The notes under the pieces were generated by a model that saw nothing but the letters and a program-made list of their open reading frames with translations, ran no database searches and was not told the DNA's origin. From Actinomyces johnsonii (GTDB taxonomy: Bacteria; Actinomycetota; Actinomycetes; Actinomycetales; Actinomycetaceae): DNA of 64,000 nucleotides. The position numbers and the translations under genes were made by a program. The stretch is taken from positions 186,001 to 250,000 of the forward strand of contig NZ_VICB01000013.1 in the NCBI RefSeq assembly GCF_006546835.1, read 5' to 3'. Below, in pieces: positions 1 through 64,000 of this stretch. Each line of letters opens with the position of its first letter. Position 1 is the stretch's first letter.

Positions 1-2
1 AG

Positions 3-1304
3 GCCATTGCCCAGGCCGGAGCTGAAGCCGGCTCCCTCGCTGAGGAATACGACTCGTTACTGACCCGGCTTGAGTCGCTCGACGCCTGGAACCTGCCGGC
101 TCGACGGGCTGAGGCGCTCGCCGGGCTGGGACTGGGGCGCGTGGATACAGGCCGCCTTGTCTCCTCCCTGTCGCCGGGGCAACGGGGGAGGCTGGAGATC
201 GCCGCTCTGCTTCTTTCAGCCGCTCAGGCGCTGGTGCTCGACGAGCCCACCAACCACCTGGATGCCGGTAGCAGTAGCTACCTGAGCGAGATGATGGCGT
301 CATGGCCCGGACCGGTCCTGTTCTCCTCTCACGATCGTGCCTTCATCGACGAGGTGGCCACCGCCGTCGTCGACCTTGACACAGCGCCGTGGCAGGCACT
401 CGCCACCGCCTCCGGGGGCAGCGGCCCCATGGGTGCCTACCGGTGCACGGGACGATACAGCGACTACCTCGTGGAGAAGGCGCACGCCAGGTCGTCCCAC
501 CACAGTCTTCACCAGCGTCAGCAGGAGCAGCGGCGCAAGCTCGCGCGTCACCGTCGCGACTCCGAGATCGTTGGGCACAGCGGGGCAGCGCCCCGGACCG
601 AGGCCCGCATAGCCCGGAAGTTCTACGCCGACCGCGCCCAGCGCGTCTCCACCCGGCGCCAGACGCAGGACGACCGCCGGCTGGAGGCGCTCGCCAGTAC
701 CGAGGTGCGCAGGCCCCGCTCCTACGACCTGCAGCTGCGTCTGACTGAACCGGCGCCGCGAACAGGGATAGCGGTCTCGGCCCGGTCGGCTGCCGTACCC
801 GGGCGCCTTGCACCGGTCACGGTCGACGTCATGGCAGGCGAGCACCTGCTGGTCACCGGCGCCAATGGGAGCGGCAAGTCCACGCTTCTGACCTGGATGG
901 GTAGGCGGTCAGCACCCACGGAGGACTCCGTCGGCAGCCTCACGGTATCCGGTTCGGTGCTCTGGATACCCCAGCACCTGCCGAATCTCGGCGACCCTGG
1001 GGTGGATGAGAACGTGTGGACCAAGGGGATCGGGGACCGTGGCCGGGGAGCTCTGCACCCGCGCCTGTGGAACCGTCCCATCAGTGAGCTCTCCGACGGC
1101 AACCAGCGCCGCGTTCAGCTGGCCCTGGCCGCTGCTGCTGGGCCTGAGGTGCTTGTCGTCGACGAGCCCACGAACTACCTGGACCTGGACGCCCTCGAGA
1201 TGCTCGAGGCCGCTCTGAGGACATGGACGGGCACGCTCATCGTCGCCAGCCACGACCGCTGGCTCATTGAGCACTGGTGGGGGCGGCGGCTTCACCTTCG
1301 GTGA
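3..1304 (+). CDS. ABC-F family ATP-binding protein, 5' end outside window
   Basis: The reading frame is open from the first bases of the window, so the N-terminus is missing. Two ABC nucleotide-binding domains lie on one chain without membrane segments, which is the ABC-F layout. The visible end of domain 1 has a signature-like SLSPGQRGR and a Walker B reading LVLDEPTNHLD. Domain 2 has Walker A GANGSGKST, signature LSDGNQRR, Walker B VLVVDEPTNYLD and the switch histidine in ASHDR. The charged Arg/Gln/Lys-rich stretch between the domains fits the interdomain linker that reaches the ribosomal P-site/exit region in this family. Known roles are translation-factor or ribosome-protection (antibiotic resistance) functions; which applies here cannot be told. 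No convincing terminator follows. Confidence 0.88.
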   Translation, partial: AIAQAGAEAGSLAEEYDSLLTRLESLDAWNLPARRAEALAGLGLGRVDTGRLVSSLSPGQRGRLEIAALLLSAAQALVLDEPTNHLDAGSSSYLSEMMASWPGPVLFSSHDRAFIDEVATAVVDLDTAPWQALATASGGSGPMGAYRCTGRYSDYLVEKAHARSSHHSLHQRQQEQRRKLARHRRDSEIVGHSGAAPRTEARIARKFYADRAQRVSTRRQTQDDRRLEALASTEVRRPRSYDLQLRLTEPAPRTGIAVSARSAAVPGRLAPVTVDVMAGEHLLVTGANGSGKSTLLTWMGRRSAPTEDSVGSLTVSGSVLWIPQHLPNLGDPGVDENVWTKGIGDRGRGALHPRLWNRPISELSDGNQRRVQLALAAAAGPEVLVVDEPTNYLDLDALEMLEAALRTWTGTLIVASHDRWLIEHWWGRRLHLR

Positions 1305-1346
1305 GCCAGCCGGGTCCTGTGGACCTGAGCAGCTCTTTTACCCGTA

Positions 1347-1378
1347 TTGACACTGTTCCCAGGCGGCCCAAGTAGGGT
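1347..1378 (+). promoter_or_regulatory. Candidate leaderless promoter of the metallo-hydrolase gene
   Basis: TTGACA at 1347-1352 and TAGGGT at 1373-1378. The -10 box ends 6 bases before the ATG at 1385, so transcription would begin at or beside the start codon. The 20-base spacer is long for a -35/-10 pair, so the -35 assignment is weak. No Shine-Dalgarno sequence is visible. Confidence 0.5.
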
Positions 1379-1384
1379 GGGGGC

Positions 1385-2197
1385 ATGATCTTGGAGCGCA
1401 CCATCGCACCCGTGTTCGCAGCCAACTGCTACGTGCTGGCCGCGGGCCCGGGTGAGCCCGCCCTCGTCGTCGATCCGGGAGCCGGTTCTGTCCGCGGAGC
1501 TCTGGCCCTTCTGCGATCCAACCGCCTCACCCTGGGCGCGATCCTGCTCACCCATGGTCACGCCGACCACGTGTGGGACACCCAGGCCCTCATTGAGGCC
1601 GCCCACAGCGAGGGGCTGCTCGCCAGCGACGACACCGTCGACGTGCCGGTCTACATTCCCGAGCCTGACCGGTACCGGCTCGAGGAGCCCGACATCACCA
1701 CCGGCATCAGCGCCAACGGCATGACCTTCACCGACATGGCCGGCACCCCGTGGAGGCAGCCGGCGGACATCCGCCTCTTCCCCGGAGACGGTTTCTCCCG
1801 CGCCGTCGAGCTCGTCTCCGGCATCGCCCTGCGGGCGGTCCCCGCACCGGGCCACTCGGAGGGCTCCACCCTGTTCTTCTTCGAGGCCCGCCTGGTCGAC
1901 AATGCCCTGCTCTACGAAGCCGAGGTCATCGAGGACGACCCCTGCGCCGCCGAGGAGCACGCCTACCTCATGGCCCTCGGTGGTGACGTCATCTTCAAGG
2001 GATCCGTGGGTCGTACCGACCTGCCCGGCGGAGACCAGGTACAGATGCTCGCAACCCTGCGGTTCCTGGCCACCGCCATCGACCCGGCCACGATCCTGCT
2101 GCCCGGGCACGGTGCGGTGACCACCATGGAGCACGAGCACCACGGCAACCCCTACCTCGCCGAGGCCAAGATCCGCGGGGGAGACCTCAAGGCCTGA
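1385..2197 (+). CDS. MBL-fold metallo-hydrolase (glyoxalase II-like)
   Basis: A 270-residue metallo-beta-lactamase-fold hydrolase. The zinc motif THGHADH (HxHxDH) is near residue 60, a later PGHSEG supplies the next metal histidine, and GHG near the C-terminus supplies the last. The protein starts like glyoxalase-II/YcbL-type proteins (NCYVL, then VVDPGA), so a thioester such as S-lactoylglutathione or a mycothiol equivalent is a plausible substrate, but this is inference. There is no signal peptide, so it should be cytosolic. The ATG at 1385 sits 6 bases after a TAGGGT box, suggesting a leaderless mRNA. It lies 82 bases before hisS, the same arrangement seen in many actinobacteria. Confidence 0.9.
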   Translation: MILERTIAPVFAANCYVLAAGPGEPALVVDPGAGSVRGALALLRSNRLTLGAILLTHGHADHVWDTQALIEAAHSEGLLASDDTVDVPVYIPEPDRYRLEEPDITTGISANGMTFTDMAGTPWRQPADIRLFPGDGFSRAVELVSGIALRAVPAPGHSEGSTLFFFEARLVDNALLYEAEVIEDDPCAAEEHAYLMALGGDVIFKGSVGRTDLPGGDQVQMLATLRFLATAIDPATILLPGHGAVTTMEHEHHGNPYLAEAKIRGGDLKA

Positions 2198-2279
2198 CAA
2201 GGTGCGACCGGCATCGCCTCGGCTCCCCCAGGGGCGGACGGTGCCTCGCCGCGCCGCCCGTCATGACACAATGCGGTCC

Positions 2280-3680
2280 ATGGCACAGGTACGACAAGCT
2301 CTCTCCTCACTGTCCGGCTTTCCCGAGTGGCTCCCCGCGGGCCGCATCGTCGAGCAGCACTTCGTCGACATCCTGCGCCGCACCTTCGAGCTCCACGGAT
2401 TCAGCGGTATCGAGACCCGCGCCGTCGAGCCGCTGGTCGAGCTCACGAAGAAGGGCGAGACCTCCAAGGAGGTCTACCTCCTCAACCGCCTGCAAGCCGA
2501 CCCCGGCGAGTCCGAGGCCGATACGGACCCGCGCAAGCAGCTGGGCCTTCACTTCGACCTGACCGTCCCCTTCGCCCGCTACGTCGTCGACAACGCCGGG
2601 CTGCTCGCTTTTCCCTTCAAGCGCTACCAGATCCAGAAGGTTTGGCGCGGAGAGCGCCCCCAGGAGGGGCGTTTCCGCGAGTTCATCCAGGCCGACATCG
2701 ATATCGTCGGCGACGGCTCCTTGCCGCTCTACCACGACGTCGAGGTCCCCCTCATCATGCACGAGGCACTCAGCGCCCTGCCGATCCCACCGGTCACCAT
2801 CCACGTCTCCAACCGCAAGGTGGCCCAAGGCTTCTACCAGTCCATCGGCATCGGCTCCGACCTGCTCATCGAGGTCCTGCGCGTCGTCGACAAGCTCGAC
2901 AAGATCGGGCCGGAGAAGGTGGCGGCCGAACTCACCTTGAGCGTCGGCGCGAGCGCGCAGCAGGCGGCACAGGCCCTCGGGCTCGCCGCCATCACCGGAA
3001 CTGATGGACAGGACGTCTCTGACCAGGTTCTGCGGGCATTGGGCGGGGCCGAGCCCACCGGTCTCCTGGAGGAGGGCCTGACCGAGCTGACCGCCCTGCT
3101 GGAGGTCGCCGGTCGGCGCCGCCCCGGCGCCGTCATCGCCGACCTCAAGATCGCCCGCGGGCTGGACTACTACACCGGCACCGTCTACGAATCCTTCATG
3201 GCCGGCCATGAGGACCTCGGCTCGGTGTGCTCCGGCGGCCGCTACGACTCCCTGGCCACCAACGGCAAACGCACCTTCCCCGGCGTGGGCATCTCGATCG
3301 GCCTGTCGCGGCTCCTGGCCCGCGTCATCGGCGAGGGACTCGTGGAGATCAGCCGCCCCGTGCCCACGGTGGTGCTGGTGGCGGTCACCGACGAGGCCCA
3401 CCGCTCCGCCTCCGACGCGATAGCCGACACGCTGCGAGCCCGCGGCATCAGTGCCGATGTCGCCCCCAGCGCAGCCAAGTTCGGCAAGCAGATCAAGGCC
3501 GCCGACAAGCGCTCCATCCCCTTCGTGTGGTTCCCGGGGGCCGACGGCGGGCCCGACTCGGTCAAGGACATCCGCTCCGGCGAACAAGTCGAGGCCGACG
3601 CCGCTGCCTGGCAGCCGCCGGGCGACGACGCCGCTCCACGGATCACGGCTCGCCTCAGCGGAGCCGACTCAGCCTCATGA
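2280..3680 (+). CDS. hisS: Histidyl-tRNA synthetase
   Basis: Class II aminoacyl-tRNA synthetase that charges tRNA-His; 466 residues from the chosen start. The N-terminal class II core carries motif 2 around KVWRGERPQEGRFREF. The HisRS-specific RGLDYYTGTVYE and the motif 3 region SVCSGGRYDSL...GVGISIGLSRL are present, followed by the C-terminal anticodon-binding domain. The frame is open further upstream to 2202, but the usual HisRS N-terminus (Ala-Leu-Ser-Gly-Phe) begins just after the ATG at 2280. An ACAAT-like -10 box (CACAAT, 2267-2272) lies 7 bases before this ATG, compatible with a leaderless start. Its stop overlaps the next gene by ATGA. Confidence 0.96.
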   Translation: MAQVRQALSSLSGFPEWLPAGRIVEQHFVDILRRTFELHGFSGIETRAVEPLVELTKKGETSKEVYLLNRLQADPGESEADTDPRKQLGLHFDLTVPFARYVVDNAGLLAFPFKRYQIQKVWRGERPQEGRFREFIQADIDIVGDGSLPLYHDVEVPLIMHEALSALPIPPVTIHVSNRKVAQGFYQSIGIGSDLLIEVLRVVDKLDKIGPEKVAAELTLSVGASAQQAAQALGLAAITGTDGQDVSDQVLRALGGAEPTGLLEEGLTELTALLEVAGRRRPGAVIADLKIARGLDYYTGTVYESFMAGHEDLGSVCSGGRYDSLATNGKRTFPGVGISIGLSRLLARVIGEGLVEISRPVPTVVLVAVTDEAHRSASDAIADTLRARGISADVAPSAAKFGKQIKAADKRSIPFVWFPGADGGPDSVKDIRSGEQVEADAAAWQPPGDDAAPRITARLSGADSAS

Positions 3681-5470
3681 CCGGGAGCCGGGCCGAGTCC
3701 AGCAGCACCCAGAAGGTCCAGGAGACGACCAGAGCGCTGTCCGCGTTGCGAGACAGCCTGGCCGCCTTGTCGATGCCCTACGTCCTGCAGGGGACGGCGG
3801 CCGCCTCGGACAGGGCCACGCTCACCCGAGACCAGCTCGGCGACTACATCCTGCCGCGCCTGGCCAGCCTGGACGCGCCGCTGCTGGTCGTCGTCGGCGG
3901 CTCGACCGGAGCGGGCAAGTCGACCCTCGTCTCCTCGCTCGTGCGCCGGCACGTGGCCAGGGCATCTGCAATCCGCCCCACCACGCGCCGCCCCCTGCTG
4001 TTGCACGCGCCGACGGACGCCGCCTGGTTCGACACCGACCGGGTCCTGGGGTCCCTGTCGCGCCTGCGCGTGGACCCCGACGCTCCCGCGAGCCCGCCCA
4101 CCGACCACACACCTAGGGAACTCGAGCTGCGCTCCTGCCAGGAGCTGCCCGAGGGACTGGCGATCGTGGACGCTCCCGACGTCGACTCCGTGGTCGAGGA
4201 CAACCGGGACCTGGCCGCCACTCTCCTGGCGGGCGCAGACCTGTGGATCTTCGTCACCACGGCGGCGCGTTACGCCGACGCCATCCCCTGGGAGCACCTG
4301 CGTGCCGCGGCGCAGCGACACATCACGACCGCCATCGTCCTGGACCGGGTGCCGGCCGGTGCGGAGAGTGAGGTGGAGGCCGACCTGCGGCGCCGGCTCG
4401 CGGCCTCAGGGCTGGGGGAAGCCCCCGTCTTCGCCATCCCGGAAACGCCTCTGGACGACGACGGATTCCTGCCCGAGTCCTGCGTCTCCCCGGTGCGCCA
4501 ATGGCTGGGGGCGTTGGCCTCCGACGCAGCGGCCCGCCAGGACATCGCCCACCGCAGCCTCACCGGCGCCATTGATGCCGTTCTGGCGCAGAGCGAACTG
4601 CTCGCCGTCGAGTTGGACTCCCAGGAGGCCGAGTACGCCGAGCTCCGCCGCGCCGCCACCTCCGAGCACGACGAAGCACTGGAGCGCGTCATCGAGGCCA
4701 CCGAGGACGGCTCCATGCTGCACGGCGAGGTGCTGGCCCGCTGGCAGGAGTTCGTGGGAACCGGTGACCTCTTCCGGTCCTTGGAGGTCCAGGTCAGCCG
4801 GGTACGAGACCGCATCACCTCTCTTCTAAGGGGACGCCCGGCGCCGGCCAAGCGCGTCGAGCAGGCCATCGGCTCCTCCCTGGTCGAGCTCCTCGTCGCC
4901 GAGTCCCAACGGGCCTGCCTGGCCACAGAACGCTCCTGGCGACGCGCCGGCACATCCCAACAGGCCCTCAACCGTGCTCTGGCGGAGGTGCCCACCCAGA
5001 CCGGTCTGGAGGTCATCGCCGCGGCTCTCGTCCACGACTGGCAACGAGAGGTGCTCACGCTCATCCGGACGGAGGGGGCCGACAAGCGGCTCACCGCCAG
5101 GCTGCTGTCCTTGGGGGTCAACGGCGCCGGCGTCGTCCTCATGATCCTCGTCTTCGCTCATACCGGCGGTCTGACCGGGGGAGAGGTGGGCATCGCAGGA
5201 GGTACCGCCATTCTGGCCCAACGCGTCCTGGAGGCCGTCTTCGGAGATCAGGCGATGCGCGGTATGACCAGGAGAGCCCGAGAGGACCTCACCAAGCGCG
5301 CCACCGCTTTGTTCGCCAACCAGGCGAAGTGCTTCACAGGCGCCCTTCCGGAACCGGCGCCCAGTGCGGATACGTTGCGAGAGCAGCTCCAGACCTGCCA
5401 GAAGGATGCGAGCGCCCTGCGTGCCACGGCCGTCCCCAGCCGTCGGCCCGCCGGGAGGAGGACTCGGTGA
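3677..5470 (+). CDS. Dynamin-like membrane GTPase, first of a coupled pair
   Basis: 597 residues. A P-loop GGSTGAGKST at about 74-83 is followed by DAPD (165-168) as the G3 motif. The usual NKxD is replaced by LDRV. A long helical middle region, rich in Glu/Arg, leads to a hydrophobic hairpin (VLMILVFAHTGGLTGGEVGI region) near residue 490-520 and a basic tail. A G-domain, helical stalk and membrane hairpin is the bacterial dynamin-like/YfjP-type layout; actinobacterial examples occur as adjacent pairs (DynA/DynB in Streptomyces, IniA/IniC in mycobacteria) that remodel or protect membranes. That assignment is by architecture, not detailed homology. The start is the ATG in the ATGA overlap with hisS, although the frame is open further upstream. 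It overlaps the next gene by GTGA. Confidence 0.75.
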   Translation: MTGSRAESSSTQKVQETTRALSALRDSLAALSMPYVLQGTAAASDRATLTRDQLGDYILPRLASLDAPLLVVVGGSTGAGKSTLVSSLVRRHVARASAIRPTTRRPLLLHAPTDAAWFDTDRVLGSLSRLRVDPDAPASPPTDHTPRELELRSCQELPEGLAIVDAPDVDSVVEDNRDLAATLLAGADLWIFVTTAARYADAIPWEHLRAAAQRHITTAIVLDRVPAGAESEVEADLRRRLAASGLGEAPVFAIPETPLDDDGFLPESCVSPVRQWLGALASDAAARQDIAHRSLTGAIDAVLAQSELLAVELDSQEAEYAELRRAATSEHDEALERVIEATEDGSMLHGEVLARWQEFVGTGDLFRSLEVQVSRVRDRITSLLRGRPAPAKRVEQAIGSSLVELLVAESQRACLATERSWRRAGTSQQALNRALAEVPTQTGLEVIAAALVHDWQREVLTLIRTEGADKRLTARLLSLGVNGAGVVLMILVFAHTGGLTGGEVGIAGGTAILAQRVLEAVFGDQAMRGMTRRAREDLTKRATALFANQAKCFTGALPEPAPSADTLREQLQTCQKDASALRATAVPSRRPAGRRTR

Positions 5471-7185
5471 CGACCGACCATGCCGACGCCCCCGGTCTTA
5501 CTGCAATCCTCGAGGGGCTGGAGCAGGCCGTCGGCCTGGGCGAGCAGCTCGGCATGCATGCCGAGCTCGTTCGGGCCCGAGACGTCCTCGCACAGATCTC
5601 CCACCGCAGGCGCCTCGCGCCGGAGACCACAGTGGCGGCTCTTCTGGGCGCTACCGGATCGGGCAAGTCCAGCCTCACCAATGCCCTGACCGGCACCGAG
5701 GTGACCCGCACCGCTCGCATTCGCCCGACCACTACCCGGCCCATCGCCGTCGTGCCTGACACCGCCGCGGGGGCGACAGAGCTGCTGGACTGGCTCGCCA
5801 TCGACCAGCGGGTGCGCGTCGATGGAAGCTGGGCGCCGGGCGAGGCCACCGTGCTGGTCGACCTGCCCGATATCGACTCCGACGAGCCCTCGCACCGAGC
5901 CATCGCGGAGCGCATGGCGGGTAAGGTCGACGTTCTGGTGTGGGTCCTCGATCCTGAAAAGTACGCCGATGGCGTCGTCCATCGCGACTTCCTCATCCCC
6001 ATGGCTGCGCATGCCGAGGTCATGGTCGTCGCCCTCAATCAGGTGGACCGGCTCGATGCGGACAGCCGTGACGCCGTGGTGACGGATCTGAGGCGAATCC
6101 TTGACCGCGAGGGGCTAGGAAGCGCTTCGGTCGTGCCCGTCAGCGCCCGCACCGGCGAGGGCGTTGAGACTCTGGCACGCACCGTGGCCCAGGTGGCCTC
6201 TGATCGTCTGGCCAGCGCTCGTAGTCTTGCCGCCCATGCCCAGCGGGCCGCCAGGGAGCTGGCGGACCGGACGGGGCTGATGTCCTTGGCTCTTCCAACT
6301 GTCGGCGAGAGGCCACCTGAAGGGGGCCGGATTCGGCAAGATCGGCAGGATCAGCAGTCCCTGACCGCTCTCAGACGGGCGGCTGCGAGCGTCGCCGGCG
6401 TCGACCTCGTCGCGCGGGCCGTGGAAGAATCCGACCGGCACCGGGCGCACACCTGGGTGGGCTGGTTCTGGCTGCGGTGGATCGAGCACCTGCGACGCGA
6501 CCCGTTGCGGGCGCTCCACCTTGGAATCGGGCGCCCGTCCTCCCCGGCGTCCGAAGGCGTCGACGATCCCGACTCCGGTCAAAGGCGGGGTACGCCGGAC
6601 CTCGGCTCTCTTCCGCCGGCCGGACCCGCGGCAACCGGAAACCTGCGCAACACCGCCCACGTCTACGCCCTGACGGCCTGTTCCGGGCTGCCGGGAGACC
6701 TGGCGGCGCAAGCCGTTCTCCGCAGCGACGAGCGCGCCGAGAACCTCGCCGCCCCCTTGGAGCTGGCGGTGTCGGCGGTGGATTACGGAGCATGGATGCG
6801 CCCGGCTTGGTGGGCCGTGGCCAACCTGCTGCAGTGGGTGACCGCATTGACCGCGCTGATCGGTGGGCTGTGGCTGGTGGCGATCCACGTACTGGAGGAC
6901 TATCTCCTCCTCATCAGCATCGACGTCCCCCGCTGGGGAAAAGTTCCCTGGCCCACCATCCTCCTGCTCGGCGGCCTGCTGATCGGGCTGGCGCTGGCCG
7001 GTCTGGGCTTGTTCCTGGCCCGTGTCCAGGCTGGGCACCACGGCAAGCAGGTCGCTCACCGCCTGCGCCGGGCCACCGATGAGGTCGTTGACACCGAGCT
7101 CGTCAAGCCGCTCAGGACCGAGACGTGCCGGTGGGCGCAGCTCGCGCAGATTCTGAACCGAATCACCTCGACCGACATCAGTTGA
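5467..7185 (+). CDS. Dynamin-like membrane GTPase, second of a coupled pair
   Basis: 572 residues from the GTG in the GTGA overlap with the preceding GTPase. Motifs are a P-loop GATGSGKSS at 61-69, conserved IRPTTTRP (the switch I region, shared with the partner's IRPTTRRP), G3 DLPD at 132-135 and a complete G4 NQVD at 191-194. The C-terminal half has two strong membrane segments (WVTALTALIGGLWLVAIHVL and ILLLGGLLIGLALAGLGLFL) and a short cytosolic tail. The partner lacks a canonical G4 motif while this copy keeps it, so the two probably work as a hetero-oligomer (inference). The shared switch sequence suggests the pair arose by duplication. Confidence 0.75.
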   Translation: MTTDHADAPGLTAILEGLEQAVGLGEQLGMHAELVRARDVLAQISHRRRLAPETTVAALLGATGSGKSSLTNALTGTEVTRTARIRPTTTRPIAVVPDTAAGATELLDWLAIDQRVRVDGSWAPGEATVLVDLPDIDSDEPSHRAIAERMAGKVDVLVWVLDPEKYADGVVHRDFLIPMAAHAEVMVVALNQVDRLDADSRDAVVTDLRRILDREGLGSASVVPVSARTGEGVETLARTVAQVASDRLASARSLAAHAQRAARELADRTGLMSLALPTVGERPPEGGRIRQDRQDQQSLTALRRAAASVAGVDLVARAVEESDRHRAHTWVGWFWLRWIEHLRRDPLRALHLGIGRPSSPASEGVDDPDSGQRRGTPDLGSLPPAGPAATGNLRNTAHVYALTACSGLPGDLAAQAVLRSDERAENLAAPLELAVSAVDYGAWMRPAWWAVANLLQWVTALTALIGGLWLVAIHVLEDYLLLISIDVPRWGKVPWPTILLLGGLLIGLALAGLGLFLARVQAGHHGKQVAHRLRRATDEVVDTELVKPLRTETCRWAQLAQILNRITSTDIS

Positions 7186-7215
7186 CACCATTCTGCACCA
7201 TCAGATCCCGCACTC

Positions 7216-7276
7216 AATGTCATGGTGGTGTCATAATGGCTAGACGGAATCAATCAATGATGTCAAAATGATGTCA
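7216..7276 (+). promoter_or_regulatory. Tandem TGTCA boxes, candidate ribbon-helix-helix operator
   Basis: Four TGTCA boxes lie at 7218, 7229, 7261 and 7272. Within each pair the spacing is exactly 11 bases, about one helical turn; the second pair is two copies of AATGATGTCA. A fifth, inverted TGACA occurs at 7183. A CATAAT box at 7233-7238 could be the -10. Arc/MetJ-type proteins bind such helically phased short repeats, and the downstream gene encodes one, so autoregulation is plausible (inference). Confidence 0.45.
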
Positions 7277-7878
7277 TGCATATGGATGCCTACATGGACA
7301 CCTTGCGTCGGACCCTCATGGAGACCTCGTCCCTGGGCGATGAGCGCACCCAGGAGGTCGCTCGTTCTCTCACCGCCGCGTTCGACCCGGCTCTACGGCT
7401 CGTGGCCCTGCAGATGCTCACAGACATCGCCGACGAGCTCAACAGTGAGCTCGATGATGCGCACGTGGCCGTCGTCATGGATGGCTCGACGCCCCACCTC
7501 CTGGTGACTCAGGCTTCGCCATCCTCCGAGCCGGGTTCGAATCACCCGCAGATGCCGGATCATTCAGCCGGGACTCCGGTATCCGAGGACGTACAGGAGG
7601 GACCAGAAATTCGTACGACGCTGCGTCTGCCCGAGTCCCTCAAGCGGCAGGTCGATGCCGCGGCCCGAGCTCAGGGGCGCTCGGTCAACGCCTGGCTCGT
7701 GGAGGCGGCCCGGCGCTCACTGGCAGCAGAAGCGTCGCCGTCGGACGTCCGAGCCGCTGGGCGCGAAACCTCCGGTGGTGCGAACAGCCGCGATGATGCG
7801 GAAGACCCCTTCGGTCGACCCGTCGATCCAGAAGGACGGCGAGCCTCGGGGTGGACGCTCAGGGGGTGGTTCGGCTGA
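7276..7878 (+). CDS. HicB-like protein with C-terminal ribbon-helix-helix domain
   Basis: 200 residues. The N-terminal 75 residues are a helical domain; 80-110 is a Pro/Ser-rich linker. Residues about 111-152 form an Arc/MetJ-type ribbon-helix-helix (IRTTLRLPESLKRQVDAAAR, then SVNAWLVEAARRSL), typical of proteins annotated as HicB-family antitoxins. No HicA-like toxin is adjacent. The next gene is a DUF4097 protein, a pairing seen in other actinobacteria, so a two-gene unit is more likely than a toxin-antitoxin module. The start at 7276 is the first ATG after the TGTCA repeats; the ATG at 7282 is an alternative. Confidence 0.7.
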   Translation: MHMDAYMDTLRRTLMETSSLGDERTQEVARSLTAAFDPALRLVALQMLTDIADELNSELDDAHVAVVMDGSTPHLLVTQASPSSEPGSNHPQMPDHSAGTPVSEDVQEGPEIRTTLRLPESLKRQVDAAARAQGRSVNAWLVEAARRSLAAEASPSDVRAAGRETSGGANSRDDAEDPFGRPVDPEGRRASGWTLRGWFG

Positions 7879-7993
7879 GCCGCACCGCCTGCGTCGCCGC
7901 GTCATCGATCCGCCCCGAGTCCACTCACCCGTCTGCCGCCGCCTCCATCTCAGTGCGGCCCATTGACCCCAACCGAGCCTGAGGAGACCACCC

Positions 7994-8728
7994 ATGCCGA
8001 TCTGGACCTTCGATCTTCCCAAGAACACTCAGCCCGGTCTCGTCCTGGACCTGTCCTCCCTGAGTGTGGTGACTGCTCCCGGAACAGGGCACACGATCAC
8101 CGTTGAGGCCGACGAGCTTCTCGAGCCCCTCCTGGACGTCACCGCCGACGGTGCGATCGTGACTGTCCGGCAGATCGCGCTCGTGGGGCGCGATCGATTC
8201 GTGGGACTCTGGCCATGGGGCCCGAAAGGCTCTCGGTTACGGGTGACGGTGCCGGAAGGTGCGCGCCTCGACGCCCGGATCGACGCCGGCTCGATCAACG
8301 CCGAACACCCTTGGGACCAGGTGCAGGTGCACGCCTCAGCGGGATCGATCCGACTGGGTGACTGCAAGAGTGCCCAGGTCCACGCCGACGCCGGCTCCAT
8401 CGTCATCGGGGCGCTCCATGACGGCAGTGTGCGGGCCCGGGCGGGCTCGGTGCGCATCCGGTCGACCACCGGCACAGTCTCGGCCTATACGGAGGCCGGC
8501 TCGGTCAAGGTTATCGAGGCGTATGAAGGATTCCTGGACCTGTCCAGTCAGCTGGGAACCGTGTCAGTGGGAGTCCCCCAGGGCACCGCGGTCCTGGCCG
8601 ACTGCCGTTCTGAGTTCGGTCAGGCGACGACCGATCTGCCTCGCCAGGACCACCCCGAGGCGCTCGAGCGACGCCTCGAGCTGCGTGCTCGTGCCCAGAT
8701 GGGGACCGTCCGGGTTCGTCGAGCCTGA
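7994..8728 (+). CDS. DUF4097-type beta-helix repeat protein
   Basis: 244 residues with a repeating pattern of short beta strands and Gly-Ser turns: DAGSIN, ASAGSIRLGD, ADAGSIVIG, RAGSVRIRS, TEAGSVKV and GTVSVG. This is the signature of the DUF4097 (adhesin-like) beta-helix family. There is no signal peptide or membrane segment, so it should be cytosolic. A GAGGAG ribosome binding site stands about 8 bases before the ATG. It follows the ribbon-helix-helix gene by 115 bases and is probably co-expressed with it. Biochemical function is unknown for the family. Confidence 0.8.
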   Translation: MPIWTFDLPKNTQPGLVLDLSSLSVVTAPGTGHTITVEADELLEPLLDVTADGAIVTVRQIALVGRDRFVGLWPWGPKGSRLRVTVPEGARLDARIDAGSINAEHPWDQVQVHASAGSIRLGDCKSAQVHADAGSIVIGALHDGSVRARAGSVRIRSTTGTVSAYTEAGSVKVIEAYEGFLDLSSQLGTVSVGVPQGTAVLADCRSEFGQATTDLPRQDHPEALERRLELRARAQMGTVRVRRA

Positions 8729-8772
8729 AAGGTGCGAACGCCGATCCGGTCCCCGTCCAGCGCTCGAGCGGA

Positions 8773-9636
8773 TCACCGAGGCCGACGGCGGAGCCGGCCG
8801 GTGCGCCTGGCCCACAGCCCCAGGCCCGCCGCCAGGACGATGGCGTTCGGAATAATGCCCACCACCGGGGAGACCAGCAGTCCCCAGCCCGGCGTGATCG
8901 GCAGTCCGCCCAAGCTGACGGGGATCTGACTGAGGTTCGCGATCGAGTGCGCGATGAGACCCGGCCAGATACTGCCACTGAGGATCCGAAGCTCGGTGAA
9001 CAAGGGGGCCCAGCAGATCGTGACGGGAACTGCGATGAGGGCGTAGATGAGCGGAGGGACGTCTAAGACCGAGCGAAGGAGCGACTCGTCCAGGAACCAC
9101 AGGTAGTAGGGCAGGTGCCACACGCCCCACACGACTCCGACGACGAGCCAGACTGCAGGGTCGGGCAGCCGCCGACGCAGGAGCGCGGGAGTGAGGTAGC
9201 CGCGCCAAGCGCCCTCCTCCGCGACGTTCTTGAGCACGGTCCCCGGCACGTTTGCGGCCACCGCGCTCCCGAAGGCCCCCAGTCCGGCGGGGCTAAGCAC
9301 CCCCGCCGCCCAGCCGACGGCGATGGCGACGACGAAGGACAGCGGGAAGACGCTGATCGCCACGCCATAGGCCCGCAGCCTGCCTGGAAGCCACGAGACG
9401 GCGTAGGAACGGCGCAGCGACGGGTCGCTCAGAGCCAGGACGGTGCCGGTCAGGATCGGTGTCATGATCCATACGAGAGACCCCTGTCCCCGCAGGGAGT
9501 GGGCGTCGCCCAGGGCGTCGTCGACGAGGAGCCCGATCCAGCCGGAGCCGAGGACGATGACACTGAAAACGACGAGACGGGTCAAGGAGCTCGCGGCGGG
9601 TGCGCCGCCGGATGGAGGTGCATCACTCATACTCAT
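8773..9636 (-). CDS. CPBP-family intramembrane protease
   Basis: 287 residues with about seven hydrophobic segments. The three CPBP (Abi/CAAX-protease-like) motifs are visible: EEGAWRGYL (EExxxR), VWHLPYYLW and a later HSIAN (HxxxN), which supply the catalytic Glu and metal/active-site His in the family. Such proteins cleave within membranes and are linked to bacteriocin self-immunity or peptide maturation; the substrate here is unknown. The frame is open upstream, but the ATG at 9636 (or 9630) begins a natural N-terminus after the PadR gene. It is converging with the DUF4097 gene, 44 bases away, and lies 52 bases downstream of padR, implying one regulon. Confidence 0.85.
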   Translation of the reverse strand: MSMSDAPPSGGAPAASSLTRLVVFSVIVLGSGWIGLLVDDALGDAHSLRGQGSLVWIMTPILTGTVLALSDPSLRRSYAVSWLPGRLRAYGVAISVFPLSFVVAIAVGWAAGVLSPAGLGAFGSAVAANVPGTVLKNVAEEGAWRGYLTPALLRRRLPDPAVWLVVGVVWGVWHLPYYLWFLDESLLRSVLDVPPLIYALIAVPVTICWAPLFTELRILSGSIWPGLIAHSIANLSQIPVSLGGLPITPGWGLLVSPVVGIIPNAIVLAAGLGLWARRTGRLRRRPR

Positions 9637-9642
9637 ATGGTG

Positions 9643-9656
9643 CAATACGAGTATTG
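9643..9656 (-). promoter_or_regulatory. Palindrome between PadR and protease genes, candidate PadR operator
   Basis: CAATAC-GA-GTATTG is a perfect dyad six bases before the protease start. CATATGG repeats lie on both sides (9635 and 9669 region). PadR regulators usually bind AT-rich dyads controlling an adjacent membrane-protein gene, so this is the best operator candidate. Function is inference. Confidence 0.4.
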
Positions 9657-9688
9657 GACTACGCAACCATATGGCGTTGATCGTCTCC

Positions 9689-10276
9689 TCAGTGACCGTC
9701 CTCATCAGCGGTCTCGGTTTCCTCAGCGGCTTTCGACCGTGTCCTGGCGGTGTCGGTGGCAACAGCTCGCCGGGTCTGGCGGACCCACTCCAGCTGGGTC
9801 TTTGTGCCGTCGATCCCGTAACGAAGGACTGCGGCCTTCATAGTGGTGTCGAGATCCACCACGTCGGCGTCGCCGAAGTCGATCGCCTCCAGTTCCTCCA
9901 GCTCCCGGCTGAGCCTCTTCTCGGCCTCGGATAGGAGCGCATCGACTCTCTCATGACCCAGTCGAGCTGCGAAGAAGATGCGTGCCAGCAGGGGATCCTT
10001 AACCGTATTGGGCTCGAGTGGGCTCATCAGCCAGGCATCGAGCTCAGCGCGTCCCGACTCCGTCAGGCTGTGCACCCGCCGATCCGGTCGGCCGCTCTGA
10101 GGGATGACTCGCGTCGATATTGCGCCGTCAGCCTCAAGGCGGTCGAGGGTGCGATAGATCTGGGACTGGTCGGCGTACCAGAAGTAAACGACCGAGCTGT
10201 TGAAAGCTCGGTTGAGGTCATAGCCGCTCTGCGGTTGACGGGACAGCAGCCCAAGGATGGCGTGTCTGAGTCTCAT
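9689..10276 (-). CDS. PadR-family transcriptional regulator (PadR-s2/Vir type)
   Basis: 195 residues. The N-terminal winged helix begins MRLRHAILGLLSRQPQSGYD and continues with the family-specific YFWYADQSQIYRTLDRLEADG and the wing RPDRRVHSLTESGRAELDAWL. The C-terminal helical domain (residues about 90-180) is the dimerisation arm of the longer PadR subfamily. The frame is open upstream to 10372, but the ATG at 10276 gives the typical N-terminus. The gene is followed by the CPBP protease on the same strand and is separated from the helicase upstream by a strong hairpin. It probably represses the protease in response to an unknown ligand. Confidence 0.9.
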   Translation of the reverse strand: MRLRHAILGLLSRQPQSGYDLNRAFNSSVVYFWYADQSQIYRTLDRLEADGAISTRVIPQSGRPDRRVHSLTESGRAELDAWLMSPLEPNTVKDPLLARIFFAARLGHERVDALLSEAEKRLSRELEELEAIDFGDADVVDLDTTMKAAVLRYGIDGTKTQLEWVRQTRRAVATDTARTRSKAAEETETADEDGH

Positions 10277-10338
10277 GTGCTCACAGTATGCGAAGACGAT
10301 CCCGCAGCGCCGATCGCCTCGCGTGACCTGCTGCGATG

Positions 10339-10376
10339 ATGGGTGGGGCGGCAACGTATGTTGCCGCCCCACCCAT
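10339..10376 (-). terminator. Strong hairpin terminator after the DEAD-box helicase gene
   Basis: A perfect 17-bp stem (10339-10355 with 10360-10376) closes on a 4-base GTAT loop. There is no long T tract. It lies between the helicase stop and padR start, so it should insulate padR from helicase transcription. Confidence 0.75.
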
Positions 10377-10399
10377 TGTGTCAGTGAGCCGCCGGGGAC

Positions 10400-12976
10400 T
10401 CAGCGGTCGCCGCGCCCCCCACGGAAGCCGCCCCGGTTGCCGCCGAAGCGGTTCTGGTTGCGCTCGCCATAGCCTCGGCCGCTTCCACGGTCACTGCCTC
10501 GGTCACCCCGGTAGCCATCGCGGCCGTAGCCACGGCCGCGATGGTCCTCGCGGCCCCGGAAGCCGTCCCGGTCACCCCGGCGCTCGTCCCACCGGCGGTT
10601 GTCGCGGTGGTCCCCGCGGTCCGAGCGGTCGTAACCGCCCCTGCCGCCGCGCCCGTCACGATCCTTCCAGCCACGCTCACCGTCATCACGGCGCGGCCGG
10701 AAGCCATGCTCACCGCGGTCGTCCCAGTCGCGCCGCTTGGGACGACGTTCCCCACCGTTGGGACCGGACCAACCGTGGCCCGGTCCCTCGTCCGGACGGA
10801 TGCGCAGCTCACGGCCTGAGAACGTCGCCCTGCCCATGACGGAGAGCTGCTCGGGGCTCAGGTCGGCGTAGATGGTGACAAGAGAGAAGGACTGAAGGAT
10901 GTCGATCTTGCCGATGTCGGAGCCCTCGATACCTCCCTCGTTGGCCAGGGCACCGACGATCGCGCCGGGAAGGACCCGGTCTCGGTGGCCCACTTCGATG
11001 CGGTAGACAGTTCCTGGGCCTTCGTGCTCGCGGCGCCCGGAACGCATGGCCGAACGACGTCCCTCGCCCCGGTCCCCACGATCACCGCGACGGTTCTTCT
11101 CGCGCCCGCCCTCGAAGGAGGCCGACAGGAAGGTCCCCTCGGAGTCGAGGTTCTCCTCGCGACGTGCGCGCTGGGGGCGGTCGCCGCCCCGGTCCTCGCG
11201 CCTGCGCGGTCCCTCGTCGCCCACGGCAAGGGCCAGAAGTGTGGCCGCCAGCTCCTCGGCGTCGATGTCCAGCTCCCGGGCGGAGTCGCTGACCAGCGGC
11301 AGGTACATGTCTAGGCGGCCGCGCTCGTGCCGGGCGGCGGCCTTGGACAGCAGCTTGCGTGCCCGGTGCTCGGAGACGTCAGCGGGGGAGGGCAGGGTGA
11401 TCTCCTCCAGCCGGCTGCCGGTGAGGCGCTCGATCTGGCGGAGCTTGCCCTTCTCCTTGGGGGTCAGGAAGGTGACGGCCTCGCCGTGGCGGCCGGCGCG
11501 GCCCGTGCGGCCGATGCGGTGGACGTAGGCCTCGGCCTCGCGGGGCACGTCGAAGTTGACGACCAGGCCGATACGGTCCACGTCCAGCCCTCGGGCGGCC
11601 ACATCCGTGGCCACGAGCACGTCGAGGGTGCCAGCGCGAAGGCGCTCCACCAGGCGCTCGCGCTCACGCTGAGGCACGTCGCCGGAAATCGCGGCGGCCT
11701 GGATGCCCCGACCCGCCAGCTCGATGGCGACGTCCTCGGCCGTGGACTTGGTGCGCACGAACACGATGGCGGCCTCGGCATCGGTGACGGCCAGGACCCG
11801 GGAGACGGCGCCGATCTTATGGCGGAAGGGAACCACCGCGTAGGTCTGGTGGACGGTGGCGACGGTGGAGGCGGGCCTGGAGACCTCGACCTGGACAGGC
11901 TCGTGGAGGTGCTGGCGGGCCACGGCCTGGATGGCCGGAGGCATCGTGGCCGAGAACAGGGCGGTGCGCCGCTCTGTGGGAAGGGACTCCGCAATCGTCT
12001 CCACGTCCTCGGCGAAGCCCATGCGCAGCATCTCGTCGGCCTCGTCCAGGACGAAGTAGCGTACGTCGTCGAGCTGGAGGGCGCCCTTGTCGATGAGGTC
12101 GATGACGCGTCCGGGGGTGCCGACGACGACTTGGGCGCCGCTCTTGAGCGCGCCGATCTGGGGACCGTAGGGGGCGCCGCCGTAGACGGCCACCACGTCC
12201 AGCCCACGGGAGCGGGAGGCCATGTCGGTGATGGCCTCGGCGCTCTGGAGGGCGAGCTCGCGGGTGGGAGCCAGTACGAGGGCCTGGACCACGCCGTCAC
12301 GGGAGTCGACGGCGTCCAGGAGCGGCAGCCCGAAGGCTGCCGTCTTGCCGGTTCCGGTCTGGGCGACGCCGACTACGTCACGGCCGGCCAGCAGGACCGG
12401 AATCGCCTCTTTCTGAATGGCGGTGGGGGTTACGAAGCCCATATCGGTGACGGCCTTGAGCAGGTCACCGGGAAGACCCAGGTCGGCGAAGGTGATCTCG
12501 TCGTCCTGCTGGCCGCCTGACACCTCGCGCTTGTCCTTGCCGCGTGGGGTCCTGGCGTTCTCGTCGTTGTCGCGCTGGCCGTCATCGGAATCAACGTCGG
12601 AGTCGACGAAGGGGGCGTGGCCGTCGACTTCGTCCTCTTCGATGTCGACGCCGTCGTCCTCTTCGGAGTCGTCGGCCTCGTCCTCGGGGTCCGCCTCGGG
12701 CAAGTTCCGGTCGACGTCGTCGGCCTCGTCCTCGTGATCGACGTCCTCAGGGTCTTCAGGGGAGTCGGAGGATGCGGGGGTGGCGAAGTCCTCCGGGGAG
12801 GAGGCCGCGTCATCGGAGTGGTGCGGCGCGGCAACGGCGTCGCCGTTGCCACCGGCTGCGTCGGCCGGTCGGCCGCCGGAGAGCTCGGCGGAGAAGAGCG
12901 CGTCAAGACTCAGGGGCCTGTTGCTCTGAGTGTCGTCGGAAGCGCTGGGCACAGTGCTGCTGGAGGAGGTAGTCAT
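10400..12976 (-). CDS. Large DEAD-box RNA helicase with acidic N-terminus and RGG-rich tail
   Basis: 858 residues from the ATG at 12976. Order of parts: a Ser/Thr start; a strongly acidic stretch (runs of Asp/Glu, about residues 45-135); the helicase core with Q-motif (FADLGLPGDLLKAV), AQTGTGKT, PTREL, DEAD, SAT, and HRIGRTGRAGR; a DbpA-type RNA-binding RRM (GTVYRIEVGHRDRVLPGAIVG...LSVMGRATFSGRELRI); and a basic tail full of RGG, RGDR and GYRG repeats. This is the CsdA/DeaD class, which unwinds rRNA and mRNA structure, often in the cold. The acidic N-terminus is unusually long. An in-frame extension to 13153 exists but lacks the family look. It is preceded by a 306-base spacer. Confidence 0.92.
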   Translation of the reverse strand: MTTSSSSTVPSASDDTQSNRPLSLDALFSAELSGGRPADAAGGNGDAVAAPHHSDDAASSPEDFATPASSDSPEDPEDVDHEDEADDVDRNLPEADPEDEADDSEEDDGVDIEEDEVDGHAPFVDSDVDSDDGQRDNDENARTPRGKDKREVSGGQQDDEITFADLGLPGDLLKAVTDMGFVTPTAIQKEAIPVLLAGRDVVGVAQTGTGKTAAFGLPLLDAVDSRDGVVQALVLAPTRELALQSAEAITDMASRSRGLDVVAVYGGAPYGPQIGALKSGAQVVVGTPGRVIDLIDKGALQLDDVRYFVLDEADEMLRMGFAEDVETIAESLPTERRTALFSATMPPAIQAVARQHLHEPVQVEVSRPASTVATVHQTYAVVPFRHKIGAVSRVLAVTDAEAAIVFVRTKSTAEDVAIELAGRGIQAAAISGDVPQRERERLVERLRAGTLDVLVATDVAARGLDVDRIGLVVNFDVPREAEAYVHRIGRTGRAGRHGEAVTFLTPKEKGKLRQIERLTGSRLEEITLPSPADVSEHRARKLLSKAAARHERGRLDMYLPLVSDSARELDIDAEELAATLLALAVGDEGPRRREDRGGDRPQRARREENLDSEGTFLSASFEGGREKNRRGDRGDRGEGRRSAMRSGRREHEGPGTVYRIEVGHRDRVLPGAIVGALANEGGIEGSDIGKIDILQSFSLVTIYADLSPEQLSVMGRATFSGRELRIRPDEGPGHGWSGPNGGERRPKRRDWDDRGEHGFRPRRDDGERGWKDRDGRGGRGGYDRSDRGDHRDNRRWDERRGDRDGFRGREDHRGRGYGRDGYRGDRGSDRGSGRGYGERNQNRFGGNRGGFRGGRGDR

Positions 12977-13282
12977 GAAGTTTTCCCATATCTGTCCCCT
13001 TGAAGTAACTGGGGACCGCGGCGGAGTGTGGGGGAGGACCCTTTGTCCTCCACTCTTTGCCGTACCTGGCCCACCACACTCGCCCAGCACCCGGAAGTGG
13101 CCGGGTGACTCATGGGCTAACACGCACAGACTCACGGGAAGCACTTGCCGCACACCAGGTGCTGCAAGACCCGAACGGGGTCAACAGGGAACGGTTCGCT
13201 CCTGGGGCCAGGCTACGGGAGAATCGCAGCGTCATCCCCCTCCACGAGCTGGATCACAGGTGAGGTCGGTCTCGTGAGACTC
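12977..13282 (-). other. 306-base spacer upstream of the helicase gene with a hairpin
   Basis: No gene is credible here. On the minus strand it holds the helicase leader: a hairpin GGAGGAC/GTCCTCC (13033-13039 with 13045-13051) about 60 bases before the start. Cold-induced helicases commonly have long structured leaders; I cannot place the promoter. A small GTCTC/GAGAC dyad at 13269-13280 lies at the end of the ABC-transporter operon. Confidence 0.4.
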
Positions 13283-14164
13283 TCAACGCCCCAGTAGGCC
13301 GAGGATCTGACGGCGCAGCTCGCGGAACTCATCGGCCGACTCGTCGTGCTGGGGCACCTTGATGTCGGCGACGATATGCGCGGGCCGCTCGGATAGGACG
13401 ATCACCCGACCGGCCAGACGCAGTGCCTCATCGACATCATGGGTGACCAGGACGGCCGTGAAGCGCTGGGAGTCCCAGAGCCTGGCGATCTCATCCTGGA
13501 GCTGGAGGCGGGTCAGGGCGTCGAGCTTGCCTAGGGGCTCGTCCAGGAGGAAGAGCCGGGGCCGGTTGACCAGTGCCCGCGCTAGCGAGGCCCGCTGGGC
13601 CATGCCCCCCGAGAGCGTGGCGGGGTAGGCCTCGGCGAAGTCCCGCAGTCCTACGATCTGCAGGGCCGCCTCCACCCGGCGCCGGTCCTGTTCCAGTCGG
13701 TGTCTCGCCTCGGGGCCCAGGGCGACATTGTCGCGCACCGTCCTCCAGGGCAGGAGTGTGGCGTCCTGGAAGGCCAGGGCGCGCAGCGGTGACGGCCCGG
13801 TCACGGGTTCGGAGTCGACTTCGACGACGCCCTCGACAGGTTCCTCCAGCCCGGCCAGCAGGCGCAGGATCGTCGACTTGCCGCAGCCGGAGGGACCCAC
13901 CAGTGAGACGAACTCTCCGGGCGCCACCGTCAGATCGATGTCATCGAGCACGGGGAGCTGATCGGGCTTCGCGGCCTCGGCCTCGTGGCGGGCTCTGGCG
14001 GCGGGGGACAGACGGCGAAGCAGGAAGTGGAGCCAGCCATGGTCCAGGTCGCGGGACAGAGGATAGCGGTGCGTGACGCCCTTGAGAGCCACCTGCGCGC
14101 CGCGGGGGACGGACGGGGCCGCTGCCTGTGGCGAGCCTTCAGCTGTTGCAAAACCGGCGGACAT
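13283..14164 (-). CDS. ABC importer ATPase, SsuB/TauB type
   Basis: 293 residues. Walker A GPSGCGKST, Q-loop FQDATLLPW, signature LSGGMAQR, Walker B LFLLDEP followed by LGKLDALTR, and the switch histidine in VTHDVDEAL are all intact. The LGKLDALTR and DVDEAL signatures are those of nitrate/sulfonate/taurine importer ATPases. An insertion of about 35 residues (HGWLHFLLRRLSPAARAR region) sits before the Walker A. It follows the permease gene by 4 bases and is the last gene of the three-gene operon. The cysteine-rich leader upstream favours a sulfur compound as substrate (inference). Confidence 0.88.
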   Translation of the reverse strand: MSAGFATAEGSPQAAAPSVPRGAQVALKGVTHRYPLSRDLDHGWLHFLLRRLSPAARARHEAEAAKPDQLPVLDDIDLTVAPGEFVSLVGPSGCGKSTILRLLAGLEEPVEGVVEVDSEPVTGPSPLRALAFQDATLLPWRTVRDNVALGPEARHRLEQDRRRVEAALQIVGLRDFAEAYPATLSGGMAQRASLARALVNRPRLFLLDEPLGKLDALTRLQLQDEIARLWDSQRFTAVLVTHDVDEALRLAGRVIVLSERPAHIVADIKVPQHDESADEFRELRRQILGLLGR

Positions 14165-14168
14165 CGGT

Positions 14169-15230
14169 TCACCACCTCACAAGGTTCTGCTGCCATGCCA
14201 GCAGCGAGGAGCGGATCTTGAACAGGAGGACCATGAGCGTGCGGCAGAAGGCCACCAGGATGATGAGGCCCACATACATCCTGGGATAGTCTGCCCAGCC
14301 CTTGACCCAGTTGATGTACCAGGCCAGCCCCTTGTCGACGCCGGTCAGCTCGGCAGTCATAAGCGCTGCGAGTGATGTGCCCAGGCCCGTGAACAGGCCG
14401 GTGAGCATGTCGGGCAGGGCCGATGGCACGGCCACCCGCCTGATGAGGAAGAACTCGTCGGCTCCCAGTGTGCGGGCCATGTCGATGTAGTCGCGGCGTA
14501 CGGAGCGCACGCCTGCACGGGTCATGGTCGCCATGGGGAACCAGGCGCCGAAGCCGACGATGAAGGCCGCTGAAGCGTATGTCGTCGGAAGCAGTAGCAG
14601 CGCCAGAGGCAGGAGCGAGGCCGCGGGTACGGGCCCGACGGTCTGGAGGAGCGGGTGGAGCCAATAGTCGGCGCGTTTCGACCAGCCCATGAGCAGTCCT
14701 GTGAGGAAGCCCAGCAAAGACCCCACCGTGTACCCGATGGCGAAGAGCAGCGCCGAGGCTCCCAGACAGCTGAGCAGCAGCCTCCAGTCGTGTGCGAAAG
14801 AGGCGATGAGCACCTCCGGTGCGGCGAAGTACGGAGGCGTAAGAATTCCGAGCTTCGAGGTTGACAGCTGCCAGACGATGAACCATGCGCCGGCGGCGGT
14901 GATCCAGGGCAGGAAATGCGTCAACGACTTCGCCGCAAAGGAGCCTGGCCTGATTCGTGAGGCCGCGGTCCACCCGATCAGAATTATGATCCATGCGCCG
15001 GTAAGGAGAATGACCGGAGTGGTCGATGCCCGGCGGAGCAGGTCGGCCTCCGGAAGACCGATGACGATGGCCAGGTAGGCCGGCCACAAGAACAGTGCTA
15101 TGGCGCTCAGAAGAGAACCCGGGGCGGGTCGATCGTGTTTCGATACGCCGCGCTCAGGCTGAGAGGAGCTCTGTTCCCGCTGTTTCTCGCCGGAGATTTC
15201 GGTTGGTGCGCCGAGGGACGTTGCGGACAT
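14169..15230 (-). CDS. ABC importer permease, SsuC/TauC type, with N-terminal extension
   Basis: 353 residues, about 90 longer than typical SsuC-like permeases. The extra part is a polar N-terminus plus two additional membrane segments (SAIALFLWPAYLAIVIGL and ILLTGAWIIILIGWTA). The core BPD-transp domain has about six segments and an EAA loop of the form GADEFFLIRRVAVPSALPDM, the coupling site for the ATPase. The ATG at 15230 is chosen over a TTG at 15236. It starts six bases after the binding-protein stop, so the three genes form one transcript. Confidence 0.88.
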   Translation of the reverse strand: MSATSLGAPTEISGEKQREQSSSQPERGVSKHDRPAPGSLLSAIALFLWPAYLAIVIGLPEADLLRRASTTPVILLTGAWIIILIGWTAASRIRPGSFAAKSLTHFLPWITAAGAWFIVWQLSTSKLGILTPPYFAAPEVLIASFAHDWRLLLSCLGASALLFAIGYTVGSLLGFLTGLLMGWSKRADYWLHPLLQTVGPVPAASLLPLALLLLPTTYASAAFIVGFGAWFPMATMTRAGVRSVRRDYIDMARTLGADEFFLIRRVAVPSALPDMLTGLFTGLGTSLAALMTAELTGVDKGLAWYINWVKGWADYPRMYVGLIILVAFCRTLMVLLFKIRSSLLAWQQNLVRW

Positions 15231-15236
15231 TATCAA

Positions 15237-16388
15237 TCAGTCCTTGATACCGAGATCAGCGACGACGGCGTTGGTCAGACTCTGGGCGGAGACGTCGGCC
15301 TTGATGAAACCGGTCGTCTTGAACTTCTCAATACCGGGCTCGATCGCGGCACGGAACCTGGACGCCGAGGCCTTGAAACCGTATGTCTTGAGCACCCGCA
15401 CGACGACGTCCTGATCTGCGGCGACGTAGTTGTTGTCGACCTCGAGCTTGGCGATCTCCTCGATGTGATCGGGCACGTAGGCCGAGCCCTTCAACCACGC
15501 CTGCGTCAGCGCCTTGGCCCTTTCGGGCTGTTTCTTCACGAAGTCTCCGTTGAGGGCTACGGAGCAGCAGAACTCCTCGGCGTCGTTGTTGGCCAGCTCT
15601 CGGGCCGTGCCATTGAAGACGGGGAGCAGCGGCGCGGGATCGGATCCCATGATGGCGTCCACCTGCCCGTCTGCCAGGGAGGTCCCCAAGGAATCCGCAT
15701 CAACCGTGCGCCAGGTGATGTCGCCCCCGTCCGGGTCGACGTTGATACCGGCCTCGGACAGTCCGATCGCGAAGTAGGCGAAGGCAGACGAGGACAGCGA
15801 TGGTACGCCGATCGTGGAGCCCTTGAGATCAGCCAGGCTCTGATAGGGGGAGTCGTTGTTCACCACCAGACGCAGGCAGCCGGCATGAAGCCCCGCAGTG
15901 AGCTTGGCGTTGAGCCCGTTGTAGATTGGTTCCAGCCAGGAGAAGAAGATTCCCGGTGCGCCGATGTATTTGCCGGCGCCCACGCCGTCCTTGGTGTCCT
16001 CGGTCTGCTGGGTGCGTGCGAGTGTGATCTTCAGCCCGGCATCATCGAAGAAGCCCTGGTGGTAGGCGGCGTACAGCGGTGCGGCGCAGATGTCGCCGCC
16101 GATGACCAGCGGCAGCGCCTCATGGGCGCCGACCACGCCTTGGTTGGTGCGCCGAATCGTCAGGTACGCGCCGGTGCCGACCACTGCAGCAGCCGCAAGA
16201 CTTCCAACCGTCAGCAGCGTCCGCCGCGACGGCTTGCTGCGACCAGATGAGTCTGCCGCGGAGATGCTGGGATCGTCGTCGGCGGCGAGGATCTCCGCCG
16301 CGTTGTCAGCAGTAACCTCGTTGTCCCCAGGAGACTCAGCACCCGACGGGGATGAGGCGGAGGAGGGAGAGGGAACGGTCTTCGACAT
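15237..16388 (-). CDS. ABC importer substrate-binding protein, NMT1/SsuA-like, membrane-anchored
   Basis: 383 residues. The first 54 residues are a Ser/Asp/Glu-rich cytosolic extension. A twin-arginine-like SRRTLLTVG and hydrophobic segment (residues 54-77) follow; there is no lipobox cysteine, so it is either Tat-exported or anchored by this helix. The rest is a periplasmic-binding-protein fold of the NMT1/THI5-SsuA kind (LPLVIGGDICAAPLYAAYHQGFF, then DLKGSTIGVPS and DGQVDAIMG). Ligand prediction is uncertain between sulfonates, taurine, nitrate-like anions and pyrimidines; the leader peptide suggests sulfur. AGGAG lies about 6 bases before the ATG and can pair with a CTCC just upstream. Confidence 0.85.
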   Translation of the reverse strand: MSKTVPSPSSASSPSGAESPGDNEVTADNAAEILAADDDPSISAADSSGRSKPSRRTLLTVGSLAAAAVVGTGAYLTIRRTNQGVVGAHEALPLVIGGDICAAPLYAAYHQGFFDDAGLKITLARTQQTEDTKDGVGAGKYIGAPGIFFSWLEPIYNGLNAKLTAGLHAGCLRLVVNNDSPYQSLADLKGSTIGVPSLSSSAFAYFAIGLSEAGINVDPDGGDITWRTVDADSLGTSLADGQVDAIMGSDPAPLLPVFNGTARELANNDAEEFCCSVALNGDFVKKQPERAKALTQAWLKGSAYVPDHIEEIAKLEVDNNYVAADQDVVVRVLKTYGFKASASRFRAAIEPGIEKFKTTGFIKADVSAQSLTNAVVADLGIKD

Positions 16389-16702
16389 GGTGTCTCCTAC
16401 GGAGGGGATATAGAACCGAATAGGTGTGAAAGCAGCGTCGTTGAGAGACGAGATTCGGCCGCCGTCGCGGCGATTACCTGCGGGAAAGACAAATAAGACG
16501 AAAAAGGGTGATGAATCCTCGCGCGGTCTTCAGATCATCCGGTCACGGAACTCTGAGGGACGGTCGCGCATAACCCGTCAAGGGCCCGCAAGAATGAGAG
16601 ACCGGAAGCGAGGCCCGACTGCACATCGCGCCGCCAGCTCCGAAGTGGTCGCCCCTTACCGAGAAGTCACCGCGTTTCCCGGGCGGCACATTAGATGAAC
16701 AA
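16389..16702 (-). promoter_or_regulatory. 314-base leader region between poly-Cys ORF and binding-protein gene
   Basis: No credible gene. On the minus strand it ends with the binding-protein ribosome binding site GGAG (16394-16397), which is mirrored by CTCC (16401-16404) across a 3-base loop, a possible though weak sequestration stem. A pyrimidine-rich CCCTTTTTCG lies near 16500-16510. I saw no TPP or SAM riboswitch core. Its position after a cysteine-codon ORF suggests it carries the attenuation structure. Confidence 0.4.
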
Positions 16703-16801
16703 TCAACAAGGCCGACAACAACAGCACATTCGCGTACCACACATGGCCGCGAGCGCCTGTGCGCCGGGGGCGGTGGTGGTCGTCAGAGCGATGTGCGTCA
16801 T
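16703..16801 (-). CDS. Leaderless poly-cysteine leader peptide, candidate cysteine attenuator
   Basis: A 32-codon ORF on the minus strand whose last 13 residues read MCGTRMCCCCRPC, with six cysteines including four in a row, then TGA at 16703. The ATG at 16801 is preceded by TAGGGT (16809-16814) with a 7-base gap, so the mRNA would be leaderless. The internal ATG at 16744 is an alternative start. Poly-cysteine leaderless short ORFs are known in mycobacteria as cysteine-responsive attenuators of sulfur operons: slow decoding of Cys codons opens the downstream ribosome binding site. The three-gene importer downstream fits a sulfur-source transporter. The identification rests on the cysteine run, promoter spacing and gene context. 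Confidence 0.68.
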   Translation of the reverse strand: MTHIALTTTTAPGAQALAAMCGTRMCCCCRPC

Positions 16802-16808
16802 GAGCACC

Positions 16809-16814
16809 ACCCTA
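16809..16814 (-). promoter_or_regulatory. -10 box of the poly-Cys leader transcript
   Basis: TAGGGT on the minus strand, seven bases before the ATG at 16801. A TTGCAT about 19 bases further upstream is a possible -35. The spacing predicts transcription starting at the ATG itself. Confidence 0.5.
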
Positions 16815-16908
16815 CGCCATATCAGCCGGAAGAATGCAAGTTCGTTTCTTCTCCTCGGCGGTCCGTCTCGATCGGTCTGTGCCTCGTGGGGGTGGGACGG
16901 GGGTCCGA

Positions 16909-16914
16909 TATGGT
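16909..16914 (+). promoter_or_regulatory. -10 box of the esterase gene
   Basis: TATGGT seven bases before the GTG at 16922. This is the same leaderless spacing seen elsewhere in the window, and it favours the GTG over an in-frame ATG at 16910 that overlaps the box. Confidence 0.45.
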
Positions 16915-16921
16915 CTCTGGT

Positions 16922-18292
16922 GTGAGCGGAACCCGACCTGACGATGTTCTGGTGCAGCGGACCCGGTGGCGGGAGCTGGCCCCCACCCCTCTGGGCCCGG
17001 ATGGGAGTCTGATTCGCTCGACTCCGGCATGGTGGCCGTCCCATCCCGACGATGACGCCCTGGCGGCCGCTGCGGCTCGCGGCACCCCCGTCCTGGGGGA
17101 GTCCCGTATCGTTGCGGGTGTCGAGATGCGCGAGGTGACCTTCCTGTGGTGCGACGACCAGCGGCATGGTCCCGCGCCCAGCGTTCTCATCCATCTCAAC
17201 ACGCTGACCGACAATCATCGCACTCACATCGCCCCGGCGCTCGCCGTCCGAGTTGCCGGGACCAGCTGGTGGGTGCACCACCTCCTCCTGCCTCAGGACG
17301 CTCTCCTGGGATACCGGATCGTTGTGACCCGCGAGCCGTTGCCCGACGACGCCGGGACCCGGCGGGAGCGCTGGAAGCATGTTCACGAGCAAGGGCGCCC
17401 AGATCCCTTCAATCCCGATCGCCTGCACGATGGTTTCGGCTTCGTCTCCTCCCTGTGGGAGGGACCGGGCGCCGCCACCCACCCGGAATGGTCGGCTGCG
17501 GCGCGCCCCGGGGACGACTCGGCGTTCAATGGCGGCGGGTACGCCGGCAGTACAGAGCTCGGTGGTGCTGCTGCGCTCGAGGGCTTCGACGCCCCCGGTG
17601 ATTCTTCGCGACGCATCACCCTGTGGCTGCAGGAGCCCGTCGGCGGCGGACAGCGCGGGGAAAAGGCCGAGAAGAAGCGCGGATTGCTGGTTCTGCTCGA
17701 CGGAGAGATCTGGCGCCGCAACGACGTCGTCCGCCGTCTTGGTGCCAGGGCGGCGTCCTGGGACCTACTGCTCATCGACTCCGGAGACCTGTCCATGCGC
17801 ACCCGTGACTTGGCGGATCCGCGCCGCAGCAGAGAGCTGCTGAGCAGGTGCCTGCAGGCGGCTCGAGTCGGCCGGCGGCCGTGGAGCCCGCGGCGGGTGG
17901 TGGTGGCCGGTCAATCCCTGGGGGGCGTGGCCGCAGCGGATCTCGTCACGCACCGGCCCGATATCGCCGGTCGCGCCATTGTCCAGTCGGCGTCCTTCTG
18001 GTTGGGGTCAGGCCGCCGGGGCGAGGGGGAGGGGGAGCTGCTTTCCTGGTTGCGAGGTAGGGCTGAGCTGAAGTCTGCTGAGCTGCTGGAGGCGCGACTG
18101 GTGGTTCAATGCGGCGTCCACGAGGGGGTCCTGCGTCAGGGGGCGCGCACGGCCGCGGGTCTTCTCGCGGCCGAGGGGGTTCTGCTCGAGTATCACGAGG
18201 AGCGCGGCGGTCACGACTACGCCTGGTGGCGGCACGGGCTGTCCTGGGGGCTCGACGCTCATGAGCAGGACCTCTCCTCAGGACATGGATAG
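16922..18292 (+). CDS. Enterochelin esterase-like alpha/beta hydrolase
   Basis: 456 residues from the GTG at 16922. The N-terminal half is an immunoglobulin-like domain as in Fes/IroD (VTFLWCDD region, then NTLTDNHR). The C-terminal half is an alpha/beta hydrolase with the nucleophile elbow GQSLGG and a closing GGHDYAWWRHGL for the catalytic histidine. Fes-type enzymes cut ferric enterobactin-like siderophore esters in the cytosol to release iron; no signal peptide is seen, which agrees. No siderophore importer is adjacent, so the substrate is uncertain. It is transcribed away from the sulfur-type importer and the two promoters overlap within about 110 bases. Confidence 0.8.
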   Translation: MSGTRPDDVLVQRTRWRELAPTPLGPDGSLIRSTPAWWPSHPDDDALAAAAARGTPVLGESRIVAGVEMREVTFLWCDDQRHGPAPSVLIHLNTLTDNHRTHIAPALAVRVAGTSWWVHHLLLPQDALLGYRIVVTREPLPDDAGTRRERWKHVHEQGRPDPFNPDRLHDGFGFVSSLWEGPGAATHPEWSAAARPGDDSAFNGGGYAGSTELGGAAALEGFDAPGDSSRRITLWLQEPVGGGQRGEKAEKKRGLLVLLDGEIWRRNDVVRRLGARAASWDLLLIDSGDLSMRTRDLADPRRSRELLSRCLQAARVGRRPWSPRRVVVAGQSLGGVAAADLVTHRPDIAGRAIVQSASFWLGSGRRGEGEGELLSWLRGRAELKSAELLEARLVVQCGVHEGVLRQGARTAAGLLAAEGVLLEYHEERGGHDYAWWRHGLSWGLDAHEQDLSSGHG

Positions 18293-18489
18293 CGGCGTCG
18301 AGGTGACCACAGTCTCACTCGTCTATAAAACAAGACAACGTCGCCAACGTTTGCCTGCCAGTCATTGCGCCACTGACCTCTGACGCGAGTCGGAGCGCTG
18401 CTGGCGCGCGCCCGTCGTCGTGCCCTGCCGGCCTGCACCCGGATCAGATCAACATGCCTGAGCAGGAGGAGCTCTGGCCGATCGTCTCA

Positions 18490-18526
18490 GGGGCCGTTCA
18501 ACGCGAAATGCGCGTTGAACGGCCCC
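18490..18526 (+). terminator. Strong hairpin terminator downstream of the esterase gene
   Basis: A perfect 16-bp stem (18490-18505 with 18511-18526) with a 5-base AAATG loop. No T tract follows directly. It stands about 200 bases after the esterase stop; the bases between hold nothing I recognise. Confidence 0.75.
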
Positions 18527-18878
18527 AGTCCTCTCCACAATAAAACCGTGACAGAAGTGAAACCTGAGCAACAGCATGATCACGTTACCCGATTTATCGT
18601 TACCAATGCAGGAGTTTTCGCAGTGATTCCGGAACTGATTGATCTCGCTCCGACCGATTGTCGGGTTACCGCCGTGTATACTTGATCCGGATTCGATGTC
18701 GCAGCCGATGTTTTCTGGAGATAGTGGATTCTTAGAGGGGAGTAGTCCGTCTATCATCGTTTGTGAAAGGCAGTCGTATCCGTTGACCGGTGCGTTCCTT
18801 TCCTCGTTGTCCTCGCCTACCGGCAGCGGATTGAACGAGTAAGTCCACCTCATCCCTGCTCACGAACGAGACCACTTG
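18527..18878 (+). promoter_or_regulatory. AT-richer leader/promoter region of the surface-protein operon
   Basis: About 350 bases with visibly lower GC than the flanks and no credible gene. TATACT at 18677-18682 is the best -10 candidate, which would give a leader of about 190 bases before the surface-protein gene. No clear -35 at the usual spacing. Confidence 0.35.
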
Positions 18879-21185
18879 ATGCACTACGCTCAGCGGCTGT
18901 TTGCGGCCCACCCCTCTACCATGCACGGTGCTCGCGCGATTCTTGCCGTCCTGACGGCCTTCGGCATTATTCTGTCCACCGCTGGCGTGGCTGCCATGCC
19001 CCTTCTGAACGAGGGCAAGGCCGTCGAGGAATCCGGGAACGGCGCGGCCTGCCGCCCTGCAGCCAGAATGGTCTACCCCGAGGGCCAGTCGGCGCCCGAG
19101 TACGTGGTGCCGGTCTATGAGACCGGGTTCGGTGTGGGGGTCGAGTCGATCCTGTCGGGCTGGTGCGCTACCGCCGGCGAGGTCCTGGAGGATCCTTCCA
19201 TCACGCTCAACGTCGTCGAGGGAAAGACTGTCACTCCCCACCTGTTGCCGGGGCTCAAGGCCGAGCTCGAGCGCCCGGCTCCCGCCAACGGCGAGCAGGA
19301 CGTCTTCATTCCGACCGAATACCTTGTCAAAGGAATGCGAGAGGCCACGGGCGACACGAGCTGGGACGTCGGCACGCGGGTCTTCAGCCTCACCTTTACC
19401 AGCGGAACGGTGAGTGCGACGACGGGCCTGTTCTCCTTCGTCAAGCAGGACCCCGACATCATCAATCCTCCTTCTCCGGAGCCCACGCCAGACCCCACGA
19501 CCGAGCCCAGTGCTGAGCCTTCAACGGAGCCGACCACTGAGCCAACAACCGAGCCAACGACTAAGCCGACGACGGAACCGACCGCTCAGCCCACCACTGA
19601 GCCAACTGCCGCGCCGACCACCAAACCGACGACGGAACCAGTTCCGGAGCCGACGCAGGCCCCGAGCCCGTCGCCGACAGCGTCGCCCTCTGCGCAGCCG
19701 ACGGCGACGCTCCCGCCGGACCCCACACCGACTCCGACGAACGCAACCTGCAAGGCGGCGCCGACCGTCACCGTTCTCAACCCCGATGGCTCGGACCTCA
19801 AGGGGGCTGAGCCCACCTACGATCCTGAGATCGCTGTCAGGGTCTCGGGCACGGGCTGGTGCTCACAGGGAACCGTGCTCGACGGTGAGAAGTCGGTCGA
19901 GATCAAGATGATGGCCCACGGTGGATACGCGGTTCCGGGAACCGTCTCGGTGCCCGTCACCTTCCGCAACGGTTCCTTCAATACTCAGTTCAGCCTGTCT
20001 GCGCTCTACGCCGCAGGGAAAGCTGAGAAGGGACGCTACTACCTTCAGATCTCATCCGTCGATACCGGGCTAACGGCCAGCACCAACGTCTTCGTCCTCA
20101 ATACGCCGGTGACCCCGCAGCCGACCCCAACCCCTACAGCCAGTCCTACAGCTGAGCCCACGCCGTCTCCAACGTGGATGCCGACGGCAGAGCCCTCGGC
20201 ATCCACGTCTGCTTCGCCGTCCCCGACGCCGTCGACCAGCCCGGCGCCCGCCCCCTCACCGGCTCCTTCCAACGAGCCGACATCAGAACCGTCCCCCGCT
20301 CCGTCTGTCCAGCCCTCAACCGCTCCGTCGGATCAGCGCACGCAGTCACCGGGCTCGGTGCAGACCTCGGGTCCCTCCGCAGCCACGCCACATGTGAACA
20401 CCACCGACGGCCGTGATGAGGAGGACCCCGGCAGCCAGTCGGACGCAGAAGGTACCGGTAGGGGTTCCGGTGGAGGCGTTTCTGCCAACAGCGGGTCCCA
20501 GACGGATTCCTCGGCCGGCGGTATCCCGGCCGGGCCCGGCGCCGACCAGGGGCGGGCTCAGGACAGTGGGCGGGGCGGTGCCAGTGCTTCCTCCGGCTCG
20601 GACGACTCCGAGGCCCCGGCGCAGGCCTCAGCCGAAGCGACCGCCTCTGAGGACAGGACTGTCCGTCCTGACAGGGCCCCCGTATCTCCGGTGACCAGCG
20701 CGGCGCAGTTGAGCGCGGACAATGCCGGTTCCCTGTCCGGGTCCCGCCAGGGCAATATTGTCAACCTCGTCCTTCCCAGGGCCAAGGTCTCAGCGGGGGA
20801 GTGGGTCTCGGTATTCGTTTTCCCCGGAGCCACCACCAAGGGCTGGGTACAGGTCGACGGCGCCAACAGCGTCTCCATCGATATCTCGACATTCAAATCC
20901 GGATCCTACGAACTGGCGGTGGCCGATCGTGAGAACAGCCTTCTGGGGTGGGCCAAGCTGGAGATCACCTCGGCAGCCTTCGACACTCAGAACCCGGGCC
21001 AGGCCCAGCTTCTGACATTCCCGGACAAGGGCGCCCCCACCTCCATGAGCCTGAGTGCCAACGACATGCTCCTAGGAGGCGCCGGAGGACTGCTTGTCGT
21101 CGGCGCCGGCAGCCTGCTGGTCGCCGCGCGTTCAGGACTGCCTCTTCGCGCTCCGCGAGCCCCCCGGCTACCGCGCAGGCGCTGA
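18879..21185 (+). CDS. Large Pro/Thr-rich surface protein with duplicated Cys-pair domain
   Basis: 768 residues from the ATG at 18879. Order: a signal peptide (ILAVLTAFGIILSTAGVAAM); domain A of about 120 residues with cysteines in ACRPAARM and SGWCATAG; a TTEPTTEP/PTPSP linker; domain B with NATCKAAPTV and GTGWCSQGTV; a second Pro/Ser/Thr linker; a Gly/Ser/Ala/Glu-rich stretch; domain C of about 75 residues without cysteine (GNIVNLVLPRAKVSAGEWVS); then a C-terminal membrane helix and a basic RAPRAPRLPRRR tail. Domains A and B share the two-cysteine spacing and GxGWC-type core, so they look duplicated. There is no LPXTG motif. It is probably a stalk-like cell-wall-spanning protein anchored by its C-terminal helix. 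Binding partner unknown. Confidence 0.8.
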   Translation: MHYAQRLFAAHPSTMHGARAILAVLTAFGIILSTAGVAAMPLLNEGKAVEESGNGAACRPAARMVYPEGQSAPEYVVPVYETGFGVGVESILSGWCATAGEVLEDPSITLNVVEGKTVTPHLLPGLKAELERPAPANGEQDVFIPTEYLVKGMREATGDTSWDVGTRVFSLTFTSGTVSATTGLFSFVKQDPDIINPPSPEPTPDPTTEPSAEPSTEPTTEPTTEPTTKPTTEPTAQPTTEPTAAPTTKPTTEPVPEPTQAPSPSPTASPSAQPTATLPPDPTPTPTNATCKAAPTVTVLNPDGSDLKGAEPTYDPEIAVRVSGTGWCSQGTVLDGEKSVEIKMMAHGGYAVPGTVSVPVTFRNGSFNTQFSLSALYAAGKAEKGRYYLQISSVDTGLTASTNVFVLNTPVTPQPTPTPTASPTAEPTPSPTWMPTAEPSASTSASPSPTPSTSPAPAPSPAPSNEPTSEPSPAPSVQPSTAPSDQRTQSPGSVQTSGPSAATPHVNTTDGRDEEDPGSQSDAEGTGRGSGGGVSANSGSQTDSSAGGIPAGPGADQGRAQDSGRGGASASSGSDDSEAPAQASAEATASEDRTVRPDRAPVSPVTSAAQLSADNAGSLSGSRQGNIVNLVLPRAKVSAGEWVSVFVFPGATTKGWVQVDGANSVSIDISTFKSGSYELAVADRENSLLGWAKLEITSAAFDTQNPGQAQLLTFPDKGAPTSMSLSANDMLLGGAGGLLVVGAGSLLVAARSGLPLRAPRAPRLPRRR
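19471..19740 (+). repeat. Low-complexity Pro-Thr repeat region
   Basis: Codon-level repeats encoding EPTT, KPTT and QPTT units in the surface-protein gene, ending in PSPT/PTPT units. This is a likely wall-spanning linker and a likely site of length variation between strains. A second, shorter Pro/Ser/Thr block lies at about 20113-20340. Confidence 0.8.
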
Positions 21186-21262
21186 GCAGGCGCTTCAGCA
21201 AGTTGTCAACGAAATCGTCAGGGGATCAGAACATGCAGCGGCACGAAGGAGGTGAGGGGCAG

Positions 21263-22033
21263 ATGATCCGAATGCTCCGGCTCGTCCGGTTGGATCGGCG
21301 CACGTGGGCCGATCGACGTCGGATCGACGACCGCCGCCCGGCGGGCGCGCCACGCGTGCTCGTCGTCGTCTGCTCAGTCCTGCTCGCTTCCTTGGCGGCA
21401 CTGATTCCCATGGGCCCCGTTGCCGAAGCGGACACCACGACAGGCCCCTCCACCAGGGGGACGGCCTCAACCGTCAGCCCATCGACAGTCGCCGTCGGGG
21501 GCACGATCATGTACACGATCTCGGGCTTCCCCAGCGGCGCAACGGTTCAGGTCCTCATCGACGACGGAACGCCGGGCGGCTCCCAGTCCCCGGAGAACGA
21601 GGTCGTCACCACCGTGACGGTCAAGGAGGACGGCACCGCCTCGGGATCCTTCGAGCTGCCCGATTACGTCGAGCAGGGCAACCACTGGCTGCGCTTCCGG
21701 GTCTCCGGAGCGCAGGGGGGCAACGCGGCGGACTACACCAACAAGAGTCCCTACTTCACTGTCTCGGGTGTCACAGTCATCGGAGGGGCCGCGCCCCCGA
21801 CCGTTCCGGCGGCACCGACGCCGCCGCCCCACCAGGTGGCCGCAACGGGCGGATCGAAAGGTGCTAGTGCCTCGGGCATTCAGGCCGCCGGCCCAGGGGC
21901 GGAACCGGCCGGCTTTCCGATCATCGGCGCCTCCATCCTCGCGCTCAGCATGATCCTGGTCGTGCTCTCGGTGCTCGTAGCGGTCAACCGTCGCAGAATG
22001 GCCGCCTACCAGCGCCGTCGAGCCGTGGTCTGA
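21263..22033 (+). CDS. Small surface protein with C-terminal membrane anchor
   Basis: 256 residues. A signal peptide (VLVVVCSVLLASLAALIPMG, ending near AEA) leads to a beta-rich domain (STVAVGGTIMYTISGFPSGA, then SGSFELPDYVEQGNHWLRF) that resembles an Ig-like/carrier surface fold, a Pro/Ala/Gly-rich stretch, and a C-terminal membrane helix (IIGASILALSMILVVLSVLV) with a basic tail. There is no LPXTG sorting motif. The start is set by an excellent AGGAGGTGA site 10 bases before the ATG at 21263; an ATG at 21233 is less supported. It follows the large surface protein by 77 bases with the same topology, so the two are probably made together. Function unknown. Confidence 0.72.
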   Translation: MIRMLRLVRLDRRTWADRRRIDDRRPAGAPRVLVVVCSVLLASLAALIPMGPVAEADTTTGPSTRGTASTVSPSTVAVGGTIMYTISGFPSGATVQVLIDDGTPGGSQSPENEVVTTVTVKEDGTASGSFELPDYVEQGNHWLRFRVSGAQGGNAADYTNKSPYFTVSGVTVIGGAAPPTVPAAPTPPPHQVAATGGSKGASASGIQAAGPGAEPAGFPIIGASILALSMILVVLSVLVAVNRRRMAAYQRRRAVV

Positions 22034-22100
22034 CGCAGGGCGAGTCACTGCGCGTGCGGTTGCTGCGGCGCCGCCTGACGCCCGAGTGCCGGGCTCCTTG

Positions 22101-22106
22101 TAAACT
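22101..22106 (+). promoter_or_regulatory. Candidate -10 box for aspS
   Basis: TAAACT about 78 bases before the aspS start. The leader then carries a GGAAGGAA ribosome binding site near 22168-22175. No clear -35. Confidence 0.35.
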
Positions 22107-22184
22107 GCGGCCGGCGCCCACCCGTCTCGTGGTGCGCCCCGACGGGCACCGGTTCAGTGCCCCACACGGAAGGAACCCAGCACC

Positions 22185-24002
22185 GTGCTGCGAACCCGTA
22201 CCGCAGGCTCCCTGCGCGCCTCAGACATCGGCCAGGTCGTCACCCTCACCGGATGGGTGGATCGACGCCGTGACCACGGCGGCGTGGCCTTCATCGACCT
22301 GCGGGACGCCTCGGGCATCGCCCAGGTCGTCATCCGCGAGGAGGTCGCCCACGACCTGCGCGCCGAGTACGTCCTGGCCGTCACCGGCGAGGTGAGCGCC
22401 CGGCCCGAGGGCAACGCCAACCCGAACCTGCCCACCGGCGATATCGAGGTGGTCGTCTCCGACGTCGAGATCCTCAACGCCTCTGCACCGCTGCCCTTCC
22501 AGGTCTCCGATCACGCCGAGGACGCCGGGCAGGTCGGGGAGGAGGCGCGCCTGCGCCACCGCTACCTCGACCTGAGGCGCAGCCCCATGCAGCACGCCAT
22601 CCGGCTGCGCGCCAAGGTCAACCAGGCCGCCCGCAGGGTCCTGGACTCCCACGACTTCGTCGAGATCGAGACCCCGACCCTGACCCGATCCACCCCGGAA
22701 GGAGCCCGCGACTTCCTCGTGCCCGCCCGCCTGGCACCGGGCTCCTGGTACGCCCTGCCACAGAGCCCGCAGCTGTTCAAACAGCTCCTCATGGTCGCCG
22801 GCATGGAGCGCTACTACCAGATCGCCCGCTGCTACCGGGATGAGGACTTCCGCGCCGACCGCCAGCCCGAGTTCACCCAGCTCGACGTGGAGATGAGCTT
22901 CGTCGAGCAGGACGACGTCATCGCCGTCGCCGAGGACGTACTGCGCGAGGTGTGGGCCCTCATCGGCTACGACCTGCCCACGCCCATTACCCGCATGACC
23001 TATCGCGACGCCATGGAGAAGTACGGCTCGGACAAGCCCGACCTGCGCTTCGGCTGCGAGCTGGTGGACCTGACCGACTACTTCAAGGACACCACCTTCC
23101 GGGTCTTCCAGAACCCCTACGTAGGTGCCGTCGTCATGCCCGGCGGGGCCTCCCAGTCGCGGCGCACCTTCGACGCCTGGCAGGAGTGGGCCAAGCAGCG
23201 CGGCGCCAGGGGCCTGGCCTACGTCACCGTCGCCGAGGACGGGACCCTCGGCGGCCCCGTCGCCAAGAACATCACCGACGCCGAGCGGGCAGGCCTGGCC
23301 CAGGCCGCTGGAGCCGAGCCCGGTGACTGCATCTTCTTCGCCGCCGGTCCCGTGGATTCCTCGCGCGCTCTGCTGGGCGCCGCCCGTCTGGAGATCGGCA
23401 AGCGCTGCGGTTTCATCAACGATGACGAGTGGTCCTTCGTGTGGGTCGTGGACGCCCCCCTGTTCAAGCCCTCCGCCGAGGCCCGCGCCGACGGCGACGT
23501 GGCCCTGGGCAAGTCCGCCTGGACCGCCGTCCACCACGCCTTCACCTCGCCCAAACCGGAGTGTCTGGAGACCTTCGACACCGACCCGGGAGGCGCCCTG
23601 GCCTACGCCTACGACATCGTGTGCAACGGCAACGAGATCGGCGGCGGCTCTATCCGTATCCACCGCAGCGACGTCCAGGAGCGCGTCTTCAACGTCATGG
23701 GGATCGGTGAGCAGGAGGCCCAAGAGAAGTTCGGCTTCCTACTGGACGCCTTCAAGTTCGGCGCCCCGCCGCACGGCGGCATCGCCTTCGGCTGGGACCG
23801 CATCGTCTCCCTACTGACCAGGGCCGACTCCATCCGCGACGTCATCGCCTTCCCCAAGTCCGGCGGCGGCTTCGACCCGCTGACCGAGGCTCCTGCCCCG
23901 ATCACGCCCGAGCAGCGCAAGGAAGCCGGGGTCGACGCCGTCCCGGACGACGAGTCCGGCTCTGCGGTGCAGGGCAAAGAGGACGGGATGAAGCAGAGCT
24001 GA
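22185..24002 (+). CDS. aspS: Aspartyl-tRNA synthetase
   Basis: 605 residues, GTG start behind a GGAAGGAA site. The N-terminal OB-fold (anticodon binding; [23 protein letters not shown]) is followed by the class II core with motif 2 ([21 protein letters not shown]), the bacterial GAD insertion in the middle, and motif 3 ([10 protein letters not shown]). Length and the insertion place it in the bacterial type. It may be non-discriminating if the organism makes Asn-tRNA by amidation, which this window cannot show. The last 40 residues are an acidic extension. A hairpin follows. Confidence 0.96.
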
Positions 24003-24068
24003 GTTCGGAGGTCGCGTCGTCAGGTTAAGACTTGCGGATGGGGTGCTGATCCCGGCGTCGCGGATGCT

Positions 24069-24090
24069 CCCGGGGGCCTCGGCCCCCGGG
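24069..24090 (+). terminator. Hairpin terminator after aspS
   Basis: A perfect 10-bp all-G/C stem (24069-24078 with 24081-24090) with a 2-base nominal loop (in practice 4 bases), 66 bases after the aspS stop. No T tract. Confidence 0.6.
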
Positions 24091-24202
24091 AAGCACCGAA
24101 CGCGACGACTTTCGCCTCAGGCCCAAGAAGACTTGCCCTCATCGGAATCGATGAACTCAGCCGGGACCGACGTGAGCACGGAGTTCGTGTGCGCTCTTCG
24201 CC

Positions 24203-24208
24203 TACACT
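24203..24208 (+). promoter_or_regulatory. -10 box of the alpha/beta hydrolase gene
   Basis: TACACT ending seven bases before the GTG at 24216. This spacing predicts a leaderless mRNA and argues for GTG 24216 over GTG 24189, which lies upstream of the box. Confidence 0.5.
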
Positions 24209-24215
24209 CGATGAG

Positions 24216-24989
24216 GTGACGATGCTTGCGCTGCACGAGTGGGGCGCCTCGGCGGATCCGCCACTGCTCTTAGTCCACGGCCTGACTGAATCGGCTACCG
24301 CCTGGCCTGACGCTGTGGCCCGCTGGTCCTCCCGGTATCACGTCCTCGCGATCGATCAGCGGGGGCACGGGGCATCCCCGCGGTGGGATGACGAGACCCT
24401 GGCCCGGGCGCCGCAGACTATGCAAGAGGACCTTGAGAAGACGTTGGCCCTGTTCTCGGAGCCGCCGGTCGTCGTGGCGCACAGTCTGGGAGGGCTCGTG
24501 TCGCTGCGGGTGAGCGTCGCCTGGCCCGAGCTGGTTCGGGCACTGGTCCTGGAGGACGTCGCGCGTCCCACCGGGCACTGGGCCCCGGCCCCCTGGTTCG
24601 TGGAGCATCAGGAGCGGTTCCTGGACGCCTTCGCCGACGGCGGCGCGGCCGAGCGGGAACGTATGAGGCGCGAGACCTCATGGAGCGAATCCGAAATCGA
24701 GGGCTGGGCCGCGTGCAAGAGGCGGGTCGACCGCCGTTATATCCGCGAGGGCACCTATCTCGGCGAGGCCGACCTCGTCAGCGCGATCAACCGGCTGAGG
24801 ATACCGACGCTCTACCTGGCACCCCGCCGCGGCGACATGGCTCCTGAACCCTCTGAAGTGACCAATCCGCTCGTGCGCCTGGTGCTGCTCGACGACGTCG
24901 GCCACTGCGTGCGGCGGGACGCCCCGGAGGCCTACCACGGGCTGGTCGATCCCTTCATCGAGGCGGTCTTCGCCGGCACCGGCCGGTGA
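24216..24989 (+). CDS. Alpha/beta hydrolase
   Basis: 257 residues. The oxyanion-hole HG (LLVHGLTE), DQRGHG after strand 4, the nucleophile elbow AHSLGGL, and a late DVGHCV histidine give a complete Ser-Asp-His hydrolase. A cap domain lies between. There is no signal peptide, so it is cytosolic. The substrate cannot be read from sequence; lipase/esterase or haloperoxidase-like relatives are common in actinobacteria. The gene stands alone between the aspS terminator and the converging kinase gene. Confidence 0.85.
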   Translation: MTMLALHEWGASADPPLLLVHGLTESATAWPDAVARWSSRYHVLAIDQRGHGASPRWDDETLARAPQTMQEDLEKTLALFSEPPVVVAHSLGGLVSLRVSVAWPELVRALVLEDVARPTGHWAPAPWFVEHQERFLDAFADGGAAERERMRRETSWSESEIEGWAACKRRVDRRYIREGTYLGEADLVSAINRLRIPTLYLAPRRGDMAPEPSEVTNPLVRLVLLDDVGHCVRRDAPEAYHGLVDPFIEAVFAGTGR

Positions 24990-25104
24990 CTCGCTCGGTC
25001 AGCACAGTGCCCGTGGCCTGGTCCAGGGCCGCCAGGAGATGCGGGGCCGGGTCCTTGTCGGTGCGGGCCCCGCGCACGGCGGGGCACGTGAGACCGCTGC
25101 AGAC

Positions 25105-26655
25105 TTACAGCCGGCCCAGGACGCAGGCGAAACCGCGATTGCCCGCGGCCCACTCCTCATCATTGGGACCGAGCGTGTTGATCGAGTAGCTGGTGGACAG
25201 GTCGAGTCCGTAGCGCTCGGCGTAGGTGCTGGTGCAGGTGACCTTGACCTGCGAGTCATCCGTTAGCGCCTCGGAGGCGCTGGAAGCGTTCGTGGTCGGG
25301 TCGAAGGTGCCACCGGCGAAGACGATCCAGTCGGCTTGGGAACAGTCGACCTGGCTCACGCTCGTGCCGCCCACGACTGAGGTGGCCCGGCTCAGACAGG
25401 TCCCCAGAGGCCAGGGCATGTCATCTGAGTAGGGGATGCCCTGAGCGTTGACCTGCGCGGGAGTAGGGGCGGGCGTCGCAGACGGCGAGGCCTTCTCGGG
25501 GCTGCGGGCATCTGGCCGAGCCGTGGCCGTGGCTTCGCCGCCGGCCCCCCGTTTCTCAAGGCTCTTGGCACTCGGGACGGTTGAGGCCGAGGCCCGCTGG
25601 GCGGTCCGGTTCGCCGAGGACGCCGACGGAACCAGGTTCGTACTCGCAAGGACGACGGCGGAAATGACGACGCCTGCTGTCACGCCGAGCGCCAGGAGCG
25701 CGAAGGCCCTGCCCGAGCGTCTTGCCTCGGAGGCCGGTACTGGGGCGGAGGCTGGAAGGGGCGTCCGCATCACTGCGGGAGGAACAGCGATCGCCGAGCG
25801 CGGGATATCGCCGACTTGGGCCAGCGCCTCGGCGAGCTCGTTGCCGTCGCGGTAGCGCTGCGCCGGGTCGGGGTGCAGCGCCCGGTCGAGGAGCGGGCGC
25901 AATGCCTCGGGGATACGCAGATCCGAGGTGTCCGCGGGCACGGACAGGCGGTTGATGATCTCCGGCAGACTCAGCGCCCCGCCGTCGGCAGTGCGACGAG
26001 GACCGCGTCCGGTGAGAAGCGTGAACAGAACAGCCCCCAACGACCATACGTCGCCGCCGGGTGAGGGCTCGGCCAGGGTGAAGGCCTCCGGTGGAGCGAA
26101 GTCCGGTGTCATCGTCTCCAGGGTGACGGAGGACTCGATGCCCTCGCGTTGGATGGCGGCAAGGCCGAAGTCGCTCAGGCGCGGGCTTCCGTAGGCGTCG
26201 ATGAGGATGTTGCCGGGTTTGATGTCGCGGTGGAGGACCCCGGCTCGGTGAGCGGCCCCCAGGGCGGAAGAGACGGCCGAGACGATGCTGACGGCCTCGG
26301 CGGCGCTGAGTTCGCCGCTCTCCAGGACCTGGGCCAAGGAGCCTCCGTCGCAGCGTTCCATGACCAGGTAGGGACGCCCGTCTGGTAGGACTCCGGAGTC
26401 GATCAGCGAGACCACGTGCGGGTGCCCGCTGATGCGGCTGGCGGCCGCCATCTCCCGCATGAAGCGTCGACGGTTGCGTTCGTCGTGCAACGGCCGGGAG
26501 TCGATCTTGACGGCCACCGGACGGTGCAGCGAGATCTGCTCCCCGGCGTAGACGGTGGCGAAGCCTCCCTGCCCCAGCGGTTCTCCCAGACGGACACCGG
26601 GAACAGGCGGCGCGACGTGCGCAAAGGCGTCGGGAATGGGGAAGGGGCTACTCAT
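25105..26655 (-). CDS. Transmembrane Ser/Thr protein kinase with Septum_form-like sensor domain
   Basis: 516 residues from the ATG at 26655. The kinase domain has the Gly loop GQGGFATVY, VAVK lysine (residue 50), HRDIKPGN catalytic loop, DFG and an APE-like segment (DFAPPEAF). A Pro/Ala-rich linker leads to one membrane helix (LLALGVTAGVVISAVVLAST), then a Ser/Ala/Thr-rich spacer and a C-terminal extracellular domain of about 100 residues. That domain has four cysteines (GTCLSR, VDCSQADW, VTCTSTY, FACVLGRL) and resembles the Septum_form family (inference by pattern). Unlike most actinobacterial PknB relatives it has no PASTA repeats. It may sense envelope state. No phosphatase gene is adjacent. 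Confidence 0.85.
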   Translation of the reverse strand: MSSPFPIPDAFAHVAPPVPGVRLGEPLGQGGFATVYAGEQISLHRPVAVKIDSRPLHDERNRRRFMREMAAASRISGHPHVVSLIDSGVLPDGRPYLVMERCDGGSLAQVLESGELSAAEAVSIVSAVSSALGAAHRAGVLHRDIKPGNILIDAYGSPRLSDFGLAAIQREGIESSVTLETMTPDFAPPEAFTLAEPSPGGDVWSLGAVLFTLLTGRGPRRTADGGALSLPEIINRLSVPADTSDLRIPEALRPLLDRALHPDPAQRYRDGNELAEALAQVGDIPRSAIAVPPAVMRTPLPASAPVPASEARRSGRAFALLALGVTAGVVISAVVLASTNLVPSASSANRTAQRASASTVPSAKSLEKRGAGGEATATARPDARSPEKASPSATPAPTPAQVNAQGIPYSDDMPWPLGTCLSRATSVVGGTSVSQVDCSQADWIVFAGGTFDPTTNASSASEALTDDSQVKVTCTSTYAERYGLDLSTSYSINTLGPNDEEWAAGNRGFACVLGRL

Positions 26656-26780
26656 GGGCTCATGATCGTTGCGAGGGTGCACCGGCGCAAACCTGTTCAG
26701 ACCTGATCCTCATTTTCTCCGCCGCTCATCGCCGTCTGCCAGTATTCGTCCCGTTTTCGCTGCGGCACCGTGAAACCCGC

Positions 26781-26822
26781 GGTGGCCTTCTGCCGAAGAG
26801 CTTCCTCCGGCAGAAGGCCACC
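26781..26822 (-). terminator. Hairpin terminator after the metal-binding protein gene
   Basis: A perfect 15-bp stem (26781-26795 with 26808-26822) with a 12-base loop, 52 bases past the stop of the Cys-rich gene. It closes the ArsR/metal-binding operon before the kinase gene. Confidence 0.75.
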
Positions 26823-26873
26823 ACAGCAGTACACCGCAAGCGGTGCGCGTACAGGGGCTACCGACTGAATCGA

Positions 26874-27197
26874 CTAGGCGGCGTGCGTGCAGGTCGGGCA
26901 GGAGCAGTCCTCGCAGGTGCACGAGGAGCAGGAGTCCGAGCAGTGCTCGCACGAGCAGGTGTTGTGGTTGCAGGTCGGGCAGGAGCAGTCCTCGCACTCG
27001 CACACGGCGCAGGAGTCCGAGCAGTGCTCACACGAGCAGACGTCGCACTCGTCGTAATGGCCGTTGTCCTCGTGGTGGGCGTGACCGTTGTGGATGTAGT
27101 CCACGTGGTCGCCATGGATGACGGCGAGGTGGCCGCAATTCGGGCCGTGAGTGTGGCGGTGGGCCTCGGCGGGGCGGTGCTCAGTGGTGGCAGTCAT
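26874..27197 (-). CDS. His/Cys-rich metallothionein-like protein with two 27-residue repeats
   Basis: 107 residues. Residues about 10-45 are His-rich (HRHTHGPNCGH, HGDHVDYIHNGHAHH), matching a small actinobacterial zinc-linked peptide family by eye. The rest is two near-identical 27-residue units built on CSCEHCSDSC and CEDCSCPTC. In total 20 cysteines in 107 residues, in CxC and CxxC spacing, imply several bound Zn or other soft metal ions. The start at 27197 overlaps the end of the ArsR gene by 17 bases, so translation is coupled and the metal sensor directly controls the metal buffer. A His-rich module fused to metallothionein-like repeats is unusual. Confidence 0.8.
   Translation of the reverse strand: MTATTEHRPAEAHRHTHGPNCGHLAVIHGDHVDYIHNGHAHHEDNGHYDECDVCSCEHCSDSCAVCECEDCSCPTCNHNTCSCEHCSDSCSSCTCEDCSCPTCTHAA
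26882..27043 (-). repeat. 81-base tandem repeat within the metal-binding gene
   Basis: Two copies offset by 81 bases (27 codons). Long stretches are identical at the DNA level, for example the block starting at 26888 and again at 26969, which suggests recent duplication and possible copy-number variation. Confidence 0.75.
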
Positions 27198-27510
27198 GAT
27201 CGTGCTCCTTCGTATGCTCAAGGGTGTCGATGAAGATCGATGCGACATGGTCGTCGATGAGGGAATAGCTCTGCCGCCTGCCGTCGCGGACTGACTCGAC
27301 CAGGTGGGCGTCGCGCAGTACCCGCAAGTGATGAGAGACCAGGGGCTGGGACACGCCGAGGAACGCCACCAGCTCGGTGACGTCGGCCGGTGAGCTGATG
27401 AGGCGATAGACGATGCTCGCCCTCATGGGGTGAGCGAGAGCCTTGAACAGCTGCACCACGGCGGAGTCATCCCCGAGAGGAGCCTCCGGCGGCGTCGCGA
27501 CCTTTCGCAT
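27181..27510 (-). CDS. ArsR/SmtB-family zinc-responsive repressor
   Basis: 109 residues. The winged helix runs from about residue 15 to 85, with the recognition helix SQPLVSHHLRVLRDAHLV. The last helix carries D86-x-H88, H99 and E102, the exact spacing of the alpha-5 zinc site of SmtB/CzrA-type repressors (D-x-H, then H 11 residues on, then E 3 further). The tail KEHDHDCHH may be an extra metal-binding strand. Cysteines of the alpha-3 (CxC) site are absent. It is predicted to release DNA on binding Zn(II), inducing itself and the overlapping metallothionein-like gene. The ATG at 27510 is leaderless, 7 bases after TAAAAT. Confidence 0.9.
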   Translation of the reverse strand: MRKVATPPEAPLGDDSAVVQLFKALAHPMRASIVYRLISSPADVTELVAFLGVSQPLVSHHLRVLRDAHLVESVRDGRRQSYSLIDDHVASIFIDTLEHTKEHDHDCHH

Positions 27511-27517
27511 ACAGGAG

Positions 27518-27545
27518 ATTTTATATCAATCTGTCTTGATGTCAA
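27518..27545 (-). promoter_or_regulatory. ArsR operator within the leaderless promoter of the metal operon
   Basis: On the minus strand TTGACA (27540-27545) and TAAAAT (27518-27523) are separated by 16 bases. Between and over them lies ATATCAA-N6-TTGATGT (27523-27542), one base from a perfect ArsR-type dyad. A repressor here would block RNA polymerase directly. TAAAAT ends 7 bases before the ArsR ATG. Confidence 0.7.
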
Positions 27546-27699
27546 TGCTCGGATGAGCGCGTCGTGCTGCCAGATCCGGAAAGAATGCGCTGGTCAGGTG
27601 CTGTGACAGCCCAGCCGTCCCAGAACTGGCAAACCGGCTTGGACGCCGCGTCCCAGTCGTTGAGAGCACGTACCGCAGCCGATCGACGGTGGCTTTCAC

Positions 27700-29325
27700 T
27701 CATCTTTTGACGGGAATGTCGGTGAGGCGGAAGGGGTTGTTGGGGCGGGTGGGGCGTTTGGAGGGTTCGAGGTCGAGGGTGACGGTGTCTTGCCCGGTGT
27801 CGGGCCACACCACTGTCAGGGTGGTGGCGTCGCCGTCACCGAGCTTGTTGTCGGCAGTGATCTCGCTCAGGGGGTGGTGGGCCCCTTTGGCGGTGGTGTA
27901 GTCGACCGGGTAGTAGCGTGTCTGAGCGGTCAGCAGGCTCAGCCCCGTGATCGCGCCCAGCAGCTTGGTGTCCTCTTCACCACGGGCGCTTCCGGCCAGC
28001 TGGGTCGGTTGCAGCCAGTCCGCCGGGCCGACGTCGGTGCCTCCGGGGCCGCCGGTGGCCTTGACCTCACCGACGAGGTACTTCCCACGGCGGGACACCT
28101 CCTTGAGCACGAAGGTCAGCTTGTCCTCCCCGCTGCCTCGTTTGACCGTGACTCCCTCGCTGCCCTTCGCGACCGGCCCCTCGGCCTTGGGAAGATCGCC
28201 ACCGCCCTTGCCAGACGGGTCCTTGCCCACGTCGGACTTGGTTGAGGTGGACTCTGTGGGCACCAGGGTAATCTCCACGCGGCGGTTGAGCTGACGGTTC
28301 TCATCGGAGTCGTTGGGCACCCGCGGCTCGCTTTCACCCTTGCCCGAGACACTCACGCTGTAGGCCGACATGCTGGTCAGCTGCCCCAGCCGGTCGGCCA
28401 CGGCCTGGGCCCTGCGGTTGGACAGGTCCTGGTTGTGAGCGTCGTCGGCGACGTCGTCGGTGTGGCCCACGATCGTGACCTGTCCACCGGGGTAGGTGGA
28501 CAGCTGGTCTGCCGCTTTCTTCAGCGTGGTGTCGGCCTGGGCGCTCAGGTCGGCTGAGTCTGAGTCGAACAGGACGTCGGAGGCCAGGGTGATGGTCACC
28601 GACTTGCCCGTCACCCGGGTGTCGGAGGCTCCGTCCACTGAGGCGGTGAAAGTCTCCAGCGCCACCGGGTCCGGGCTGCTCTCGGTGTCGTAGGTATTCT
28701 CCAGCGCCTTCTTGGCCTCCTCGGACAGCTTGCCGTCGCGTACCACCGGCACGCCTTCGAACAGGCCCGACTCGGGCACCAGCACGTTGATGGTGTTGGC
28801 GTCGACCGGCTTGAACAGGGCGTGCAACGTAGCATCGGGCTCCTTGTCCGTCAGGCTTGTGCTTTGGGAGGAGGCTTTGAAGGTCTCCTGGACGGTGCCG
28901 GCATCGAGGTCCACCAATCGCACACCATCAGCACCACTAAAACGATCATTGCGGTCCCAGGCCAGGTGCACGTCGAACTTCTTGCCATCAGACGACAGGC
29001 CGCCGGAGCCGGCCTTGTCCAGGTGGGCGGCCAGGGGGACCACCATGACATCGTTGGAGACCACGGCCGGTCCCACCGTGACCTTCAAGGTCGCCCCCAC
29101 GGTCGACACCGTCCGGGTCACACCCTGACCCGAACCACCCGAGGCCCCTGCAGAACCCGACGCCGAGGCCCCGGCCGAGCCCGATCCTGCGTTGCCGGAC
29201 GCCGCCGAGGCACTGCCTTTCTTCCCCTTGCTCTTCCTGCCCAGACAGGCGGCCAGCACCGGAACCCCCAAAACCGACCAACCACCCACCAGCAGCGCAC
29301 GCCGAGACACACGCCTCAACACCAT
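27700..29325 (-). CDS. OmpA-family lipoprotein
   Basis: 541 residues. A basic start (MVLRRVSRRALLVGG) and lipobox VPVLAAC mark a lipoprotein, followed by a Gly/Ser/Ala linker. The middle 250 residues are beta-rich without a name I can give. An OmpA C-terminal peptidoglycan-binding domain follows (VLFDSDSADLS, then GHTDDVADDAHNQDLSNRRAQAV and NRRVEI), with about 140 further residues of beta-rich sequence behind it. Tethering to peptidoglycan from the outer face of a Gram-positive membrane is known in some actinobacteria but less usual than in Gram-negatives. Start at 29325 is supported by GGAGGAG upstream. No partner gene is adjacent; the 154 bases after its stop hold no gene I can support. 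Confidence 0.85.
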   Translation of the reverse strand: MVLRRVSRRALLVGGWSVLGVPVLAACLGRKSKGKKGSASAASGNAGSGSAGASASGSAGASGGSGQGVTRTVSTVGATLKVTVGPAVVSNDVMVVPLAAHLDKAGSGGLSSDGKKFDVHLAWDRNDRFSGADGVRLVDLDAGTVQETFKASSQSTSLTDKEPDATLHALFKPVDANTINVLVPESGLFEGVPVVRDGKLSEEAKKALENTYDTESSPDPVALETFTASVDGASDTRVTGKSVTITLASDVLFDSDSADLSAQADTTLKKAADQLSTYPGGQVTIVGHTDDVADDAHNQDLSNRRAQAVADRLGQLTSMSAYSVSVSGKGESEPRVPNDSDENRQLNRRVEITLVPTESTSTKSDVGKDPSGKGGGDLPKAEGPVAKGSEGVTVKRGSGEDKLTFVLKEVSRRGKYLVGEVKATGGPGGTDVGPADWLQPTQLAGSARGEEDTKLLGAITGLSLLTAQTRYYPVDYTTAKGAHHPLSEITADNKLGDGDATTLTVVWPDTGQDTVTLDLEPSKRPTRPNNPFRLTDIPVKR

Positions 29326-29515
29326 CACTCCTCCTCCACACAACACACCAGCATCCCCAGGCCGCTCTCAGCCACAGAAACGCACTCGAACAAGACAACC
29401 ATCACACTAGGACACGACCCTCCGCGGGTGTGCCCTTTAGCGTCATGTATTTTTCCGAGTGTTCTCCACCTTGCTCGCGGATACCGGCGATTCCTGAGGG
29501 CTGCCGCCGCTCATG

Positions 29516-29521
29516 TAGCAT
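29516..29521 (+). promoter_or_regulatory. -10 box of the glycerophosphodiesterase gene
   Basis: TAGCAT ending seven bases before the ATG at 29529, the leaderless spacing. It argues against longer in-frame starts upstream. Confidence 0.45.
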
Positions 29522-29528
29522 TCCAGCC

Positions 29529-30302
29529 ATGTCGTCGGCGACCTCAGACAGTGATGGGCTCGTGTTCGACGGCGAGCGCATGATCATCGGGCATCGTGGT
29601 CTGAGCTCGCTCGCCCCGGAGAACACTATGGCTGCCTTCCGCTGCGCAGTGGACCACCAGGTGGGCTGGGTGGAAGCGGATGTTGACATCATCGCCGACG
29701 GAACGGTCATCATCTGCCACGACTCGACTCTGGATCGCACTACGAACCGGGCTGGCCGGTACGACGACCTGACCGTCGCCGACCTGGCGGGCATCGACGC
29801 CGGAGGTTGGTTCTCCCCCCGATTCAAGGGCGAATCGCTCCCGACCTTGCGGAACCTCATTGATCTCATGAACGCCACCGGCCTCAACGCCAATATCGAG
29901 ATCAAGCCCAACGGGACCGGGCGAGAGGCGACGCTGCGTCTCATCGACGGTGTGATCGCCCAGATCGAACACCTGCGTCCCGATGCGGAGGTCATTGTCT
30001 CCTCCTTCAGTCATCTTCTGCTCCACCTGTTCAAGCAGCGCGCTCCACACGTGCCCGTGGGTTGCCTCTACAGGAGTCGCACTCTTTCAGACGACTGGAG
30101 GAGCACGCTTCAGATCGTGGGAGCCGACTACATTCACCCAGAGGACTCCGGCCTGACCCGGCAACAGGTTCAGACCTTTCGAGCCGAGGGCTACGGCGTC
30201 AACGTCTGGACCGTCAACTCGCTCGGCCGGGCCAACGAGCTCTTCAACTGGGGTGCCACCGGCATCTTCTCCGACATCGCCCATCAGATTCCTCGCTGCT
30301 GA
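29529..30302 (+). CDS. Glycerophosphodiester phosphodiesterase
   Basis: 257 residues, a complete GDPD TIM barrel without signal peptide, so cytosolic. Catalytic motifs: HRGLSSLAPENT (His-Arg and the Asn-Glu metal pair), EADVDIIADGTVIICHD (second metal Glu-Asp and catalytic His), and EIKPN. C-terminal VWTVNS and GIFSDI are typical. The enzyme splits glycerophosphodiesters from phospholipid breakdown into an alcohol and glycerol 3-phosphate. The adjacent downstream transporter, 55 bases away, suggests uptake and use of glycerophosphodiesters as a phosphate or carbon source. Confidence 0.93.
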   Translation: MSSATSDSDGLVFDGERMIIGHRGLSSLAPENTMAAFRCAVDHQVGWVEADVDIIADGTVIICHDSTLDRTTNRAGRYDDLTVADLAGIDAGGWFSPRFKGESLPTLRNLIDLMNATGLNANIEIKPNGTGREATLRLIDGVIAQIEHLRPDAEVIVSSFSHLLLHLFKQRAPHVPVGCLYRSRTLSDDWRSTLQIVGADYIHPEDSGLTRQQVQTFRAEGYGVNVWTVNSLGRANELFNWGATGIFSDIAHQIPRC

Positions 30303-30357
30303 CTTCTCCGCAGTACACATCTCTGACATCATCCCTTGAAAGGACGGACCTGGTCCC

Positions 30358-31740
30358 ATGACTGCGTCCACATCCGAGTCATCCCCTGATTCGTCTGCCG
30401 CCATCGTCTCAGAAGAGACGGGCCAGCATCTCGCCGATCTGCCCGAAGGCGCTGCCGCCCGAGGGCGTCCGGCCTTTCTGCGCAGTGACCGGGTTGGCGC
30501 GTTCCTCAGCATCGCGCTCTCCGGCCAGCTCGTGTACGCCGCCTTCGAGGCGCTCAAGGGCTCCCTCATGCTGCAGGTCTCCGACGTACTGGGGATCGGC
30601 ATTGACGGCTTCGGCGCCATGATGAGCGTTATCGGTCTGGCCATGTACATGTATGTCCCGGCCGGATGGATCAACAACCGCTTCACCATCCGCTCGATCC
30701 TGGTGACGTGGTGCGCCTGGAGACTTGTCACACTGCTGGTCCTCTACCTGACACCGGGGCTGTCGTTCACGACGATGCTCGCCATCGCGTTCTCCTGGGC
30801 GGTCTGGGATGCCATCGGATGGCCGGCGGTGGTCAATGGCCTCACCTTCATCTCCCGAGACGATCGCCGCCGCGGCAGAGGCATGGTCATGGGCTTCTTC
30901 GAGGCGATCAGACGCAGCGTGGAGTTCATCCTGGCCATGATCGTCGTCGGCGGCGTCTGGGCCTTTCCTCAGCACTGGAAGGTCATCATCATCGGCTTCG
31001 CGGTCGGCTACTCCCTGTTGCTCGTCCCGCTGATCGCCTGTCTGCTCCACTTCGTGCCGAGGAACGCGATCGCCCACCAGGACAACACCTCGGCGAACGC
31101 GGCCGCCCTCCTTGGGCTACTCAAGGTCATGACTCGTCCGCGCATCTGGCTGGCCGGGCTGGCGGCCATGTGCCTGTACTGGGCCTATGTCAATCTCATC
31201 TACTCCTCAGCCCCCTACCTCAAGCTCGTCTACAACGTCTCCGACGGCGTGGCCGGACTGTTCGGGGCTGCGACCACCAGCCTCGTCGGCGCCCTTATCT
31301 GCATTCCGGCGGGGCTCGTCGCCGACTACGTCTTCAAGTCGTCAGCCGCCATGATGACGGCAGCGCTGACCGTCGTCGGGGTAAGCGCCGCAGCGGTGTA
31401 CATGCTGCCGTCATCGAAGACGATGATGTGGCCCGCAATCATCCTCCTCATCGTCATGTCAGCGGGTGTCTTCATGGGCAAGTCGGTCATCCTGGCTCCG
31501 ATCGCCGAGCTCGACCTGCCCGAGGAGATCAATGGTTCGGCTATGGCGGTCGCCTCGTTCCTCGCCTACGCCTCCATTATCTGGGGCAACTCGATGACCT
31601 CCGGCATCGTGGAGTCCCACCGCCACGACGCCTATGCGGGCTATCAGATCATCTTTCTCATCACCCTAGCCGTGGCGCTAGCAGGAGCCGCCTGCGCCTT
31701 CGCTCTGACCATCGTCGGACGAGGTCGCCGGCACGTCTGA
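30358..31740 (+). CDS. Major facilitator superfamily transporter, probably for organophosphates
   Basis: 460 residues with about 12 hydrophobic segments after a 45-residue polar N-terminus. Topology and the loop YVPAGWINNRF resemble the GlpT/UhpT-type or anion:cation symporter branch of MFS, but a diagnostic motif is not clear. An AAAGGA ribosome binding site lies before the ATG. Co-transcription with the glycerophosphodiesterase suggests glycerophosphodiester or glycerol 3-phosphate import (inference). Confidence 0.8.
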   Translation: MTASTSESSPDSSAAIVSEETGQHLADLPEGAAARGRPAFLRSDRVGAFLSIALSGQLVYAAFEALKGSLMLQVSDVLGIGIDGFGAMMSVIGLAMYMYVPAGWINNRFTIRSILVTWCAWRLVTLLVLYLTPGLSFTTMLAIAFSWAVWDAIGWPAVVNGLTFISRDDRRRGRGMVMGFFEAIRRSVEFILAMIVVGGVWAFPQHWKVIIIGFAVGYSLLLVPLIACLLHFVPRNAIAHQDNTSANAAALLGLLKVMTRPRIWLAGLAAMCLYWAYVNLIYSSAPYLKLVYNVSDGVAGLFGAATTSLVGALICIPAGLVADYVFKSSAAMMTAALTVVGVSAAAVYMLPSSKTMMWPAIILLIVMSAGVFMGKSVILAPIAELDLPEEINGSAMAVASFLAYASIIWGNSMTSGIVESHRHDAYAGYQIIFLITLAVALAGAACAFALTIVGRGRRHV

Positions 31741-31800
31741 CTCAATCTCAATTGACTCGATGCATGACCCGGAAGGCTGTGTGAGCGCAGTCACCAGGGG

Positions 31801-31806
31801 TAGGGT
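31801..31806 (+). promoter_or_regulatory. -10 box of the Sua5/YrdC gene
   Basis: TAGGGT ending six bases before the ATG at 31813. Leaderless spacing; no Shine-Dalgarno. Confidence 0.5.
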
Positions 31807-31812
31807 GGGGTC

Positions 31813-32430
31813 ATGTCACGCTACATCGAGCTCCACCCCGTGAACCCGCAGATCCGCCTGGTTGAGAAGGTCGTCGGTACCTTGCGCGACGGCGGTCTGG
31901 TCGCCTATCCCACCGACTCCGGCTACGCCCTAGCCTGCGCACCGGGGAACAAGGAGGGCCTGGACCGCATCCGCACCATCCGCCAGCTCGACGGGAAGCA
32001 CAACTTCACCTTCGTGTGCGCCGACTTCGCCCAGGTGGGCCCCCTGGCCATCGTGGGCAATAACGCTTTCAGGCTCATCAAGCGCCTCACCCCGGGGCCG
32101 TGGACCTTCATCCTCAAGGGCACCAAGGACGTTCCCCGGATGACGCTCAACCCCAAGAAGCACACGCTGGGCGTGCGCATCCCAGACCACGCCATCACCC
32201 AGGCCCTCGTGGCCGAGTTCGGTGCCCCCATCCTGTCCTCCACCTTCATCCGCCCCGGCAAGGAGGAGCCGGAGACCAACGGGTGGGAGATTGAGGAGTC
32301 CCTCGGCCATCTCATCGACGTCGTCATCGAAGGGCCAGTGGGTCAGGGAGAACCGACCACCGTCGTCGACCTGACCGACGATGTTCCCGAGGTGGTGCGT
32401 CAGGGCGCAGGAGACATCAGTCTGCTCTGA
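31813..32430 (+). CDS. Sua5/YciO/YrdC-family protein (threonylcarbamoyl-AMP synthase-like)
   Basis: 205 residues, the single YrdC domain: GGLVAYPTDSGYALAC, the nucleotide-binding GPWTFILKGTKDVP, and LGVRIPDH. YrdC enzymes make threonylcarbamoyl-AMP for the t6A37 tRNA modification. The start MSRYIELHPVNPQIRLVEKVV and the KHTLGVRIPDH version resemble the YciO branch, whose role is less certain, so a second Sua5 elsewhere in the genome is possible. No C-terminal Sua5 domain is present. Two hairpins follow. Confidence 0.85.
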   Translation: MSRYIELHPVNPQIRLVEKVVGTLRDGGLVAYPTDSGYALACAPGNKEGLDRIRTIRQLDGKHNFTFVCADFAQVGPLAIVGNNAFRLIKRLTPGPWTFILKGTKDVPRMTLNPKKHTLGVRIPDHAITQALVAEFGAPILSSTFIRPGKEEPETNGWEIEESLGHLIDVVIEGPVGQGEPTTVVDLTDDVPEVVRQGAGDISLL

Positions 32431-32436
32431 CCAAGC

Positions 32437-32494
32437 CGGGAGCCGTGACTCCCGTCGTGCTTGCCGGGTCCGCATCAACGCCGGACCCGGCAAG
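32437..32494 (+). terminator. Double hairpin terminator after the Sua5/YrdC gene
   Basis: A 6-bp hairpin (32437-32442 with 32449-32454) is followed by a perfect 13-bp hairpin (32460-32472 with 32482-32494). Confidence 0.65.
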
Positions 32495-32553
32495 TAGCCG
32501 TCGCAGCCACCAGGGCGACCGCCAGTTCCAGCGGAGTCGGGGGTGGGGGAGGT

Positions 32554-32559
32554 TAGGGT
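32554..32559 (+). promoter_or_regulatory. -10 box of rarA
   Basis: TAGGGT ending six bases before the ATG at 32566; leaderless spacing identical to the genes at 1385 and 31813. Confidence 0.5.
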
Positions 32560-32565
32560 CGTCCC

Positions 32566-33972
32566 ATGGACCTGTTCGAGTCTGCCGGCACGGATGACGC
32601 CGGGCTCCCTGCGGATTCCCGCGCGCCCCTGGCCGTGCGGATGCGACCCCGCACGCTGGACGAGCTTCAGGGGCAGGCGCACCTGCTGACCCCCGGATCG
32701 CCTCTGCGGCGCCTTATCGAGCCATCAGAGACGACGGAGCACCCGCGCGCGGGCGCTCAGGGAAGCACCACCGCGCGACATCCGGGCGCATCCCTATCAT
32801 CCGTCATCCTGTGGGGGCCTCCCGGAACCGGGAAGACGACGCTGGCCTACCTGGTGGCGCGGGGCAGCGGGCGACGATTCGTGGAGCTGTCGGCGGTAAC
32901 CGCGGGCGTCAAGGATGTGCGCGCCGTCGTCACCGATGCCAGACGGCGCCTGGCGGCAGGGGAGGAAACGGTCCTGTTCATCGACGAGGTCCACCGCTTC
33001 TCCCGCTCCCAGCAGGACGCCCTCCTGCCCAGCGTGGAGAATCGGTGGGTCACACTCATCGCCGCCACCACGGAGAACCCGTCCTTCAGCGTCGTCTCGC
33101 CGCTCCTGTCCCGCTCCCTGCTCCTGACGCTCCACCCCTTGGGGGCGGACGACGTCGGGCGCCTGATCGATCGCGCCCTGACCGACGAGCGCGGCCTGGC
33201 CGGAGCTGCCCAGCTCAGCCAGGAGGCTCGCGAGCAGATCGTGCGCATGGCCGGCTCCGACGCCCGCAAGGCCCTCACCGTGCTGGAGGCCGCCGCAGGC
33301 ACGGTTCTGGCGCGGGAAGCGGACGCCGACTCACTGCCCCTGATCGAGGTGGCCGACGTCGAGCAGGCCGCCGATGTGGCGGCGGTGCGCTACGACCGCA
33401 CCGGCGATCAGCACTACGACGTCATCAGCGCCTTCATCAAGTCGATGCGCGGTTCCGATCCCGACGCCACCATGCACTACCTGGCACGCATGATCGCGGC
33501 CGGGGAGGACCCCCGGTATATCGCCCGACGCATCGTCATCCACGCCGCCGAGGACGTCGGTCTGGCCGATCCCGGAGTACTGTCCACTGCCGTGGCCGCG
33601 CAGCAGGCGGTCGCCATGATCGGGATGCCGGAGTCCGGCCTCATCCTGGCCGAGGCCGCGATCGCCGTGGCCACGGCCCCCAAATCCAACGCGGTCACCA
33701 TGGCCCTGAGCGAGTCGCTGGCGGACGTGAACGCAGGCAAGACCTCAGCCGTGCCCGCACACCTGCGCGACGCCCACTACACCGGGGCGGAGGGACTCGG
33801 GCACGGCAAGGGTTACCGCTACCCGCATGACTTCCCGCACGCCGTCGTCGGTCAGCAGTACCTGCCCGAGGGGCTCGAGGGCAGTCGGTACTACCGCCCC
33901 AGCGGCAACGGATTCGAGAAGCAGCTGGCCTCCCGCCTCGAGGCCGTCCGACGCATCCTTGAGGAACGGTGA
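32566..33972 (+). CDS. rarA: Replication-associated recombination protein A (AAA+ ATPase)
   Basis: 468 residues. N-terminal [16 protein letters not shown], Walker [10 protein letters not shown], Walker [11 protein letters not shown], sensor 1 [10 protein letters not shown] and arginine finger region [11 protein letters not shown] give the clamp-loader-like AAA+ core. The C-terminal MgsA/RarA tetramerisation domain ([20 protein letters not shown], then [20 protein letters not shown]) is intact. RarA acts at stalled replication forks. An insertion of about 25 residues after position 58 ([12 protein letters not shown] region) is longer than in most homologues. Confidence 0.95.
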
Positions 33973-34237
33973 CGATGATGGCCCCGCCCAGGATTGAAGC
34001 GGGAGCGGGACAGGGTTGAGGACCGCCTCACACCAGGCGATTTCGACATGGGTTTTCGCTGACGAGCACGCTACAGTTCTCGAGTTGTCCACATCGAAGA
34101 TGATCGGCGGCGCCTACCGGTACCACCGTTCGATGACGATGCAGACCTCCTGGGGTCCCGGCCCGAACCGCGGCTGACCCCGCGCCGTCGGCACCGGCCC
34201 ACGGCGTGCGACCACCAATCCGACAGGAAAGAAACAC

Positions 34238-34861
34238 ATGAGCTCTTCACGCTCCCGCCGTCAGGTGCGCCTGTCTCGCGCCCTTGGCATCCCGCTGACC
34301 CCCAAGGCCGTGCGCTACTTCGAGCGCCGTCCCTACGGTCCCGGCGAGCACGGCCGCGCCCGCCGCCGCACCGAGTCCGACTACGCCGTCCGCCTCAAGG
34401 AGAAGCAGCGCCTGCGCGCCCAGTACGGCATCCGCGAGGCTCAGCTCCAGCGCGTCTTCGAGGAGGCCCGTCGCGGCCAGGGCCTGACTGGTGAGTCTCT
34501 CGTCGAGCTGCTCGAGATGCGTCTGGACGCCCTCGTCCTGCGCTCCGGGATCGCCCGTACTATCGCCCAGGCCCGCCAGGACGTGGTCCACCGCCACATC
34601 CTCGTCGACGGCAAGGTCGTAGACCGTCCCTCCTATCGCGTCAAGCCCGGCCAGACCATCCAGGTCCGCCCGCGCTCCCAGGTGATGGTGCCCTTCCAGG
34701 TCGCCGCCGCCGGTGCCCACCGCGACGTGCTGCCCCCCGTCCCGGACTACCTCAACGTGGACCTCGAGAAGCTCTCTGCCACGCTGGTGCGCCGTCCCAA
34801 GCGCGACGAGGTTCCCGTGACCTGCGACGTGCAGATGGTCGTCGAGTACTACTCGCGCTGA
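34238..34861 (+). CDS. rpsD: 30S ribosomal protein S4
   Basis: 207 residues. Typical S4 N-terminus (SRRQVRLSRALGIPLTPKAVRYFERRPYGPGEHGRAR, read as two parts), then the S4 RNA-binding fold (RLDALVLRSGIARTIAQARQ, HILVDGKVVDRPSYRV). It nucleates 30S assembly and represses its own mRNA in many bacteria. The N-terminal zinc-ribbon cysteines of the C+ form are missing, so this is a zinc-free C- type. It is monocistronic, away from rpoA, as in many actinobacteria. AGGAAAG lies before the ATG; a TACAGT -10 candidate is at 34072-34077, leaving a leader of about 155 bases that could hold an S4 binding structure. Confidence 0.96.
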   Translation: MSSSRSRRQVRLSRALGIPLTPKAVRYFERRPYGPGEHGRARRRTESDYAVRLKEKQRLRAQYGIREAQLQRVFEEARRGQGLTGESLVELLEMRLDALVLRSGIARTIAQARQDVVHRHILVDGKVVDRPSYRVKPGQTIQVRPRSQVMVPFQVAAAGAHRDVLPPVPDYLNVDLEKLSATLVRRPKRDEVPVTCDVQMVVEYYSR

Positions 34862-34878
34862 CGCCTGTACTTCATCTG

Positions 34879-34925
34879 ACGCCGGGGCGCCCCGGACCCA
34901 TCGGAGGTTCGGGGCGCCCCGGCGT
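34879..34925 (+). terminator. Terminator hairpin after rpsD
   Basis: A perfect 16-bp GC-rich stem (34879-34894 with 34910-34925) with a 15-base loop, 17 bases after the rpsD stop. Confidence 0.75.
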
Positions 34926-35092
34926 GGGAGTAGGCTCGCCTGTAGCAATCCGACCGGCTCGCACGTCGTACGGCCACCTGGAAACCAACTGGATACCAGT
35001 CCCGCCGGTCGACCACACCACACTATCCACACGCCCCGGTGCAAGGCCCCAGCGCCGAGCGCCCGGGCACCCCTCGAACAGATGAGGACCCC

Positions 35093-37804
35093 ATGCGCAC
35101 ATCCGAGATCCGCCGCCGCTGGCTCGACTACTTCGCCGCGAACGAGCACGAGATCCGTCCCTCGGTCTCTCTGGTGTCCCCCGAGCCCTCCATCCTGTTC
35201 ACCGTGGCCGGCATGGTGCCCTTCATCCCCTACATCCTGGGCACGGAGGAGGCCCCCTGGCCCCGAGCCGCCTCGGTGCAGAAGTGCATCCGCACCAATG
35301 ACATCGACAACGTCGGCATCACCACGCGCCACGGCACCTTCTTTCAGATGAACGGCAACTTCTCCTTCGGCGACTACTTCAAGGAGGGGGCCATCTCCTA
35401 CGCCTGGGGCCTGCTGACCGGCAGTCGTGAGGAGGGTGGCTACGGCCTGGACGGGGACCGGCTGTGGATGACGATCTGGGAGGAGGACCAGGTCTCCTTC
35501 GACTACTGGACCCGCGAGATCGGGGTGCCCGCCGAGCGGATCCAACTGCTTCCCTTCAAGGACATCTCCTGGTCGACCGGGCAGCCCGGACCGGCCGGCT
35601 CCTGCTGCGAGATCCACTACGACCGCGGCCCCGCCTACGGACCCGACGGCGGCCCTGCCGTCGACACGCAGGGCGACCGCTTCCTGGAGATCTGGAACCT
35701 CGTCTTCGACGAGTTCCTGCGCGGAGAGGGCAAGGGGCACGACTTCAAGCTCCTGGGCAAGCTCGACCAGACGGCCATCGACACCGGTGCCGGCCTGGAG
35801 CGCCTCGCCTTCATCATGCAGGACAAGCCCAACATGTACGAGATCGACGAGGTCCTCCCCGTCATCAGGGCCGCCGAGGAGCTCTCCGGCAAGGCCTACG
35901 GCCGGGGCACCGCCGGCCCCGAGGCCGGTGACGCCTACCACGACGACGTGCGCATGCGGATCGTGGCCGACCACGTGCGTTCGGCGCTCATGCTCATCTC
36001 CGACGGCGTGCGCCCCGGCAACGACGGACGCGGTTACGTCCTGCGCCGACTCATCCGCCGGGCCGTTCGCTCCATGCGTCTGCTCGGTGTGGACGATGCC
36101 GCGATGCCCACCCTGCTGACCGCCTCCAAGGACGCCATGAAGGCCTCCTACCCCGAGCTGGAAACCGGCTGGCGCACCATCTCCGAGGTCGCCTACGGCG
36201 AGGAGGACGCCTTCCGGCGCACCTTGGCCGCGGGCACCACGATCCTGGACACCGCGGTGGCCGCGGCCAAGAAGAACACAGGTGGGACCGGACGCCCCCT
36301 GGTGTCCGGCAAGAGCGCCTTCGAGCTGCACGACACCTACGGATTCCCCATCGACCTCACCTTGGAGATGGCGGCCGAGCAGGGGGTCGATGTCGATGAG
36401 AGCGCCTTCCGCAGCCTCATGAATGAGCAGAAGGAACGCGCCCGGGCCGACGCGCGCGCCAAGAAGACCGGACACGCCGACATCCGCGTCTTCAGAGAGC
36501 TGGAAAAGGAGATGGGCGGCGGCTCGACTTTCCTGGGCTACACCGACTCCTCCGCCGAGGCCGTCGTCACCGGGGTGCTCGTCGACGGCGTCCCGCAGAG
36601 CGTTGTCACCGCCCCGGCGGAGGTCGAGGTCGTCCTGGACCGGACCCCCTTCTGGGCCGAGATGGGCGGCCAGCTCGCCGACCAGGGCACGATCCGACTG
36701 GCCGACGGGGGCACCGTCGAAGTCAACGACGTCCAGGCTCCCGTCAAGGGCCTGCACGTCCACCGCGGCAGCCTGACCGAGGGCACGATCGCGGTGGGGG
36801 AGAAGGCCTTCGCCCAGATCGATACGGCCCGCCGCCTGGCGATCGCGCGCGCCCACACCTCCACCCACATGGTGCACAAGGCGCTCCATGAGATCGTCTC
36901 CGACAACGCCACCCAGGCGGGCAGCGAGAACTCCCCCTCCCGCCTGCGATTCGACTTCCGCCACGGCTCGGCCCTGGTCGGTGATCAGGTGACCGGCATC
37001 GAGGAGCGGGTCAACGCCAAGCTCTCCGAGGACCTGGCCGTCACCGACGAGGTCATGGACATCGACGCCGCCCGGGCTGCGGGTGCCATGGCCCTGTTCG
37101 GGGAGAAGTACGGAAAGAAGGTGAGGGTCGTCTCCATCGGCGGTGACTGGTCCAAGGAGCTGTGCGCCGGTACCCACGTACCGACTACGGGCCATATCGG
37201 CCGCATCGCGGTTGTGGGCGAGTCCTCGATCGGCTCGGGCGTGCGCCGCATCGACGCCCTCGTCGGCGACGGCGCCTATGGCTACCAGGCCAAGGAGCAC
37301 GCGCTGGTCTCCCAGCTCTCCACGTTGGTCGGGGGCCGTCCCGAGGACCTGCCCGAGCGCGTCGAGGGGCTCATGACGCGCCTGAAGGACGCCGAGAAGC
37401 GCCTGGCAGCGGCCGAGCAGGCCGCCCTGTCGGCGCGCACCGCCGGCATCGTCTCCGACGCCGCCCGCCTGGGCGAGGTCCGGCTCGCCTCGGCCAACCT
37501 CGGCTCCGTCGGCTCCGCCGACGCCGTCCGTTCTCTGGCCCTGGACGCCCGCAGCCGGCTCGGCGACTCCGAGCCCGCCGTCGTCGCCGTCGGCGCAGTC
37601 CTGAACTCGCGCCCGGTGGTGGTGGTGGCCACCAACCCCGCCGCCCGAGACAAGGGCGTTCGCGCCGGAGCACTGGTGCGCACCGCGGCCCAGATACTGG
37701 GCGGAGGCGGAGGCGGCAAGGACGACCTGGCTCAGGGAGGCGGGCAGAACCCCGACGCCCTAGACGAGGCGCTGCGCGCCGTCGCCGACCAGCTCCGGGC
37801 CTGA
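35093..37804 (+). CDS. alaS: Alanyl-tRNA synthetase
   Basis: 903 residues from the ATG at 35093 (GAGGA about 8 bases upstream), close to the usual AlaRS length. Order: class II catalytic core (SEIRRRWLDYFAANEHEIRP, SVQKCIRTNDIDNVG), the tRNA-recognition helical part, the editing domain with zinc ligands in HTSTHMVHKALH and CAGTH, and the C-terminal coiled-coil/C-Ala domain ending in GGGGGGKDDLAQGGG. It charges tRNA-Ala and clears Ser/Gly mischarges. It heads a long run of codirectional genes through aroE. Confidence 0.96.
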   Translation: MRTSEIRRRWLDYFAANEHEIRPSVSLVSPEPSILFTVAGMVPFIPYILGTEEAPWPRAASVQKCIRTNDIDNVGITTRHGTFFQMNGNFSFGDYFKEGAISYAWGLLTGSREEGGYGLDGDRLWMTIWEEDQVSFDYWTREIGVPAERIQLLPFKDISWSTGQPGPAGSCCEIHYDRGPAYGPDGGPAVDTQGDRFLEIWNLVFDEFLRGEGKGHDFKLLGKLDQTAIDTGAGLERLAFIMQDKPNMYEIDEVLPVIRAAEELSGKAYGRGTAGPEAGDAYHDDVRMRIVADHVRSALMLISDGVRPGNDGRGYVLRRLIRRAVRSMRLLGVDDAAMPTLLTASKDAMKASYPELETGWRTISEVAYGEEDAFRRTLAAGTTILDTAVAAAKKNTGGTGRPLVSGKSAFELHDTYGFPIDLTLEMAAEQGVDVDESAFRSLMNEQKERARADARAKKTGHADIRVFRELEKEMGGGSTFLGYTDSSAEAVVTGVLVDGVPQSVVTAPAEVEVVLDRTPFWAEMGGQLADQGTIRLADGGTVEVNDVQAPVKGLHVHRGSLTEGTIAVGEKAFAQIDTARRLAIARAHTSTHMVHKALHEIVSDNATQAGSENSPSRLRFDFRHGSALVGDQVTGIEERVNAKLSEDLAVTDEVMDIDAARAAGAMALFGEKYGKKVRVVSIGGDWSKELCAGTHVPTTGHIGRIAVVGESSIGSGVRRIDALVGDGAYGYQAKEHALVSQLSTLVGGRPEDLPERVEGLMTRLKDAEKRLAAAEQAALSARTAGIVSDAARLGEVRLASANLGSVGSADAVRSLALDARSRLGDSEPAVVAVGAVLNSRPVVVVATNPAARDKGVRAGALVRTAAQILGGGGGGKDDLAQGGGQNPDALDEALRAVADQLRA

Positions 37805-37841
37805 TCCGGCGATCCGACTCCAGACTGCCGTAGCAGATCAC

Positions 37842-38357
37842 GTGACAGACTCATCGGCTCATCCGGATGCCGGGGGACTGCGCCCCGGAGTACGACTCGC
37901 CTTCGACGTCGGGAAGGCGCGTATTGGTGTCGCGCGTTGCGATCAGGACGCGATTCTGTCGGTTCCTGTGGTAACTCTCAGGCGAGACCGTTATGGTGCT
38001 GATCTCGACGAGGCCGTTGACCTCGTCGATGAGTACGGTGCCTTCGAGGTGATCGTCGGCCTGCCCAAGCACTTGGGCGGCGGCAGCTCGAGCTCGACTA
38101 GGGACGCCCGCAGGTGGGCCCGGGACCTGGCGAGCCGTCTGCCGTCGAAGGTGTGCGTCCGGCTGGTCGATGAGCGGCTCACCACCGTCACTGCTCACCG
38201 GGAACTGCATGCGGCCGGCCTGAAGGAGAGGAGCTTTCGCGGTATCGTCGACCAAGCGGCCGCGGTCGTCATCCTTGAGCAGGCCATCACCACCGAGCGA
38301 ATGTCCGGGGTGCCGGCCGGTGAGCGAGTCCACCCGATCAAGAGAGGCAGAGCGTGA
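37842..38357 (+). CDS. ruvX: RuvX/YqgF-family nuclease (Holliday junction resolvase-like)
   Basis: 171 residues, GTG start. An RNase-H-like fold with AFDVGKARIGVARCD, VIVGLPKHLGGGSSSSTRDAR and VRLVDERLTTVTAH; the acidic residues of the YqgF active site are present. The family processes Holliday junctions and 16S rRNA 5' ends. Its position between alaS and mltG is the classic actinobacterial order. It overlaps mltG by GTGA. Confidence 0.93.
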   Translation: MTDSSAHPDAGGLRPGVRLAFDVGKARIGVARCDQDAILSVPVVTLRRDRYGADLDEAVDLVDEYGAFEVIVGLPKHLGGGSSSSTRDARRWARDLASRLPSKVCVRLVDERLTTVTAHRELHAAGLKERSFRGIVDQAAAVVILEQAITTERMSGVPAGERVHPIKRGRA

Positions 38358-39562
38358 GCCACGACGATTTCTTCGCCGAGCTCGGCATCCAGCGCGACGA
38401 AGATGCTGGTGACGCCACAGAGAAGCCCAAAAGCCGCAAGCAGCGGCGCATGGAGAAGGTCGAGCGCCGTCAGCGCAAGCGGCGCCGGCACGGGCTGACG
38501 AGCCTCGTCATCGTCATCACCCTCGTGGCCGTCGGCGTCCTGGGCTACAAGGCCATCGGAATCATGCGTGACGCCTCCGCCCAGGCCACTCACGCTGACG
38601 ACTACCGCGGCAATGGCGAGGGCGAGGTCACGGTGACGATTCCGGAGGGGGCCTCCGGACTGGATATCGGCGACATCCTCCAGGAGAAGGGCGTCGTCGC
38701 CTCCGGCAAGGCCTTCACCAACGCGGCCAAGAACAACCCGAAGGGCAATACAATCCAGCCGGGCACCTACAAGCTCAAGAAGAAGATGTCCGCCAACGCC
38801 GCGCTACAGGCTCTGCTCGATCCCGAGACCAAGGGCGACCACACCCTGACGGTCTCAGCCGGCAACACCAAGGACATCATCAAAGACCGGCTCAAGCAGG
38901 TCAGCAACTTCACCGATGAGCAGATCGAGGCCGCCTACGCCGACACCGCCGCCATCGGCCTGCCGGCTGAGGCAGGCGGCAACGTCGAAGGCTGGCTCGC
39001 CCCGGGGACCTACGACGTCACGGAGAACGCGACTCCTACCGACCTGGTCAAGCAGATGGTCTCCCGGACCATGACCCAGCTCAGCAATCTCAAGGTTCCC
39101 AAGGAGAACTATCACGTCGTCCTGACCAAGGCCTCCATCGTCGAGCGCGAGGTCCCGCCGAAGTACTACGGGCAGGCGGCCCGGGTCATCGAGAACCGCC
39201 TGGCGCAGGTCGACGGGGAGACTCAGGGAAAGCTCCAGATGGACTCCACGGTGCTCTACGGCCTGGGGCGCAGTGGCGGGATCCCGGCACCGGAGGAGGC
39301 GACCGATCCCAATAACCAGTACAACACCTACGTGCACCCGGGGCTACCGCCCGGCCCCATCGGCAGTCCCAGCGAGGATGCCATCAAGGCCGTGCTCAAC
39401 CCACCGGCCGGAAGCTGGCTCTACTTCGTGACGGTCAACCTCGACACCGGTGAGACCCTGTTCTCCTCCACGAGCGAGGAGCAGGCCGCCAACACCAAGA
39501 AGCTCAACGATTACTGCGCGAAGAACAAGGATACGTGCAACGGGGGTAAGAAGAGTGGCTGA
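38354..39562 (+). CDS. mltG: Endolytic murein transglycosylase (YceG)
   Basis: 402 residues. A basic 50-residue cytosolic start is followed by one membrane helix (LTSLVIVITLVAVGVLGYKA), a LysM-like subdomain (VTVTIPEGASGLDIGDIL) and the YceG catalytic domain. KASIVEREV holds the catalytic glutamate; SPYNTY-like NQYNTYVHPGLPPGPIGSP is conserved. It cuts nascent glycan strands to set their length. GTG start overlaps ruvX and the end overlaps aroE by 8 bases, so the three are translated together. Confidence 0.94.
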   Translation: MSHDDFFAELGIQRDEDAGDATEKPKSRKQRRMEKVERRQRKRRRHGLTSLVIVITLVAVGVLGYKAIGIMRDASAQATHADDYRGNGEGEVTVTIPEGASGLDIGDILQEKGVVASGKAFTNAAKNNPKGNTIQPGTYKLKKKMSANAALQALLDPETKGDHTLTVSAGNTKDIIKDRLKQVSNFTDEQIEAAYADTAAIGLPAEAGGNVEGWLAPGTYDVTENATPTDLVKQMVSRTMTQLSNLKVPKENYHVVLTKASIVEREVPPKYYGQAARVIENRLAQVDGETQGKLQMDSTVLYGLGRSGGIPAPEEATDPNNQYNTYVHPGLPPGPIGSPSEDAIKAVLNPPAGSWLYFVTVNLDTGETLFSSTSEEQAANTKKLNDYCAKNKDTCNGGKKSG

Positions 39563-40514
39563 CGCGGTCGGCGCAGCGGCCCGATGGCGCTCCGCCGTCA
39601 TCGGTCGGCCGGTGAACCACTCGTTGTCTCCCGTCCTGCATCGGGCCGCCTACGCAGGACTGGGCCTGAGCGATTGGCGCTACGAGCGCCGCGAGACGGC
39701 CCCCGAGGAACTGCCCGCCCTGCTTTGCGAGATGGCGGCCCCGGTGGAGGCCGAACCCGTCTGGACGGGTCTGAGTGTCACGATGCCCCACAAGCAGGCG
39801 ATTCTGGCGCACCTGGACGTCGTCGATCCCCTGGCCGAGGCCGTCGGCGCGGTCAACACTGTGGTCGTCCAGCGCAGCGGCGAGGGAAAGGCGCTCCTGG
39901 CGGGTTTCAACACCGATGTCGCCGGCATCGTTGGCGCGCTCCGGGAGACCGGAGGTCCGGTGGTCAACCGCGTCCGTGCCGGTGGCGCCGTCGTTCTCGG
40001 GTCGGGCGCCACCGCCTGTTCGGCCCTGGCTGCGCTCGGCGAGCTCGGAGCAGGCCATATCACCGTCGCGGCACGCCGCCATGCCGGCCCTGGGCGGGCG
40101 CTCAGCGCCGCGCACCGCATGGGGCTGGACATCGAGGCCCTCACCTGGAAGCCGGCCGACCCGGCCTCCAATGCCGAGGTGGCGCGGCACCTGGCCGCGG
40201 CCGACGTCGTCGTCTCCACTCTCCCCGCGGGGGCGGCGGACCCCTTAGCCGCTGTTCTCGACGAGGCCGTGGGTCCCGCGGGCGGAACCCGTCCGGGAGC
40301 CGTCATGCTCGATGTTGTCTACGCTCCCTGGCCCACCCCCATCGCCGAGGCCTGGGAGCGCGGCGGGGGAGCCGTCGCCCCGGGATGGCTCATGCTCCTG
40401 CACCAGGCCGCGCCCCAGGTCCGGCTCATGACCGGACGGCAACCCGACACCGGAGTCATGCGCGCCGCGCTCCTGCCGGCCCTGGCGACGCCGTCGGCCA
40501 CCAACGCCGACTGA
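39555..40514 (+). CDS. aroE: Shikimate dehydrogenase
   Basis: 319 residues from the GTG at 39555, which overlaps the mltG stop. VIGRPVNHSLSPVLHRAAY (shikimate-binding serines), VTMPHK (catalytic lysine), GAVNT and NTD are present, then a Rossmann domain with VLGSGATACSALAAL binding NADP(H). It reduces 3-dehydroshikimate. An in-frame extension into mltG to 39450 is not credible. It leads into aroC through a weak hairpin. Confidence 0.93.
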   Translation: MADAVGAAARWRSAVIGRPVNHSLSPVLHRAAYAGLGLSDWRYERRETAPEELPALLCEMAAPVEAEPVWTGLSVTMPHKQAILAHLDVVDPLAEAVGAVNTVVVQRSGEGKALLAGFNTDVAGIVGALRETGGPVVNRVRAGGAVVLGSGATACSALAALGELGAGHITVAARRHAGPGRALSAAHRMGLDIEALTWKPADPASNAEVARHLAAADVVVSTLPAGAADPLAAVLDEAVGPAGGTRPGAVMLDVVYAPWPTPIAEAWERGGGAVAPGWLMLLHQAAPQVRLMTGRQPDTGVMRAALLPALATPSATNAD

Positions 40515-40521
40515 CTCGCAC

Positions 40522-40544
40522 CCCTCCTGACGATCCGAGGAGGG
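40522..40544 (+). terminator. Small hairpin between aroE and aroC
   Basis: A 7-bp stem CCCTCCT/AGGAGGG with a 9-base loop, just after the aroE stop. It could be a weak or partial terminator separating alaS-aroE from aroC-nusB. Confidence 0.35.
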
Positions 40545-40583
40545 ACGCCGGAGACGCCATGGGCGTGTGAGAGTATCTGTCTC

Positions 40584-41804
40584 ATGCTTCGATGGATGAC
40601 GGCCGGGGAGTCCCACGGCGAGGCTTTGACCGCGGTGATGGAGGGTGTGCCCGCAGGCGTGCGGATTACCAGTGAGGACATCAGGGCAGCGCTGGCACGT
40701 AGGCGTTTGGGGCACGGGCGTGGCGCCCGCCAGTCCTTCGAGCGCGATGAGCTGCGGGTCCTTGGCGGGATCCGCCACGGCAGCACCATCGGAAGCCCGA
40801 TCGCGCTGCAGATCGGCAACTCGGAATGGCCCAAGTGGTCCACGGTCATGAGCGCTGATCCCGTCGATCCTCGCGACCTGCTCATCGACGCCGGTACCGG
40901 CGACGAGCGCGAGATCGCCCGCAACCGTCCCCTGACCCGTCCTCGGCCCGGACATGCCGACCTGTCCGGCATGCTCAAGTACGATCTGGATGATGCCCGT
41001 CCGGTCCTGGAGCGGGCCTCCGCCCGTGAGACGGCCGCCCGGGTCGCGCTGGGAGCGCTGGCCGAGGCCGTCCTGGCCCAGGTCGCCGACATCGGGCTGG
41101 TCAGCCACGTCGTACGGATCGGCTCCGTCGTCCTGCCCGACGACGTTCCCCCACCGACCGCCCGGGACACCGAGCGTCTGGACACCGACCCGGTGCGCTG
41201 CACCGACTCCGCCACCAGCGCCGCCATGGTCGCCGAGATTGACGCCGCCAAGAAGGATGGGGACACGCTCGGCGGCGTCGTCGAGGTCGTTGCCACGGGT
41301 GTCCCGGTGGGGCTGGGCACCCACGTTTGTGCCGACCGCCGGCTCGACGCCCGGCTGGCGGGTGCGCTCATGGGCATTCAGGCCGTCAAGGGCGTCGAGA
41401 TCGGTGACGGCTTCGCCGAGGCGGCTCGGCGCGGTTCGGCCGCGCACGACGAGATCCTCTCAGTGCGCGGTGGTGAGGTCGCACGTGCCACCAACCGTGC
41501 CGGCGGCATCGAAGGAGGTATCTCCAACGGCTCCGAGATCCGGGTGCGAGCCGCTTTCAAACCGATCTCGACGGTGCCCAGGGCCCTGCGCACCATCGAC
41601 CTGACCACCGGCGAGGCCGCCACCGGGCTGCATCAGCGCTCCGACGTGTGCGCCGTCGTCCCCGGTGCGGTCATCGCCCAGGCCATGACCGCACTGGTCC
41701 TGGCCGATCTCCTGCTGGACAAGACCGGCGGCGACTCGGTGGCCGAGGCCAGGGGCAATCTTCAGGCCTACCTGACCCGACTCGCCGAGAGGACGCAGTG
41801 GTGA
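40584..41804 (+). CDS. aroC: Chorismate synthase
   Basis: 406 residues. Signatures: [10 protein letters not shown] near the N-terminus, [28 protein letters not shown] and the late [18 protein letters not shown]. It converts EPSP to chorismate with reduced FMN. A GAGTAT box 7 bases before the ATG may make it leaderless. Its stop overlaps by GTGA a 26-codon ORF leading to aroKB. Confidence 0.96.
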
Positions 41805-41881
41805 ACCGGGTGATGAGTCGGCCGGTCAGGGCGATACTGGTGTCGACGCTGAACTCAACGGTGAGGGAGACACGATCATGA
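41801..41881 (+). CDS. Possible 26-codon bridging ORF between aroC and aroKB
   Basis: GTG at 41801 overlaps the aroC stop (GTGA), and the TGA at 41879-41881 overlaps the aroKB ATG (ATGA). The peptide reads [13 protein letters not shown] and so on, basic, with no recognisable domain. If translated it would carry ribosomes across the 73-base gap. It may be chance: aroKB has a fair AGGGAG site of its own. Confidence 0.3.
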
Positions 41882-43788
41882 CCTGGAAGCGCGTTCCGAC
41901 CATCGCTCTGCGCGACGACCAGCTGCCCCTGGTACTGGTGGGACTGCCCGGCGCGGGCAAGACCACCCAGGCCCGGCTCCTGGCCCAGGCACTCGGCGTC
42001 CAGGTGACCGACACCGACGCCGAGATCCGGCGTCGCGCCCGCATGACGATCCCCGAGATTTTCGCCTCCGAGGGGGAGGAGGGCTTCCGCAAACGCGAGC
42101 ACCGGGCCATGCGGGCCGTCCTGGATTCCCCGGCGGCCGCGCAGGGCGTCATCGCCCTGGGCGGGGGAGCGGTCCTATGGCCCGAGAACCGCGAACTGCT
42201 GCGCGGTCACACCGTCATCCATCTGACTGCCTCCCCGAGCACAGCCGCCAGCCACGTGGGCGACGGCACCGGGCGCCCCCTCATGGCCCCCGACGCGGAC
42301 TCCGACCAGACCCGAGCCGCCCGGCAGAACAGGAAGAATCACGACGGGGTCCTGGCCCGGATGAAAGCCCTCCACGCCCAGCGCTCACCGCTGTACTCCG
42401 AGGTGGCCACCCTCACCATACCCACCGATGGGCTGAGCCCCCAGCAGGTCGCCGCCCTCATCCTCGTCGCACTCGGGGTTCAAACGCCTCAGGCGGTTGG
42501 CGTCCTGACACCCATGTTGGCGAAAAGCAACCGGACTGGGGCCCCGGAGCCCCCGCGGCCCGCAAGCTCCCAGACGGCCTCGGCATCCCCCTCCGCCACC
42601 GGGCGAACCACGACTGCGTCTCAGCTAGCCCGGATCCAGCCCTCTCCGGCAGCAGGCGACGACGACCCGCGGCGCGTAGGCGTCACCGGCGAGCACCCTT
42701 ACGACGTGCTCATCGGCCACGGGCGCCTGGCCGATCTGGCAGACATCGTCCGGGACGCTCCGGGTGCGGGTGCGGGAGGAGTCGCCATCATTCACGCCAA
42801 GGTCCTGGCCGACCGCGCAGCAGACGCCGAGAAGCAACTGATCTCCCAGGGGCTGCGCGTGCTGCTGCTCGATGTACCCGACGGCGAGGCGGCCAAGAAG
42901 GCACGCGTCCTGGAGTACCTATGGGAACGACTCGGTTCCTTCCGCCTGGGGCGCGACGGGCTCGTTATCGGCCTGGGCGGTGGAGCGACGACGGATCTGG
43001 CCGGCTTCACGGCCGCCACCTGGCTGCGGGGGGTCCCGGTGGTTCAAGCGCCCACCACCCTGCTGGCCATGGTGGACGCTGCCGTCGGTGGAAAGACCGG
43101 CATCGACACTCCGGCCGGCAAGAACCTGGTGGGAGCCTTCCACCCGCCTGCCGCCGTCATCGCCGATCTGGAGACACTGTCCACCCTGCCGGCCGCCGAG
43201 CTGCGGTCCGGACTCGGCGAGGTCATCAAGTGCGGACTCATCGCCGACCCGGTCATCCTCGACCGCGTTCTGGGCGAGCCCGCCGACTGCCTGGCCTGGG
43301 ACTCACCTGTCCTAGCCGACCTGGTCGCCCGTTCGATCGCGGTCAAGGCCGCTGTCGTGGGGGAGGACCTCACCGAGGCCGGTCTGCGGGAAATCCTCAA
43401 CTACGGGCACACCTACGCCCACGCCATCGAGAAGGTCACCGATTACTCCTGGCGTCACGGCGAGGCCGTGGCCGTCGGTTGCGTTTTCGCCGCCGAGGTC
43501 GCCCACCGCAGCGGCAACCTGAGCAGCGACGCACTGGCACTGCACCGTCAGAGCCTCGAGGCAGTGGGCCTGCCCATCTCGTTCGCCGAGGGCCGCGGTC
43601 GGTGGGAGGAGCTCAAGGCGGCAATGATGAGTGACAAGAAGGTGCGCGGCGGCAGGCTGCGGCTTGTTCTGCTCGACGACATCGCCAGGCCCGTGAGGGT
43701 GCAGGCACCCGATGAGGACGTCCTGATCAGGGCTCACGAGACCGTCACCGACCCAGCCGGATCGGCCGGTGAGGGGACACGGGCGTGA
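41878..43788 (+). CDS. aroKB: Fused shikimate kinase / 3-dehydroquinate synthase
   Basis: 636 residues. Residues 1-200 are shikimate kinase: P-loop GLPGAGKTT (22-30), shikimate-binding DTD (45-47), the FRKREHRAM motif and GGGAVL. A Pro/Ser/Thr-rich linker of about 70 residues follows. From about residue 265 is dehydroquinate synthase: GLGGGATTDLAGF (NAD and zinc region), TTLLAMVDAAVGGKTGID, GAFHPP, and zinc ligands in EVIK, NYGHTYAHAIE and WRHGEAVAVG. The two enzymes are steps 2 and 5 of the shikimate pathway, here in one polypeptide with aroC directly upstream. Both active sites look intact. Confidence 0.93.
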   Translation: MTWKRVPTIALRDDQLPLVLVGLPGAGKTTQARLLAQALGVQVTDTDAEIRRRARMTIPEIFASEGEEGFRKREHRAMRAVLDSPAAAQGVIALGGGAVLWPENRELLRGHTVIHLTASPSTAASHVGDGTGRPLMAPDADSDQTRAARQNRKNHDGVLARMKALHAQRSPLYSEVATLTIPTDGLSPQQVAALILVALGVQTPQAVGVLTPMLAKSNRTGAPEPPRPASSQTASASPSATGRTTTASQLARIQPSPAAGDDDPRRVGVTGEHPYDVLIGHGRLADLADIVRDAPGAGAGGVAIIHAKVLADRAADAEKQLISQGLRVLLLDVPDGEAAKKARVLEYLWERLGSFRLGRDGLVIGLGGGATTDLAGFTAATWLRGVPVVQAPTTLLAMVDAAVGGKTGIDTPAGKNLVGAFHPPAAVIADLETLSTLPAAELRSGLGEVIKCGLIADPVILDRVLGEPADCLAWDSPVLADLVARSIAVKAAVVGEDLTEAGLREILNYGHTYAHAIEKVTDYSWRHGEAVAVGCVFAAEVAHRSGNLSSDALALHRQSLEAVGLPISFAEGRGRWEELKAAMMSDKKVRGGRLRLVLLDDIARPVRVQAPDEDVLIRAHETVTDPAGSAGEGTRA

Positions 43789-44351
43789 GCCCTCACGAGC
43801 ACCGGGCGCTGGTTCTCATCGGTCCTCCTGGAGCCGGATGCTCCAGCGTGGGACGCGTCCTTGGGCGCGCTGCGGGCCTGCCCGTGCTCGATCTGGCCCG
43901 CAGCGTTGCCGAGGAGTTGGGAACCAGCCCCGACCTGGCGCTCGTAGCAGTGCCGGAGGGCAAGTACCGCCGCGTCGAGGCCGACACTGCGCTTCGGCTC
44001 CTGGAACGTGCGCGGGTCGAGGGCGCCATCGTCGCCCTGGGCTCGGGATGCCTGGGAGACCCGCGGATACGCCAGCGCCTTGCAGACCTGCGGCTCGGCA
44101 ACGGGCGGGTCCACCGCGTCGTGGCCCTGACCTGTACCACCCGGGTTCTGGCCACCCGCAACGGTCTCGACGCCCCCCGGTCTGTGGCCCTGGGAGCCGT
44201 CCACCACCAGTTCGTCCAGATGCTCCATGAGCGCTGGACCCGGTGCCGGGAGTTGGCCGACGTCGTTGTCGACACCACCTCGACCACCCCCGATGAGGCC
44301 GGGGAGCAAATCATCGAAGCCGTGAGGTCCGGTTCTTCCCGAAACTCGTGA
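43785..44351 (+). CDS. Degenerate shikimate kinase paralogue lacking the P-loop lysine
   Basis: 188 residues, GTG start overlapping aroKB by 4 bases. The fold and order of shikimate kinase are recognisable, but Walker A reads GPPGAGCSS (residues 13-21) with Cys19 where lysine is required, and the DxD shikimate motif is DLA. VALGSG replaces GGG. It is therefore unlikely to phosphorylate shikimate. The reading frame is intact, so it is not a simple pseudogene. It may be a regulatory or structural partner of the fused enzyme upstream (inference). Confidence 0.75.
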   Translation: MSPHEHRALVLIGPPGAGCSSVGRVLGRAAGLPVLDLARSVAEELGTSPDLALVAVPEGKYRRVEADTALRLLERARVEGAIVALGSGCLGDPRIRQRLADLRLGNGRVHRVVALTCTTRVLATRNGLDAPRSVALGAVHHQFVQMLHERWTRCRELADVVVDTTSTTPDEAGEQIIEAVRSGSSRNS

Positions 44352-44358
44352 CGGGCGT

Positions 44359-44401
44359 GACACTCCTGTCGCGAGGAGAGTGTCGAGCACCGCGGTAAAA
44401 T
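44359..44401 (+). promoter_or_regulatory. Inverted repeat and candidate efp promoter
   Basis: GACACTC (44359-44365) is mirrored by GAGTGTC (44378-44384). TAAAAT at 44396-44401 could be the -10 of efp, with a leader of about 35 bases ending in a GAGGAAA ribosome binding site. Confidence 0.4.
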
Positions 44402-44441
44402 CGGCGCGTCCTAGACGCAACGCAACAGTGAGGAAACCCTC

Positions 44442-45005
44442 GTGGCAACGACGAACGACCTGAAGAACGGTATGGTGCTCAACCTCGAGGGCCAGCTGTG
44501 GCAGGTAGTGGAGTTCCAGCACGTCAAGCCCGGCAAGGGCCCCGCCTTCGTGCGAACCAAGATCAAGAACGTCCTGTCCGGCAAGACCGTGGATAAGACC
44601 TTCAACGCGGGCCTCAAGGTCGAGACCGCTACAGTCGACCGACGCGACATGCAGTACCTTTACAAGGACGGCGACGACTACGTGTTCATGGACACTAAGT
44701 CTTACGAGCAGACCTATGTCCCGGCGGCCACCGTCGGGGATACTGCTACCTTCATGCTGGAGAACCAGGACGTCATCGTGGCCTTCCACGAGGACTCCGT
44801 TCTGTTCGTCGAGCTCCCGGCCTCCGTGGTCCTGACGATCTCCCACACTGAACCGGGCCTTCAGGGTGACCGCTCCAGCGCAGGCACCAAGCCCGCCACC
44901 GTCGAGACCGGTGCCGAAATCCAGGTTCCGCTGTTCCTCAACACCGGAGACAAGGTAAAGGTCGACACTCGTTCCGGCTCCTACATCTCCCGCGTCACCG
45001 ACTGA
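44442..45005 (+). CDS. efp: Translation elongation factor P
   Basis: 187 residues, the normal length, GTG start. Three beta domains: KOW-like N-terminus, a middle OB-fold ([13 protein letters not shown]) and the C-terminal domain ([28 protein letters not shown]). The tip loop reads KPGKGPAF with Lys32, a PGKGP motif that in other actinobacteria works without lysine modification. It relieves ribosome stalling at polyproline; the Pro-rich surface protein in this window would be a client. The stop overlaps nusB (TGATG). Confidence 0.96.
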
Positions 45006-45496
45006 TGGCAGAGCACTCCGAGGAGGGCTCATCCGGCTCGAGCCCAGCATCGCGTCACCCGGTCACCGCCCGCACCAAGGCACGTCGGCGTGCGATCGAG
45101 ATCCTCTTCGAGGCCGACCAACGCGGAATGCTGGCCACCGACGCCGCCGAGGAGCTTCGCTCCTTCGCGCAGCTGCGGGCCGTCAGCTCGGCCAACCACA
45201 CCGAGGCCCCCGCCTACACCCGGGAGATACTGAGCGGTGTGTGCGATCACCTGGCTGACGTCGATGAGACGATCCAGACCTACGCCCAGGGCTGGACGCT
45301 GGGCCGCATGCCGGCCGTCGACCGCGCCATCGCTCGGGTCGCCACCTGGGAGATCGTCTATAACGATGAGGTGGATGCGCCCGTCGCAGTGGATGAGGCC
45401 ATGACGCTCAGTCGAATGCTCTCCACCGACGAGTCACCCAGGTACCTCGGGGGGCTGCTGGGGCGTATCGGCGACCTCGCGGACACGTTGCGCTAA
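45005..45496 (+). CDS. nusB: Transcription antitermination factor NusB
   Basis: 163 residues. ARTKARRRAIEILFEADQRG and the C-terminal VPVAVDEAMTLS-like APVAVDEAMTLSRML...LGGLLGRIGDL region are the NusB signature. With NusE/S10 it binds boxA RNA to sustain rRNA transcription. It shares a 1-base TGATG overlap with efp and is the last gene before a terminator. Confidence 0.94.
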   Translation: MAEHSEEGSSGSSPASRHPVTARTKARRRAIEILFEADQRGMLATDAAEELRSFAQLRAVSSANHTEAPAYTREILSGVCDHLADVDETIQTYAQGWTLGRMPAVDRAIARVATWEIVYNDEVDAPVAVDEAMTLSRMLSTDESPRYLGGLLGRIGDLADTLR

Positions 45497-45513
45497 AGCC
45501 ATCGTTCTCCGGG

Positions 45514-45547
45514 CTCGCGGCATGGGGTGTTGTTCCCATGCCGCGAG
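45514..45547 (+). terminator. Terminator after efp-nusB
   Basis: A perfect 13-bp stem (45514-45526 with 45535-45547) with an 8-base GTGTTGTT loop, 17 bases past the nusB stop, followed by TTATGTT. Confidence 0.8.
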
Positions 45548-45597
45548 TTATGTTCGGACGAGTGTTCTGCCCTAACCTGGGTTGAGCCCATCCGTTG

Positions 45598-46017
45598 ATG
45601 CCGGAGCAACCTGTGAATCATTTTCCTTCCCAACGCCCCAGCAATTGGCCCGGACCCGTCTTCATCGGGACGCGACGACGCGTCGCGAATCGCCGGACGG
45701 AAATTTCATCCGGAGTTGTCGGGATCATCACCTCAATCGCTCGGATGGCGATAATGATAACGCTCCGGAAGCCAAGGGGGTTGATCTCAGCATCGCTGAC
45801 AACCAGTGCCGTACTAGGAGTTGTTCCCCTTCTCACTCTGATCGACATAGTTTACTTGAAGGATATCGGGAGAATCTTCATCGAATCCTGGGAGCCGACA
45901 TTCTGGGTCTATGCGATATCTATTTTCTTGCTGCTTGCCGCGCATGTTCTTCTGGCAAAATTCAAGGCGCTCAATGCAGCTGGAGGCGCGTGCGATGTCT
46001 CGGTGGGAATGGCATGA
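45598..46017 (+). CDS. Small membrane protein of unknown function, first of an AT-rich pair
   Basis: 139 residues from the ATG at 45598 (a TTG one codon earlier is also open). After a 35-residue basic start come three hydrophobic segments at about 36-56, 66-88 and 101-121. I recognise no family. The DNA is visibly AT-richer than its neighbours, with codons such as ATA and TTA that are rare elsewhere in the window, suggesting acquisition from outside. The ATGA at its end overlaps the next gene. It begins 50 bases after the nusB terminator, so it is its own transcript. Confidence 0.55.
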   Translation: MPEQPVNHFPSQRPSNWPGPVFIGTRRRVANRRTEISSGVVGIITSIARMAIMITLRKPRGLISASLTTSAVLGVVPLLTLIDIVYLKDIGRIFIESWEPTFWVYAISIFLLLAAHVLLAKFKALNAAGGACDVSVGMA

Positions 46018-46625
46018 TCGATCAGTACCGGTCCCGCACCTCTGACGAAGGCTGGGATGGCAGGTCGACCACTCTCCCGATGGTCGGTCGCTCGATCTCA
46101 CCTTTCGTTGCCACGCAACATCAGCCCGATCCGCGCGCAGAGCTTCAGAGTCGTCGAGTCAGAACGCGGAGCGACGGTACATTCGGAGCCGCATTGGCTC
46201 TAATTGACGCAGCGCTTCAGGCGATTATGTTAGGTTTTCTATATGTCGATGGCCTGCACGGCTTCGTCGTAATGCTGTGGATCATGGCGCTAGCTTTGTG
46301 CCCGATCATCACAGTGGTTCTGTGGTTGGCGAGCCTTTCTTTTTCGACACGATTCTGCTCGATGGCATATGGTAAATACTATTACCTGCGCTCGGGGTGG
46401 GTGGAAGCGAGGGCTACATCGTCCGCACTCGTTGTCGCGAACCTATTTCATGTGGTTCCGGTTGCGGTCACGTATTCATTCCTGTTCCGAGACGAAACGA
46501 AGAGAGTGATGTCTCTTAGCCTGGCATGGGCCATTGGCCTCATCGTGATAGATGTCATTCTCCTGCTCAGGATTCGTGATCTTAATCCACTGTCCTCGTC
46601 AACAGCAGGAGAATATGTCGCATGA
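46014..46625 (+). CDS. Small membrane protein of unknown function, second of an AT-rich pair
   Basis: 203 residues, ATG within the ATGA overlap. A polar 55-residue start, then four hydrophobic segments at about 57-80, 84-110, 136-158 and 166-188, with the motif YGKYYYLRSGW between segments 2 and 3. No family recognised. Codon use is AT-rich like its partner. Coupling implies the two proteins are made in fixed ratio and may form one membrane complex. Immunity, transport and toxin functions are all open; nothing in the sequence decides. Confidence 0.55.
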   Translation: MIDQYRSRTSDEGWDGRSTTLPMVGRSISPFVATQHQPDPRAELQSRRVRTRSDGTFGAALALIDAALQAIMLGFLYVDGLHGFVVMLWIMALALCPIITVVLWLASLSFSTRFCSMAYGKYYYLRSGWVEARATSSALVVANLFHVVPVAVTYSFLFRDETKRVMSLSLAWAIGLIVIDVILLLRIRDLNPLSSSTAGEYVA

Positions 46626-46666
46626 GCGCGATTCCGGGCAACGCCAGTTATGAGCTGTTGACCGGA

Positions 46667-46728
46667 CGCCGTCCCCTCGACCCGCGGGACCTGCTCCTCG
46701 GGAACCGACCGCAGTCGAGAGGACGGCG
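46667..46728. terminator. Long bidirectional hairpin between converging genes
   Basis: A 15-bp stem with one mismatch (46667-46681 with 46714-46728) and a 32-base loop that can fold further. It lies between the end of the AT-rich pair and the end of the GH16 gene on the other strand, so it can serve both. Confidence 0.6.
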
Positions 46729-46734
46729 AACCAG

Positions 46735-47598
46735 CTACTGGCTCATTGCACGGACAACGATGTAGTCGATGTCCACCTGGGCCTGCGTGAAACCCTCATG
46801 GTTCAGCCTCCCCCGGTGGATGCTGCCGGTGTGCGTGGTCAGGCAGATGTGGTATGGCGCGCCTGCGCCGAAGCAGGTGTCAAACTCCTGCGGGGAGTCC
46901 GAGCGCCGCACCTCATGATACGGTTGGCCGTCGAAGAAGAACCGGATGCTCTCGGGGGTCTTCTCCATCCCGTAGGTGTGCCATGCGGTGAGATCGGGTT
47001 TCGGCGAGACCCCCAGGTTGCTTCCCTTGCCCCCGGCTTGACCGTAGTGGACGGTCGACTCGGCGATGCCCGTGGCGCTCCCACCGCCGTAGGTCTCGAC
47101 GACATCGATCTCGCCCCCGTTCTTGCCATCGTCGGCCCGCAGCCAGATCCCGGCGAACAGGCCCTGATGGGACTGGGGGAAACGAGCCCTGGTCTCCAGG
47201 GATCCGTAAACGAAGGAGAAGAGGCCCTCCGTAGTGACGAAGGCCTGGTTCACATAGCGGATCGTCTCCTCTTTGTCGAAGCGGTTCTGGAACCCTTTCA
47301 GGGGCGTCGCCCGCTTGCGCCAGAGAAGATGCCCTACGCCGTCGCTGACGCTGTGGGTGTCATGGGTGAAGACCCCCCAGTCGTAACTCGCGCATGTTTC
47401 GGGTTCGGAACGGTTGTCCCGCCAGCGGCTTGGGGAGAAATCGGACCCTTGGGAGAACTGTTCATCGAAGATGGGAGAGCCGAAGTCATGGGCCGAATCG
47501 TCCGCAATGGCGGGGGATTGGGGAAGCAGACCGGCAGCGGCCAGGCCGGTCCCGGCACCGAGGCCGGTGATGATCGAACGTCGGGTAGGGAGAGTCAT
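46735..47598 (-). CDS. Secreted GH16-family glycoside hydrolase
   Basis: 287 residues. A Tat-type signal (TRRSIITGLGAGTGLAAAG, cut near AIADD) precedes a concanavalin-like beta-sandwich. The catalytic GEIDVVE matches the GH16 ExDxxE motif (nucleophile and acid/base glutamates), preceded by GLFAGIWLRAD and followed by WHTYGMEKTPESIRFFFDGQ. Such enzymes cut beta-1,3/1,4-glucans, galactans or related polymers; a dental-biofilm or food glucan is a reasonable guess. The start at 47598 has AAGGAAC upstream. No carbohydrate-binding module is present. Confidence 0.9.
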   Translation of the reverse strand: MTLPTRRSIITGLGAGTGLAAAGLLPQSPAIADDSAHDFGSPIFDEQFSQGSDFSPSRWRDNRSEPETCASYDWGVFTHDTHSVSDGVGHLLWRKRATPLKGFQNRFDKEETIRYVNQAFVTTEGLFSFVYGSLETRARFPQSHQGLFAGIWLRADDGKNGGEIDVVETYGGGSATGIAESTVHYGQAGGKGSNLGVSPKPDLTAWHTYGMEKTPESIRFFFDGQPYHEVRRSDSPQEFDTCFGAGAPYHICLTTHTGSIHRGRLNHEGFTQAQVDIDYIVVRAMSQ

Positions 47599-47946
47599 AT
47601 CGTTCCTTGCTTGAGAAGAAGTCACTGACGCAGCAGTAACGCCGGTCCTTGTCCAGCCTGACGGAATCGTTCAGTTCTCAACTGAGCTCAGATGGATCCG
47701 GCACTCACTTCTCAAGCTCTCGATATGCGTCGACGATCCCGTACTCGGCGCCCGACGGCGCCACGGCATTGTGCCAAGAGTATGACATTGTTACGGATAT
47801 TCTGTAGACGGGGAGCATTCCCCGACGGGGTCCGTACCAGGTGACATGTCGGTCCGGTACGCGTTGCCGTGATATTCGTCTCGGAGAGAAGCGCCGTTCT
47901 GCCGTGCGGAGCCCGCTGCGGCGACGTAAACTCACGGGCGACCAAC
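47599..47946. promoter_or_regulatory. Divergent promoter region between the GH16 gene and the pyr operon
   Basis: About 350 bases without a credible gene. TAAACT at 47927-47932 is a candidate -10 for the pyr operon, giving a leader of about 50 bases that contains the PyrR hairpin. I could not place the GH16 promoter or a convincing -35. Confidence 0.4.
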
Positions 47947-47947
47947 A

Positions 47948-47982
47948 TCCTTTAAGTCCGTCCGGAGAGGCGGGGAAGGAGG
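47948..47982 (+). promoter_or_regulatory. PyrR-binding RNA hairpin over the pyrR ribosome binding site
   Basis: TCCTT (47948-47952) pairs with AAGGA (47976-47980), and CCG (47958-47960) with CGG (47971-47973), leaving the loop TCCGGAGAGG and a purine-containing bulge. The loop fits the PyrR consensus UCCNGNGAGG. The 3' arm is the Shine-Dalgarno AAGGAGG six bases before the pyrR ATG. PyrR bound to UMP would therefore hide the ribosome binding site, the translational mode shown for Mycobacterium smegmatis. Confidence 0.75.
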
Positions 47983-47988
47983 CCTGCA

Positions 47989-48660
47989 ATGGCCGAACGT
48001 TCGTCAGGCGCTTCCGGCGCACCATCCCTGGGCAAGGAGATCCTCGGTCCCCCCGAGATAGCACGCTCCCTGTTCCGTATCGCGCACGAGATTCTGGAGC
48101 GCAACCGCGGAACCCAGGACGTCGTCGTCCTGGGGATCCCCAGCGGAGGAGTACCCCTCGCGCACAGACTCGTCGAGGCGCTCGCCGTCGCCTCGGCAGA
48201 GGGGATGCGGCGGAGCGAGCAGACGGAGCAGTGGGATACCGCGAGCACTGGAGTCCCGGTCGGGACGCTGGACATCACCATGTATCGCGACGATCTGGGA
48301 CGCCACCCCATCCGTGTGCCCCGCCCCACCAAGATCCCGCAGTGCGGCATCGACGGCAAGACAGTCATCCTCGTGGACGATGTCCTCTATTCCGGGCGCA
48401 CCATTCGGGCTGCCCTCGACGCTCTGGGCGCCATTGGCCGTCCCCGTGCCGTACAGCTGGCCACTCTCGTGGACCGTGGCCACCGGGAACTGCCCATCCG
48501 CGCAGACTATGTGGGCAAGAACTTGCCGACCTCCCGTACCGAGAAGGTCGTGGTCTCTCTGACCGAGCTCGGCGCCTCCACCGACGCCGTCACCATCGTT
48601 CCCGCAGACGTCCCCACTGAGCGTTCGAGCGAGCGCGCCGACCAGGAGGCCACCCGATGA
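47989..48660 (+). CDS. pyrR: Bifunctional pyr operon regulator / uracil phosphoribosyltransferase
   Basis: 223 residues, longer than most PyrR by an N-terminal Ser/Gly stretch and a charged C-terminal tail. Core motifs: [31 protein letters not shown], the PRPP loop [21 protein letters not shown], and [24 protein letters not shown]. It binds pyr mRNA when UMP is high and has weak UPRTase activity. It heads the pyr operon and overlaps pyrB by ATGA. Confidence 0.95.
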
Positions 48661-49646
48661 AGCACCTGCTCTCCGCCAAGGACCTGACCCACGACGAGGC
48701 GGTCATGGTCCTGGACACTGCTGAGGCCATGGCCGCCACTCAGAGCCAGGCGGTCAAGAAGCTGCCCACCCTGCGCGGCAAGACCGTCGTCAACCTCTTC
48801 TTCGAGGACTCCACCCGGACCCGACTGTCCTTCGAGGCAGCCGCCAAGCGTCTGAGCGCCGACGTCATCAACTTCTCCGCCAAGGGCTCCTCGCTGTCCA
48901 AGGGGGAGTCCCTCAAGGACACCGCCCAGACGATCATGGCCATGGGGGCGGATGCCGTCGTCGTGCGCCACTCGGCCTGCGGCGCCGCGCACCTGCTGGC
49001 CCACGCCGGTTGGATCAACGTGCCCGTTCTCAACGCGGGTGACGGCACCCATCAACACCCCACCCAGGCCCTCCTGGACGCCATGACCCTGCGCCGGTGG
49101 TACGCCCCGGGAGCACCCGCCACGGCGGAAGGCGATCCCGCGCCCCGAGGACGCGACCTGGAGGGGGCCCGCGTCATTATCGTCGGAGACGTCCTGCACT
49201 CCCGGGTGGCCCGTTCCAATGTGGACCTCATGACGGCTCTCGGCGCCCAGGTCACCCTCGTGGCCCCTCCAACGCTGCTGCCGATCGGCATGGAGAACTG
49301 GCCCTGCGAGGTCTCCTACAACCTTGACGAGGCGATCGAGGAGGTCCGCCCCGATGCCGTCATGATGCTGCGCGTCCAGCGCGAGCGCATGAGTGCCGCC
49401 GGCGGCGGCTTCTTCCCGAGCCCTGCCGAGTATTCCAACGTCTACGGCCTCAACTCCGCCCGGCGCCGGGCCATGCCGGAGCATGCCATCGTCATGCACC
49501 CCGGCCCCATGAATCGCGGTCTCGAGATCACCGCCGAGGCCGCCGACGACCCCCGCTCACGCATCATCGAGCAGGTCGGCAACGGCGTCTCCGTGCGCAT
49601 GGCCGCCCTCTACCTCCTCCTCGCTGACGAAGGGAACCAGCTGTGA
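48657..49646 (+). CDS. pyrB: Aspartate carbamoyltransferase catalytic subunit
   Basis: 329 residues. [19 protein letters not shown] (carbamoyl-phosphate binding STRT), [17 protein letters not shown] (80s loop), [14 protein letters not shown] and the Asp-binding HPGPMNRG are intact. It joins carbamoyl phosphate to aspartate. No pyrI regulatory subunit is present, as usual in Gram-positives. Overlaps at both ends couple it to pyrR and pyrC. Confidence 0.96.
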
Positions 49647-50965
49647 CCTCCCACCTTCTGACCGGTGTCCGCCCCTACGGCGAGGACCCGACCGACATCC
49701 TCATCACCGATACCGTCATTACCGCCATCGGCCCCGACGCCGCTGCGAAGGCCCCTGCCGACGCCGTGCGCCACGCCCTGAACGGTCTCATCGCCCTGCC
49801 CGGGCTCGTTGACATTCACACCCATCTGCGTGAACCCGGCGGGGAATCCGCCGAAACCGTCTACACCGGTACCCGCGCCGCGGCGGTAGGCGGTTACACC
49901 GCCGTCTTCGCGATGGCCAATACCACTCCTGTGCAGGACACCGCCGGCGTCGTCGAGCAGGTCCTGCGGCTGGGGCGCGAGGCCGGCTGGGTCGACGTCC
50001 ACCCCGTGGGCGCCGTGTCCGCCGGTTTGGCCGGAGAGCACCTGTCCGACATGGGGGCGATGGCCACTTCGGCTGCCCGAGTGCGCGTCTTCTCCGACGA
50101 CGGCAAGTGCGTCTCCGATCCCGTCCTCATGCGCCGGGCCCTTGAGTACGTCAAGTCCTTCGACGGCGTCATCGCCCAGCATGCCCAGGATCCCCGTCTC
50201 ACCGAAGGCTCCCAGATGCACGAGGGAGCCGTCTCAGCCGAGCTGGGTCTGCGCGGATGGCCGGCCGTGGCCGAGGAGTCGATCATCGCCCGCGATGTGC
50301 TGCTCGCCCAGCACGTCGGCTCGCGTCTGCACGTGTGCCACCTGTCCACCGCAGGCAGCGTCGACATCATCCGCTGGGCCAAGGCCCGAGGCATCAACAT
50401 CACCGCCGAGGTCACCCCGCACCACCTCCTGCTGACCGATGAGATGGCCCGCACCTACTCGCCCCTGTACAAGGTCAATCCTCCGCTGCGCACGGCCGAG
50501 GACGTCGAGGCCGTCCGCCAGGCCCTGGCCGACGGCACGATCGATGTCGTGGGAACCGACCACGCCCCCCACCCGCTGGAGGACAAGGACTGCGAGTGGC
50601 AGGCCGGGGCCTTCGGCATGACGGGACTGGAGACGGCTCTGAGCGTTCTGATCGAGACGATGGTGAGCACCGGCCGTATGACCTGGCGCGACATCGCCCG
50701 GACCATGTCCTCGGCACCGGCCCGCATCGGGCGTCTGAGCGATCAGGGGCGCGAGCTCGAGGCCGGTGCCCCGGCCAACATCACGGTGGTCGACCCCGAG
50801 GTGCGGCGCACCGTCGACGGCGCCGCCCAGTGGACCAGCTCCACCAACACCCCCTACGCGGGCATGGAGCTGCCGGGACAGGTCATGGCCACCTTCCTCC
50901 ACGGCCGCCCCACCGTCCTGGACGGGGCTCCTGCCGAGGCTCCGGCCGGCTCGACCAATGCCTGA
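49643..50965 (+). CDS. pyrC: Dihydroorotase
   Basis: 440 residues, type I amidohydrolase, GTG start. [10 protein letters not shown] supplies two zinc ligands; later histidines are in AQHAQD and [10 protein letters not shown], and GTDHAPHP holds the catalytic aspartate. It closes carbamoyl aspartate to dihydroorotate. It overlaps carA by 8 bases. No metal-defective features seen, so it is the active enzyme, not the PyrC' pseudo-form. Confidence 0.95.
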
Positions 50966-52181
50966 ATCAACCCGCCGCCCAGCCGCCCTCCTCGTCCTGG
51001 AGGACGGCTGGGCCCTTCGGGGCCGCAGCTACGGGGCTCAAGGACGCACCATCGGTGAGATCGTCTTCTCCACTGGGATGACCGGGTACCAGGAGACACT
51101 GACCGACCCCTCCTACCACCGCCAGATCGTGGTGCAGACGGCACCGCACATCGGCAACACCGGGGTCAACGACGAAGACGCCGAGTCCGACCGTATCTGG
51201 GTAGCCGGCTACGTCGTGCGCGAACCGGCCCGGCGGGCCTCCAGCTGGCGCGCCCGCCGGGAGCTGGAGGACGACCTGCAGGCCGCCGGCATCGTCGGAA
51301 TCTGCGAGGTCGACACCCGGGCGCTGACCCGGCACCTGCGCGAGGCCGGCGCCATGCGCGGCGGCATCTTCTCCGGGGATGCCCTGCCGGCCGGCGCTAC
51401 CGACCCCGGCGGCCCCAGCCGGGCCTGTATCGACATCTGCCTGGAGGCCGTGCGCAGCGAGCCGCCCATGACCGGCCGCGCGCTGGCCGCGGAAGTGACG
51501 ACTCCCTCGGGCTACGTCGTCGAACCCAGCGGGCCGGCCGAGGGGAGCGAGCCGATCGCCGTGCTGGCCGCCATCGACCTGGGCATCAAGTCGCGCACCC
51601 CGTGGCAGCTCGCCGAACGCGGTGTACGCGTCCACGTCCTGCCCCAGTCCACGACCCTCTCCGAGATCCTCGCCCTCAGGCCCGACGGTGTCCTGTTCTC
51701 CAACGGTCCTGGAGACCCGGGGACCGCGGATGCCGAGATCGAGCTCCTGCGCGGTGTGCTCGACGCGCGCATCCCCTTCTTCGGCATCTGCCTGGGCAAC
51801 CAGCTCCTGGGACGGGCACTGGGCTACGGCACCTACAAGCTGGCCTACGGGCACCGAGGCGTCAACCAGCCCGTCCTGGACCGCGCCACCGGCAAGGTGG
51901 AGATCACGGCCCACAACCACGGCTTCGCCGTCGACGCGCCCATTGACGCCCCCTCCGTGGCCCCCTTCGACAACGGTCGCTACGGCCGGGTGGAGGTCTC
52001 CCATCTGGGACTCAACGACAGCGTCGTCGAAGGTCTACGGGCGCTGGACTTGCCGGCCTTCTCCGTGCAGTACCACCCCGAGGCCGCCGCCGGCCCCCAC
52101 GACGCCGAACACCTCTTCGACCGATTCATCCGCCTCATGCGTGAACACCGCCGGGGCCAGGACCGCGAGGACAAGAACTGA
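50958..52181 (+). CDS. carA: Carbamoyl-phosphate synthase small (glutaminase) subunit
   Basis: 407 residues from the ATG at 50958. N-terminal CarA domain ([21 protein letters not shown]) and class I glutaminase with [11 protein letters not shown] (Cys nucleophile) and QYHPEA (His-Glu). It frees ammonia from glutamine and channels it to CarB. The frame is open upstream inside pyrC, but homologues begin here. The gap to carB is one base. Confidence 0.95.
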
Positions 52182-52182
52182 C

Positions 52183-55100
52183 ATGCCTGCTCGACCTGAC
52201 ATCAGCTCCGTCCTGGTCATCGGATCGGGACCCATCGTCATCGGGCAGGCCTGCGAGTTCGACTACTCCGGTACCCAGGCCTGCCGCATCCTGCGCAGCG
52301 AGGGAATCCGCGTCATCCTGGTCAACTCCAACCCGGCCACGATCATGACCGACCCCGACGTCGCCGACGCCACCTACATCGAGCCGATCACCCCCGAGGT
52401 GCTGACCACCATCATCGCCAAGGAGCGGCCCGACGCACTCCTGCCCACCCTGGGCGGGCAGACGGCCCTCAATGCCGCCATGAGTCTGGTCGAGCGCGGT
52501 GTGCTCGAGGAGTACGACGTCGAGCTCATCGGCGCCTCCGCCGCGGCCATCAACGCCGGGGAGGACCGTGACGAGTTCAAGGACGTCGTCGAGCGCTGCG
52601 GCGCCGAGGTCGCCCGCAGCGTCATCGCCCACACCATGGACGAGTGCCGCGCCGGAGTGGATGCCCTGGGCGGCTACCCGGTTGTCGTGCGCCCCTCCTT
52701 CACGATGGGCGGTCTGGGAAGCGGCGTCGCCTTCGACGACGCGGACCTGCGCCGCATCGCCGGGGCCGGACTGGCGGCCTCGCGCACCACCGAGGTGCTC
52801 CTGGAGGAGTCGATCCTGGGATGGAAGGAATACGAGCTGGAGCTCATGCGGGATGCCGCCGACAACGTGGTGGTCGTCTGCTCCATCGAGAACGTCGACC
52901 CCGTGGGGGTGCACACCGGCGACTCCGTCACGGTCGCCCCGGCCCTGACCCTCACCGACCGGGAGCTCCAGCGGCTGCGAGACATTGGCATCGCCGTCAT
53001 CCGCGAGGTCGGGGTCGACACCGGAGGCTGCAACATCCAGTTCGCCGTCGACCCGGCCACCGGCAGGATCATCGTCATCGAGATGAACCCGCGCGTCTCA
53101 CGATCCTCCGCCCTGGCCTCCAAGGCCACCGGCTTCCCGATCGCCAAGATCGCCGCCCGCCTCGCCGTGGGCTACACGCTCGATGAGATCCCCAATGACA
53201 TCACCTCCTCCACCCCGGCCTCCTTCGAGCCGACCCTGGACTACGTAGTCGTCAAGGTCCCACGCTTCGCCTTCGAGAAGTTCCGGGGAGCAGATGCCCG
53301 GCTGACCACCACCATGAAGTCGGTGGGGGAAGCCATGGCGATCGGCCGCTCCTACACCGAGGCCCTCCAGAAGGCCATGCGCTCACTGGACAAGAAGGGC
53401 ACCGTTTTCCACTGGGACGGACCTGCTCCCACCGCGCAACAGACCGCCGAGCTGCTGGAGTCTATTGCCACCCCCAGCGAGCACCGGTTGGTCGACCTCC
53501 AGCAGGCCGTCCGCGGAGGCGCCACGATCGCTCAGCTCCACGAGGCCACTCGCATCGACCCCTGGTTCCTGGACCAGATGCTGTTCCTGCAGGAGGTCGC
53601 CCAGGAGGTCAAGGACGCCGAGGCCCTCACCCCTGAGGTCCTGGCCCTGGCCAAGCGCCACGGATTCTCCGACGTCCAGGTCGCCGCCCTGCGAGACATC
53701 AGTGAGGACACGGTGCGCGAGGTCCGTCACGCCTTCGGCCTGCGCCCCGTCTACAAGACCGTGGACACCTGCGCCGCCGAGTTCGCCTCGCGCACCCCCT
53801 ACCTCTACTCCAGCTACGATCTGGAGACAGAGGTCGCGCCCCGCGAGCGCGAAGCCGTCATCATCCTGGGATCGGGTCCCAACCGTATTGGCCAGGGCAT
53901 CGAGTTCGACTACTCCTGCGTGCACGCCGCGATGGCTCTATCCGAGCGATACGAGACTGTCATGGTCAACTGCAATCCCGAGACTGTCTCAACCGACTAC
54001 GACGTCTCCGACCGGCTCTACTTCGAGCCCCTGACCTTCGAGGACGTCATCGAGGTCTACGAGGCCGAGCTGGCGGCCGGCCCCGTGGCCGGCGTCATCG
54101 TCCAGCTCGGCGGGCAGACGCCTCTGTCCCTGGCCGCCAGGCTGGCCGAGGCCGGGGTTCCGATCCTGGGGACGAGCCCGGAGGCCATCGACGCCGCCGA
54201 GGACCGCGAGGCCTTCGGCGTCGTCCTCCAGCGCGCCGGGCTGCCTGCACCGGCGCACGGCACCGCCCTGAGCGATGAGCAGGCCCGGTCGGTCGCCGGG
54301 GGCATTGGCTACCCGGTCTTGGTGCGCCCCAGCTATGTGCTGGGCGGGCGCGGTATGGAGATCGTCTATGACCCCGAGGGGCTGGACGACTACCTCCAGC
54401 GCGCCGGCCGTGAGCCCGGAGGCGTCTACGGGACCGGGCCGCTTCTCATCGATCGTTTCCTCGACGACGCCATCGAGATCGACGTCGACGCTCTTTACGA
54501 CGGAACCGAGCTGTTCCTCGGCGGGGTCATGGAGCACATCGAGGAGGCGGGGATCCATTCCGGCGACTCGGCCTGCGTCATGCCGCCCATGACCCTGTCC
54601 GATACGGAGATTGCCCGCATCCGGCGCTCCACCGAGGCGATAGCCGCCGGGGTGGGCGTTCGCGGGCTGCTCAATATCCAGTTCGCCCTGGTCTCCGATG
54701 TCCTCTACGTCATCGAGGCCAACCCCCGGGCCTCCCGTACGGTCCCCTTCGTCTCGAAGGCCTCCGGCGTACAACTCGCCAAGGCGGCGGCCCTCATCAT
54801 GGCGGGGGAGACGATCGCCTCTCTACGACGCTCCGGCAACCTGCCCGAGTCCGACGCTACCGTCACCGATCCGGACGACCCGATCGCTGTCAAGGAGGCG
54901 GTCCTGCCTTTCAAACGGTTCCGCACCACCGAGGGGCGCGTCGTCGACACGATCCTGGGACCCGAGATGCGCTCGACCGGAGAGGTCATGGGCTATGACG
55001 TCGACTTTCCCCGGGCATTCGCCAAGTCCCAGGCGGGCGCCTACGGGGGCCTGCCCACCGAGGGAACACTGTTCGTCTCCGTGGCCGACCGGGACAAGCG

Positions 55101-55533
55101 CGCCATCATCCTGCCGGTGGCCCGGCTCGCCGAGCTCGGCTTCACGGTCCTGGCCACCGCTGGGACGGCCCAGGTGCTGCGCCGCAACGGGATCGACGCC
55201 ACGGCGGTGCGCAAGATCAGCCAGGGCGTTGGAATTCACGGCGAGCAGACGATCGCGGGGCTCATCGAGTCCGGTGCCATCGACATGGTTGTCAACACCC
55301 CCAAAGGGCAGGGGGCTCGCGCCGACGGATACTCCATCCGGGCGGCGACCACCGGCGCCGATCGGCCCATCATCACCACCGTTCAGCAGCTCCAGGCGGC
55401 GGTCCAGGCCCTCGAGGCCCAGCTGCGCGGTCCCTTCCGGGTCCGCAGCCTCCAGGAGCACATCGCCGCCCGCCAGTCCCGGCGGGGTGCGCACCTCACG
55501 CACGGTAGCGCTACTGAGAAGGAGAACCGATGA
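52183..55533 (+). CDS. carB: Carbamoyl-phosphate synthase large subunit
   Basis: 1116 residues. Two homologous ATP-grasp halves: the first begins [22 protein letters not shown], the second [22 protein letters not shown]. Metal-binding [18 protein letters not shown] and [18 protein letters not shown] mark the two active sites. The C-terminal MGS-like allosteric domain ([20 protein letters not shown]) should bind UMP or IMP. The frame continues upstream inside carA, but ATG 52183 is one base after the carA stop. It overlaps pyrF by ATGA. Confidence 0.96.
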
Positions 55534-56414
55534 GTTCCACCACGAGTCATCAGCCCAGTCGGTCCCGCCGTCCTTTCGGTGCGCGCCTGGCCGATGCCAT
55601 GGATGATCAGGGTCCCCTGTGCGTCGGGATCGACCCTCATCCCAGCCTGCTTGAGGCCTGGGGTCTGACCGACTCGGCCGCGGGCTTGCGGGACTTCGCC
55701 CTGCGGACCGTCGACGCTGTCGGCGGGCGCGTGGCCGCCGTCAAGCCTCAGTCCGCATTCTTCGAACGCCACGGCAGCGCCGGCATCGCGGTCCTCGAAG
55801 AGACTCTGGCGGCCCTGCGGGATGTCGGCACCCTGTCGGTCCTCGACGTCAAGCGCGGCGACATCGGTTCCACAATGGCCGGTTACGCCCAGGCCTACCT
55901 GTCCGACGGCGCGCCCCTGGCCGCCGACTCCATCACGGTCTCGCCCTACCTGGGCTACGGTTCCCTCGCCCCCGCACTTGACCTGGCAGAGGCGGGAGGG
56001 CGGGGCGTCTTCGTCCTGGCTCTGACCTCCAATCCCGAAGGGAGCACCGTCCAGCACGCCGTCAGCGGCGAGCGGGCCGTGGCCGCGGAAGTCGTGGAGG
56101 GGGTCACCGCATCCAACGCCGCCGCTCGCGGTGAGGGTGGACTCGGCAGCATCGGGCTGGTTGTCGGCGCCACCGTCGGGGAGGCAGTCTCCCGTCTGGG
56201 GATCGATCTGCTGCGCGCCAATGGTCCGCTGCTGGCGCCCGGTGTCGGCGCACAGGGCGCGGGGGCGACCGAGCTGGAATCCGTGTTCGGGCCGGCTCGT
56301 CGTCACGTTCTGGCCTCCACCTCACGCGGGGTACTCAAGGCGGGTCCCTCCATCGAGGCGCTGCTGGCGGCCGCGCTGGCCGCAACGCATGAGGCGGCCG
56401 CTGCCCTGCGCTGA
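55530..56414 (+). CDS. pyrF: Orotidine 5'-phosphate decarboxylase, type 2
   Basis: 294 residues of the longer actinobacterial/PyrF2 form. [23 protein letters not shown] and the catalytic [11 protein letters not shown] (Lys between two Asp) are present, then ALTSNPEG and PGVGAQGA. It makes UMP and closes the operon. pyrD and pyrE are not in the window. Confidence 0.95.
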
Positions 56415-56558
56415 TGCAGCCCGACAGTGCACGATCGACGTGTGTGCGGGAACACGAAGTCAGTGCCGTGATACCGGCCCCTGCGAATGCGAGTGCATCC
56501 AACCCGACTTATGCTTGTGGTGCGGGTCACTGGCATTGGACTGGGGGAGGAGACCACC

Positions 56559-56870
56559 ATGACGCTTCCTACACTGACACCTGAGCAACGAGCTGAAGCG
56601 CTGGAGAAGGCCGCAGCTGCACGATCGCAGCGCGCTCGCATCAAATCCGAGCTCAAGAGCGGGGAGCTCAAGCTCTCCGAGTTCTTCGCCGCCTCGGAGA
56701 CCGATGAGGTCCTGGGCAAGATGAAGGTCAGGGCGCTGCTTGTCTCCCTTCCACGAGTAGGGACCACAACAGCCGACGCCATCCTCGAGGATGTTCGTAT
56801 CGCCGAGTCCCGGCGGGTACGGGGCCTGGGGGCGAATCAGCGGGCCGCACTGGTAGAGCGCTTCGGCTGA
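56559..56870 (+). CDS. mihF: Actinobacterial integration host factor
   Basis: 103 residues, the normal length. ALEKAAAARSQRARIKSELKSGELKL and VRALLVSLPRVGTTTADAIL are the mIHF signature, a helix plus helix-two-turn-helix fold that bends DNA. It is a nucleoid protein restricted to actinobacteria, required for mycobacteriophage integration. The ATG at 56559 is chosen from a GGGGGAGGAG site and homology; a TATGCT box near 56511 may be its -10. mihF-gmk-rpoZ-coaBC-metK is the conserved order. Confidence 0.94.
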   Translation: MTLPTLTPEQRAEALEKAAAARSQRARIKSELKSGELKLSEFFAASETDEVLGKMKVRALLVSLPRVGTTTADAILEDVRIAESRRVRGLGANQRAALVERFG

Positions 56871-56933
56871 GACGTCCGATAAGACACCTGGTGAGACGCC
56901 AGCTCGTGCCGGCGGCGTCCGGTAGGTCATGAT

Positions 56934-57527
56934 GTGACCATGACCGACGCCGCTGCCTCGTCCGCTCCCGTTCTCGCTCGTCTGACTGTCCTGGCAGGAC
57001 CAACGGCGGTGGGCAAGGGAACCGTGGTCACCGAACTGCGCAGACGCCACCCCGACCTCTTCGTCTCGATCTCCGCCACCACCCGTGAGCCCCGTCCCGG
57101 CGAGATCGATGGCGTGCACTACCACTTCGTGAGCGAGGAGGAGTTCGACAGCCTCATCGCCTCAGGGCAGATGCTGGAGTGGGCGCTGGTCCATGGTGCG
57201 CACCGTTACGGCACTCCCCGTGGCCCCGTACAGCACCAACTCGACGCCGGACGTCCCGCACTCCTGGAGATCGACCTGGCCGGTGCTCGCCAGGTTCGCC
57301 GGGCCATGCCCCAGGCCCGCCTCGTCTTCCTCGCCCCGCCGAGCTGGGATGAGCTCGTCCGCAGGCTCGCGGACCGGGACACCGAGGAACCCGAGGAACA
57401 GGAGCGCCGCCTGGTCACGGCCCGTACCGAACTCGCTGCGGCCGACGAGTTCGATCACGTCGTCGTCAACGACACCGTGGCGAGCGCCACCGATGAGCTC
57501 GCCCGGCTCATGGGACTCGGCAGTTAG
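56934..57527 (+). CDS. gmk: Guanylate kinase
   Basis: 197 residues from GTG 56934; ATG 56940 is equally possible and neither has a ribosome binding site. P-loop [13 protein letters not shown]-binding [21 protein letters not shown] and [12 protein letters not shown] are typical, with the lid RLADRDTE. It converts GMP to GDP using ATP. The short N-terminal Ala/Ser extension is usual in actinobacteria. Confidence 0.95.
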
Positions 57528-57572
57528 AATATCTTGGTTTAGAACTATCGAGATTGAACCGGAGGCATGCAC

Positions 57573-57971
57573 ATGCTCGGAACCTCTCCCCAGCCCGAGG
57601 GCATTACCAACCCGCCGATCGACGACCTTCTGGAGAAGGTCGACTCCAAGTACGGGCTCGTGGTGGAGGCCGCCAAGCGCGCCCGCCAGATCAACACCTA
57701 CACCCAGCAGCTCGAGGACAACCAGTTCGAGTTCTTCGGGCCGCTGGTCGACTCCGAGATCGGTGAGAAGTCGCTGGGTATCGCCCTGCGGGAGATCGCC
57801 GAGGACAAGCTCGAGGTCATCCCCGGAGACGTCGCCCGCGCCCGTCGAATCGAGGCCGAGGAGGCCCGTCGCGCCGCCGAGGCCGACATGTTCAGCGATA
57901 TCTCGCTGGACGCCCCTGTCTCTCTCCAGGAGGGCGAGACGCCCACCAGCCTCGACGACATCCAGTTCTGA
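57573..57971 (+). CDS. rpoZ: RNA polymerase omega subunit
   Basis: 132 residues. [29 protein letters not shown] is the omega core that clamps the beta' C-terminus; [18 protein letters not shown] follows. The C-terminus is an acidic/Ala-rich tail. GGAGG at 57561-57565 lies 7 bases before ATG 57573, which fits better than ATG 57567. A TAGAAT at 57525-57530 may be its -10. Confidence 0.94.
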
Positions 57972-57982
57972 GTCGCGCTCGC

Positions 57983-59314
57983 ATGGACGAGCCGTACACC
58001 ACTGCAGGTCAGCGCGCCGCGGCCGCCTCCGGCAGGCCGCGGCGCGTAGTCGTCGGCGTAGCCGGCTCCATCGCCGCTTACAAGGCGCCCTTCGTCATCC
58101 GACTCCTGCGTCAGGCCGGACACGAGGTCAAAGTAGTGGCCACCGAGTCCGCGCTGCGGTTCATCGGGGCACCGGCACTGGCCGCGGTCAGCGGTCAGGC
58201 CGTGTCCACCGGCGTCTTCGATGACCCGGCAGCGGTCGAGCACGTGGCCGTGGCTGAGTGGGCAGAGCTCGTCCTGGTGGCGCCGGCCTCGGCGGACCTG
58301 TTGGCGCGCGCACGTGCCGGACGAGCCGACGACCTGCTGACCGCGACGATCCTGGCGACCGGCGCTCCCGTGGTCCTGGCGCCGGCCATGCACACCCGTA
58401 TGTGGCTCAATCCCGCCACCCGGGACAACGTGGCAGTGCTGCGCGAGCGCGGCCTGACGGTCATTGAGCCGGACCGCGGCCGCCTGACCGGCAAGGACTC
58501 CGGGGTGGGACGCATGCCCGAGCCCGAGCAGATCGTCTCCAGGTCGCTCGCCGTCCTCCAAGGGGAGTTCGGGAACGACGACGCAGTCGAACCGGATGGG
58601 AGCAGCAGGCTCCTCACAGGACGGCACGTCGTCATCTCCGCCGGTGGCACCCGTGAGCCCATCGACCCGGTGCGCTACCTCGGAAACCGGTCCTCCGGCC
58701 GCCAGGGGTGCGCCCTGGCGGTGGCCGCCGTCGAGCAGGGCGCCCGCGTGACGCTGGTACAGGCGCACGTCGCCTCGGAGCTGCTCGATGCTCTGCCGGC
58801 GGGTGTCGCCGTTGTCGCAGCCGGTACCGCGCACGACATGCTTCGCGCGGTTCGGGAGGCCGCCCGCGATGCCGATGCCGTCATCATGGCCGCCGCTGTC
58901 GCCGACTACCGGCCGCTCGCCGCGGCGACCACCAAGATCAAGAGGAGCGCACCAACCACGTCGGATCGCCGCAACGAGGCCCCGATGTCCATCGAACTCA
59001 CCACCAACCCGGACATCTTGGCCGGACTGGTGACGGATCCGCCCCGGGCCGGTCAGGTCGTCGTCGGGTTCGCCGCCGAGACCGGGGACGACGACGGAGA
59101 CGTGCTCTTCCATGGCGCGGCCAAGGCGCGCCGCAAGGGTGCCCACCTCCTAGCGGTCAACGCGGTGGGGGAGGACCTCGGTTTCGGCGACGTGCCCAAC
59201 GCGGTCGTGGTCCTCGATGCCCGGGGCTCGGAGGTGGCTCGCGGGCAGGGCAGCAAAATGGAGGTCGCCCGTCTCCTCATCGGCCTCACTGCGGACTTGA
59301 TGGGCGGTTCCTAA
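57983..59314 (+). CDS. coaBC: Phosphopantothenoylcysteine decarboxylase / phosphopantothenate-cysteine ligase
   Basis: 443 residues. The N-terminal CoaC flavoprotein ([37 protein letters not shown]) is followed by CoaB ([45 protein letters not shown]). It adds cysteine to phosphopantothenate and decarboxylates the product, two steps of coenzyme A synthesis. It starts 11 bases after rpoZ. Confidence 0.95.
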
Positions 59315-59370
59315 TAGCCCGCAGAGCACTTTCGTGGGTAACGCCACCATGGATCGGTTGTGGTGGTGAC

Positions 59371-59376
59371 TACGAT
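59371..59376 (+). promoter_or_regulatory. -10 box of metK
   Basis: TACGAT ending six bases before the GTG at 59383. Leaderless spacing; this leaves no room for a SAM riboswitch leader. Confidence 0.5.
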
Positions 59377-59382
59377 GGGCGG

Positions 59383-60588
59383 GTGAATTCCTCCTTGCGT
59401 CTGTTCACTTCCGAGTCGGTTACTGAAGGGCACCCGGACAAGGTATGCGACCGCGTCTCAGATGCGATCCTCGACGCCATCCTTGAACAGGATCCCGCCG
59501 CACGGGTCGCGGTCGAGACGATGGTGACGACTGGCCTGGTGCATGTGGCCGGAGAAGTGACCACCGAGCGGGCCTACGTCGAGATCCCGCAGATCGTGCG
59601 CCAGGAGATCTCCGCCATCGGCTACACCTCATCGGAGGTCTGCTTCGATGCCCGCTCCTGCGGCGTCTCGGTGTCGATCGGTCAGCAGTCCCCGGACATC
59701 GCTGCCGGAGTCGACAAGTCCCTTCAGGCCCGCCAGGACACCGGGGATATCGATCCGCTCGACCTGCAGGGCGCCGGCGACCAGGGACTCATGTTCGGCT
59801 ACGCCTGCGATGACACCGCCGCCCTCATGCCTCTTCCCATCCACCTGGCGCACCGTCTGGCGGAGCGCTTGGCACTGGTGCGCAAGCAGGGGATCGTCCC
59901 GGGCCTGCGTCCCGACGGCAAGACCCAGGTGACCATCGGCTACGACGGCCGGCGCCCCGTGAGCCTGGAGAACCTGGTCATCTCCACCCAGCACGATGAG
60001 GACCGCACGCGCGCCTGGCTCACCGACGCCCTCCAGGCCGAGGTCATCGCCCCGGTGCTGGCGGCCGAGGCCGAGGCGGGTACCGAGCTCGCCACCGCCG
60101 GCGCCGAGGTCCTCATCAATCCCTCGGGACAGTTCGTCATCGGGGGCCCGGCGGGTGATGCGGGGCTCACGGGACGCAAGATCATCGTGGACACCTATGG
60201 CGGTATGGCCCGTCACGGCGGAGGAGCCTTCTCCGGTAAGGATCCTTCGAAGGTGGATCGTTCAGCCAGTTACGCCATGCGATGGGTGGCCAAGAACGTT
60301 GTCGCCGCGGGGTTGGCCAGGCGTTGTGAGATTCAGGTGGCCTATGCCATCGGCTCGGCCCATCCGGTGGGTGTCTACGTGGAAACCTTCGGGACGGCGA
60401 CCGTTCCGGAGGAGCGCATCTTGGCAGCCGTCACCGAGGTCTTCGATCTGCGCCCAGCGGCCATCGTGCGCGACCTTAACCTGCTGCGCCCCATCTACCG
60501 CGCCACCAGCGCCTACGGGCACTTCGGGCGTCCCGGCTTCACCTGGGAGGCCACAGACCGCGCCGAAGCCCTGCGCCAGGCCGTCTGA
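59383..60588 (+). CDS. metK: S-adenosylmethionine synthase
   Basis: 401 residues, GTG start. [61 protein letters not shown] and the phosphate loop [19 protein letters not shown] are intact. It makes SAM from methionine and ATP. The frame is open far upstream inside coaBC, but the start is fixed by homology and the TACGAT box. Confidence 0.96.
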
Positions 60589-60626
60589 CAACTCGCGCAC
60601 CAGCGCAGGATAGTTCCAGAGGCTCT

Positions 60627-62783
60627 ATGGCAACTGAGCACGACGACGATGCTCTCACCCTCGGCGAGTCGGCGGGGCTCGTGCGCCGTAGCGGCGTGAG
60701 CAGGCAGGGCGAGCTGTTGGATCTGCCCGAACCCGGCGAGCGCACGGTGACGGTCGCCGGAGTCGCCGACCCGGTCGCCAGAGTCGTCTTGGACTCCCCG
60801 GTACCGCACCTGGATCACACCTTCGACTACGCCGTCCCCGCGGCGATGGCGCAGCACGCCCTTCCCGGAACCCGTGTGGTGGTCCGTTTCGGAGAGCAGG
60901 AGATGCGGGGATGGATCTGGCAGCGGGGGGCCACGACGACGCACATCGGTCGGCTCTCACCATTGCGCCGCGTCGTCTCCGATCTCCAGGTCCTTCCGGA
61001 GGCCTCGCGCCGGCTCATCGAGGCCGTTGCCACTCGCAGCGCCGGAACGCGTTCGGACGTCGTCCGTCTGGCCCTTCCCGCCAGGCACGCCTCGACCGAG
61101 GTGGATGAGCGGGACAAGGTGACGCGGGACTTTCCCTCCTGGGAGCGGCCGAAGGACGTATGCGGCTGGGGGCACTACGACGGGGGTGCGGACTTCCTGG
61201 AGCAGCTGGCCGACGGCGTAGCGCCGAGGGCGGCCTGGTGCGCTCTGCCGGCGAGCGACGATCATCAGGGAGCGCCGTCGTCTGCAGATGGTGGCGGCGG
61301 TGGCGACCAACTAGACCCCGCGATCGAGCCATGGCAGGTATGCCTCGCTCACGCTGTACGGGCCTGCCTGGCGGGCTCGCGGGGTGCGGTCATCGTCATG
61401 GCGACAACCGAGCAGGCCGAGGCTCTCGCTGCCCGGCTCCATCAGGAGCTGGGGGAGGAGCCGGTCGTGGTGCTCTCATCCGAGCACGGTCCGGCTCGCC
61501 GTTATCGGGCCTTCCTATCGTTGCTGCTCGGACGTGCCCGAGTGGTCGTGGGAACCAGGTCGGCGGCTTTCGCGCCGGTGTGTCGGCTAGGCCTGGCGGT
61601 CATCTGGGACGATGGGGACAACAGGTTGTCCGAGCCCCGCGCGCCGTACACCCATGCTCGCACGGTCCTGGCTCTACGTTCCTCCCTCGAGGGAGCGGGT
61701 CTGCTCATCGGCGGGTTCTCCCGATCCGTGGAGGCCCAGTCTCTGGTCAACCAGGGATGGTGCCGGGACCTGATCGCGCCACGGCGCGTCGTACGCAGGG
61801 TCGTTCCGCGCGCCGAGGTTCCCGGCCCCGCCGAGCTGGACCGGGATGGAGCCTCCGGGGCGGCCCGGATTCCCTCCTTGGCGCATCGGGCACTGCGACG
61901 CGCGCTGCAGAACGGACCGGTTCTCATTCAGGTGCCACGCTCGGGTTACGCACCACTAGTGGCCTGCGCCCGGTGCCGCACCGCCGCCCATTGTCCATCC
62001 TGCGGTGGCCCGATGGCGATGGACCACCAGGGCCACACGACCTGCAGATGGTGCGCTCGGACCGTGGGGCGGTGGACTTGCCCCGAGTGCGATGGCCAGG
62101 CCTTGAGAATGGTAACGGTTGGCTCGGCCCGTACCGGGGAGGAGCTGGGACGGGCCTTTCCGGGGTTCCCGGTCGTAGTCTCCGGCGCGAGGGAGACTCA
62201 TGGTGTCATGGATGAGGTTGACGATTCTCCACGCCTCGTGGTGGCAACACCGGGTGCAGAGCCCGTGGCCGAGGGGGGCTACCGGGCAGTGCTGCTACTC
62301 GATGGCGGAGCTCTTTCCTCGCGTCCGGAGCTGGGGGCGGCCGGCGAGGCGCTACGGCAGTGGACAAACGCGGCGGTGCTGGCGGCACCGTCGGCACGCG
62401 TCATTCTTCTGGGTAGGCCCGATCCGGTCGCGGCTCAGGCGTTGGTGCGGTGGGACCATGCGGGTTTCGCCAGCAGGGATCTGATGGAAAGGGCCGAGCT
62501 GCATCTGCCTCCCGCTTGGCGGGTAGCGCGTCTGGACGGTCCGCAACGCGGTGTGGAGACTCTGCTGGCCCAGGCCGAGGCCGACGGCTTCGAAACACTG
62601 GGACCGGTGGCACCACCGCCGGTCAACGGCCAGGTTGCCGCCGGGGCGGCTAGAGCGCTGGTACGCGCGCCTTTGGCGCGGGGAAAAGCGCTTGCCAGGA
62701 CGTTTGCGTTAAGACTGCGAGACCGTTCTGCCCGCCGAGAGGAACAGGTGCGCGTCGAAATGGATCCCACCCGCCTGTGGTGA
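60627..62783 (+). CDS. priA: PriA-like primosomal protein, helicase motifs degenerate
   Basis: 718 residues. The N-terminal DNA-binding domain (LDHTFDYAVPAAMAQHALPGTRVVVRFG) and eight zinc-ribbon cysteines (CARCRTAAHCPSCGG, then CRWCARTVGRWTCPECDG) match PriA. The ATPase core is altered: no Walker A lysine motif is present and the DEEH box reads WDDGDN. This is the known actinobacterial form, annotated as probable primosomal protein N', which cannot unwind DNA. It presumably acts as a structural restart factor. Its position after metK is conserved. Confidence 0.9.
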   Translation: MATEHDDDALTLGESAGLVRRSGVSRQGELLDLPEPGERTVTVAGVADPVARVVLDSPVPHLDHTFDYAVPAAMAQHALPGTRVVVRFGEQEMRGWIWQRGATTTHIGRLSPLRRVVSDLQVLPEASRRLIEAVATRSAGTRSDVVRLALPARHASTEVDERDKVTRDFPSWERPKDVCGWGHYDGGADFLEQLADGVAPRAAWCALPASDDHQGAPSSADGGGGGDQLDPAIEPWQVCLAHAVRACLAGSRGAVIVMATTEQAEALAARLHQELGEEPVVVLSSEHGPARRYRAFLSLLLGRARVVVGTRSAAFAPVCRLGLAVIWDDGDNRLSEPRAPYTHARTVLALRSSLEGAGLLIGGFSRSVEAQSLVNQGWCRDLIAPRRVVRRVVPRAEVPGPAELDRDGASGAARIPSLAHRALRRALQNGPVLIQVPRSGYAPLVACARCRTAAHCPSCGGPMAMDHQGHTTCRWCARTVGRWTCPECDGQALRMVTVGSARTGEELGRAFPGFPVVVSGARETHGVMDEVDDSPRLVVATPGAEPVAEGGYRAVLLLDGGALSSRPELGAAGEALRQWTNAAVLAAPSARVILLGRPDPVAAQALVRWDHAGFASRDLMERAELHLPPAWRVARLDGPQRGVETLLAQAEADGFETLGPVAPPPVNGQVAAGAARALVRAPLARGKALARTFALRLRDRSARREEQVRVEMDPTRLW

Positions 62784-62816
62784 GAGACAGCCAAAGAGCC
62801 CGGTGACACATCGATT

Positions 62817-63554
62817 TTAGTAGGCGCTGCTGCGCGACTGCGCCGCCACTGATGACTGCTCCCCCGGCGCCAGGGAGCGCGTCGAGGCGCCTGGAACCTG
62901 AAAGGACGGCATTCCGTGCGCCAGGGTGATGAGATCGGTGAGTAGTCCCGCCGCGGTGGACTTGACGTTCCACCCTTCGCTGAGTGCGGTCACGGCGGCT
63001 CCATCCACGACTGCGATGACCATCTCCGGCTCCAGCGGGCTGTCCAGCTGACGCAGCACCCTGCGCAGAGCGGCGTTGAGACGCTGACGGCCCTGCCGGT
63101 AGGCATGCTTGACTGGGGCGGCCTGGCTGGCCGAGATGAGCTGAAGATAGTGGCCGAAATACCCGCCTTGGGCCGGCAAGGTGGCTTGGAGGATGAAGCG
63201 GACCCTCTGGGACAGGTTCGGGCTCCCCTTGAAAGCTTCCACCCGGTCGGCGACGCGCTCGGCACGGGAGGCCCACAATCCGATGTTGACCAGCCCCGCC
63301 TGGTGAAGGAGGTCTTCAAGTCCATTGAAGTAGTAGGTTGTGGCCGATAGCGAGCATCCGGCGCGCTTGGCCACGCTGCGGTGGCTGACCGCTGACGGCC
63401 CCGACTCGCGGATGATAGCCGCCGCAGCATCGATGATGGCCTGACGCCGGTCTTCACCTCGCGGCGTGACTCGGGATTCAGTTCGAGAACGTGCATGAGC
63501 GGAAGCGTCGTTGCTTACTGCGTCTGCAGTGGTGTCTGCATCAGTATCGGCCAT
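62817..63554 (-). CDS. TetR-family transcriptional regulator
   Basis: 245 residues from the ATG at 63554. The helix-turn-helix is RRQAIIDAAAAIIRESGPSA...SVAKRAGCSLSATTYYFNGLEDLL (residues about 35-80). The C-terminal ligand domain is not diagnostic. An acidic/Ala-rich N-terminal 30 residues precede the domain. A TAGGAT box (63562-63567) 7 bases before the ATG predicts a leaderless mRNA. The transporter gene upstream on the same strand is the likely target (inference). Confidence 0.88.
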   Translation of the reverse strand: MADTDADTTADAVSNDASAHARSRTESRVTPRGEDRRQAIIDAAAAIIRESGPSAVSHRSVAKRAGCSLSATTYYFNGLEDLLHQAGLVNIGLWASRAERVADRVEAFKGSPNLSQRVRFILQATLPAQGGYFGHYLQLISASQAAPVKHAYRQGRQRLNAALRRVLRQLDSPLEPEMVIAVVDGAAVTALSEGWNVKSTAAGLLTDLITLAHGMPSFQVPGASTRSLAPGEQSSVAAQSRSSAY

Positions 63555-63561
63555 GGCGATC

Positions 63562-63567
63562 ATCCTA
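63562..63567 (-). promoter_or_regulatory. -10 box of the TetR-family gene
   Basis: TAGGAT on the minus strand, ending seven bases before the ATG at 63554. Confidence 0.5.
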
Positions 63568-63619
63568 CGACGACCAGGCCTTCTTGTCCGTAAGAAGACG
63601 GTGATAATGACCTCGTGTG

Positions 63620-63641
63620 CAAGTAACTTATATACGACTTG
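63620..63641. promoter_or_regulatory. AT-rich dyad between transporter and TetR genes
   Basis: CAAGT (63620-63624) and ACTTG (63637-63641) flank an AT-rich centre, with GTAAC/GTTAC extending the symmetry. It is a candidate operator of the TetR protein. Confidence 0.35.
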
Positions 63642-63667
63642 TTACCAATTGTTTTGAGTGATTGTCC

Positions 63668-64000
63668 TCAGGTTGAGGAATGAGTCTGCTTCTCGGTCAG
63701 CTCGGAACCGTGAATTGTACGGGACTGGAAGATCGCCACCATAGCAATCAGCGCAACCACCGTGAGATAGACCGCCGGCGCCAGGGGAGACCCAGTGACC
63801 TTGATGAGCCACGTGACAATGAATGGCGTTGTCCCCCCGAGAAGCGCGTTGGCACCATTGAAAGACAGGGCGAATCCTGAGTAACGCACGTTAGTCGGAA
63901 AAGACTCCGCTAGGAAGGTGGCAAGCGTTCCATCATTAGCCGTCAGAATGATGGCGAAAACGACCTGACACAGGATGACTACTAAGAGCATTCCAGTGGC
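63668..64000 (-). CDS. MFS transporter of the metabolite:H+ symporter type, 3' part only
   Basis: The last 110 residues of a gene whose 5' end lies beyond the window; the frame is open to base 64000. The text AESFPTNVRYSGFALSFNGANALLGGTTPFIV matches the MHS-branch motif (ProP/ShiA/KgtP relatives) between helices 10 and 11. Two further helices and a short polar tail follow. These symporters take up compatible solutes, dicarboxylates or shikimate; the substrate cannot be told from this part. Confidence 0.8.
   Translation of the reverse strand, partial: ATGMLLVVILCQVVFAIILTANDGTLATFLAESFPTNVRYSGFALSFNGANALLGGTTPFIVTWLIKVTGSPLAPAVYLTVVALIAMVAIFQSRTIHGSELTEKQTHSST

Follow-up and report, generated by a model that had tools for sequence, protein, structure and literature searches.

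A putatively leaderless cysteine-rich sORF as the probable sensor of a cysteine attenuator ahead of an SsuA/NMT1-like importer in Actinomyces

Comparison across the genus indicates that a 32-codon sORF of Actinomyces johnsonii, placed ahead of a three-gene ABC importer in the 64,000-nt stretch of DNA analysed here (the window), is very probably the sensor of a ribosome-mediated cysteine attenuator of sulfur uptake. The initial annotation had described this minus-strand ORF 7 nt after TAGGGT with the importer downstream, which we could confirm with a spacer of 314 nt between sORF and SBP (start at 16388). It had also proposed that the cysteine device of mycobacteria operates here, and the genus lends this support, as a leader of this kind precedes the importer in 27 of 27 cases and a second one is found at 28 of 28 sulfite-reductase loci. 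The elements of the window are the following:

16814-16809, minus strand: TAGGGT, a -10-like (TANNNT) box, 7 nt ahead of the sORF ATG
16801..16703, minus strand: putatively leaderless sORF, MTHIALTTTTAPGAQALAAMCGTRMCCCCRPC, 32 codons followed by TGA
16706..16741, minus strand: Cys-coding tail of the sORF, with Cys at codons 21, 26-29 and 32 (5 TGT, 1 TGC)
16703..16716, minus strand: candidate local helix, 5' arm GTCGGCCTTGTTGA, reaching from the last base of Cys codon 29 to the end of the stop
16648..16662, minus strand: candidate local helix, 3' arm TCGGTAA-G-GGGCGAC, 41-55 nt after the stop
16403..16462, minus strand: C-over-G stretch (C 0.37, G 0.17) ahead of the SBP ribosome-binding site, a candidate for a rut-like or unstructured zone
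16394..16398, minus strand: SBP Shine-Dalgarno sequence AGGAG
15237-16388, minus strand: SBP, NMT1/SsuA-like (Pfam NMT1, 1.2e-14)
14169-15236, minus strand: permease (BPD_transp_1, 4.4e-20)
13283-14164, minus strand: ATPase (ABC_tran, 4.8e-32)

From the spacing of 7 nt after TANNNT, we infer a transcription start on the sORF AUG or right beside it, so that the sORF would be leaderless. On the plus strand lies a divergent enterochelin-esterase-like gene (16793-18292), whose longest ORF overlaps the sORF promoter and whose start is uncertain. The arrangement is a rare one in the A. johnsonii genome, where the sORF profile matched the window sORF at E 5e-15. There are six sites with four successive TGY codons, and only the window sORF is a short ATG ORF behind TANNNT. 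Furthermore, among 66 TANNNT-N7-ATGRC sites, a scan blind to leaders of other start codon or spacing, only the window sORF and the leader of the sulfate operon described below combine an ORF of at most 60 codons with adjacent Cys codons. Rfam 15 gave no match to the leader between 16200 and 17000 at E <= 1.

Regarding the importer, all three proteins resemble those of sulfonate/nitrate-type importers, and all three missed the curated cut-offs of the SsuABC models of NCBIfam: the SBP reached 67.3 bits against TIGR01728 (SsuA_fam, cut-off 163.5), the permease 74.4 of 347 bits and the ATPase 215.2 of 395. The NCBIfam matches listed for the permease were below their cut-offs, as were all of the 25 listed for the ATPase, and no solved structure related in sequence to the SBP was found at E <= 0.01. 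Four cysteines of the SBP (C101, C171, C274 and C275) are invariant among 10 aligned orthologues, and wherever the SBP frame is unbroken (20 genes) it contains exactly four Cys codons. An SRR stretch of the SBP appears Tat-like in our own reading. By SBP, the closest named relatives are A. naeslundii, A. oris, oral taxon 170 and Actinomyces sp. ZJ308, with 87-90% identity.

We searched for the SBP in 37 genomes of the genus, that of A. johnsonii included, and in 22 others of the order, and found 21 orthologues, all of them within the genus; the weaker matches (E 1e-9 or worse, 25-38% identity) were taken as other SBPs. Ahead of each of the 21 orthologues found in this way is an ATG ORF, 31, 32 or 39 codons long, whose tail is rich in Cys. 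In the opposite direction, a profile built from 16 sORFs was run over 49 genomes of the genus and gave 26 matches at E <= 2.5e-8, seven of them in genomes new to the set. In six of these seven genomes an SBP lies downstream of the sORF, some of these SBPs being only partly inside the fetched locus. Thus, the set of 27 importer leaders consists of 21 found through the SBP and 6 found through the sORF; the 39-codon sORFs of G004 and G036 are known via the SBP search. In the 12 genomes added for the profile the SBP was sought only beside sORFs, and the presence of the importer was judged through the sORF.

The 27 leaders are alike in their architecture. The sORF has 32 codons in 20 cases, 31 in five and 39 in two, and always stops at TGA; TANNNT lies 7 nt from the ATG in 26 leaders and 6 nt in the remaining one, and SD-like sequences are found ahead of the SBP starts in the relatives (the SBP start of L021 was placed by its AGGAG). 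The last 12 codons hold between two and six Cys codons. The uninterrupted Cys run is clade-specific, whereas Cys richness is conserved: CC is found in 24 of the 27 leaders and CCC or longer in 9. When the initial annotation proposed to look for the cysteine run in close relatives, what proved to be conserved in all 27 was the Cys-rich tail together with TANNNT and its spacing, and the strict run was not. Upstream of TANNNT, a TTGC aligns in the 13 sequences of groups 1 and 2 of the leaders but not in groups 3 and 4. The gene neighbourhoods of six relatives' loci, read by eye, vary, and therefore the sORF stays with the importer.

Two genomes depart from this pattern. In G060 (L073, 1501-1593 and downstream) the sORF is kept, TANNNT is gone, no SBP was found in the locus and the frames of permease and ATPase look broken; as read from its sequence, this importer operon is decayed. 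In G012 (L021) the sORF is intact but the SBP frame breaks off after 124 codons; this break may be a sequencing error, because the assembly is only 82% complete.

The link to sulfur comes from a second leader in the same genome. We scanned 97.5 kb around sulfur-related genes of A. johnsonii, plus the 64-kb window, for leaderless Cys sORFs, and there were only two matches, the window sORF and the following one:

L088 10965..10879 (G000:C4), minus strand: second leaderless Cys sORF, MTFSHAALFSGVYPADILRAHAVMCCRA (...AVMCCRA), directly upstream of the sulfate-assimilation operon

The genome encodes PAPS_reduct proteins, and the operon behind MTFSHAALFSGVYPADILRAHAVMCCRA can be read as sulfite reductase-CysH-CysD-CysN-SUMT and more, the gene names being read from the translations except for the PF01507 and PF01077 matches. 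As this second Cys sORF precedes a sulfite reductase/CysH/CysD/CysN operon, the device is tied to sulfur. No other Cys leader was found in this genome around three luciferase-like loci, three of the four PALP (cysK-like) loci (those other than L087) and a third PAPS-reductase-like locus. Another short ORF, MTSPEHWWWNLNR (L239, G000:C28:1456-1473, minus strand), lies 7 nt after a TANNNT and is perhaps a tryptophan-operon leader.

Sulfite reductase is present in 28 of the 49 genomes of the genus, and at each of these 28 loci there is an sORF that ends in MCC[QR]A or within one residue of it, with TANNNT 7 nt from an ATG (26 loci) or 6 nt from a GTG (2 loci). The pattern ATGTGYTGTCRGGC gave 31 matches in 30 of the 49 genomes, against none for the reversed control; 28 of the matches are the sulfite-reductase leaders, and the others are in G014 (C9), in G009 (not leaderless) and in the importer sORF of G063. 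Among 396 genomes of the order, the same pattern, which detects the MCC[QR]A tail type only, matched in 22, at 25 places in all (reversed control, 7). The seven matches within the genus were all sulfite-reductase leaders, and none of the 18 outside it had an in-frame start behind TANNNT.

We propose that the device would work as follows. Transcription would begin at or next to the sORF AUG and the ribosome would enter at the 5' end. When Cys-tRNA is scarce, the ribosome would stall on the Cys codons near the stop; the tail of the sORF would also be the 5' arm of a helix with a downstream element, and the stalled ribosome would mask this arm, so that the helix would not form and the importer would be expressed. 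With ample cysteine, the ribosome would clear the tail, the helix would form and expression would fall. We take this direction of regulation from the mycobacterial precedent. The sulfate-assimilation operon would be under the same kind of control through its own leaderless sORF, and the last step would be either masking of the ribosome-binding site (RBS) or Rho-dependent termination in the C-rich leader.

Both sORF families favour TGT, which is rare in the SBP gene: the Cys codons of the 27 importer sORFs are 88 TGT and 36 TGC and those of the second sORFs are 53 TGT and 7 TGC, whereas the SBP genes of 21 loci have only 2 TGT among their 81 Cys codons (79 TGC).

A pairing partner for the tail was found in 16 of the 27 leaders. 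The helix (helix A) can join the tail CTG[T/C]CAGGCNC to an element with a core that begins 56-123 nt ahead of the SBP start; the element is missing from the other 11 leaders, including those of the window and its clade. Helix A comes out on top among the helices scored in L011-L021, ranking first or nearly so in each leader (second in L015), and of the leaders of these groups that were found afterwards 5 of 5 have its 3' element as well. It was after helix A had turned up in L011-L021 that groups 2 and 3 received their names. At the wobble position of the last Cys codon the pair is U-A in 8 leaders, U-G in 7 and C-G in 1; at that of the next Ala codon it is G-C in 7, A-U in 4 and U-A in 2, with no pair in 3 of the 16.

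Covariation was scored on 13 of the 16 sequences, the set omitting L021, L048 and L056, whose helix arms are those of L014. On this set 95.5% of the cells pair, against at most 39.1% in slid versions of the helix, and the covariation score was equalled by none of 500 shuffles, which ignore relatedness. Double-sided changes are seen at one pair only and were matched by 332 of the 500 shuffles. When arms were swapped between leaders, the cognate pair was better (11/5000), with means taken over 14 of the 16 sequences and the permutation over 9 clade representatives; a nested helix B (211/5000) and a crossing helix C (465/5000) were weaker. The predicted pair probabilities of helix A are near 1.0 in at least nine leaders (L013-L021). 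A duplex test against shuffled 3' regions, which is confounded by GC content, gave 17/300 or better in 13 of the 16 leaders of groups 2 and 3 and was not passed by L020 (104), L071 (122) and L060 (175, its arm reaching partly past the 120 nt covered). Of the 11 leaders in groups 1 and 4, 10 gave no signal in this test; the exception was the window (5/300), owing to a duplex distinct from the local helix.

This local helix, listed above for the window, is the candidate partner in the window's clade. It has 14 pairs, of which 96.4% of the cells pair over four species, and alifold on these species gives p 0.91 and 0.99 for the two halves of the 5' arm. Its covariation is not above that of the shuffles, as 180 of 500 reach it, and the copy in the window has one G.G mismatch. 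Clade 1B has another candidate helix with Cys codons in the 5' arm. In each of the 28 sulfate leaders the stop is followed, after 0 or 3 nt, by GCGCCTGA, which can pair locally with the tail; since it hardly varies, its covariation cannot be judged. Altogether, a pairing partner for the tail has good support in 16 species of other clades and is suggestive in the window's clade, and by geometry the 5' arm of each of these helix arrangements would lie under a ribosome stalled on the tail.

As a tentative proposal, which we hold to be possible rather than probable, in two leaderless sORFs that are unrelated to each other, the Cys codons could also serve as one arm of a shared RNA module (TGYTGTCRGGC with GCGCCTGA). 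The module would be local in the sulfate operon, whereas in the 16 importer leaders it would span the greater part of the spacer and may include a pseudoknot. Pairing would then dictate both the TGT preference and the Cys-Gln-Ala tail, and the remote arm would exert its effect at the level of transcription and not by masking the RBS directly.

For the last step, Rho-dependent termination has in our opinion slightly less than an even chance of being correct. With cysteine present, the helix would leave a C-rich, G-poor stretch free for Rho, and a stalled ribosome would prevent this. The C-over-G stretch of the window is at the 97th percentile of the window's 60-mers, and in 24 of the 27 leaders such a stretch before the SBP is at or above the 95th percentile; nevertheless, the control for this base skew was the window's 60-mers and not other 5' UTRs, and the rut site is only a candidate. 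The spacers between sORF and SBP, of 187-327 nt in the 27 leaders, also suit termination by Rho. An intrinsic terminator was rejected, as terminator-like sites between 15500 and 17800 are not above expectation (2 found, one of them weak and on the leader strand, for 1.1 expected), which also argues for Rho. In the available text of Seliverstov et al. (2005, PMC1262725), Rho is proposed for the Cys leaders of other genera, although the authors call this prediction weak.

Translational control through masking of the RBS, as in M. smegmatis, is possible as well, with the balance somewhat against it. A 12-bp helix joins the sORF to the SBP start region in L012 and L015, and the predicted energy for opening the RBS falls when the tail is masked from 13.5 to 7.6 kcal in L012, from 11.1 to 6.4 in L015 and from 12.0 to 7.0 in L018. 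However, these are the only 3 of the 27 leaders with a drop of 3 kcal or more; in the other 24 the change is smaller and in some of them upward, and in the window the opening energy is 8.5 kcal free against 8.5-8.8 masked. Therefore, the published RBS-masking step is not generally predicted here, and as a general mechanism we rejected it on the energy model for 24 of the 27 leaders, the window included.

Both variants of the last step belong to the attenuator. It is quite improbable, on the other hand, that the sORF encodes a functional small Cys-rich peptide (e.g. binding thiols or metals) made together with the importer, the codons and the RNA being incidental. Such a peptide would agree with the near-fixed length (31-32 codons in 25 of the 27 leaders) and with the conservation of the sequence itself, including an excess of synonymous changes among nine group 1 leaders (168 synonymous to 198 nonsynonymous pairwise codon differences against 24:76 expected of single random changes, the pairs not being independent). 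However, the number of Cys residues in the last 12 codons and their positions drift, the TGT bias suits needs of RNA or decoding, and the other sulfur operon is preceded by an sORF with a different N-terminus and the MCC[QR]A tail. Moreover, in groups 2 and 3 the most conserved stretch, Cys-Gln-Ala, falls on the RNA arm, with wobble bases that covary with a distant element. Finally, short ORFs are many in GC-rich DNA, but a chance ORF in a promoter region with TANNNT is ruled out for practical purposes by the conservation in 27 of 27 importer leaders, and the 28 of 28 sulfate leaders and the 0 of 18 pattern matches outside the genus speak against it too.

If the attenuator is accepted, the importer most likely brings in a sulfur source, and this is argued from the leader kind common to the importer and the sulfate operon. 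The initial annotation had let the leader assign a sulfur substrate to an importer that it called sulfonate-type; sulfur as such is supported, indirectly, by the link to the sulfate operon, and the sulfonate part fares worse. Sulfur of sulfonates is normally released as sulfite. Among the 49 genomes of the genus, 21 have both the sORF-SBP pair and a sulfite reductase, 6 the pair only, 7 the reductase only and 15 neither. PF01077 (NIR_SIR) matches in G000 and G014, whereas it has no match in four genomes that are 99-100% complete (G015, G022, G063 and G070), all of them with importer and sORF, nor in G019 (89% complete) and G012 (82%, with the broken SBP frame), both with the sORF. Sulfonate as substrate is doubtful because of these six genomes, above all the four nearly complete ones. 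It is an attractive guess that methionine or another reduced sulfur compound is imported instead, since the metNIQ leader of Streptomyces lividans appears to be of a related kind.

The kind of device is already known. Leaderless polycysteine sORFs of mycobacteria are reportedly cysteine-responsive attenuators, as is said to have been described by Canestrari et al. in 2020. The leaders of Actinomyces share with them the Cys codons near the stop, a position ahead of sulfur genes, plain for the sulfate leaders and probable for those of the importer, the presence of more than one such operon per genome and, as inferred here, the leaderless start. They differ in the genus and in the SsuA/NMT1-type importer, in the spacer of 187-327 nt and in that the Cys run is strict in only a third of the leaders, and in 16 species the helix partner lies well before the start codon and not at the RBS. 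This mycobacterial work is cited in PMC9094748 and PMC9031893, as far as the available text of both goes.

Cys leader peptides were also predicted before the cys operons of Mycobacterium spp. and Propionibacterium acnes and before cbs of Bifidobacterium longum (PMC1262725). According to the available parts of that survey, they resemble ours in the Cys codon runs near the stop, in the lack of an obvious terminator and in the suggestion of Rho; no conserved hairpin is reported for them, whereas 16 Actinomyces species have a covarying partner. No Cys leader of Actinomyces is reported in those parts, although A. naeslundii was among the genomes used. The metL leader of metNIQ in S. lividans TK24, as given in the available text of PMC8079986, is leaderless, has an ABC importer downstream and ends its 29 residues in CMCRRMCAF, which can be compared with MCRECMCRCCQAL of L011. 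The authors read it as methionine-dependent there; by its CMCRRMC tail it may be a cysteine leader. Among the open-licence papers listed, none appears to describe a cysteine leader of Actinomyces. The new points are the genus and the operon, the leader that accompanies it at the sulfate genes, and the covarying partner of the Cys codons in 16 species.

The 2005 survey, in its available parts (PMC1262725), has no such partner for Cys leaders. For the importer, to which no curated family gives a name, the analysis offers a sulfur assignment, along with a hint that the substrate may do without sulfite reductase; a sulfonate label given by homology may thus mislead. With these leaders, the cysteine attenuators of mycobacteria would extend to Actinomyces, where two such operons would be found in one genome.
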